Shown one piece after another: positions 1 through 64,000 of a stretch of 64,000 nucleotides of DNA. Numbering within the stretch: position 1 is the stretch's first letter; every line of letters begins with the position of its first letter. A program made the translations under genes and the position numbers. Under the pieces are notes generated by a model that was not told the DNA's origin, made no database searches, and worked only from the letters and a program-made list of their open reading frames with translations. Source of the DNA: Hypomesus transpacificus (taxonomy: Eukaryota > Chordata > Actinopteri > Osmeriformes > Osmeridae); the NCBI RefSeq assembly GCF_021917145.1, contig NC_061066.1, positions 558,001 through 622,000 of the forward strand, in the 5' to 3' direction.

Positions 1-884
1 TTCTTGCCATAACATCTGTGATATTGGAAAATACCTGCGTTATGCAAGGACCTGTCAGGTTACTCAGCATCAGCATGCGCAACTAAAATGATCTGTGCCA
101 AATTATGTCTTTGAAATTGTTCATTTGCCTAGCACACTGACAGCAATATTGTAACGCTCTTAGTTTTAGCACAAAAAACGATGGTTTATGAGGCCCGGAT
201 CTTGCCTATCCAAATATGAGATGGAAAACGGCTATCCCGCCAGACCCAGCAGAGGAAGCTAAGTGGGCCAAATATACATAATAAAGAGAATAAACACAGG
301 ATCCATCTACATCAAACTCTTACCACATAGTCTCCGTTCCCAAATAGCGCTTTTAAGACTTCTTAAGTCATCCCCTTTAAAGTTTTTTTTTTTAATTATT
401 GGTCATTAACAGAATCAATGCAGAGTCAGGAGAAATGACAGTGAAAGTTGAGTAACGCTGCATAAGGGTTTATGATTATGAAAATGACACCGGAGCGCAC
501 TGCGCAAACATAATGATGATTCTGGAAAAGCATTCATATCCAAGGAGTGTGCTAACTCATGCACGTAGATAGTCTATCAGGAGATCCCCAGAAAGTCAAT
601 TAAAGTAGAGGGGGGGAATTCCTATATTTCTATTTGAAAACAATTGGGGATGCTCTCCAGCGCATGCATTTAAATACATTTAATTTTCCTGATCAATTCT
701 GAAAAAGCCTTAATGCGTAACATTTTTTACAGTATCTAATCCTAAATCGTATGCAATACCAGAACGAAGCTTTTTATTGATTTGTTATATTAATCTGAAC
801 ATAAATCTGGTTGCTTTCTGCAAAAATGTAATAACTGAATGACCAAAGTGACAATCTGGTGTCAAATTAAATCAGATAAGTTAC
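1..884 (-). other. igf1: igf1 intron 1 (partial), no exon seen
   Basis: This is the sequence downstream (on the minus strand) of the igf1 exon 1 splice donor, so it is the start of igf1 intron 1, which continues past the left edge. I see no second exon here: nothing resembles the rest of the signal peptide or the B domain. The stretch is AT-rich with no obvious repeat family. Its assignment depends on the exon 1 call. Confidence 0.7.
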
Positions 885-932
885 CTTGAAGACATCACAT
901 AAATGCCACTTGGAGGAATGACCGCTAGACAT
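885..932 (-). CDS. igf1: Insulin-like growth factor 1, first coding exon (partial gene)
   Basis: IGF1 is a secreted growth hormone-dependent peptide that signals through the IGF1 receptor. Only the 16-codon start of the prepropeptide is in the window. Read on the minus strand from an ATG at 932, it gives MSSGHSSKWHLCDVFK and then a consensus donor (AAG|gtaact, donor at 884-883). Teleost IGF1 precursors start MSSGH..QWHLCDVFK and have an intron at this point, so the match in peptide and splice phase is strong. The upstream leader (about 1017-1129) also matches my recollection of the conserved vertebrate IGF1 exon 1 leader. The signal-peptide core, B, C, A, D and E regions lie off the left edge. 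The Q-to-S change near residue 7 is within the variable part. Confidence 0.85.
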
Positions 933-1480
933 CCCCACGGGTCTCCGCACGACAAAGCCCAGCAAAAATGAACTTGTTTGAAGTCATTAAAAACAGCGAG
1001 AAAGAGGATGGATGCAGGCAATGTCACATCTCAATATTCCGACTTTGTTCCATTGCGCAGGCTCGTTTTGGAGAAGTGAGATTTAGCGAACAGGAGACGG
1101 ATTTAGAGAGAAAATCCCTCACATTTATCTACATTACACAGACATTTTCAACAGGAAACAGCTGGGGCAGCATTTGCCTTCTCCTCGTTCTAAGTTATTC
1201 ATTAAGGATTTTGGGCACATATTCAAATAACGTCATTTCTCTTTTTCTTAGAACGGGATTGAATTTTGATCTCTTTAAGACTTGGTTGGTAGTTCAAGTC
1301 AAGATCAAGCGCCACAGTTCCACCCGCGCCATCAAAAACTGTTGGGTGAAGAAATCTGAATTAATTGTTGAAGGTTTTGAAAATACCATTATTTTGTTCA
1401 CTGCGCGCCCGTGCGTAATTTGGGTTGCTTTCGCCATGAAATGCCTTGCATTTATATTAATTCACCTGTAACCTTCCAGT
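933..1480 (-). promoter_or_regulatory. igf1: igf1 5' leader and proximal promoter
   Basis: On the minus strand, about 1129 down to 1017 reads like the long 5' untranslated leader of vertebrate IGF1 exon 1. It has blocks such as AGATAAATGTGAGG, TTTTCTCT, GCTAAATCTCACT, GAGCCTGCGCAATGGAA and TGTGACATTGC in the same order as in mammals. This is recalled resemblance, not an alignment. No TATA box is visible, consistent with dispersed initiation at the main IGF1 promoter. AT-rich motifs around 1360-1480 could be liver-factor sites, but I cannot assign them. A 167-codon open frame on the opposite strand (968-1471) is antisense to this leader and is probably chance. Confidence 0.65.
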
Positions 1481-4400
1481 ATCAAAATTAAAATGTTTAA
1501 CAAATGAATTCATTTTTTCATTGTGATTAATCGTTGTCCTCATTAGAATAAGACAACCCACAAATCAAAATGAATGAACAGATATACCTCTTTATTCATT
1601 GATTCATGCTTCATAAAGACTATGCTAATATGTCTCGACAATATGACACCTCGACTTGAACTTAATTCCATTTTATCAGACTTTATCAGACTCATTTTAA
1701 GACTAACACTGTGACTTGACATCCCACAAATGGAACCACAATGTGGACTTCAGATATATAAGACAATACATTTTGCATTACTTTGAAGATTCGTTGTATA
1801 TGCTTCCAGCTAGGGGCAGTCTGTTTTGAAGAGAGTTCATTGGCTTAAGGAGAGTTCATTTTAGCAAACAAAGAAGAACAACACTGATTCAGTGACTAAA
1901 CAGGAGATCATTGCTGACCCAATCATGAAGAAGGAGATCCTCACATAGCTAAGACACAGTTATAAGTGCACTGCACAAACAAGGTCAGATCTACATTGAA
2001 CCAAATATGTTACTTGTAAGGATACATCTACAGTAGTAGCACTAATGTGGGGTCAAAGCACACAGGTTAGTTGTTTATTGAACGGGCAGAGCAACTTTTT
2101 GAAAAAAAATTGATTTATTCATTCATGTCCAATTGAAAAATTATTTTATGAATTGAATCACTTCAAATAATGTCATACAGAAGCATGTGAAACAGTCCAT
2201 TTTTATTTTTTACCTATGACTAATAGCAGTGCAATAATTCCTTGGTTTCAAGCCCAGATAACTAAGAACATGTCCTCACCCCATTTCAAATCCTCTTGTC
2301 TGCTAGGGTTGAATATGTAGCTTACAGTTCTAAGGAGATTGGGTTCATTCTGAAGCCAGTCACTGCATAACCTTAGTGGCTCTCTCTCTTTCAAACATTT
2401 GACATCATAATCTCTGACTTGCTGACTGGCACAGAAGAGGCAGGATGTGCTCTCTATGTCTCTATTTCAAGTCCCAGGTGGATTGTTCCACTCTCAGGAG
2501 CTCGGAATATGATGATGCTCTTCTGATGAAAGACAGAGCTGCTTTGAAAACCAGAGGGTGACCTTGTTAGAATCAGGGTTAGAGTCCCTGATGCCAGGAA
2601 AAGAAAGCTCTGGCATTTTATAGTTCTCAAATATAATGTCTTAAAATGTGTTAGACGTTGACCCTTCTTGGTCTTTTGTCAGAGAAAGTTGTCAATGATA
2701 TCAGTGGATTATCACAGTGCTGGGTGTTGCTGTCGTCACTGCTGCTGTACTATTGATGGAACTCTCTGCTGATGCATTGTGCTGACCTTCCCTCTTCTCC
2801 CCCTCTAATATGCAGCACTCAGGGCTGTCTCCTTGCCAGCCCCCTCTTCCCCTCCCTTTTCTCTCTCTTATTCTCTCTTTCTCCTGCTGTCTCTCTTTCT
2901 GTTTTTCTCTCTTTCTTTGCCCTCTCTATCTTGCTCTCTCTCTCTTTGTCTGTCTGTCCAAACCACTCCCTCCTCCCCCCCACACACACCCCCTAGGCAC
3001 CACCCACCCCAGTGAACTCATTGACCAGCTAAAGGCTTGTTTTCACTCCCAGGGCTTCCAGGGGAAAAGGAAGGGCTGACAGCATCCTCTGTCTGGCCCA
3101 ACCTCCCAAACATGCCCATGTCAGGCCAGAGGTGAGGACAATGGAGTAGCATACTAATCAATGTGAAGAGAGGAGAGAGATTCAGCACTGAAAGTTCCTG
3201 AAAGAGAGCTATTTCACAAACAGCGTCAAAGGCATTCACCACTGTGTGTACAAAAGTGTATTAATGGACAAAGTGGAGAGGTGTGTAGAGAGCAGAACTG
3301 GTACCCAGGAAGGAGGGGACTTTAGGCCAGAAATGTGTCTGGGTACACAGAGGAGTTCACCCGAGGACGCGTATAGACAGTCCAGTTCTATCAAGACTTC
3401 ATATTCTTCATCCCACTGATTACATTCATTTCTCTCACTCTGATTAGTTGGAGTTATGAAGCCACAATATCTGTTGTATAAAAATATAAAACAAGGTTAA
3501 ATATTGCATACAAGAGAGGAAGTGAATTATTTGAGGTTTTAGTCCACCCCTTTTTGAACAATGTTTATGGTTTTCTGTTAAATTGAAGAGTGCATTATTG
3601 ATGTCTTTTTAAGGTGTTTTGCAGGGACATATCCTATTGGTCAACAAGGAAAAAGTTACGTGTGTCATAGCTCAGGCGGAAAAGGGAATGTCTCTTTTGA
3701 TACTGCACGTTGCCATGGCAACATGTAGGGGTAAGCGTGTTTTAGTGAAAAAGGAAACACATTTCCACAATGGTGACTGTTGGTGATGACATTCCTAATT
3801 CAAATACAGTTCTATGATAGTTTAACTGTGTGTGTCTGATTGATGAACTCACCAGATTCTAGGAAAATGCTGAGTTAGCCAAGTGTCCGAAGGCTTTTCT
3901 ATCCTTCTAGCACTGTAACAAGCTCCAGAAAATAAAAGGTTATTATCACTATCTTTTTAAACCCTTTCAAAGTGGTTTAGTGTGTAGACATAAACATTTG
4001 TATGAGTACATAACACGTTTAAACTTTCCAAAGACAAATGGACACATGTATGGAGGTAGTAAACAATGCCATTACACCACATTTTACAACCCTGGCTTCA
4101 TCAATTCCCATAGTGACGATGAATTACAAAAAAACAACCCATGCTTGGAAAGCCATTTCAGAATAATTTAATCCTTATTATCATCATCATCATCATCATC
4201 ATCATAGTAATTATTCAAGAGCAGAGCAGTGGGGATGCATGTGTGAATCATATATGAGAACTCTGACAGAGCAGCTTACTCCCCACACTGGGAGGAAGAG
4301 AGGGTTATTCGGGGGTAACAATCTACTGCTTGCTGCCTGGTTGGCGGAGGATAGTGGGCGTGGTGCTCCTTTGCCCGCTCCCTGGCACCGACCATGTCAA

Positions 4401-5230
4401 GGAGAAAGGGGTTTGCCAGGCCTCAATTATGGGGGAGTCATCCAGGACACACTGAAACAATTACAGCCCCATATAAATCAATATGCTGCTAGTTTAAAAG
4501 AACAGTGATCTGCTCCCAACACTATCTGAGTAGGGTCTGACTCAGGTCAACTTTGATTCTCTAACATGATAGCTTTTTTGATGAAAGTGGGGGACAACTT
4601 TGTGCTGCTGTTTCTGAGCAATGTTGAGTTGGCATGAGTTGGGCTTTTAGAGTTGTTTATGATCAATTTATTAAAAAAACGGAAACATTCAGGGATCAGG
4701 TTAAAGTGAATGGACTGGCCTTTGGATTGAGAAAAATACGATTTCTTTTAGTTCATAAAGAGGTCATCGTTAAAACCAGCAGATTTTGGTTCCCTCGCCT
4801 CAGTTTAGTCTTTAGAATGGTATTGATATTTAGTCTCCAGATATGTATGGTCCTTTGCATTTTGTAATTTTGTGGGTTGCCTTTCCCCCCAACAAACAGA
4901 ACATAACATAACCGATTGATTGATTGAGTCCCTTGCTTGAGTATTTTTTCCCCATTTGATTTAACTTGTGCACAATTAATGGTAACACATTCACATTCTT
5001 TAGAATCTGAGAAACTCATTTAGATAGTCTACGCAGCCTATCAGTATCATGTACATTATTTGGAACTCATTGTGTATCTACTAACAACAACGCCATGATA
5101 AAACCTTCTGAAAGAGTGGTACGAAACGCCCTCATGCAGGCTCTTTCGGAACAGCAGTCTCATCCTTCTCAACCTTACGAAATATTTGACCACTTCTACT
5201 CTACTGCCACCTTGTGTTTAGTTTGAGAAA
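1481..5230. other. Intergenic region between igf1 and washc3
   Basis: About 3.75 kb without a gene I can support. It holds a pyrimidine-rich tract (about 2840-2960) whose open frames are low-complexity Ser/Leu/Pro, an ATC microsatellite near 4180, and otherwise unique-looking AT-rich DNA. In human the corresponding interval holds PMCH, PARPBP and NUP37. I looked for the melanin-concentrating hormone core (GRVYRPCW) on both strands and found none, and no WD-repeat-like exon is evident. The two flanking genes diverge, so part of this stretch is likely regulatory for igf1 or washc3. Confidence 0.6.
4180..4205. repeat. (ATC)n microsatellite
   Basis: About eight uninterrupted TCA/ATC units in the igf1-washc3 intergenic region. 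No coding role. Confidence 0.9.
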
Positions 5231-5444
5231 TTCATCAAATGCGAATGCGAAAAAATAACAGAGCACCTCATTGGTTCGTGAACCCGGAAAAAGAGAGAGT
5301 CTGTGTATGACGTGTACATTTGGTCACAGTGTGGTCACATGAAACATATCCCTTTGGAAAGCTATTCTTTTTGATCTAGAAGCTATATACACAAGTTGTT
5401 TTTACATTTAAAACATCTAGCCAGTTGACTGACTGAGATTAAAC
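5231..5444 (+). promoter_or_regulatory. washc3: washc3 proximal promoter / 5' UTR (inferred)
   Basis: This is the sequence immediately upstream of the washc3 ATG. There is no TATA box. I see an inverted CCAAT motif (ATTGG near 5272), a CRE-like TGACGTG near 5308 and E-box-like GGTCACATGA near 5332. These are typical of a housekeeping promoter, but the boundaries and the start site are guesses. Confidence 0.4.
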
Positions 5445-6876
5445 ATGGACGAAGACGGACTACCTATTGTGGGATCTGGAATCGATTTGACCAAGGTTAG
5501 TCCTTGCAAATTAATAAACTAAAGCTAAGTCACAAATAAGGTTTGCACGATTTGCAACTCAGGGTAACTACAATGCACGGAGTTTCCATGTACAGAATCG
5601 CTCCATAAGCGAAACTCCTGCCGCGGTAGTTACCCTATGTTTTAAATTTAAATAGCCTACCTTAAACGGTTGAAGTTCAGTCCATTATAGGCTAACGGTA
5701 ATCATAAACGAGGCCACATATCTTGCTTATATAACATGTTGTCTCTTTCTTACTAAATGTGTTTGACTGAATACTTACCCAGCATACATTATATTCCATC
5801 CAGGTCCCAGCAATTCAGCAGAGGAGAGTCGTTGCCTATCTCAACCAGTTTATTGTCCACACAGTCCGATTCCTCAATCGCTTTTCGGTTGTTTGTGAAG
5901 AGGTAGGCCTATGTGCACTCTGCTCAGCATGTTCTCCGTGGCCTCTTTCAGTTTTCTTGGACATTAGCCTACTGAGAGATACAATGTTCCTCTCCTTTCT
6001 GTACAGAAACTTGCCAACATATCACTTCGGATACAGCAGATCGAAACAACCCTCAGTATTTTGGAAGCAAAGGTGGGTCACCCAGCCTGAAGAAAAATAT
6101 TCATTTCATAGGGTTTGTGATGACAAGTTATGGAGGCTTGTGTACTAACAGAAGTGTATTATATCGGTAAACGTAGCTATCCTCTATCCCTGGTTTGGAA
6201 GATGTCAGAGTGGATGGGGTTGGTCAACAGCAAACGACAGAGGCCAATGGTCTAGTACCTGTTCTAAATGAAGTTCAGATACCTTCATCTCTACCGGTAG
6301 TACCAGCAGAGGTATTTGTTTTTTCAGTTACACATTCCGTTACACAAAACCTCTCTCATCGGTATGTAAGATGAATGTCCTGTGTCCCAGACATCTCAGA
6401 TTGTCCCCGAACCTGCTCAGGAACAGAAAGGTGAATTGGCAGAGAATGTAGTCACTGTGGCCAAGGACGAACGGTATGCCCGTTATCTGAAAATGGTACA
6501 AGTGGTAAGTCTTGGAGAACCTACTCAATCTGAATCGAAAATTATTTCACGTAAAAAAATAAAAAGATAACGAAACATTCTTTGACAGGGTGTCCCAGTT
6601 ATGGCAATAAAGAACAAGATGGTTTTGGAAGGACTGGATCCCAACCTTCTCGAGTGAGTCGACTCAGTCCACTGTTGTTAAAAACATATGTACTTTTGTA
6701 CTTAAATTGGTTGGAATGTGATATTTAAAGGCAGACCTTTTTTGGACCCTTTTCACTTTTCTGTCCTTCCTTATCATTGCAGCACACCAGATGCACCTGT
6801 GCCTGACAGTGGTAAGAAAAACACAACGGAGGCAGATGATGATAGCTCTGGCAGCGAATCATCTTTCAGCGACTGA
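5445..6876 (+). CDS. washc3: WASH complex subunit 3 (CCDC53), complete, 7 exons
   Basis: WASHC3 is a small core subunit of the WASH complex, which activates Arp2/3 on endosomes to drive cargo sorting. Coding exons: 5445-5495, 5804-5902, 6007-6072, 6177-6311, 6391-6504, 6589-6653 and 6783-6876, with consistent phases and GT-AG sites; they give 207 aa. The N-terminus MDEDGLPIVGSGIDLTK, then VPAIQQRR and LNQFIVHTVRFLNRFS, match the family closely. Residues about 18-72 form the conserved helical/coiled-coil segment (LRIQQIETTLSILEAK). The middle (about 73-125) is Pro/Gln/Val-rich and poorly conserved. A second conserved block follows (YARYLKMVQVGVPVMAI), and the tail is acidic and Ser-rich, ending SESSFSD. 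The length is close to the mammalian protein (about 194 aa). The first ATG begins the conserved N-terminus, so the start is secure. Confidence 0.95.
5561..5636. repeat. Nested inverted repeat in washc3 intron 1
   Basis: The outer arms AGGGTAACTAC (5561-5571) and GTAGTTACCCT (5626-5636) are perfect reverse complements. An inner pair, GGAGTTTC (5579-5586) and GAAACTCC (5611-5618), nests inside around a loop of about 24 nt. Seven mismatched positions separate the two stems. It could be a transposon remnant or a structured intronic RNA; neither is shown. Confidence 0.75.
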
Positions 6877-7878
6877 TCTCTCCATATCGCCATGACACTC
6901 CTCTATGGACCGCCCCTCCCTGGTCATTAATGATCCAGGACTTTGCACTGTGCTGTGCATGCATGGCAGGATGTCTGTGTTCCTAACTGGAAGGACTGCA
7001 GAAAGGAATGTCCAGTCCCATCAGAGTTTCATGACTGAATCATTTGAAGGAAAGTTTGAGACGCACAAAAAAGCAGATTATTAAGTAGCTGCATCAGCAA
7101 AGAGTGAGTGAGTGAGATTTTCAAATGATAAAGTTCCAATGTTCAGGTATCTGGGTAGTGGAGTTTTTATCGACAGGAATCTTATAGTGAGACAAAACAG
7201 AATCACATAGTTATCATTTAGCATTTTTCTTTAATATGCATTGGGCAAATGTGCCTGCTTATAAAAACATTCCAATCCCTATACAATAAGTTGTTTAACA
7301 GCCACATACATTGATTGTTTTGTATTGTGTCTGTACTGAATGTTTTTGTGTGTTTGTGTAAGAGAGAATCAAGCCTGTGTTAATATTTTGAAAATGGTAC
7401 TGTCTTACACTACCACTGCTACTGTATGAGGAATTTCATGTTAAACAGTAGGCGACTAATGTTATCCAGTGAGACACTGAAATGTATAACTTATTGTGTC
7501 TTGGCTGTCAAGAATACTTTAACATGGTTGCACTGTTGGGTAAATGTATCAAACTATACACCACTATTTGCAAAGTGAATCAATGATATTGTAAAGGTTA
7601 CATAAACATATTTAATTGAAATAATGATCTAACCTTGTGTGACCAGATATGCTTAGCAAGCCTTGGATCTTTAGTTACATTGGCAGACCTGATATGTGGT
7701 CAAGTGTCAAGACAAAAAATAATGTAATGTAAATGAAAGCATCAGCAAATGTGTATGGATGGCCACAGCTGAATGGGTTTGATATGATTATGAGTGTCTT
7801 AAGGCAGTCAGAAAAACTGGAAAGCACTTTGTTTACAAATGTAGGCCCATTGACATTACTGTATTAAGCAATGTTTGA

Positions 7879-7884
7879 AATAAA
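7879..7884 (+). terminator. washc3: washc3 polyadenylation signal (AATAAA)
   Basis: A canonical AATAAA about 1.0 kb after the washc3 stop codon. The intervening 6877-7878 is AT-rich 3' UTR with no other gene. Confidence 0.7.
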
Positions 7885-8011
7885 TATTAACACATTTTAG
7901 ACTGGAGTGCATTTAATTTTTTCATTTTATACGTAAACTCATAACTTCAAGTTTCAGCAAGTACTGTAGCACCAAATTAGGAAATACAATGATGTCCATT
8001 TTCTTTTCAAT

Positions 8012-8017
8012 TTTATT
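8012..8017 (-). terminator. dram1: dram1 polyadenylation signal (AATAAA on minus)
   Basis: TTTATT on the plus strand reads AATAAA on the minus strand, about 450 nt past the dram1 stop. With the washc3 signal about 130 bp away on the other strand, the two genes end tail-to-tail with little spacer. Confidence 0.6.
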
Positions 8018-8465
8018 ATTGGCTGTAGCTGAACAGTACAGTGTGGTCAGTGTTCACAAGTCCACTTGATCTTGTGATTACCTTCCACAAAACTGACCTA
8101 CCCTTACTTGCCACATTGATCATGTGTTTGCCTTATCATTAACTTGGCTGTAAGTAAGAGGAAGTGGGCTGTGTCAGACAGCTTGAAGTTCTACTTTACT
8201 ACAAACAATAAAATATCATTTCGATCACTAAGCGGTTCATGTATCACAGTAAGAGTAAGCTCTGGTCAGTTTTGATTGCTGACCATGCCTTAGCGCATCA
8301 GGAATTGTCAGTCATACAGTATTACAGTAATGTGCCAATCTCAGAATGTTTATCAGTTTCAAGGCAATATGCACATGGATTCATGGATTAGTAAAATACA
8401 TTTTGTAATAAAATACAGTAACTTTTGATTAAAATGTGATGTGAAAAAGTTGTCAGTTCAAATGA

Positions 8466-10493
8466 TTAATATGAATATTCCACAAACTCTGTCCTAATTT
8501 TTAATGTAAACATCTGCAAGAAAAAAAGAGAAAAAGTGAAAATGATATTACACGATCCAATTTTAATACCCAATATTCCTATCATTATGACAAAGCAATC
8601 GTTGAAACTCACTTTGAAATCCTGAATGTATGTGAAGAAGAAGAAGACAAAACTGAAGGCCACAATCCACTCACACACCGCACTCACAAGATGGAAAACA
8701 AAGTCCTGGAATGATATAGACAAAGAGACAAAGGGTAATGGTAACAGACTCCTTAGAGACTATCTTAAAGGACTGAATAAATATGTGTTAATACTACACC
8801 TTGTCCCCTGTGTTTCTGTGCAGACTGGTTTGTGTCACAAAACCAGCGCAAATTATTGCTGGATGACAGTTAAGAACATAAAGTAGACCTATGTAATGTA
8901 ATTTTAAAAATCATGTTTGATTATTTATTGTTATACATAAATAATGTCATTATTTATTATTATTTCCAAGGATACTGGGGAAAGCCGCCAGGAATGCAAT
9001 GGTGGCAATAGCCACACGTGTGTAGAACAGGGTTGTGGAGCATCCAAAGGGGTGAGCACAATATGAAATAACAGACTGTAGTATGGTGTAAACCACACCA
9101 CACACAAAGAATAGCAGAGCTCCTGCATCATGAACTGCCGTTACCGTGGTTTCCTGAAAAGACAAATCACACAATAGAGGGGTCATTCACAAGCTGCTAA
9201 CATCATTCAGATTTTTATAGTTAAAAATTGAGAAATCATTTATTCTTTCAAGCAAAATCCTTCCTCAATGAAACTTGCCTGAAAAGTGGCAACACAACTC
9301 ATCCCCAGACAAGACAGCATTCCTATCCAGAAAGCAGTCTTATTCAGACATGGGGGCACAACATCTTCCCTCTCACTTAGTTTCTCCACAAACTTGTACC
9401 TGGCATACATGGTGACCATACCTGTAGGTCATTTAGCATGGTGCATTAAGTCTCAAATACACATTATGTGGTTCATATTTTATGTTCAGAACAGCTTGCA
9501 TGGATTTTTTATATATGTAAATTATAAGTATTCTTACAATTTAACTGGTTTTAACATCTGATGCTAACTATAGTAACATGTCACACCCCTCTCATGATTA
9601 ACTGTACGTTTCTGCTTTCAGTTTCTGGAAAAGGGGAAGAGTGACAAGCGTTTTGCCATGGGAAACCCAAAATTGAATTGGCCTGCAATGACCTTCCATC
9701 ACATTTTCCTTTTCTCTTTCTTTCTTTTCACCTGTAAATGAAGTGATTGCTGTCATCAAGCCAAAAATGCAGCTCTCCGGTGGGTTGGCTCCAGTGTCAC
9801 TTTTAGAGGGAAAATGTCAAGTGTTAGCGGTGGGTTACATCATTAATTGCAATTCGTTGTATTTTGTCAAATACATTTTTAAGGCACGGGCATTATCTTA
9901 AGGCGTAGAGTAAACATTGGCCCTTTTGAAAGAATTTGAGACAGAGGCCATGTAAGGACACGGTTGTAGTTGTAGGCTGCAGCTCCCTGCCTGGAATCCT
10001 ATTACAAATACTACAGAAAACGAAACTGATTCAAAGGAACGTATAGTGTGTTTTCCGTTCATTTGTAAAACCTAAAAAAGTCAGTTATATATATCCGAAA
10101 TGCAATTGTTGATATAAAAAATTCGAGTTGATTTCAACAATTCATTGGTCAAATGATAAAACGGATTGCCATACAGTTAACTCATTTAGTCATTTGACCC
10201 TCTTATCCAGAACTCAAAATTAAACCAATTCTGCCTTCTCTTAGAGCAAGAATTCACAATTTTCAGAATTACAAAGTTGGCTATAAACGACGACATTACA
10301 GAATAGGCTATTATCGCATATTGAAAAGGATAAACCAGGAAAAATAGTTTTTGTCTACTTACCTAATGTATGGAAATATAACATCAATATCTCGTTTAAA
10401 CAATGCTATTACATATGAAACGATAAAAGTGCTTGAGGACGAAATGACCAAAAATGATGGCCAAAAGCACATTCCTTCCATAAACCAAAGCAT
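8466..10493 (-). CDS. dram1: DNA damage-regulated autophagy modulator 1, complete, 7 exons
   Basis: DRAM1 is a six-pass lysosomal membrane protein of the DRAM/TMEM150 family that promotes autophagy; in mammals it is a p53 target. Minus-strand exons in transcript order: 10493-10363, 9799-9732, 9421-9279, 9153-8976, 8858-8800, 8705-8613, 8513-8466. Phases agree throughout and give 239 aa (human 238). Recognisable blocks: start MLWFMEGMCF.PSFLVIS; IFPYISDTG.NPPES before the second membrane segment; TMYARYKFVEK; AVHDAGALLFFVCGVVYTILQS; and HLVSAVCEWIVAFSF.FFFTYIQDF near the C-terminus. Each matches the DRAM1 order rather than DRAM2. Intron 3 uses a GC donor (CAG|gcaagt at 9278-9277), required by the reading phase. 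The ATG at 10493 gives the family N-terminus; in-frame ATGs four and seven codons later are less likely starts. The gene diverges from gnptab. Confidence 0.94.
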
Positions 10494-10731
10494 GTCGATA
10501 CATTCAGAAAAGTTAGATTACAGCTGGAAACTCGCGAAGATTAAGTGGTATTATTAAGCAACACCTACAAAGTTATTCAGTGTTTTTGTTTTTGACCATT
10601 TCAATTGTTTAGCGACATCTCTTACAGAAACAATATATATGCACACGTTTGTGTACAAGCAAGAATAAGCTACTTCCTTTCAATTGTAACATCTTCCTCA
10701 ATCTTAATTTTGTGTCTGTCATTCATTTCAT

Positions 10732-10813
<82 letters not shown>

Positions 10814-11111
10814 TCTCTCTCTCTCTCTCCCTCTCTCTCTCTTTGTCTCTCTCTCTCATGACAGTGGTAGATCATACAGTGCAGGCGCAGGGGCGCATGT
10901 GATGTGTTTCCTAGACGATAGGTGGCGATGTTAAGTTTTCCGAGAATTCTGCGTCATCACCATCCAGGAAGTACGATGTTTGGTCATGTGTTTTTTAGTG
11001 TATCGCTCGCAAGCTGTCAGGTGACTAAGACCTTGTTTATTTTCTACTAATTCGATATGTTATTTTATCCCTTTTGAATGGCTCGTATGAAATGGATTAC
11101 CAAGGAGAACC
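10494..11111. promoter_or_regulatory. Divergent dram1/gnptab promoter region
   Basis: The two start codons lie about 618 bp apart, head to head, so this interval must hold both 5' UTRs and promoters. There is no TATA box. Visible candidate sites: a CRE/ATF-like TGCGTCATCA near 10950, an ETS-like AGGAAGT near 10966, and GTCAGGTGAC at 11016-11025. The last differs by one base from the TFEB CLEAR consensus GTCACGTGAC. A long CT microsatellite occupies the middle. Site function is inferred. Confidence 0.6.
10731..10858. repeat. (CT)n microsatellite in divergent promoter
   Basis: About 128 bp of near-pure CT/TC dinucleotide; the first ~75 bp is uninterrupted and later units are broken by G or C. 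It sits between dram1 and gnptab and could affect nucleosome positioning or length polymorphism. Open frames through it (runs of Ser-Leu) are artefacts. Confidence 0.95.
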
Positions 11112-23021
<11,910 letters not shown>

Positions 23022-24380
23022 AGAAAAGGAAGTGTTCCTCTTCTCTGCACCATCCTCATCCTTCCTCTTGTCTCTCCCCCATATTCTTCACCCTTCTCGT
23101 GGCAAGGAAACGACCCTTAAGGGGTGAATAGGGGAAGAGACGTTGGAAGAGGAATAGCCGTCCCTCTGAAGCTTGTGAGGTGCTCACCTCAGAATGGCTT
23201 TAGAAAGTGGCCATTAAGTTTCTCGACAAAGAGGCCATCAACCATGTGTTGGCAAATGATTGACAGCCCTCAACTGCTGGTACAACAGATGCCAAATTAT
23301 ACCGGCGTTACTCTAGATTTCCTCCACTAGGGATGCCAGAGATCCTAGTCTCCAATCCAGTGAGCCAAATGTGTGCCACACTCCTGCTGCATCCGCGCCA
23401 TTGTGATTTATGCAATGTTAAACCCTCGACCTGGGTGGGATTGGCTCGGAGGATCCTTTCTTGTGGGTTACATAGAACCACACTCACCAAGGCACAAGAC
23501 GTTTCAGAGGTTAGGGTAGAAAGGGAGAACCAGAGAACAATGACCGAGGGATTCATCAATAATAATAATAAAAAAAAAGAGAGTTACACAAGTCGATACC
23601 TGTCTGTTTTAGCCTGCACAGTCTGTGCTCTCACTGTCCTCTGTCCAAGAAGTGCCTTTTCCTAAATAGCTTAACGCCTGAGCTGCATCCATGATCCATT
23701 TCTGATTGAATGCACTTGTTTTCTTCCTGTCCCTGCTTGCCTTTAAAATTTCCTTTACATATCATACCACCTAGGTATGTTGATTTCTTAGGTGATAGAG
23801 TTGCTAGTGTTTTATTTGTATGTTTTATTTTTATTGTGAATGTTTGACATTTTAGTGACTGCAGCATTCAGCCGTCCGTCGGTGCGTTCCCATGGGACAT
23901 GTTTAGCTCTCGCTAGTGTCTGAAATTCAGACTTCTTGGGCATGCTGTTTATAAAGATGTGATTGTATCGTTTGTGAAAAGCCAAATGTTCTCATGCATC
24001 TGTAATGACTACCACGGAATGTTTATTAACCTCACAAAAGGTTCTACTGACCCTGTTTCTTTCCATGGTTTGACTTTTTTTTTTACCAGACATCCGTAAA
24101 TCTTGTAGGGTGACAAATACTCACACTGAATAACTGTTTACAGCAGAGGGCCATGACAGATGTTTTGCTGCTGTACTGTTTGATGTCTGTCATGTTACCT
24201 ACAAATTCAAATGCATGCCAGCCAATTTATTTTAGGGGAATAACTCTTTGGATGTTATTCTAATTCCAGCACATACAGTGCATAAGTTGTAATTTGCTTC
24301 CACCCCAGAATTCAAAATGACAACAAACAACTTTGCTTTCTTGGTCTTCGTTCTTTCAAATAAAGAAATACAAGTGATTG
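23022..24380 (+). other. gnptab: gnptab 3' UTR (inferred)
   Basis: This runs from the gnptab stop codon to just after the AATAAA at 24359-24364. No other gene, and no exon of sycp3 (which lies between these genes in human), could be recognised on either strand. Confidence 0.6.
24359..24364 (+). terminator. gnptab: gnptab polyadenylation signal (AATAAA)
   Basis: A canonical signal about 1.34 kb after the stop. It lies only about 32 bp from the chpt1 signal on the opposite strand. Confidence 0.65.
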
Positions 24381-24395
24381 AATGAAAAATATGTC

Positions 24396-24401
24396 TTTAT
24401 T
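24396..24401 (-). terminator. chpt1: chpt1 polyadenylation signal (AATAAA on minus)
   Basis: TTTATT on the plus strand. Cleavage 10-30 nt beyond it would fall at about 24366-24386, inside or touching the end of gnptab, so the two mature transcripts probably overlap or abut in antisense. The 2.1-kb 3' UTR this implies is unverified, and nearer signals may be used. Confidence 0.5.
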
Positions 24402-26155
24402 AAAACCTTTTCACTCACTTTTGTTAGTACAAAGGTGTATTACTGTATAGTGTTGAACAGTGCAATACCATGTTATGGTTGAGCATGTGGACCTCTAATG
24501 CATAGTTCCATAGTTAACCAGCTGGAAAACCCCTGATTGAACAGAAACATCAAGTTAGTGTCAGTTACAGTCACTCAGCAACCTTACATCACCTGAAAGC
24601 TCTTATTTAGCATTCTACCTTCATTATCTGCATCCAAACAAAATGACCTTTTAGGGCATGGATCACTACTATATGCATGTTTAAGACAGAGGTGATTCAT
24701 TTTGTATATTTGATCATTTAAGCCTCCATTATTACATGGGGTTTTGACCACCATTTCTCCCAAATGTATCCCTTTCTGTATCCTAATGTTAAACACAGAT
24801 TTAATTTCAATGTTATGTTCTGTCATCCTTCAAGAAACAGAGCCATTATGTATGTTTGATATCGGAAAACTGTTCCAATCATGGTATCATTATTATCACA
24901 AATCATTGAGGTTCAAGTACCAAATGCATTCACCTGTACATTGTATAAATGTGTTTGTATAAATGTTAAATGAGAAACAGACAGATTCCAGTCAAGAGTT
25001 ATGTCTAGTTAACGGTAAAACATATTCCAGTAGTCCTATGTCTTAGCTTGGGTATCTTGCATGATACTTAAATTACAGTTATAAAACACTGATCCATAAG
25101 TAAAGTTTTCTGCATAAACTACAGAAAATTTAAACAAAAAGACAGTGTTTATCAACTTCTCTCACCAAACATCCGCACAGAAATTTAAAATAAAACAATT
25201 AAAAAATAAACTTTAAGGCTTCAAACTAAATTCTGTACAATCACATATAATTATGTAGCCCTTTAGGGAGGAAAACAAAGAGAGCGTATGATCTTGTGTT
25301 AACACATCATCTCCAACAGACAAAACTCCACATGGACTTGGATGGATGGGAAACTAAGATTCCAGAGTGATTTGCAAAATACACGTTTTATGTAGTGTTT
25401 GTACACTTTAAACAGTTAGAGGAGTTGTAGTGTAGCCATAATGGTTAGATGGAGGAACCCTGTAAAAGCTTTGTCATTGTTGAGCCAGTGTTAACACAGA
25501 CCCTCGCCCCTGCAGTCCTTGACAGATGTAGAGCTGACCACATGGAACTGAACAAAAGTTAGTCCACATTACAAATTTCATTGGAAATGATCAGAGGTTT
25601 AAAAAGTAAATTTTGGGAGAATTTTCTAGCCCTGATTTCAGTTGCTGCAACTTTTGATTGAATAACCCTATAAATAAATTCTAATGATTCACACATTTTA
25701 AGGAGGTACTAGGTCTATGCAAATTGTGGGCAAGTATCAAACAGTATAACACAATCTAGATCTGTATAAAAGCAACTAAAAGGCTTTTTTAGAAGGAGAT
25801 ATGTACTTATACTGCATAAAAGAAAGGTTATCAAGTGTAGTCAACATACCAATTGAACTATAACAGGCCAATAAACAATGCAGCATAGGCTACATTTGAT
25901 ATATTTACCCAGACTTACAACTAGTACCTCATGCTAGCAAGCAATACTTTTGTCTCTAAATTGAATAAGCTGGAGATGGAAACTCTGCCTTTTAGATGTT
26001 CAAGAAAACAGAACTGTCTTCTTTAATGAAGACATACATTTCAAGTTGACATTCTAAGATCTTCCAAATTGGCTCTGATAGTGAAAACGACCTACGTCAT
26101 CAAAGACGAAAGGAACCCAAGACCCGCTTGGTTTTTCATCCTCCTGCCCGTGCTG

Positions 26156-26306
26156 CCTATACTACCTCTACATAGTGCTGCAGTCTGGCAGTGGGCGTGG
26201 TCAGCAGGAGTAGGGTTAGGGTTAGCCTAACCCTAACCCTAACCCTAACCCTATACTACCTCTACATAGTGCTGCAGTCTGGCAGTGGGCGTGGTCAGCA
26301 GGAGTA
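26156..26306. repeat. Interstitial telomere-repeat insertion with 57-bp direct flanks
   Basis: A 57-bp segment starting CCTATACTACCTCTACAT (26156-26212) is repeated exactly at 26250-26306. Between the copies are 37 bp made only of telomeric repeat: two GGGTTA units plus G, then, in reverse orientation, about four CCTAAC units. So the telomere repeats meet head to head, bounded by a perfect duplication of unique sequence. It lies in the chpt1 3' UTR. The pattern is directly visible; an origin in repair of a staggered break is inference. Confidence 0.95.
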
Positions 26307-26464
26307 CCCTTCATCTAAACCACGGCTGGTCGTCTTCCTTTCACAACTCTTGTATGTGGGACAGACTTTAGTTAGAGGTGGTCACTGTATCAAGATTGCT
26401 GCAGTTTTGGATCGAGGGGCTGTCGTCGTCGTCTGCTTTCAGGAGCGGGGTGGCATCGGCCTGC

Positions 26465-26519
26465 CCCTCCTCCTCCTCCTCCTTCTCCTCCTCCTCCTCC
26501 TCCTCCTCCTCCTCCTCCC
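26465..26519. repeat. chpt1: (TCC)n microsatellite just after the chpt1 stop
   Basis: About 17 TCC/CTC units with one interruption. On the chpt1 transcript this is a GGA-rich tract beginning 14-20 nt after the stop codon. GGA repeats can form quadruplex-like RNA structures; whether this one does is untested. Confidence 0.92.
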
Positions 26520-26532
26520 GCCGGGCAAGGCC

Positions 26533-29236
26533 TCAGTCGTGGTGGCTGTGGCCCTGCGGTGCAATGCTGAACACGCTGATGCGCAGGTGTGAGGCGATCT
26601 GGAGGCAGACGCCTGTGCAGTAGCGTGTCAGGTCCAACAGAGACAAGACCTGAGGAAGCACAACAGAGAGAGATGACTCACCAGGGCACATATGTCCACT
26701 GTTTAACCAACACTCTAGACTTGATATATAGAATATGATCTATAATATCTCATTATTATATATATTATATAATATCTAATCATATATAATATTGTAAATG
26801 CAGTACTATTGTTATTATGTTACTTAGGTTGGTTATCAGTGCTGAATTGTGGGAATCTGTGAATCCCACTGTAACAGGGCTATACAAATACATTTTTATT
26901 TTATTACATTGTTATTGTAATATTGTTACTGCATTAGCCGACAGATTGACAGCCACTGACAGCCTATTCGGAGGGTACTCACCATTGCAACCCACAAGAC
27001 TATGTACTCATCAATGAAGCTGTTAAAGTACTGGTTAAGGAAAAGAAGGCCAGGCCCGATAAAGGCTGTGTCTGGGAGATACAGCTCACTCTTGGTCATG
27101 TGAGCAACCTGCATATAGGAAGAGAACATTCTGAGGAACGTTGACGTACCCCTATAACTGGATTACAATACTGCGAGATAGTGACATTTAAATAAAAAGA
27201 GAACCAATAGGAAACTTTGTCTCTGTGTTCTCGTTGAAGACGTTTATCCATAAGTAACAGTTTTTCATCCATTTGTGCACCCACCACCAGTTTGTTGGAG
27301 ATCTTGGCGATGACCATGCCGAAGGTGAGGATGTAGAGGCAAGGGTGCAACTGAAACAGCTGGGTAGAGGACTTCTTGAAGATGATGAAAGCCAAGGTGA
27401 GGATGAGGCCAATGTGCATGCCTGGGGTCAGTACACTGGTGTCCTGCACAAGATGGTAGAGCACAGAAACCATGCTGTATAAAATCAGTACATCGATCTT
27501 TGCAAAGATATTACAATGCAATGTGGAACTCAGAACTCAAAAGTCAGGGAATGTATCATTTTTTGTTGTTGTATTCTAATGAGTTTGATGACATCAGAAT
27601 ATACTTTGACTTACGGCAACAGTTGAGCCATTTTTGCCCACGCCCCCATTCAATATGACATAGAAGTAGTTATAGGTGGACAACAAGAATCCACCGATGA
27701 TGCCTATGATGGGAAAGGCACTAAGCTTCAAACCCACGACAGGCAACTGAGGAGAAAAAGAAAATAAATAGTCAAGTTCGTGGAAATCTATCAACTTGTG
27801 TCCAGTAGCACTCCACAAGCTCTCTTTATACTGAAAGCTGCAGGCATGCCGAGCATGATGGGAAGAGAAGCCAAAGAAGCGGGTGACATCAGCTGTCTGA
27901 GCCAGATCATGGCCATGAGTGACCTGTTGCCATGAGGATAGCTACCCATAGTTACCTTCTCACTTCTCATTTGACGTTTAGTCAAGCCTCCACGGGCAGC
28001 CAGAGTAAAAGTAAAACAGAATTGCTATTTAATGACTATTAGGGTGATTGTGAGTTGGCTGACAGGTACTTTGTACACTGTTGTCACACAGTAACTGATT
28101 GGGTTTGGTTTCAGTTGTCACAGTCTAAGATACTGATCTAAAGCTAAAGGTTTAGTTTTGTGGTCCTTTCTTCTACAAAAGGTGTAGCACTATAAGACTT
28201 GTACTTCACTAACCTCAGAATGGATCTTCTATAAAGTGACTGGAGCACTAAACTGTTCTGGTACACAGATAACTACACATATCTCCAGTTCAAGACTCGC
28301 CCTTGCCATTTTGAAATGGGGGGAAAAAAGTATGTCACAAAGTTGGCTCCCCCTTATGCCAGATTTGCAGAGCTGTTATCCCAGTTTGTAGGACAGTCTG
28401 GGGCATTGAGACTAGAGGTTAGAGTCTGTATTAGAACCCTAAAGCCAAGAAAACAGAGAAAACAGTATGTATGACTGAATGTTTGGAGTATTTGCACATG
28501 CGTGTTTAAATCATACCCTGTTGTCCCAAAGGCCCACTCCACCAAAAGCTGACATCAGATACATGACAATGATGGAAATCTGGACCTCTGTAACATCAAC
28601 CCTGCATGAGGACAGTGAAAGATACTTAAAAGGAAGATTCAGACCAGTTGTAAGAAAGCAATGAGGAAATGTAAGTTGCTTTGGATGGAACATATAAAAC
28701 GTAGACTTATTACACAACTCACAAGCCAAAACGGAGAGTTCCAGAAACATAGGTCTGCCACTGGGCACAGAAGAACATGAACATCCCAACGAAACCGCAG
28801 AAGAACATCCAGTCTGGATACATTCCTATCCCACAGGATATACATGTTCCCACGGCAACAAACACTGTAATGAGAGTACACAAAATGTAACTATCACAAG
28901 TGAATTCAAATCACATGACAGATTGACACTAACTAAAGTAGTATAAAAGCGATTTGCTAAATGGAGTCAGATGGCTTAGCGGTGAGGGAGTTGGGCTAGT
29001 AATCAGAAGGTTGCCGGATCGATTCCCCGCCGTGCCACATGATTTGTGTCCTTGGGCAAGGCACTTCACCCTACTTGCCTCGGGGGGAATGTCCCTGTAC
29101 TTACTGTAAGTCGCTCTGGGTAAGAGCGTCTGCTAAATGACTAAAATGTAAATGTAAAATGAATAAGTCACTGATCTGTAAATTTGCACTACTGCACTGT
29201 ACTCCATTTAGGTTAGATTAGTTTATAGGGTTGTAA

Positions 29237-29288
<52 letters not shown>

Positions 29289-31583
29289 TATTAGGGTTAG
29301 TATAGCGTACTATTTATTGTTATCTGTAATTTAGGAAGTTTTAGTGTTAGGGTTAGTATAGTCGTTTATTTATTGCTATCTGTATATTTAGGAAGTTCAC
29401 TTATCTAAGCTCAGCATAGATGTAAATTTGTTCTGTGTACTTATATGTTATGTTATGCCAAGTGCTTGCGTTGTCTTGTCTTAAGAATTTCAGTGCCCAG
29501 TCTAACCTTGTGTTGCTCTGTGCACCTGACAAATAAAAGACTTGAACTTGAACTTGAACTTGAACTTGAATAAATCTAAACGTAATCCTAGTTGTGTACA
29601 ACATTTTGGTCATACAACGTGCTGACAAAACAGCAAGGCCTACCACACCTGTAGAGACAGCGTCACAGCCATGGTCAAACAACTCTCCCAAAGGTGAGCT
29701 GCTGTTGGTCCTCCTGGCCTGTTTCCCATCGATCGCATCCAGAGACTGATAGATGAACAGTCCCAGTGCACTGAGGAAGAACGCCCATGCTGGAGCCTGG
29801 TAAAAAAGACAGGGGAAGAGGGGGTGAAGGACGAGAGATGAGTCGAGGCAAGGACAATCTGTTTCCTTGAAAATATTGTTTTTTCTTTCAGAGCACAGAT
29901 GAAAGTAGAAATCATGTAATCTTCATTGCAGGATGCGGCTGTTGTGTCAGTAAAATCCTCTTTTTTTCCTAAGAAAGGGCCATCAGAGTTAGCTGAATGC
30001 TCGTGCCCAGTAAGGATCCCATACTTTACAAACTACTAAAGAGTATCCTATCATAATGCATGGGACCCCACACACAAGAACAGCGTAAAAAACATTGGGG
30101 GCACCACTTGTGTGTTGTACACTTAGTCACACAAGCCAAATCATTCCATATTAGGTTAACTCCTCTGAGGCTATGGCAGTGTGATCTGAACAACTGTTGT
30201 TGCATTTGTGTCATGCTAGACCAAGTGCCTGTAAAGTGTAGTAAAATGGCAAAAGTGGCAAGATTGCAAGTGTGTGTGTGTGTGTGTGCACTAAGACCAA
30301 AATAGTAAGACCAAAATGTCAAAAGAACAGGGCATTTCCAGAGATTTGACTTTTAGCAGCCATCTGCCCACCAAGAGCAAGCCAATACTCTGCTTGTCTC
30401 TCCACAAGACACTGTTTCAACACTATAGGCTAGGTGTGTGTAGGTGCATGCATGTGTAAAACAAACTAGAATAACAAGATGCTCTGCTCTTTCCCCTCAT
30501 TCTGTGTCTCTCAGCCATGCCCTGTGTTATGACCATGGTAAAATGCTTGTAAATGATAATTGATTGTGAACAACCATTAAGCTGTACTTTCACATAAGTG
30601 TCCTTTTGGACATAGTCCAACAGTTTTTGGTCTTATCCTTATGTTTGCCAAGTAGGCAGTCGTCCCTAATCTTACCATTGACTGCTCTGACTTGTAGCAT
30701 ATCACCTACACAGGGTAATTATGGGTCATCAGTACAGTGGTTGCTCACTTAATCAGACCCAAGTAGGCTATGGCATAACAAGCAAAAACCTTTCAATCTT
30801 TTTGCAATCTGGACTTTGTCAGGGTTAAGGTTCTAATCTATACTGAAGCATACGGGCTAAGGCATTCTGCAAGTCTGATAACCTGAATGCCTCTGTTAAA
30901 GAATGAATGCATGCACCACACACACACACAAATGGGCCTACTCAGTATGGCAACACTAAGTCTCTATTGATGCCAGATAAATGGAACCTAGAGTCATCAA
31001 CGTAATCAACGTGGCAATATCTTACTCGAACTGATTCTGACTGAGATAATGGGTTGAAAGCTGACTGCACACCATTGATCCAAAGTTCAAAGCTCGAGTT
31101 TTGTTTCCTATTAACAAACATCCGTCGTTTTGTACACTAAATTATTAAGTAGCCAATTTACTTCTGTCTATAAACCATTTGTCAAAATTACTGTGGTTCC
31201 TACAAACAAATGAATGACTGACCTAAAACGTGCTTAAATATAAGCAGACACTGGTTCCAGGTGTATCGTGGTATCAATTGTTACAACTACACATAGGACA
31301 GAGACATTATATCAGAAAGTTTCCCAAGGTCGCCGTCACTTACCTCTTCTGTTGCCGACGGGCAGTAATACACTAGCACTACAGTTGTGACAATATTCAC
31401 AACGAGTCCAATTATAGTCAGCGTATTCGGTGCGATCGTGGTTGGAATTTGTTGGACCAGCCAATTCCAGTATACTTGACACGCTGGTTCGAAAAGGGAT
31501 CGGCCGGAGGCGCTGTATTTATGCTCTTCTAGTCGCTTGAGTTGTGCGACTGACAGCGGCTCTGGACACAAGAAATGTGGCAT
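26533..31583 (-). CDS. chpt1: Cholinephosphotransferase 1, complete, 8 exons
   Basis: CHPT1 joins CDP-choline to diacylglycerol, the last step of the Kennedy pathway to phosphatidylcholine, in Golgi membranes. Minus-strand exons in order: 31583-31344, 29796-29649, 28864-28723, 28601-28517, 27746-27615, 27443-27285, 27108-26983, 26649-26533; all phases agree and give 382 aa (human 406; the N-terminus and tail are shorter here). Exon 2 carries the CDP-alcohol phosphotransferase signature DGx2ARx8Gx3Dx3D (DGKQARR...GELFDHGCD, residues about 97-119). About ten hydrophobic segments follow. Conserved blocks include [36 protein letters not shown] and [18 protein letters not shown]1 is the nearest alternative, but synteny and the N-terminus favour chpt1. 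The ATG at 31583 gives [24 protein letters not shown], aligned with the family start. Confidence 0.93.
28965..29156 (+). mobile_element. tRNA-derived SINE in chpt1 intron 2
   Basis: The 5' part resembles a tRNA gene: an A-box-like TGGCTTAGCGG near 28972 and a B-box-like GGTTGCCGGATCGATTCC at 29009-29026. The body then runs GGGCAAGGCACTTCACCCTA, and the tail is GTAAGTCGCTCTGGGTAAGA followed by GCGTCTGCTAAATGA. That tail is common in teleost SINEs. It is inserted opposite to chpt1 transcription. There is no CCA-adjacent acceptor stem, so it is not a tRNA gene. Confidence 0.85.
29160..29572 (+). mobile_element. Poly(T) tract and LINE-like 3' remnant with (CTTGAA)n tail
   Basis: A 47-nt poly(T) run (29241-29287) is followed by a duplicated segment of about 55 bp (29288-29344 and 29345-29402, both with TTAGGGTTAGTATAG and TTTAGGAAGTT). 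The stretch ends GACAAATAAAAGACTTGAAC with five CTTGAA units at 29541-29570. The AATAAA-plus-microsatellite ending is typical of 3' ends of fish non-LTR retrotransposons. No reverse transcriptase frame remains. It lies next to the SINE in chpt1 intron 2. Confidence 0.7.
30266..30291. repeat. (GT)n microsatellite
   Basis: Short GT run in chpt1 intron 1. The rest of that intron (29797-31343) shows no exon or intact repeat. Confidence 0.85.
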
Positions 31584-32040
31584 TGTTTTTAGCCTCTGTG
31601 CTCCAAAAAGTACCCCCCAGCGATACTCCTAACTTTCTTCTGTCTCTCCGGATTTAATATTTGCTTGTCTCCAGACAGAAAACGGTTGTTCATTTGACAT
31701 TTAAGAGTGAACGGTTATTTTTCAACCATGAGTTGTAAATACCCTCTCCGTTCATCGAAAATTGCTTTTCAGCAGGAAGCCAAGGCCCGGAAGAGAATGT
31801 AACCGGGAGATTCAAATGCGATGTATTCCTACCACCGCTATGTGCGCAATTTCCAAACATTTAGAAAAACAAAACACATCGGCTGTCAGTAGTTACGAGT
31901 TCACCATCGACAGCTTCGTAAACACCTACTAAAATAATAGGCTATGATTTTCCAACACAATTCTGAAAATATCAAATGGCTTAAGGGAATGTTAATTGTT
32001 ATTTAATGACGTCACAAAAAAAGAAAAATCTCAATCTTTC
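31584..32040 (-). promoter_or_regulatory. chpt1: chpt1 promoter and mybpc1-chpt1 spacer (inferred)
   Basis: About 450 bp between the chpt1 ATG and the distal mybpc1 polyadenylation signal. No TATA box at a convincing distance; GC content is raised only near the start codon. Start-site position is not determinable by eye. Confidence 0.4.
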
Positions 32041-32060
32041 CAGTTACAATGTACGTGTTT

Positions 32061-32066
32061 TTTATT
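32061..32066 (-). terminator. mybpc1: mybpc1 distal polyadenylation signal (AATAAA on minus)
   Basis: TTTATT on the plus strand, about 670 nt past the mybpc1 stop. A second AATAAA reads on the minus strand at 32392-32397, about 340 nt past the stop, so two 3' UTR lengths are possible. Confidence 0.55.
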
Positions 32067-32738
32067 CATGAGACATAATTACAAATTAAAGGTAAAGGCA
32101 TGCACAATTGGTCAGACACACTCGAATACAGCACAGTATCAACGCTAAAAGCATTTGGCATGCAGTGACGGCTTTACAGTCACCAAAAAGGACAGTTTAA
32201 TAAATCCAACATCACCTACTCACAAAAAAAGTTAAATCACCAATAAATAATAAAGTGTTAGTTTTAATGCTCCTTAATGTGTTTTCAGTCTTTTCTATTA
32301 TGTGTCTCAATGTTTCATTCATTCTATAATCACAGGATTCCCTTTTACAGACATCAAACCATGTTATTATTCATTTCCAGTCTACAGTTTTTTTATTCAG
32401 GCCCTTGAAAGTATTCATACCCACTAGGACTTTCCCTAACAAAAAACTAAATGCATACAGGTGAAGGATGTTATTTAACCTATACTACACACTACTAATC
32501 TCAAAAAAAAATATAGAACCAAACCACTGCTGACATGCATCAGAGCTTAGACAGAGCTGTTAAATACCAGATGCTGACAAATGGGCTTTTCTCTATGACA
32601 ACTAGCTCCAAACGCACACACAGCATGCCTAACACCACAGTCCTCTTCTCTGGCCTATTCAGACTGCAGGCAAAAACTGAAGAGGGGCACTGTTGGCAAG
32701 GATCCTTGAAAGCCTAGATGCATCCGTTCTCAGTCCAA

Positions 32739-32942
32739 TCACTTCTCTGCCTCCACGTTCTTCGCCTCGTTCATGTACTTATCAATCAAGTGTAACGGCA
32801 CTCCACGCTGCATGAGCTCGTAGAAGGTGAACCCTCCTGGAGGAAGGGAGAACAGACAGACTCAGGCTGTTGTTGGGAATGACAGAGGTCAAAGGTCAAG
32901 GAAAGGGTAAGAGGAGACAGAGAAAGAGAGAGAAAGCGTGTC

Positions 32943-32982
<40 letters not shown>

Positions 32983-35900
32983 TGTGTGGTGAAAAGGAAA
33001 AAGTGAGAGAGAAAGGGTCAAATAGAGAGACAAAGAGAGAAAGAGAGAAAGAGACAGCATGCCAGGACCAGCAGAGAAAGTCAAGAGCCAATGAGGAAAG
33101 TAGAAACGGACAGTGTGAAACAGAGGACAGCATACAGAAGAGTAAGAATCTGAAGAGAACAGCAAAAGGAGGGAAAAAGTCAGCGTTGGTACAAAGCAGG
33201 TGCAGAACACATAACTTTCAGTCTGTGAGTGAGTCTGTATATGCTTAGACTTGCAAAGCAAGGAGCAAAAGTGCTCATTCACCATGTGTGGCAAATAATA
33301 TGAAATCTCAGTTATAATATGAATGTAAGATATAACATTCCGATACAAGTTGCAGCCCTTCATCCACAGCTGTATTATACAAGACCAAGCAAATATAGGG
33401 ATATTCTTGAGAAATTCGCAAAATCTGCCTATTGTTTTTATTATGTCATACGTGATGTGAGGTTGAGTGTACAGTTGCTGGTTTAGACAGTGAGTCAAGT
33501 CCAGATAATTTGTACTTATACAAAGGTTACTCACCTTTTGTGTGGCACGTTATATGATAAATAATATTCAACAAGTCACACAAGCACACAAACAATGTTC
33601 TGAAATGTTAGTTGTATGGATAATAACACCACACATGACAACTACAAAAACAAAAAAAAATCACACACATCCCATTTGGATTAATACATGCCACGCATTC
33701 CTTTCCTGGTTCCTGTTCTCTCAGACTGGTGGTTGCTGACTAAAATAGTCTACATATTGAGTCACTGCTAAGAAAAGCTGGGTTAATGGTCTTTGAAAAA
33801 TGCAAAATGAATGACATAAGCTTCATATGCCAAAAACATATGAAAGCTTACCTTAGATGGGAACATACAATCACTATTCCTGAAGGGGGACTGAGGGAGA
33901 GAAGAGAAAACGGGTTAACCAACTGTTTACATGAAGGAGTTATATTCCAGGGGATACTGTTAAGTTACTGTTGACTCTTTTACATGAGGAGTTAAACATG
34001 TATCTTGGGAAACATCCCGCCTGTGGAGGTGAAAAATATTTTTTTATGGAGTTACAACTTAATTTGGTCAAGGGAAACATTGATCTGATGTTATGTGGAC
34101 TGTGCCACAACACAAGGACTGCTTGTCAGACGTGTTCAAATATGTGCTTTCAGGTAGGTGATGAGAAGGGCAAATATGAAATGAAGAGTATTGCTATTAC
34201 ATGTCTTGATAATGATATTTCCAATGATGATGGATAAATACTTGAAATAATGTAATTATGAAGATAAATAATATATTTTGAGACTAATTGAACTCAAATC
34301 CTGATTGAGATCCACAGCAAGGCTGATACTTACATGTCCAGCAGCTATTGGCGTCCTCATGGTTGTGTACTGAAACACTTGAGTCAGGCACTAGGCTAGG
34401 TGAGTCAGTAGGTTTACATAAACACACAGGGGGTGTATACCAGGGACAGAGTTTACCTCGTAGCCCAGACTGACCTTTGACCTCCAGCTTGCACTCCACC
34501 TGGGCATCCCCCAGGTCATTAATAGCCTTGCAGGAGTACGTCCCTCCGTCGTAGGGGTTAGGTTTGCGAATCTCCAATGAACAGACTCCTTGGTTGCTAA
34601 ACATGCGGTAGCGTGGGTCATCGATGATGGCAATCTTATTCTTCATCCAAATAACTTTGGGCTGATGCCAAAAAAATACAAGTGAGCAGGAAGAAACAAA
34701 GAAGCTCAATATAATTATGAGGTTATTAAGAAGCTCTGTCAGTTTACACATTAATCTACAAGTTAATGTCAATGTTACGATAAGGAACCTGAACTAAAGC
34801 TGTCCTCAGTGGACAGTATATCCCTCAACATAGGACATCTGGGCTGCTGACTGAGAGTAGAACCTGACCCACAGGACAGAGAATAGTAGGCAGGTGTAAA
34901 GCCTGGTCAGGCCTTCTGAAAGGCTGCAGGTGTAAAGCTATTACATCTCATTGGGAGGTCTGGGTTGTTCAGGGTGCATCAAGAGGCATATGCCTCAGGT
35001 GAACTTCTCTCTAAGCACAGCCTTCATCATCCAAATGTATAAAACTTTAGAATTTTTGAATCTGTGAATGCCTGTTTGAAAGGTGACAGGCATTACCTGA
35101 GGTAATCATAAAATGACACTGGGCCATTGTAGGTGTAACTCCCCCCAACCTACCCTCGGATTGGCCCGAACGCTGCAGTTGAGCGTGGCGTTATAGCCAG
35201 CGATGGCGAACGTGTTGATCAGAGGCTGTGTGAACTTCGGGGGCTCTTTGAAGTCGTGGTCTATATACTCTGGGTTTTTGAGGTTCATGCCTGTGAAAGG
35301 AAGGGTAGAGGAATGGGGTTGTACATGATACGGGCATAGAGCTGTATCATGGGGGAATTTCCCTTGTGATGAAGAAGAAACAATGTTGTTTTTTATTTTT
35401 TGTCAGGCAAGTATTCATTTTTCTTTGACAGAAATGTAAAGGCGGTGACAGTGAGGCTTCTACAATATCTCTTTGAATGGGTAAATATTGTAAATGACTT
35501 GATGTCTATACTGCAACTTCAATATTATTGATACATCCTCTACTGATCACACTCATTGCTGTTCTTCTACATCCTCCTCAGCGGAGCTCAGACATACCTT
35601 CCTTGACGATGAGGGCGCTGTCCTTGGTCTGAGTGGCACACTCGCTCAGGCCACACATGTTCTCCGAGTAGATCCTGAAGTAGTACTCGTTCCCTACCAC
35701 CAGCTCTGAGATGGTGATGCAGGTGCGGTGGTAGTGCTCAACACACGTATACCATTCCTGTCAAAGAGATCATGCTCACAGAGTCAAAACAAATGCAGTC
35801 ACGGGCTGCACACTATTGATTATGTTTTCTAAATCTCATACCATGGTTTTCTTGTCTGCCTTCTGGATGGTGTAGCCTGTTATGGGGGCATTGCCGTTGT

Positions 35901-38900
35901 CCTTGGGAGGGGTCCAGTCCAGAGCCACATTCTCCCCCCATACCTCCTCTATCTTCACGTACTGTGGAGGGCCTGGCAGGTCTGAACAGAAACCAGAAAG
36001 TCATCAGTACCTCTTCAAGAACCAGGAGTGTGTAGAACGTACACGCTAACAGTGCTACGATCTGATGTGGAAAGGAAACCTTGGGCTCACCAACAATCTG
36101 GATGTCAATAATGGCTGTGTCCTCATGGTTCTCCACCTTCACATTCATCTCATACTTCCCGGAGTGGTTGCGATCCGCTTTGCGGATGAAGATAATGCTG
36201 TCACATTCTGTGTTGCGGATGCTGACGTGGGTTGGGTCGATGGCATTTCCCTCTTTCAGCCAGCTCACCTTTGGCCTGGGCTTCCCCTATGGATAAGACA
36301 GAGGAGGATGACCTCAACTGGTAACCATGGACACGGCTGTGAGGATGTGAATGTTTATGCCATGGCTGCTTTACCATAAATGGAACCACCAGATTTACAG
36401 CTTCTCCAACTCTACGAATGTATGTCTGCTTCAGGTGTCGGGGGATGCGAATCTTTGGTGGTTCTGGAAAAGACAGGTCAGATTGGCACAGGAACGGGAT
36501 CAAAAATGTCAATGTGTGCCTTCTAATACAAGCCCTAGACTCACCTATGACCTCTTTGACCAGGATAGAATGCTGGAGGGTCCGAGGTGTGCTGGCACCA
36601 GCCGCATTGATGGCCCTAACTCTGACTAGGATCTTGGACTCTGGAGGCAGACCAGTGATCGTGTACTTGGTCTTCTCTGTCAGCCCCTTGTTGGCTCCAA
36701 TCCAGTCATCGGCTATGGAGAAAAACACCTTGAGGTCCCTACAAATATTCATAGTCATAGAGAGTATAAATATCAGGTGAGTCAAAGAATTCCAAACAGG
36801 GTGTCATCTCACTTCCTTCTACGCAGTACTCCACCAGGTAGCCATCCAGGCCGGCAGCACCGATCGTCTCTGGGGGACGCCACTTCATGGTCACCGTGGT
36901 GTCTGTGACATCATCGACCACCAGCATGGTTGGCTCACTAGTCACAGCTGAAGAGGTTGAAATTTACAAACTTTTAAATCAAATTATAACGGGAAAAAAC
37001 ATGAGTCATACGAAAATCTTCATAGCCTCGATGTAATACAGGTATAGCCATGGGCACATGAGGACAGAAACCCTTGAGTTTGCATGCCATTAATCTGCTA
37101 TTCAGATACATTAGGGGCTGCACCCAACTTCTATTCTTACTTTCAGAAACATATTTAACTCCACTGAACTCCGTGGGAACTTGATCTCCTAAACCTATAA
37201 TCCGGAGGTGATTTGGCAGCCATTATTAAGACATATTTAACATCTTCCAAAGTGCCGGCCTGTGTGTTGGAGGTCATCGCCAGAATGCTTTGAATAGTGC
37301 AGCATCAAGAAAGACAGGTGCTGAAGGCTAACCAAGGGCACATCACAGATGCAAAAGTATTATAGCCCGAGTAGCTGAAATTCTTTCCCCATTATCATCA
37401 TACAGTCAAAGGATAAACTGGAATACAGTCTTACGTAATAGTCTTATGTCATGTCTAATGTCCAGCAGTGGGATACTTTGAGTTCAGAGGCTACTAGTTT
37501 TACAATGCTGTGTGTACTTTCTGGACAGGGGATAAGGCATTAAGGGACACTTACCCAGGGGAACAAACGCTTTAGATGGCTCGCTTGGTTTGGAAACGCC
37601 AATGGCATTGACGGCAAAGACCCGCACCTCATATGGCACGCCCTCAATCATCTTCTTAGGCTCAAATGTAGCCTCTTTGTTCAGATCAAAGTTCAACCTC
37701 ATCCACCTGGAACTCTGTTTCTTCTTTCTCTCAATGAAATAGCCTTCAGTTGGGTAAGAACAGAATGTTTTCTTTACATTCTCATGTTGTGGAATCAATC
37801 TTAATATTTATGTGTTGACACAACCTAAACAGACTCACCCAATATTGGCGAGCCCCCGTCATAGTGGGGTGGGTCCCATGTCATTGAGCACCAGTCTCCT
37901 CCCACGGCTGGGACCAGAGGAGCCTCAGGAGGGTCTGGGATATCTAACAAGTTACACCAGTCTGAGTTATCGAGAAGTTATTTGTTGCCACGGTGATCTT
38001 TGACTCTGATGCCACTTCTATATTTCTTACCAACGACCTTGACTCGGACACTCCCTGTGTCTTCCCCAGCCTCGTTCTGCAGGACTATCTTGTAGTTTCC
38101 CGTGTCTTCCCTCTCTGTGACTTCGATGGTGAAGCAGGTTTGATCAGCGAAGGTCTCAGCTCGAACACGGTTACCCGAATCTAGGATTACCTGTGATAGC
38201 AAGCAGATGAGGGTGTGGCGGTGCATGTAGTGATCTCATGACGCACATAGATACGGTTCCAAATGAAATGCATCTTCTAGAACCAATGTCAGTCTCCATC
38301 CCAGCCCCTCTACCTACCCTCTCTCCCTTCATCCACACCACTCTAGGTGCTGGTTCTCCACTGATGGGGATCTCCAGGCGGAGTTTGGTTCCTGCCACGA
38401 TGACCACTGTGTTGTCAGGCACATTCAGGCTGTCTAGGTGCACCTTAGGGGGGTCTGTGGAAAATTAAATGACCACCAAATTAGAAAAAAAAAGAAAGAA
38501 GATAATAACTAATATTTTATTATCTTCATGTTTAACATGTTTTCATATGAGATTGAATACTGTACCGATGATATGAACTTTGGCACAGAGACTCTGTGTG
38601 TACCCTTCAGGCACAAACGTATAGTCCCCTGAATCATGGATTGAACTGCTTTCGATTTCAAGTCTGTGGTTCCTGTTAAACATAGAGATAAAATTTTAAC
38701 GCAGCGGGCCGTCTCGTGATAGCACAGCAAGACAAATCCCTGGGATGTGTTAACAGAGCAGCTGACAGCAGTGGGAACGTATTGATAGAGTTGGATAGTC
38801 TTCAGATCAAGTCAGAGTGTACAGAGAAGACTTACTTACATTTACATTTACATGTATTCATTTAGCAGACGCTTTTATCCAAAGCGACTTCCAAGAGAGA

Positions 38901-41900
38901 GCTTTACAAAGTGCATCGGTCACTGATAATAGCAACAAGATAGCCCCAAAAACATTGCGAGCAGCCAAAACATGAAGCACATATTGTGAACAACCAAAAT
39001 AAGTGCCAAAGGGAAGAACCATACGAGCATGTAGTTAAACAAGTTACAATTAAACAACATGAACCGCTATAAGTGCAAGTGTACCTGTAGAAAAACAAGC
39101 AACAATAAAAACAATATATCACAGCGAGTACAAAAATGTAAATCAGTTACCACTAACCACAAGAGCAAGAGTCATTGGGATCCTTGAGGAAACTAACATT
39201 GGGTCAAGCAAACCATTCCTACTTGGCTCTGTGCAGGATGTTGATGCGGTCGTTGGGTTGGATGAGCTGTCCGTTCCTGTACCAGCGTCCGGGGACGTTC
39301 CCAGGGTTGATCTCACAGTGCAGCTTCAGGGGCTGACCGAGCATGACCGTCACATTCTGGAGGTCCTGCAGAATCTTCAGCGGCTTCACTGACACAGCCA
39401 AGAACAGGGAGGTGAGAGAAGGGACGGATAAGGAGAACATTTTGAACATTCAGAGGATATGATTTAGACATAGACGACTTGAATCCTAATAATCAGTCGT
39501 TCATAGAATGCCATTGAGGAAGAGGATTGGTGAGATGTAAGCTCAACACCTACAGTCGACCTGTACACGGGCCTCAGTGGTGCCTCCGGTGGCCATGAGG
39601 GAGTAGGTCCCTGTGTCGTCCTTGGAAGCGTCGTCGATGATTAGCCAGTGTTTGGTCCCCTCTGACTTGACACGATAGCGTGAGCGTACCCCTGTAGGGA
39701 CCTCCACGCCATTCTTCATCCTGAGAAAAAATACCCACAAAGCCTCAGAGACACATTTGCCAGCTCACGTCTTCACTTAAGTGACTTAATACGAACAGAA
39801 GAAGAACAGCAACAAGTATGTCACTCATTAAGAAATATATGTTTTCATTCTTACCATTTGACTTGAGCTCCTTCTTCAGACACCTCACACTCCAACTCAA
39901 TCCTTTCATTCACAGTGGTTTTTACGGCCTCAATGTCTTTGACAATCTTCACCGGTAGCTCTTTGGATGGAAGGATCAACGTGTTAGATAAAGAAGATCA
40001 AGTAAAATGAAACATGATATTGTCAAGAAAATCCTGTCATCGCTGGGGAAGAACATGATCTCAAGAGAGATTGTGTTTGATTGAGTTTAGTACCTTTAAC
40101 AAACAGCTCAGTAGTGCACTTCTCATCTCCAGCGGATACGGAATATGCAGCATCATCGTTTAGGACGCAATTGTTGATGATCATGATTCGCTGTGTGCCC
40201 TTGTGCTCAAAGATATACCTATACAGCAAGTCAATTAGTCAAAACACAGAGTACACACAGGTACATGCAGGAAACAAGTGTTGGATGTTTGAGTTGAGGG
40301 TGACTATAGAATGAGTAGTGAATGCAGTATATACGGAACGCCTATCTGCAAATAAGGGAATATACAATAGATTATCTTGCGACTGTGTCATTTATGGATG
40401 ACTTTGTCACTGCTTTCTTGTGTCTTCTTAACAGAGAAATTTCAAGTAATTTTTTTTATAATTGTAATTATGGAATTGCAGACAAACAAAAATAGAAGAA
40501 CCAACAAAATGTCATCATGCAGCATTTAGGGTTGTCACTGCACACAGATGGACGACTAGAAAGAGGGGAGGGGCCACACTTCATAGTTTTGTTATGCAAT
40601 CAGACGAGTGAACTTACTTCCTTTGACTTAAGTTCATCAGTGGAGCCAGAAAGGGGCCGGAGCACAGTGTGGAGGAAGTAGTTATGGCAGACAGGAAGGA
40701 GTGCCATGGCATGGCATGACAGAACAGACAGACAGACAGACAGGGCAGAGGGACAGATAGACATCATGCCTGGAGGGGACTGCGATCACCAATAGTGTCA
40801 CAGCAGTAAGAAGACAAACGAGAAAGAGAGCATATGGAACAGAGAATCCTGGGAATATTCCACTGGAGACCAATGACCAGAAAACTGCAATAGCCTCCCA
40901 GATGGCTTTAACCTGGCCTGGATCTGAACCTTCACAACATAGGGTGTAGCAAAAGTTTGCCATGACTACAGTAGGTTAATATGTAGGATTTGAGATGATG
41001 CATAAGGTGTTGCATTACCTTTCCAAATGTGATCTGAGCTTAGCATCTGGTCTACTTAATATAAACAGTAACCAAGTAGAGGTGAATAAAACATTTAAAA
41101 CAGTAAAGCTACTAAATAATACGGTTTTCATCCATCTATAAAGTTACCAAGCCAGACAGAGTTAAAGACCTGTGAAGGAGGTACCACAATTTTCCTGTAC
41201 AGAGAAGGACCTGTAGTTAATAGTAAAGGACTGTTTTTTAAAACATCGAACACAGGAATATCAATCACATAACGTTCAGGATCTACAGAGCCCTGGAAAC
41301 ATCTAACGTTCTTGCGATGCAGGGGTGACAACTCTTGAAGTGAAGTTAGAATTGAGAGAACGTTATTTGTTCACAGTATGTCGGCTGGCAATGGCTCACA
41401 GTGCAGTGGATGGTACTGGTTGTATATGGATGGACCAGGTTACAAAGAGAGCTCTGTGGGAGAGTGGAGATGTTTAGGTGAATGTAGGCCACAGTAGGCT
41501 GGAAATTAGAGTAAATGTGCTTGGTGTGCATGCTACATTTTCTGTGTTGAAATACAAGTTCATGTATGTATTTGTGTGCATGCCATGAATGGAGTAGGCA
41601 AGTCTGTTTCCCTTTCAATAGTGTTCCTTATATTAAACCTAGTAAATTTCCATAACATCAAACTAACATGTGAACCATTGCTTTTAAGCCCTGAGAGATG
41701 ACAAATAACAAAATCACAAAGGATCAACAGACCAGCAGACAGGATCAGACCACGAATGAAACACATTTTTTGAGAGATGCTCAAAAACGTTTTTCATTTG
41801 TGAGAAGACGATGGGAGACCATCTAAAAAGATAGATAGAAGAAAACATGACATACTTGGGAGTGGGTCGAATCTCCTGTCCATTCTTGTACCATTTCAGC

Positions 41901-44900
41901 TCCACTGTGGGGTCTGCCAGTTCCACAACAAAGCGGATCTTCCCTCCCTTGTCCACCTGGTATGCTGGATCCAGCTTCTTAGCAAAAGCTTCAGATAAAC
42001 AAAGGTTGCTGTTGAATTTTCTAGAAGTGTACTTAGACCCATTGTCCAACCTGCGAGAAGAATAACTCTCCAACCTGAATTATAGGGGAGTGTCAGTAAG
42101 CTAAATCCTCTTCTCTAAAATTATGGATTAACTATAAATAATATACATACTGTATCATATTAAATCACAAACATGTATATACATAATCAAAACAGTGCAA
42201 CACTATTCCAACATACCACTGTTCCAAAATCCCATCTGAATTTGAGAACTGAAGCTTTGTTAAATGCTACAGTCAGTACCTTCGCTCTTCTTCTCCTCCT
42301 TCTTGGTCTTCTTCAGCCTCTTGAGCAGGCCCCTCAGGTCTGTGATGCCGTAGTTGAACGCTATCTTCTCGTATTCATCCGGCCGGGCCGACTTTAGGAT
42401 CTCCCACACGTCCACATCAGGAGCCTCCTCCTGCTTGGGCTCTCTATTGGGACCGGACACCAGGGCAGGGTGTGAATCCCGGGGCGCCAGCTGGACGTTT
42501 GCAACATGTCCTGAGGAACTGCTAGTTGAAGTGCTCACGTGTTGAACAAAAGTAATGCTACATTGAATTCTCCGTGGACACTTGGTGGAGCTGAATCTTC
42601 TGATGTGGCTTACATGGATTGTTCTCAACCTGTTTGAACTATGATATTTTCTACAGTAGTAAACATATTTCTTTGTGTGTAAAACAGGCTATACAAATAA
42701 ATGTTGATTTGATTTGATTTATTCAGCTAAACCTTATCTTGATTCTTTTGATCTTTTATGGTGATGCGTGATTATCTCTTCTCTGTAATCTCTGTATCTG
42801 TAATCTAATCTTTCTTTCTAGTCTATACATATAAAGTTCTTCTCCCTAATCAGTTCCTCAGGACATGTCACACAAAGGGATGGGCATGGTCTGCTGTCTT
42901 ACCTGTGCTGTCACATAAGCCCTGGGAGAGTTATTACAGGGGCGGGAAGGCAGAACAGCATGTCCTACAGGGGGACTATGGTGGTAATACTGGGAGTTTC
43001 ATCTGTGGTTCAATACTATAAGTGAAGTGAAGAGAGGGGGGGGGGGGTTGGGGGTGTGGGACTTCAGGGAAGGGTTTTGACCCAGTTTGGGTTCTTTTAG
43101 TTTGGTCATTGTTATTTGGCTTCAGGGTGAGCTTTTGGGAAATTAAACAGAAAAAATGTTTGATTTTATTGGTGTTGTAGAAACAAATTCAAACAACATT
43201 ACATAGTGTGTGATGTGAAATGCAATTGTTCTTATGATTCATTGGGGCATAATTTACTGTCAGCGCAATCAAGTGTTTTTAGGATTTGGGAAAGTAATAT
43301 ATTTGTGCAGCATGCAGGAATGAAGGAGACCTTAGACAGAGGTGTACAGGTGAAGAAACATGTATAATTCCTATGACTATTTATGCTAGCCCATCCCTTT
43401 GTATCTATCTGTGTTCAGATGATCACTTCAGAAAGGTACTGACACTGTTAAAGATGGAGGCGTCCATAGCGGTTGTTAGATCTATGAGATCCAGGTTAAT
43501 AAGCATGTTGTCCTGGGCGTGAGTACATTTATTAATTAGCTAAATAAAGAACAGTCAATCAGCCCTTTCTTTCTTAGACATTTTCCCAAATGTCTGAAAG
43601 GTTTAAGGCAAATAGCATGACATATTATTTCATTCTTTCTATGTAGGCTATATATCTTCTGTTTATTTTCAGGCAATTATCAACAAAGTCTGAAATAAAC
43701 AATCTTAGAATGTGCCTTGTATTTCTGAGTTGAAATAAAATGACAATGTAGCGATAACACTATTTCACAGCTTCATTCATAAACGGCCCGCTAGCAGATC
43801 AGAAATGATCCAAAATGGAGATTTGTGCCTCATAAGGACAGTATTCAACTTGGAAGAGTGATCACCCTAACAATGGATACTGTATGAAGCAAAGTCCATT
43901 TTCACCAATGCTGATTATTAGTGGAGCATTTGAGAATGCAGCCTTTAAATGAAGTGTTACCGTACTCTGGGCCAACACTCTTGCTTGTCTAGTTCCTAGA
44001 GCTACATTCCATGCCAGGGACTCTGCAGGATTATAGTACTTACCCCAAAGTAAGGTCTAATCGTTTTATTACCTATGGTATTCTCTCTACTAACCTGTTC
44101 ATTCTGAATGTGTAGGAAAGAAGAAGAGACAAGCCCATAATAAATGTGTAATTTTACCTTAGTGAACAATGTCACTGAATAAGTTGAATGTACTTATAGC
44201 AGTGTATTGAATACATGATTTTGCTCAACCAAGATTCATCTTTCTTGAAAAATCGAATTAAAACTCCAAAATACAGGTAACTCTCAGGAAGCAGAAAATA
44301 ACTTTGTATTGAGTGTAAAAACTACTGTCATATCTAGCTATACTACAGAAACCATTTTGTGTATTAAGTAATAACTATGTTGTGCATGGTACAGGCATCG
44401 TCACCTTTGCACTCAACATTCAACTATGCATGGTATTATATTCTATTTTCCACAAATATGTAGCAATACCCATAAATACCATGTCATAAAATTACAAATT
44501 TGGAAGAGAAAAAGATTCAATAGCCGTTGTTGGGGAAACATAAGAAATATACAAGACTGAAAAAGAGAAAGAAAACTGGAAGCAAAATCCCAAATAAGGG
44601 GTACAAAAACAAAGAAAAAAGACTCCAGCCACTTTGGAGTGGAAAGTGTTTCTCACCTATGTTTAAGAAGACCACTAAAGTCAAGTTCCCCTGCATCCTC
44701 TTGTCCTTCACTGCTGTTGTTAACAAGAAGAGATTAATAGAGACTGAATTAGATAAACAGTCACGAGCTTTAGATAAACAATGTTAAAAGAACAACGCAA
44801 AGCAATGGCACTGACTTCAATCGATGCATTAGGTCCGAACTAACGCATGATTGGGGCTCACACAAAACCTTTCACTCCGATTTGCAATTAAAGATTCTGA

Positions 44901-47900
44901 GCAAACAGGTTTGTATAAGGAGCTTTGAGGGCTATATCCCAGACGACATTATGAAAACATTGCCACAATGTTTCTGCTATGTTGAAGCAACATCGCTGAG
45001 CAGTTACATTGTGAAAATGCTATGGCGCTGGGATGTTTTGCGTTGCTTTCTGACACATTGTTGGGAGGGAGGTTCCAAATGCAAGCGTTGGCCTTCAAGG
45101 AGATAAACACATAGAGGTGTTTGGTTGATTTGCAATTACCTTTGGTAAAGGTTAATGACATTTTGCAACCATATTCGCACACTGGTTTGTCAGATTTGTG
45201 TCATGGCTGAAACATGTCTCCCTCACTTAGCAATTTTATGTTCCCAATTATTTCGATTTACATAAGTATATTACAGAAGTCTATTAGTAAACTAAGACTA
45301 CTACACCTACAAAAAAGATTGAAAGATTAAAAAGATTGTTTGGTAATTACTTAAATGTACATACAGTAATTTATTCATTATGTTGCACATAGTGTATCTT
45401 GAATACTAGTTTGTCCTGCTAATAAGTTAAATCTTTCTGACTTTATATATTTAAGTCAACTATGTTGTAATATTGTGGCCCTCATCTTGCTTATTACCTT
45501 CTTTTGAAAGCTGATCGAATATCAACATTCTGTGACCCCTGTTCAACTTCTGAAAGAAAAATAAACATACATATGGCATTCGTGTATCATCTTTGTGATT
45601 TATGTGTATTAAATGAATACATTATATTGTCACAGCTGTACTGTAACTGTAAATAAGCCAACAACAACAACAACAGCACAACTAACCTTTAACTTCCAGG
45701 TCGAAGGCACAGCTGTCAAACTTGTCTTTGTAGGTGACCTCACACCTGTAATTCCCTGCATAGTTATCTTTGGCTTTGATGATATGCATCTCAAAAGTAT
45801 GTATCTGCAGGGTGATGAAAAAATAATTACATTAGGAGCAAACTGAGGGGTGAGGGGATAAACGGCATCAGACTACGTACCTTGGTGAATCGGTCAAAGG
45901 TTTCCTTTAGTTGTAAGTGCTTCCCAGTCTTGCTAGCGAGGTCCATCCATTTCCCTTTAAACCACTTGATGGTGGGTTTACGAAGCAGATCTTTAGCCTC
46001 CACCTTAGCAACAAAGGTGATGTCCCCACCTTGTTCACATGTGAAGCACAGCACAATGAACCATCGAGTCAGATGGCGTCTCAAACAGATCACTTACACA
46101 CACTTTTCACTCATCTACCAGCTTGTTAATGGCAAAGAATCTTCTGAAATGGAATGCATGTATGCATAGTCACTCACCCACTGTTATGGAGCCTCCCTGA
46201 GGTTTCTCTATGAGGAGGGTGGACAATGGCGGAGTGTCTATGGGCTTGTCCAGGTCCTCTGGAAGTTGTCCCTCTCCCAGGGACCACACTGGTCGGACAG
46301 GGGATACAGATAAATCATCACACAGACACCACCCTATTCACTGTGTGACTTGTATCTTCCAGACAGGATAGATAGTCAGAAACAAGCTCACACGCAACAA
46401 TCCTTCACAATACAGTTTAAAGCTGCGATTTAAGCATTTTGCAACATGTAAAGCATAGAACATGGAACACAGAACCGAGCTCCACCTAACGAGGAACGTA
46501 TTCTTGAAAGGACAAACTGCAAGGAAATAATTTGATTTCTCCTTGGAAACAGGGAAGGGATGCTGACATCTTGACTCTCTAAGCTGTCATCTTAAAAAGC
46601 TGACAGCTGTTCACGTGCAAGTTCTCTGCATTCTCCACATCTCAATGAGTTGAAGAATTCCAGATCCAACATGTTCCTTGAGGCCAAACCAAAGACAACC
46701 CCATGTCATCAACTCTGACTAATCCTCAACTACAATTAAAACGTTCAAACTAATGCCAAATTGCAGTAACATTTTCAATTTCCCTATTGGTGTATGAAAA
46801 AGATGAGAATTTCCAAAAGCCCCATAGCTTCCTACAAGCTGTAGAGGAAATATGGCGTTTGAACTATGACATTTTAGGAAACCAATCTTTTTCATAAAGC
46901 ACCACTGTACATAGTATTTAGCCAAATGAACTTGAACACTCAACGACAACTGTGACAGTTTACATTTGGCCCGCTATGTGAGGAAAATTAAGCACCAGTT
47001 ACTTGAATGGACTGTTTGTAGCTCTTGCTTTCTTTGGGCAATACATTTGTTTACACAGCATTACCTGAGTCTTTTCTCCCCATGGCTGATAAAGGGACGC
47101 TATCATCTAAACAAAGACAGAGATAAGTTTACAGCATATTATAAGGAATAGTACTGTAAAGTCCATAGAAGCAAGCAAGCACACACCAAACAAACATACA
47201 ATACACGATCAGCAAGCAATAACAAACAATTTAAAGCAAGCTGGGCCTGACGAATAAAAAAAGGAATCCACATAAAAAACTAACAGGTGACAGATTCCAA
47301 AAAAAGGGCATAACAAGCCTGGAAATCTTCCTGTGGATTTAATATTTCTCAAAACAGAACATATTTAAGGTCAATGTCTATTATATGATTCAATGTAAAA
47401 TGCATGGAGAGACATCAATTAACCTCTATTGTAGTTAACCAGATTCAGGGGCTGCATAGGACTTAAATAATATATATCCTATTATATTTTTGTAATAATC
47501 AGTTAAGAATGTGTAAGTATTCAACACCATTATGCAGGTTTTTCAGATGTATGTGTATGAGACAAAGGAATCTGCATGAGTGTTTCTCATATTTAAATGT
47601 GTAAGTGATTCATATGAGGATGTATAAGTGTTCACATGAGCATGCATAGGTTTACAGAGTATATGTTTGCAAGAGCCATTCCGATGTATGACAACAAATC
47701 TTATTTAGGTCCTAAACAGCCCCTATTAAAAAAATGTTAATGCTCCAAATTTACCATTAATAATCTCCCCTCAGTCGGGGAAACATAAGTTATTTTAAAA
47801 CACACAAAAAACTTCTAGAAATAAACATGTCTCCGAACATGTTTCCTACACCCAGGCAGTTGAACATTCTGGTCTATGAAGACTTGATAAGACCTACAAT

Positions 47901-50900
47901 ATAGTGGTACAGTAAGGTTAACAGAGAGATCTTACGAGGCAGCTCAATAGAGAGTTTCTTGAGTGAATAGGCATCCTCTGTGAAGAAAGCACATTATTAT
48001 TTATATTAATGGAAGTGTTTTACTGTCCTTAATGGTTCATCTATTTTGATCACTCTGATATAAGGATGACACCCCGAAATTGAATTGAAAAATTGAAAAA
48101 AAAATTGGTTAAAAAGATTTTATGAGAGGATTCAAATTTTACAACCTAATTAGATAACCTATGTACTAGTATAATAAGACAAAACAGGTTTTAGACAATA
48201 TAAAAGATTTCATGTATAATATTTACACATAACATATGCATATACATGATGAGCATACATACATACAGTACATGTATTGGTATTATATCATAATACATAC
48301 ATGTCAGATGTGATCATGTGACACATCCATACCTTTATTTGACATAATAAATAAAGGTTTATGTGCTTTTAGAAACTGTGCTTAGGAATTTTTGACACTG
48401 CACATAGATGGCAAATAGATTACATGTATGTCTGTGACATACACATACATACATTTAGTCATTTTTAGTCATTTAGAATACATACACTATAATAGTTTAA
48501 GATCTATTCTTCTATAAAAAAAAATATATAAAAAACGTGTTGCTTGTGTCAAGTTGAGGGACCCATCACCGTTGTTGAAAAATGTCCATAGTTTTTTATC
48601 GTCTTGGACTGTTGTTCATAGAAGCCCAAAACAGAAACCGTTCAAGAGTCTCCAATCCATGGTAACCATCATCAAGAGGAGAATAAGACCTAATGAGGGT
48701 GGTTGTTATGGTTACCAACCTGCTGGGGGCGTTGGGGAGGGGGTACTGGCTGCAGCATCATCATCTTTATCTGCAATAAAGGTGTGATTGATACACAGAC
48801 CCACCTATGAAAAAGCTCCAAGTCCATCACGGGCAGGCCAGCAAAACATGCCACAAGACCAGACTGGTCATGCAAGACAAGACAGAATTCAGGACAAAAA
48901 ATGGACATCATTGAAATGGACAGATGGAGTTTAAGATACATGATCAATGAGATTGAAAAGTGTTGGAGGAGAACACACCTGTGTGTTTGGGATGAGACAA
49001 TGGTATGAGATCACACATGTGTAGTGATTTATGCTTGACACCACAAGCCTGTTGATAAACTATAGTACCACACCAGTGACTATGAACTAAAGTACCACAC
49101 CAGTGATTGTGAACTAAAGTACCACACCAGTGATTGTGAACTAAAGTACCACAACAGTGACTATGAACTAAAGTACCACACTAGTGATTGTGAACTAAAG
49201 TACCACACCAGTGATTGTGAACTAAAGTACCACACCAGTGACGGTGAGATTAAGTACCACACCAGTGATTGTGAACTAAAGTACCACACCAGTGACGGTG
49301 AGATTAAGTCACCATGCGAAAAACAACCAGAAGACAAATCCCCCAAAACAGAGGCTTTCATTTCAAGTAACCCTGTCAACGGTCTGAGTTATATCCTTTG
49401 CATAACACCAACAAAACATTGAAAGACGCAGACAACAATGCAACAACATGAAGCCAGTGAGAGATATTTCTACTCTTATTGAGCAATACAACGAAACTAC
49501 ATCAAAAAAACTATATTAAATAACTGAGTATGGACATAACATGAAACCTGCCTTTTGCTTTCTGAAAAACAGGAAGTGACACTGATAACTAGGTCGAGAT
49601 ATGACCTTGCATGTGGCAGGTGTCAGGCGGTTGGCTGTGTGCTTGTTTTTTTTCAACTGCGTAAAACACAGATCCTCACCTATTGTCTATGAGAGGTACA
49701 GCACTTGAAAGTAATTCTGCACAGAACACACAGGCACAGACACACAGACACTCAAACAAACATAGGCAGACAAAATACACTTGCGCACAGAAAGCACACA
49801 CACATACAGTATTCACACACACACACACAACAACACACGTCACATCCAGTCCCAGACCTGCTGGAGGTGGAGGTGGAGGTGTGGTAACAACTATAACTGG
49901 CTCTGCTTTCTCCATCTCAGCAGGACGGGGTGGGGCTGATTGGGACAAGGCTGTCATAAATGAAACCCACCTTCCACCCATGCAGTAGCCTATCACATCC
50001 ACTCAAGAAGAATCTCAGCCAATCAGCACTGCCTTTTAGAAATGTTTCCTTAGACACTGAAACGTATAAATCCATGTTCAGTATGAAGCCATTGTACTGA
50101 TTTCCTACTGTTGACTTACGAACTTAAAATTGTTTAACCTGTATAAGTGCATTTTAGGAGGGGCTTTTCACCAAAGAGAACAGGTTATAAAAGCAGATAG
50201 CAAAGCATGAACCAATGTATGGCCCAATCAAAGAATATCAATTAAGTCCATTGCATTGGGTCATATAGCAGCCCTGGAAGCAAACAAGATAACATTGTCT
50301 ATAATTACAGATAACGTTTTCAACCAAAGACACCCTGAAATAGTGAAGCATCAATCTATTACTTGATGTTTTTATTCTCTGACAGAAGATACATGTTGAC
50401 TTTCTCAAAGAGATACTGATTGTTCTGGCTACCAATGAAAGGTGGACTCCACTGCAGTCAGACAGGGTATTTGAATGAAAGCGCTACTTGAGTTAACTAA
50501 AAGAGCAGTAAACAGCGAGAGTTACGACTGTAAAAGGCTAGAGACTGAGTGTTCCAGTACTTACCAGGCGGTGGGGGGGAGCAAGGGGCCTCCTCCTTAA
50601 CTTCAGGCTCGACTTGCTCTTTAACCCCAACAGCTACGGGCTCTGGGTCTGTAGAGCCATTCTCTACTGGCTCAGGCTCCTTAGCCACCACCACCTCTAC
50701 CGGAACAGGCTCTACGGGGTCTGGCTCCTTCCCCTCAGTTTCTACTGGCTCTGCCTCCGCTACAGCCTCTGTACAGCAAACACAGCGCCTAGCTGGAGCA
50801 GCAGGCTTTGGGCAAAAGCAATGGACCAAAGCCTCGCGGAACACTGCCTTATTTGAGACGTGCATAGATCGCTAGTGACCACATTGGTTTGATTCACTGA

Positions 50901-53900
50901 CATCCAATCAAGATTAAAATGTTCCGGAAACGAAATTTAAGTTGTTATGCTTTTGATCATTTTTTTTTAAAGCTAGTGTAACGACCTTTGGACTACAAGG
51001 TTACTATCAGTTACCTAGTCATTGGAAAGTTGTCACCAATCTGGTCACTTTATCTATAGTGTTAGTTCTAGAGATCTCAAGGAAGCAGTTTTACCAATTT
51101 TACTAAGCAGAGTTGAAAACGTTTTACCAATTAAAAACTGACCAATTTATCAAGAGGTTCTATCAGTATAGAGTTTACATATATATACATATATTTTTGA
51201 CAACAAAAAGGTAAGCAAATGATTAAACACAGCTTCTAGTAGAATGAGTAAAATTCATACTTCCTCCATCTCCCAATACCTACTCTTTGGATGATTCCAT
51301 CATGTTCAGCCCCTTTTACGGTTACACAAAAACTGTTACATATGGTTTTAGAGGCATCAAGGCATTTGTGCATTAGTAACAATGCAACGTAAGGGTTATG
51401 TGTTCAATAGGTAACTGAAATAGCAGTTAATAGGCCATATTATGCACATTCTTTCTTTGTATTGGTGCAGTTCTCTTTACTTCTGTGGTTCAGTTATGCT
51501 CATATGAAGATTGTCAAGTGGAACAGTGAGGACTCACACAAAACCAATGTGTGCTGTCACAGTGATATGCACAAGAACATCCTGGGAGTGTGGGGGGGGT
51601 AAAGGGAGGGAAGCCAGGGGGGAAGAGGGAGGGGTACCCACCTGGGGGAGGAGAGATCTGGAGCGATATCTCAGGGAGGGGCAGGACACCGTTACTTTCT
51701 GGGGCAATGCTCTCTGAGTGCGTGACAAATATAGCAAGAATGGAAAGGCTTCTTCACAAAGCACAAAGCAACTACACAGTCTCACATACTGACACACGTC
51801 CTGTTGAACCCATTCTCTCCATCTTTCAGTCAGACAGGGACACTTTATTCTTGCATGCACAGTATTGGACTGTCTTACAACTCCCTCTGTGTACATGTCT
51901 TTCGTTTGGTATGTAGGCACAAGAGGAAATACTGTGTATGAACGAATAGTACAGTGTGGCTTTCACTTACTGTACACCACGCTTTATCAGAATTTATCCA
52001 TGTGCTAATTTAGGCTGAATATGATCAAGATCAGTTGAAAATAAAAAATGTCATGCAAACGTTTGTTTTTTTCCCCCTTGGATTATACCACTCCAAGGTC
52101 AAAGCCTAACGTGGTCTGACAGCACACTGCATGCCAGCGTACTGGTCACATGGCGGGACAGGGATGTCAGCTGAATCAACAGGGCAGGATCAGACAGTCA
52201 GGGGGCGGAATGTTGAAGATTCTGATCGCTTGGCTGTAACGACTGATCAGAGTCACAGTGACACAGTCGTACCTCTGAGTTCTCATTTGCTTAAACCCAG
52301 AATAGTGTCTGAACCCACCATGGTTACACACTGTACTAAATTCTGCACTGATGCCCTACCGCCTTTCGTGTTTGCACAACACAAAACAGGTTGTGTTTCA
52401 GTGAACAATATTTTACGCTATAGGTTAACCGTTCCCCATTGTGGTCTTGCAGCCGGTATTTGTCAATAGTATTGTCACTCAAAAAAATTTTTTACTGATC
52501 TGTCCCTCACCTCAACATCTTATAGTGTAATATTGGCCATTGGTCTTTACTCACCTTCTGGCTGGGCGTTTGCCGTCTCATCTAGAAAAGAAACACAGAG
52601 AAAAGAATCAAGGTTTATTTGTACGATTTGTTCCGCCAATAAAACCCCTCCACTAAAAACCAAATATCCCAGTAGATACATGTAGTGGTTATTTATGAGT
52701 AGGCAGCCATTTGACAGACTTTGCTGAGACATGTACTGTACTCACCTTTGGGCCTCAAGGCACCTCATGTCTAGACATTGTCTAGTCTTAACTGATTATA
52801 GAGGCTCCCTATGATACACCACTTGTCAGAACTCTGCACTGTGTGGACATACCAAACTGATGCAGAGGGCAGCATAACATATTTGGGAAGCATAATTATC
52901 AAAAGATTTAACGCTACAGTAGATCAAAGTCACCATACAGTAGGTCAACTGACATGCCACAGCTTCTAGGCTCCAGGTATTAGCCTTGTGTGTTATTAAT
53001 GGGTTAGTGGGGCACAGTCATGTGTGTGTAGTTTTCTGTTCCTCATGGGAACGAGGCATAGAGCATCTCCACTCTGTCATTTTAGGCTTGGTTCCTTTTT
53101 CCTGTGTCTGAAAGTCCATGTGAGTCTGAGACTTCTGACACCATGATCATCATTTAGCATGAGAATTAGAAGAAGGAATTGTAGCTTCACCAAATTGTCG
53201 CACAACCCAAGCATCCTCAGGATGGATTCCGGTTTAACGTAACATGAACTCAGACATGGAAGCCTACAGACAATGTGAAAGCTCCATAACAGGAGATAAA
53301 GATTAAGGAAACAGAGATTATTGGGTGATGACGACACTACTGAACAGCCTTGTTGCCGTCACATGACCTTGCTTGTCCATTTCTACACTCTCAGTGATGA
53401 GCAGTGGCACAGCAGGCTGTGAATTCTGTTAGGATGCCAGTATTCCCTGTGCCTGCCATGATGGGTCCTTAATGCCCCAGAGAAACACTGGGCATTACAG
53501 TGCCATTCCTGTCCACAGTTTAAAGATGACAGGCAAGACAGCCTGGCAGTCTACTGTCGGCAAATCTTTCCTCTCCATTCCATGATGCTGAGGTGGTCTT
53601 GCTGTCTCTCACTTGAAAGTCCCTGTCACTTGACAATCTCTCCCATGTGTAATTGTACCACCAGAGGCAGTCATAAGGTTTTTTATACTTTCCCTGATGA
53701 CCTTCAGCTCGGATCAACCTCTCTGCCCAGATTCTGTTATCCCTCAACTCTGATGATTCCCTCTGGGCATTCTAGGTCAGATATAGACATGTATTTATAT
53801 ATATAGACATATAGATGGTCACACCACACTGAAAACAATGTTTTGTTGGCTTCATCATCAGAGTCCCGCTGGGTCACATTTACATTTATTCATTTAGTAG

Positions 53901-56658
53901 ACGCTTTTGTCCAAAGTGACTTACAAGAAAGAGCTTTACAAAAACTGATAAGTCAATGATCATAAGCAACGAGACAGCCAAACCATGAAGCATACATTGT
54001 GAAAAGCAAATAAGTGCCAATGGGTAGAATCAGAAGAGCATGAGTGTACCCGGAGGAAAGCAAGCAACAATAATATAATTCACAGCGAGTACATCATGCA
54101 GATATATTCTCTGTCTCATTGGGGAAATGATGAGACCAGGGAGAAGCAGATTCCCACTGCAGTTGGTGAAGCTGCAGGTATTTCAGCTGTTGTCCCTGTT
54201 GTTGTTGTGAAGACAGACAGGCTCATACAGAATCCAGCTTGAACCTAACCGAGTCTAGTTTATCTTCCTAATTTAGAATGTTTTTGTTTTTTTATTAAAG
54301 TGGAACTTCTTTGTTTCACCATCGTGAAGGGTGGCCGTCCATAAAATATTTACTTTTTTGGAGACAAAGTATGAGGATAGGACCTAATGAGAGCCAAAAG
54401 GTTTAACAGTGTTTGTGACAAGCAATCACCACGGCCCCCTGTGCTGTTTACCTAACCTAGAGATTGGTTTGAGTAAAATTCTGAAATTTACGACTTGACG
54501 CTGTTAGATGCTGCAGAGTAAATAGAGTGATGGTGGTAGTACATAAACAAAGGTGATGATGTAGATCTGTAGGTACTGAAAGCCAAGAGTGACTGAAGGA
54601 AGTCATAGGGGGGGGTCGGTTACTGTGAACCTGAACCCTGAAGGCAAGCCTGAAGAGAGGTTTTACCCCTGACTCATTCTAGTTGAAATGATACTGTCAA
54701 GCATTGAAGAGATGGTTGTGTTTCTGTTGTGGGGAGGTGAGAGAGGGAGAGAGGGAGAGGGGGACGAGGGATGAGGATTTAAAGTCTGGACTATTCCAGG
54801 AACAAGTATCCCAGTCCCAAGGGCTACATATGCTACTCAGCCAGTCCATCATCTCTCATCCTATTTTTCAAACCCTTTAGTGTGTAGCCTAAACATACAA
54901 TGGCATTCTCCTGTTCAGCTGTTCCAAGTCATTCAGAGAACAATACTTTTTTTATTGCAATTCATCTGGTCTTCAGTACTCAGTGGTTATTTCAGGACCA
55001 CGGTTGTGGTAGACTGGCATCTGCAGCCACTCCTTTTACTGTGCCTTAGTTTCATAGGATCATCAATGTTTATCACAGTGGATAAACTCTCTAATGAGGT
55101 CATTTCCAATACGTTAATTAAAATCTACGGATGTAGATTCCTAATCCCTTCAATTTTTCTGCTTCTATTCCTGCAACAATATTTTACAATGTAGCACAAA
55201 ACTATATTGACAGCCGAATCGCAAAAACAAACTGGCCTAACATAAACCTGGCATAAACCTGAACAAAGGCAGGGTTTTAGAACACACAACTGGCTGTTTA
55301 GCTGCCAAAGGTGGATTGGAACATCCACTAAGGATTGTCTATCCTCTCTCCATATTTATTGCCGCTATTAAAATAACTTCCATGAAAGCAATCTTGCAAA
55401 TCCCTCCCATTCCATCCTGTAATCTCCATTGTCATGAGGCGTACGGGAATGTGCCCACAGAATCGCCTGGATGTGTGTGTGTAGAAAGACGAGTCTGTTT
55501 TCACTCCAAACATGATTAGCGTCTGCTGACTTAACAAACTGTCCCTGGGCATATCTGGGCTGTCAGAAAAGTCTCCAAAGAAACTGCAGTAACGGATCAG
55601 GAAAATATCTTGATGACAGACAAGAGGGGGGAACAACAGGAGGTGCTGATGGAGATGATCGTACGGAGAAGTGATGACAGCTGAGCACAGCCACAGCTCA
55701 GCAAGGGCAAAACAGTGCATTAGTAATGCAGAAGATGAATATCAAGTTGAATGTGGAGTTATCTGTGTTGGATAGGGAGGGGGTATTGTCATTGGCATCT
55801 TGTTTTGCTACAGTTCCACAATGACGTGTTGCCAACCTTGCCACATGTCCATAAGTCATCTGTTGGGGCTCAGAACAACCACAAACACCTTCGTCATCAC
55901 CTGGGACTGTGTCCATCATCCACAGGCATCCTCACACAGACCAGGGATAGGGAATCCCAAGGCATCATCCTACAGCGTCTTTGCTTGCTGTGTTCAGCTC
56001 AGCCCTGAGCCAAGCTCCTGTGCTCATCAACATTCCTCCAGACGGGCTCTTCAAAACATCTCATTCCAAAATGCTCCTGTCTCCAACAGCATTGTCCATC
56101 ATGCCAACAGGGAAAACCGCAGCCTTTTTATAAACCTCTTTGAACTCTCTCCTTGGTAAGGTGGAAACACTCCAGAATGCCAATCAGTTCTTGCAGCTGG
56201 TTGCTGCAGACATCTAGAATTCTCCTTGCTCTTTTCAACACGTTAAAAATGATTCCATCCATCTATCTTTTCAACATATTAAAAATTATTCTACCCGTCT
56301 TCAAGCTGTGGAAGCTTTGGAAAAGACCAAAACTAAATGATAACAACAAGCTAAATGTTTAGAGGTGGACATTGGTGGCCCTTTTTTACAGTCTATTGAG
56401 AAGACAATACTTTCCCCATTAGAAACACTCACTCTGCAATGACGTACGTTTGTAATTCAACATAACAATTTCACCCTGTCATTTCAATAACAAACCATTT
56501 TTAAAATACCTATTTTTCCCTTTAAGATCTGAAGCAAGATCTTATCGCATTTGCTACATTTAGAAAACAATGTGAATTAAGGTTACTGCATGGTTTTGAA
56601 CTGGCATCTTCAGTGAAGAGAACAGGCCGCTCCTACCTTTCTTTGTGGGCTCTGGCAT
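32739..56658 (-). CDS. mybpc1: Myosin-binding protein C, slow type, complete, 33 coding exons
   Basis: A thick-filament protein of the sarcomere A-band that binds myosin, actin and titin. Exons in order (high to low): 56658-56637, 52581-52555, 51698-51642, 50768-50565, 49950-49858, 48770-48720, 47977-47936, 47106-47065, 46288-46178, 46029-45881, 45804-45687, 45549-45498, 44713-44657, 42443-42280, 41988-41856, 40218-40094, 39960-39855, 39720-39554, 39388-39223, 38672-38566, 38454-38318, 38190-38031, 37943-37839, 37743-37555, 36947-36813, 36712-36545, 36463-36375, 36286-36091, 35981-35842, 35757-35598, 35290-35154, 34661-34475, 32836-32739; phases agree, 1297 aa. Residues 1-179 are a Pro/Ala/Glu-rich extension starting MPEPTKK as in human MYBPC1. 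Then C1 Ig ([20 protein letters not shown]), linker DIRSAFKR, M-motif about 342-396 ([15 protein letters not shown]), Ig C2-C5, FnIII C6-C7, Ig C8, FnIII C9, Ig C10 (about 1158-1265) and a 32-aa tail. Longer than human (about 1140) mainly through the N-terminus. Confidence 0.93.
32945..32989. repeat. (GT)n microsatellite with adjacent GA-rich tract
   Basis: About 22 GT units in the last mybpc1 intron, flanked on both sides by GA-rich sequence to about 33060. Long low-complexity open frames on both strands here are not genes. Confidence 0.93.
38836..39140. mobile_element. Dispersed repeat, copy 1 (mybpc1 intron)
   Basis: Begins with ACATTTACATTTACATGTATTC-like tandem units, then TTTAGCAGACGCTTTTATCC and AAAGCGACTTCCAAGA, a motif shared by many teleost retroelements, and ends near CACAGCGAGTAC. 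A second, shorter copy lies at 53876-54095 in another mybpc1 intron in the same orientation, with scattered substitutions and deletions. Confidence 0.8.
40713..40745. repeat. (ACAG)n microsatellite
   Basis: About seven ACAG/CAGA units in a mybpc1 intron (40219-41855). No exon was found in the rest of that intron. Confidence 0.8.
42650..42722. mobile_element. Retroelement 3' tail with (GATTT)n
   Basis: GGCTATACAAATAAATGTTG is followed by GATTTGATTTGATTT. An AATAAA plus short tandem repeat is the usual 3' terminus of fish LINE or LINE-mobilised SINE copies. Only the tail is recognisable, in the mybpc1 intron upstream of the M-motif exon. Confidence 0.55.
42723..44656 (-). other. mybpc1: mybpc1 intron stretch, nothing recognised
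   Basis: About 1.9 kb of intron with a G-run near 43031-43047 and no exon, RNA gene or clear repeat that I can support. Confidence 0.6.
49064..49306. repeat. 27-bp minisatellite, nine units
   Basis: Nine contiguous units of the form AGTACCACACCAGTGAT plus TGTGAACTAA, in the mybpc1 intron between coding exons 5 and 6. Units differ at a few sites. Units 6-7 and 8-9 share the same order (a TTGTGAACTAA type followed by a CGGTGAGATTA type), so a 54-bp dimer was duplicated last. No spacers, so it is not a CRISPR array. Confidence 0.95.
53876..54095. mobile_element. Dispersed repeat, copy 2 (mybpc1 intron 1)
   Basis: Homologous to 38836-39140: TTTAGTAGACGCTTTTGTCC, AAAGTGACTTACAAGA, GAGCTTTACAAA, AAACCATGAAGCA, then AAGCAAGCAACAATAA and CACAGCGAGTAC. 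It lacks about 80 bp in the middle relative to copy 1. The rest of the large first intron (52582-56636) shows no exon. Confidence 0.8.
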
Positions 56659-56904
56659 CTTGAGCCGGGTCCCAAGAGAAGCGTCAATGAATCAAAATGT
56701 GCAGGTAGGCGCCTTGAGACCAGCGTTACTAAATGGGAGACCAGGCAAGATGTAGAAGCCCTCAGTCCAGGGGGAGAGAGCTGAAGATGGGCCACTAGTC
56801 ACAAGTCTCTGGGACCCCGGGCCAGAGTGGTGGAAGGTGAGGAGGGCCCTGTGTGAGACAGAATTTGAAATCTCTGTGGGAAAGGACAGGTGGTAGAGTG
56901 ACAG

Positions 56905-56940
56905 ATTTGAGGGGGACAGGCTCCCTAACCTTATATAGAG
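56905..56940 (-). promoter_or_regulatory. mybpc1: mybpc1 TATA promoter
   Basis: On the minus strand CTATATAAGG (TATATAA at about 56931-56937) would place initiation near 56905, about 245 nt before the ATG. A CAAATG E-box-type site lies about 30 bp upstream. A TATA box suits a strongly expressed muscle gene. A further 5' UTR intron cannot be excluded. Confidence 0.6.
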
Positions 56941-57019
56941 CACCCACTGGCTCCTCCTCCATTTGACAGTATGGGCTCATTGTGCCCCTAGAATCATCGG
57001 CTTCAGTGCCACTCATTAT

Positions 57020-59331
57020 GGAAAGTCAACACTCAGGGGTTCTGATATGGTATTGGGTAGGGAGGCTCTGAAAGAAGTGTGGTTTAAAGTCTAGACAAAA
57101 GATCTCAGGCACTGACCCCAGCAACTTGTGATATTGTAGTACCGGATCTAAATTATTAGCTTTTGATTACTTACCAAAGCTTCCAAGTTGAAGCAAATCC
57201 TTCTCCAGTTACAGACCTTTACACAATCTTGATCAAAACATTTCAGCAAACTGTGAGATGAATCACGGGTCAGGGCATCAACTTCGAAAGTGATGAGTGT
57301 GATCACTGTGATTTATAGAAGATCTATCATGTTAAAGATCTAGAGGTGAGGGATGAGGTGAACATTATGGTCATGACAGTGGAAGACGTATTAATCATTT
57401 TGGCCAAGGTGTTGGAAAACAGTAAAGTGGGGGGAAACTTTCTGTAAACAGAGACAAGTGGGGTATAAAAAGAAGATATATTTGGTGTGAGGTTCCCAAT
57501 GATGTAATTGCATTCATATTCAAAAATATTTCTGAGTGACTGGGTGATCTCCACATTTAAAAAAAAGGTTAAGATGACACCCACTCACCTGATGCCAAGT
57601 GACAAAGATCTCTTTAATCCAGAGGGGATGCTGTCCAAGTGTAAAAGGCCTGCCTGCTTGGCCAATAAATACTGGAGAGATGCCTGGGCAATAGTGATGG
57701 CCTATACTTAGAAACTTGTCATAAACCTTGACATTTGAAATATTCAACATGGAAAGAGGGTTTGATATATTTTTGAGTCTTTTGCCATGGATGTGGTTGC
57801 TAGGTTCCTAATTAACATTATTGAAGTTAAACACGTGATAACTCAAGCTCTGGTCTCCAGTGAGGCCAATTTGGCCAACAAGGCTTAAAGCTGCTGAGCT
57901 TAAAGGAAGAGGTACAGTACTAAGGACTTTTGAACCCCACACATTAAGGCTTCTGATCATAGCCTAAAGACAAGATCCATAGCAATCCATAACCCGCTGA
58001 GACTTACTTTACATAACCTGTCACTGTTTTTTTTGTACCAACAATATCAACATTTATAATATTTGTCAGTCAATTGTCGTTAATCATAAGGGGATTTGCA
58101 GTACCACTGAAAACAAAAGCAACACGCAATGTACATTTTTTTCTCAGAGACAACCAGTCTGCATGCTGCTGTTCAGACAGTCACATCGGAATGGGAACAG
58201 TAAAGCCCTTCATTTGAAGTACGGCAGTTCATTTGTTCTCTCCCTCCTCCATAAGATAAATAACTCAGTCGCTGTAATGAAAGCCTTGATGATGCAGCCT
58301 AGAATTCATCAGGCAAAACAAGCTAGTCTTGACTCAGAGTTTGGTGACTGTGCTCAGTTAGGTTTTAAGTATGGCCTTTCTTGGTAACAGACACAGAGAG
58401 ATCTGTTACCCCATTTATAACTCGGTGGGCTCCAGTGGTAAATGCTAGGCTTAAGGGAGTATCATGTGGGTCTGCTACAAAGAGCACACAAAATAATTTT
58501 GAATTGCCTGAGCTGGATAGGAGTTTGCATCACAGAGGAGATTTAGCCATAAAGTCACCCTCAAGAGTAGCAACAGCCAACGCAGATTCTTTGCAATAGA
58601 TGTACTGCACTGCCCCCCTCAGGTAACACTACAACATGAAAACTTTAGCCATTTTTAATGCAATTGATAACACAAAGACAGCATAAGAAGATACACAGAA
58701 ATATGCCAACGTGGTAACAAAACATTCAAATAATTTACGGTTTTAACAGCCAAAGTCAAACCTGTAGGCCTACAGGTTATTGACATCGGAAGACACAGTT
58801 ACATAACACTACAGTTACATTATAAAGATGGACAACCATCTCACCCACATAGGCCCACGCATGATACGGTGGTGAACTTACTCGTCCAGTCATCAGTTGT
58901 CGCTGTCGCGTACGCTGCATATTTATGCTCCCCACAGAGTGTGGTCAGTTTTAAACTTTATGACGAAGCATGGAAAGTATCGATGCTAATGGCGTACTTT
59001 AAATATGCGTTCTCCCTTCTTTTAGAGAATGTAAATAAAATGATGCAAATTTGTTTGCTTGTAGAATTGGTTGAATCATCTAGTTATTAAATAATTAATT
59101 AATTAATTAATAAACAATTAATTTTCAATGAAACGGCCAGCTGTTTGGCGAAAAACGGTCTGATTAATTTTTAGGTATCGAGTCAGTGGCTTTATCTGTG
59201 CAGGAATTTGAGCAGTATTGCAAATGTAGCCTATAGCCTACTGAACAAAAATCTTAACGCAACATGCAACATAATGGATTAAATGCTATTTACCAAAATA
59301 ACTAAAACTTCCTATCCGAAGCCCTTGTCAT
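57020..59331. other. Region between mybpc1 and the ETS genes
   Basis: About 2.3 kb upstream of mybpc1 and downstream of the Spi-like gene. It includes that gene's undefined 3' UTR and an (ATTA)n run at about 59089-59114. No coding sequence was recognised, and the short open frames show no family resemblance. Confidence 0.6.
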
Positions 59332-60622
59332 TTATAAAGTTTCAATCTTGTAAGCATTTGTGCTTGAATGTTTTCCGTGGCACATCCTCAAGGCACTCAG
59401 TGTGTCTCTGCTGAACTGGTAGGTGAGCTTCTTCTTAACTTTAAATATCTCTCCAGAACGCCTATAGTTCCTCAAAGCCCTGCACATCTTCTGGTATGTC
59501 ATAAGCCTTCTGTTTCCTTTCCTCTGGCCCCAAAGTGCTGCTACCTGGTCCTTGTACTTTGAGGAAAAGCTGAAGACCCCTGAGGCCTCTGGCACCCAGG
59601 AAACACAATGGGCCATGTCTGGATCTTCGAGCATCTCAAACAGGAAGTGAAACAATCGTACCTTTCTACCTGTAAGTCACCATGGTGATTGTGGTTAGTA
59701 GATAAAGTACAGAGGATCAGTTAATCATTCCCCCACATCAGTCATTTGGGAGATGCTTTGTTATGACTGTGCCACATAGCAGTAAATTGTAACGTTTCCA
59801 AACTATTGGTTATCAGACATATGTAAAACATAGGGCCCCAAAGGTTTAGTACTGAATGGCATCATTGTGTTTTACAGTAAAGGGTAGGTCTGTTATTTAT
59901 TATTTAAGTGTTGTTCACTTACTACCCGCTATCTCCAATGACAGTATGCCGATCTAGTAACCCACAAAAGGAGAACTCACCTCTCATAGCAGGTTCAGTG
60001 TGGCATGTGGACGATTTCCATTTAAACACAGAGTTTGGAGCCGACCGAAGCTCAGATAATGTGACAGTTGTTTGGTTTAATGTTGCGGTGTTACATTTTG
60101 ATTGTGTTGGTTGGAGGTCAGCTTTATCACCCTGAACAGGATAACAGATAAAGTAATCAGAGAACAGATGTACAATATGAAAATGAAAATCATTAAACAA
60201 CATGTATTGTTACATGTATTACAACATGTAATGTTGTTCCCCACATAAATCGCTGTAAAATGAAGTATAATCCTTCCTACAGTTACCTCATATGTCAATC
60301 CTGATTCACTTCCATTACGTTCCTTCACAGGCAGAGGTGTGGACCAAACACAGTTCTCTTCCACTGCAATTTAACATGAACATTTGACAGTGGGTTTGTA
60401 CCCTGTCATTTTATCTGAATCCTATAAATTTAACTTTGGAAAGGACCAACCTCTTTCACTACCGACTCCAGTGTTCTGCCTGTAGTACTCTTCCAGAAAC
60501 TCGAAGATAACCTCCAAATCGGTCTGATTTTCCTGGAAAGAGTTCTGGTAAAGATGCAATAATGAGCAGCAAACCCACTTAAACTCTCCACAGTTTTGTT
60601 GTAAGGATTGATCTGTATGCAT
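59332..60622 (-). CDS. Spi-subfamily ETS transcription factor, diverged spic paralogue
   Basis: A probable DNA-binding factor of the PU.1/Spi-B/Spi-C class. Minus-strand exons: 60622-60451, 60363-60287, 60131-59981, 59669-59332; phases agree and give about 245 aa, close to human SPIC (248). The C-terminal ETS domain starts about residue 134 (GRKVRLFHFLFEMLEDPDM), continues [31 protein letters not shown] and ALRNYRRSGEIFKVKKK, and ends LTYQF. The recognition-helix arginines (RALRNY) are kept. It is more diverged from SPIC than the neighbouring copy (GNRRLMTYQKMCR against [13 protein letters not shown]). The N-terminal half, rich in Asn/Thr/Glu (QENQTDLEVIFEFLEEYY), is not recognisable by itself. 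The start is uncertain: ATG 60622 is the first in-frame ATG below a TATA box (60782-60787), but a hidden short first exon is possible. It may be the gene called spi2 in zebrafish; I cannot confirm this. Confidence 0.82.
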
Positions 60623-60781
60623 TGATCTCGGCAATAGTTGGTTAAGCTGTCATAGTTACCATAATTGTCTGGTGTACAGTAGAGGGTAAGATGGTTTAAG
60701 AACTTATTCCAACGCCAGCCAGCTATGGCACAAAGCTGTTTATGAAGTAAAGGACAGACTAACACTAAGACATTCAACCTT

Positions 60782-60787
60782 TTTATA
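60782..60787 (-). promoter_or_regulatory. TATA box of the Spi-like paralogue
   Basis: TATAAA followed by AAGG on the minus strand, placing initiation near 60755, about 130 nt before the proposed ATG. Two very short upstream ATG frames lie between. Confidence 0.5.
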
Positions 60788-61140
60788 ATTCCACCCTGAT
60801 ATGAGAACCAGAAGCCTTTTGTTCCCCTCTATGAACCCCCAACACAAGAACAATGTCCTCCACTGCCATAAACCTGCCCAGACATCCAGCAAACTCCCAG
60901 GTCTGACCACATCCTCTCCACTGGGCAAGATAAGAGTAGATGGACTGCTACACTGCATTGACACTTTCTGAGAAAAACATTTTTCTTTGGCTTTGACTCT
61001 CAACGTCATGGATGCATTGTAGACTTTTTGGTCTGTCATAAAATAATGAACATGGTTTAGTTCTTTTTTTGTCATATATTTGACCAATTAATTGTTTTGC
61101 AGCTAAAAGAATAATAGTACAACACAATTGTTTGGACATT

Positions 61141-61146
61141 TTTATT
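61141..61146 (-). terminator. spic: spic polyadenylation signal (AATAAA on minus)
   Basis: TTTATT on the plus strand, about 295 nt past the spic stop, leaving roughly 0.35 kb before the TATA box of the next gene. Confidence 0.6.
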
Positions 61147-61438
61147 GAAATGTAAATTGCAGAAATACTGTAATTATTAGCTATAAAAAAAATAAAAAAA
61201 ACATTTCGCTTTTTACTGTATCTACACACATTGCTTATGACTGGTCCACAACTCTTCTAGATGAAGGTAAGTATGAGTGGACTGGATGTTAAACATTTTC
61301 ACAGTAAATCATTTGCATTACCATGACTTCCAAGACAATTACTCAGGGTGAGCAGGCCAACATTAGGCACCCATAAAAAGATCAAATTGTTAGTTTACAA
61401 AGTGTCTCAAGTGTTTTTGTCTCCACAGTGCTTGAGGC

Positions 61439-63082
61439 TTACACCTTGGTGACACTGCGTGACAAGAAGCCAGTGCCTAGATCACAGTCTACCTGGTGGG
61501 GGAAGTGTCCGTACCCGCTCGGCCACTCAGGTGCTACAGAACCGGGATAGTAGCCCTGCTCAAGTGGGGCATGTTGCTGCTGGTGGTGGTGGTGGTAATG
61601 GAGGTGCATGTCTCGTCCAATGTGCCCAGAGGGATGTCCAGGGGTGTGTGTGTTTCCAAGCCTTTGGAGGATCATAGGATTGAACTGGTAAGTGAGTTTG
61701 CGCCGCACTTTCACAATCTCGCCAGTGCGACTATAGTTGCGTAGTGCCCGTGCCATCTTCTGATAGGTCATGGTCTTGCGGTTACCCTTGCGCTGTCCCC
61801 AGCACTCTGCTAGCTTCTCCTTGTTCTTGGAGATGAAGTGGAAGGTTCCACTGCCATGATCGGTCCACTGGATGGAGTCCACCATGTTGGTGTCATGAAG
61901 TGCTTCATGTAGGTATTCATAAAGACGGAGCTTTTTACGACCTGGTGAAGTGTGGATCTGAGCTTATTATTAATGTAAACATACTGTAGATACTGTACAT
62001 GAAAATAAACGGAAAATTCTGCATCATTTCAGTTAGATTTAAAGTGTTTTTTGCACAAATTGTTAAGAGGGATGAAGATAACCTGCTTACCTTTCCCAGT
62101 TCTCAGTGGGGGCAAGATGGAGTACATCTGTGCAGACTCCACCATCACAGAGGGACTCAGCGAAACATCGGGGACTACGTGAGTCAGATGGTTCACATCC
62201 ATGTGATACTGTAGGACACACACACTTTAATTTAAACAGCATTGCACACTTCACAAGTGGTCACATTTTTTGAAGTGTGCACCTTTTCTCAATACTTACA
62301 GTTGTCTGATACCAGTCATAATGTAAGTCAGAGGAATGTGTGATTGGGTATTCGGTGATACTCTGACGAACAGTAGACTGTGACGCCTCGTAGTACTTAA
62401 ACTCTAAATAGAAAGAAATATTTCGCTTAAGTTTGTCATTTGTAATTTAAAGATCAAATTACATTTAGTGTACGCTATACTGTGTACTGTATAACACAAA
62501 TAATATACCATTGAGTATGGTAATTCAGGTTTCAATTACGCATCCCTAAATCAGATGATAAATTATTGTGTGCGTATAATAATATAATATTAATAGTGAT
62601 TGTTATGTTTTATTTGATCTAGTCTTAATTTATTCAGGAAAAATGTGTTTGTTTTTCCAATGAAGACCAAAGAACAGCTACAAAATTACATAGAAAATAC
62701 TGTATTAAATGTATGTGTAAATGTACCTGGATCATCATATGGATTGCTGGAGTGCCTTTGAATCACATCAATTGCATCCTGGAAGTGTTGGTTGATGTCG
62801 TTGTCCAAGGAGCTCTAGAAGTGCATAATAGTTTGAATGTAAGTGAATGAACTTAAATGTACTTAATTTCAGAAAATACCATACAGTACAGTGGGTGTAA
62901 GTACCTTACATAAATGTTTTTTATTCTATTTGCCGATACGAATAATTGCGAAAATATGCACACATATTGAAGTTATATTCTTGTGGTGAAAATAAGATGT
63001 ATTATTCTTCTAAGAAATCAACATGCTTCATTAAACTTCATATCGTAAAAATCGTATCCGCACAACTCACCATCTTATGCAT
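61439..63082 (-). CDS. spic: Spi-C ETS transcription factor, complete, 5 exons
   Basis: Spi-C is a PU.1-related ETS factor; in mammals it drives red-pulp and iron-recycling macrophage fates. Minus-strand exons: 63082-63071, 62814-62727, 62403-62300, 62208-62091, 61941-61439; phases agree, 274 aa. The first exon encodes only MHKM. Exon 2 ([20 protein letters not shown]) matches the SPIC N-terminal block (FEDAFEVLRQHS in human). The ETS domain starts at about residue 108 ([20 protein letters not shown]), then [55 protein letters not shown] and LTYQFNP. The C-terminal tail has an [12 protein letters not shown] stretch and is longer than in human SPIC. Position next to mybpc1 matches the human SPIC locus. 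The frame stays open upstream of the ATG, but a TATA box at about 63182-63190 puts initiation between, so ATG 63082 is preferred. Confidence 0.92.
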
Positions 63083-63154
63083 CACAATGCCTGTGAAGGC
63101 TTTTGCTAACCGGCTTTGGATTTGATGCACTTGCACCTGAGAACGGGGGCTGTT

Positions 63155-63190
63155 TAGTGCAGGTGTGCAGTACCTGGACAGGTATATATA
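63155..63190 (-). promoter_or_regulatory. spic: spic TATA promoter
   Basis: CTATATATAC on the minus strand at about 63181-63190, 25-30 bp above an expected start near 63155 and about 100 bp before the ATG. Confidence 0.6.
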
Positions 63191-63199
63191 GAGCAACCC

Positions 63200-64000
63200 A
63201 CCAATATTCACCGTTTGGACAAACAATTGGATTGTCAGATAAAGGTTGGTTGTTTTAAATATGTCAACGTCACCTCTACAGTCAATGTTGAGGAAACACT
63301 TCTCTTTTTGGAAGAAGAGATTAGGTAGACCATCCCTCTCAAATTTTTGGGAGGGGAAAAAAACTCACATCCAGGAATATTATTTACCAGTCTTCATATT
63401 TGCATCTCTGGTAGATAATCATCTTGTGCACCGAGCAATGGTTGAAATCTGAGCCTGACGATTTCTAGAGATACTGTATTTTCCATATCAATTACATTAC
63501 TTTACATCTGCATGTACCTGCTTAGCCCACAGTTAAGCCAGCAACTATAAATTGCTAGTTTTCAGATTTATGTCATATTTAATGTCAGATAAATGTAATA
63601 TTTCTTCCATTTTATAATTTCAATTTTTCCTGCCCAGTTTTTGAGAGTATGCACATGTTGCATTTAGTGTGTCTTTAGCCATTAGGAAGGTTCATGTCTC
63701 ATTGGGACCATTGTTACGTAGATGTTTGTTGTCCGCCATACAAACTCCTCCCCCATCAAATAAGCATAGCCTTTTTGAGAAGTTCTTTTATTGCATGCTG
63801 CCTACATAGTTTTAAATATCAACTGACTGGCTCTTGAAGTTCCCCTTTCACGTGTTTGTGAATGCCACAGGGGTCATGGATGGATGGATTGATCATATCA
63901 TGAACACAATTAAATAAAGATGCACAGATTTCATAAAGTTTTAATGATAAATTGTTGTGTAAAACAATGGAATAACTGTTAAAGCAAAGTGTTGAGTAAC
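63200..64000. other. Upstream flank of spic, no gene seen
   Basis: AT-rich sequence to the window end. One 68-codon open frame on the plus strand (63246-63452) has no family resemblance and no splice context, so it is not called. Confidence 0.6.

Follow-up and report, generated by a model that had tools for sequence, protein, structure and literature searches.

Inward-facing telomeric repeats between exact direct copies of a 57-bp unit beside the chpt1 coding region of Hypomesus transpacificus: a probable scar of a staggered break

Beside the last coding exon of chpt1 in Hypomesus transpacificus lies a short interstitial telomeric sequence (ITS), a type of locus recognized as a scar of double-strand break repair. 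It consists of 37 bp of telomeric DNA that switches orientation internally and is enclosed by two identical direct copies of a 57-bp unit. We propose that the locus is probably the scar of a staggered break at which telomerase extended both 3′ ends, after which the ends were filled in and joined. The window, meaning the whole stretch of DNA analyzed here, comprises 64,000 nucleotides (NC_061066.1, positions 558,001 to 622,000), and all coordinates refer to it.

Results

The two copies agree at 57 of 57 positions, and their likeness ends immediately at both sides. Deleting either 57-bp unit yields the identical single-copy sequence, which is compatible with insertion in one step but is no proof of it. 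The insert between them occupies 26213–26249, is telomeric throughout without a mismatch, and exactly fills the space between the copies. It reads GGGTTAGGGTTAG and then CCTAACCCTAACCCTAACCCTAAC, which is CCTAAC four times, and thus has the inward order, TTAGGG followed by CCCTAA. The two arms meet at GGTTAG/CCTAAC, with no overlap between their repeats. An exact 57-bp duplication flanking 37 bp of orientation-switching telomeric DNA had been described in an earlier note on this sequence, and that description is confirmed to the base. The features are as follows.

26156–26212, plus strand: copy 1 of the direct duplication, an exact repeat of 26250–26306
26211–26212, plus strand: flank bases TA, in register with the left arm; likely telomerase priming end
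26213–26225, G-strand on plus: left telomeric arm, 13 nt, GGGTTAGGGTTAG, ending in GGTTAG
26226–26249, minus strand: right telomeric arm, 24 nt, GTTAGGGTTAGGGTTAGGGTTAGG as the minus-strand read
26250–26253, minus strand: flank bases CCTA (TAGG on minus), in register with the right arm; likely telomerase priming end
26250–26306, plus strand: copy 2 of the direct duplication, an exact repeat of 26156–26212
26533–26535, minus strand: chpt1 stop codon TGA; the last coding exon part is 26533–26649, with its splice edge placed by eye
26022–26027, minus strand: ATTAAA, a possible polyadenylation signal by sequence match, 505 nt past the stop codon

The edge bases, TA at one end and CCTA at the other, belong equally to flank and repeat, which leaves a true duplication length of 51–57 bp. 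When these in-register flank bases are counted, the G-rich arm measures 15 bp (26211–26225), the C-rich arm 28 bp (26226–26253), and the telomeric total 43 bp. The larger arm alone amounts to 4.7 units and passes the four-unit search rule given in the available text of PMC2246262. The locus carries the marks of a short ITS, namely exact TTAGGG repeats at an internal site, here inside a 64-kb gene region, and in-register bases at the break ends, which are frequent though not universal in the class and number two and four here. The direct copies that flank the array, identical at 57 of 57 positions, place it among short ITSs with a target duplication.

A chance origin is excluded for the telomere run as well as for the 57-bp repeat. 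A 28-bp telomere run is expected 10^-11.3 times per 64 kb (first-order Markov estimate), and the corresponding value for a chance 57-mer repeat is 10^-24 (independent-base estimate). The window contains a single other exact telomere run of at least 11 bp, which is 11 bp long (29346–29356). Exact direct-repeat pairs of at least 25 bp number 67 in the window, and 56 of these are of low complexity, defined as 12 or fewer distinct trimers. The remaining 11 are the 57-bp pair itself and 10 pairs within a 27-bp minisatellite at 49058–49295, one of which, at 58 bp, exceeds the 57-bp pair in length. When all 90 13-mer words of the 57-bp unit were tested against both strands, none was found in the rest of the window, and the unit was rejected as a repeat family for lack of any further match of this length within the window. 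An exact 29-base piece of the unit gave 0 matches in viral_contigs and genome_contigs, collections of viruses and prokaryotes in which such a result says little.

Several other repeats were observed in the window. The stretch 29283–29397, which directly follows a T run and is flanked by stretches resembling chpt1 exons, holds a 56-bp unit twice, 88% alike, with TTAGGGTTAG within each copy. We set it aside as a second site of the same kind: its telomere-like run is 11 bp long and points in one direction, and its telomere-like bases lie inside the duplicated unit, whereas those of the main locus lie between the copies. The 27-bp minisatellite at 49058–49295 has 8.8 copies; its unit length is divisible by 3 and so keeps open a repeated YHTSDCELK frame, which is probably not a gene. 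A CT microsatellite of 125 bp is located at 10733–10857.

The structure spans 227–377 nt past the stop codon of chpt1, which is encoded on the minus strand. The ATTAAA at 505 nt past the stop would put the insert within the 3′ UTR, and the insert is probably located there. The same placement was made in the earlier note, and it gains support from the stop codon and from this putative signal, both of which are read from the sequence. The identity of the gene is indicated by its first exon region (minus strand, 31290–31628), which matches the solved CHPT1 8ero with E = 3.1e-32 and, more weakly, CEPT1 8gyw with E = 4.6e-28. This minus-strand cholinephosphotransferase gene also carries a CDP-alcohol phosphatidyltransferase domain in Pfam, in which six of the seven window stretches submitted obtained a family match. 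A plus-strand gene at 18000–19772, with LNR/Notch and DMAP1-binding domains (Pfam), is presumably gnptab, and a minus-strand gene with immunoglobulin and tri-helix-bundle domains (Pfam) is one that we take to be mybpc1. The order gnptab, chpt1, mybpc1 is, we assume, the vertebrate neighborhood. Two Ets-domain stretches (Pfam) on the minus strand, 59332–59676 and 61439–61963, lie about 1.8 kb apart and presumably represent a local pair of SPI-like genes. A UnaL2 LINE 3′ element occurs on the plus strand at 29093–29146 (Rfam RF00436, 61.7 bits), followed by a TGTAAA-type tail. The gene order and this LINE fit vertebrate nuclear DNA, most likely that of a fish.

The significance of the in-register bases was estimated by a test that was devised post hoc, with the locus already known. 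Staggered cuts of 40–75 bp were placed at random in the window with a random repeat phase (200,000 trials); trials starting within 26001–26399 were skipped, yet retained in the denominator. At least two in-register bases on the left occurred in a fraction of 0.0617 of the random cuts, and at least four on the right in 0.0033. Both conditions together were found in 0.00021 of the cuts, and a sum of left and right of at least six in 0.0012. The test does not tell telomerase priming and microhomology-mediated capture apart. The register at this locus agrees with the available surveys of rodents and primates (PMC2246262) and of the horse (PMC7215372), in which in-register bases mark ITS insertion sites: at least one such base was reported at 67–80% of the rodent and primate loci and at 31 of 40 horse loci, in each case against an expectation of 25% or less.

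The consequences at the RNA level were considered as well. On the chpt1 sense (minus) strand, 26226–26253 contains four GGG runs with TTA spacers, followed by their complement. Four-run G motifs are found three times on the minus strand of the window, this locus being one of them, and four times on the plus strand. As RNA, a 163-nt stretch has a predicted folding energy of −67.8 kcal/mol (z = −2.24 relative to 200 shuffled sequences, 4 of which were as good), with a 14-bp telomeric hairpin at the core of the predicted fold; this fold of the 163-nt RNA showed no quadruplexes. The GGG runs could give rise to a hairpin or a quadruplex in the chpt1 transcript. The local consequence of the insertion is that the chpt1 sense strand has gained four GGG runs beside their complement, likely in the 3′ UTR. 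The structure as a whole probably has no selected function.

Discussion

We infer a single repair event, presumably in the germ line. Opposite-strand nicks about 57 nt apart would have produced a staggered double-strand break whose overhangs were most likely 3′. If the plus-strand nick fell at the right end of the unit and the minus-strand nick at its left end, the unit would become a 3′ overhang on both sides. The plus-strand end, ...GGAGTA, whose final TA is in register, may then have been extended by telomerase for 13 nt, stopping at GGTTAG, and the minus-strand end, ...TATAGG, with TAGG in register, for 24 nt. Fill-in of the C-strand would also copy each overhang and would leave the 57-bp unit on both sides, and joining of the filled-in ends would create the GGTTAG/CCTAAC junction.

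The orientation of the arms is an important part of the argument. Telomerase lengthens only 3′ ends, so two ends extended at one break must read TTAGGG and then CCCTAA, as observed. By our reasoning, two fragments captured at random would show this inward order in one of four cases. The in-register bases at both ends, together with the inward orientation, favor telomerase extension over capture. The earlier note had suggested a staggered break filled in and "capped or captured" with telomere DNA; the staggered break with telomere DNA stands as the best-supported reading, and the undecided second part can be narrowed in favor of telomerase at both ends.

Capture is the main rival explanation, and we regard it as rather unlikely. 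In this view, fill-in of a staggered break was followed by end joining to an inverted telomeric fragment, which would stem from a telomere–telomere fusion, or to two fragments, or to TERRA-derived cDNAs. It accounts for the duplication just as well, and microhomology-mediated capture also leaves in-register bases. In the available text of PMC10762111, it is considered that ALT-type inward fusions might arise by the fusing of small DNA fragments, and capture of TERRA cDNA is suggested for some ITSs in PMC7215372. However, capture calls either for a pair of fragments that were joined in one particular arrangement out of four, or for a 37-bp piece spanning a fusion point, and it leaves the register of the bases at both ends as an extra coincidence. 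Furthermore, the insert holds no telomere-variant or subtelomeric base.

The end points of the arms bear on telomerase extension in both directions. Human telomerase ends its repeat at GGTTAG, as stated in the available text of PMC8589416, and the left arm ends at this very stop. The right arm continues one G, a single base, beyond the usual stop, which counts against the telomerase reading. A further point against it comes from the available text of PMC7215372, which reports no telomeric insert among about 350,000 I-SceI junctions of cultured cells, so telomerase addition at breaks is rare at best.

By analogy, 3′ overhangs are most likely the starting structure, since telomerase needs a 3′ end and since, in the available data of PMC5730883 from mouse ES cells, tandem duplications made up 80.9% of the wild-type mutant products at breaks with 46-nt 3′ overhangs and 16.3% of those at 5′-overhang breaks. 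In the same source, mutagenic repair after 3′-overhang breaks is described as relatively infrequent. Its authors picture the 3′-overhang duplications as one overhang extended on the other and not as separate fill-in, a route that differs from the one proposed here. If 5′ overhangs were filled in before telomerase acted, an identical sequence would be left; neither the length of the duplication nor its sequence discriminates between the two polarities, and a choice from the sequence alone is impossible.

It is a more tentative idea, and a doubtful one at present, that telomerase routinely, albeit infrequently, assists end joining at long staggered breaks in the germ line. If the idea is true, loci composed of a direct copy, an inward telomere pair and a direct copy would form a class recognizable genome-wide, and such loci would record the telomerase priming and stopping points at both ends of a natural break.

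An assembly or library artefact, whether from a misjoined repeat or from a read that is chimeric or folded back on itself, appears improbable. Fold-back structures are known among long-read artefacts. However, a fold-back read gives inverted flanks, and those seen here are direct copies without a single mismatch. By eye, the insert does not resemble an adaptor, and the sequence runs on normally on both sides.

An origin in two steps, in which telomeric DNA later entered the exact junction of an already existing 57-bp tandem duplication, is very improbable. Staggered breaks commonly yield small tandem duplications, according to the available part of PMC5730883, and the first step would be an ordinary one. 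The second step, however, needs a break exactly at the junction with no base lost, and a single event covers both.

A retroelement or transposon with a telomeric-repeat body and a long target-site duplication is hardly credible and was rejected: the UnaL2 LINE 3′ end lies 2.8 kb away, and a LINE reverse transcriptase may have been available, but the space between the copies holds no element sequence, no poly-A or other tail, and zero non-telomeric bases. An ITS derived from telomerase RNA (TERC-ITS) was likewise rejected, as 37 of the 37 inserted bases are telomeric and leave no room for TERC sequence; Rfam gave no match to a telomerase RNA in the window at the gathering threshold. A fusion ITS left by a chromosome fusion was also rejected. 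Although the repeats face each other, the direct local 57-bp copies place both flanks at one site, and the arms are only 13 and 24 nt long.

The identity of the copies had been taken in the earlier note as a sign of a recent event, an age that the data bound only weakly. If neutral rates between 1e-8 and 2e-9 per site per year are assumed, the zero differences between the copies correspond to a 95% upper limit of 2.6–13.1 My, or 2.0–9.9 My with the pure insert counted. With its direct copies, the locus would also be expected to revert readily to one copy.

The interest of the locus comes from its simplicity. The head-to-head ITSs that we found described in print, as far as the available texts go, contain additional TERC sequence or are rearranged. 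From a locus composed of a direct duplication and two arms alone, one can read off break ends, priming bases and stopping points alike. Its order of direct repeat, inward telomere pair and direct repeat can also serve as a signature for searches across many genomes. This signature can test the two-telomerase idea, as the inward order is demanded by telomerase and not by capture.

Comparison with Known Systems

The closest relatives are the ITSs with direct target duplications. In the available parts of the surveys, these account for 6 of 130 rodent and 4 of 25 primate informative ITS loci (PMC2246262; Nergadze 2007) and for 3 of 66 horse loci (PMC7215372; 2020), where they are credited to staggered breaks; two more horse loci combine a duplication with a deletion and an addition. 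The present locus shares with this class a pure short array, a direct target duplication and in-register bases. It differs in the head-to-head array between the direct copies, a feature that the available text does not describe for that class, and in that the empty site was demonstrated for the published loci, while the present locus is known from one sequence.

Head-to-head arrays occur in 3 of 41 TERC-ITSs (two in the mouse lemur and one in Xenopus), for which the available text of PMC8537989 proposes a second telomerase on the opposite break end. These arrays resemble the present one in having two facing telomeric stretches at one break. Unlike the TERC-ITSs, with their TERC-derived sequence as described there, the locus has no non-telomeric insert and has a direct duplication. 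A complex horse ITS (PMC7215372, Figure 4a) likewise combines head-to-head stretches with a duplicated flank. As presented there, however, it includes a 286-bp inversion and inverted duplications of 38 and 53 bp, whereas a single direct duplication is found here.

The inward repeat order is also shared with fusion ITSs, including human 2q13, the human chromosome 9 pair and ALT tumor fusions, as far as PMC7215372 and PMC10762111 describe them. In contrast to these fusions, no chromosome ends are needed here, and the direct duplication assigns the flanks to one locus. The chromosome 9 inward pair is described in PMC10762111 as an endogenous fusion fixed in the population, with the junction TTAA; depending on its flanks, it could be of the present kind.

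In tumors, 98% of telomere insertions are reported as one-sided. For the two-sided ones, the authors' options, in the available text, are one bridging telomeric piece or separate additions to both ends; bridging reads were obtained for 14 of 25, and the remainder were too long to tell. Compared with these, the present locus is short enough to be resolved in full, and it does not consist of one bridging array with a single direction.

No locus that combines direct duplication and head-to-head array, free of any other insert, was found in the literature searched, which covered main texts, mostly from journals readable without subscription. The rarity suggested by the earlier note therefore holds for the combination and not for the parts, as direct-duplication ITSs and head-to-head ITSs have each been published. 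The parts are known, and their combination, a direct duplication with an inward array and no other DNA, seems unusual. Beyond the ITSs, the duplication itself resembles the paired-nick duplications of mouse ES cells (PMC5730883), in which the segment between the nicks is duplicated at a similar size (46-nt overhangs). The available account of those events describes no telomeric DNA between the copies, in contrast to the present locus, where telomeric DNA separates them.
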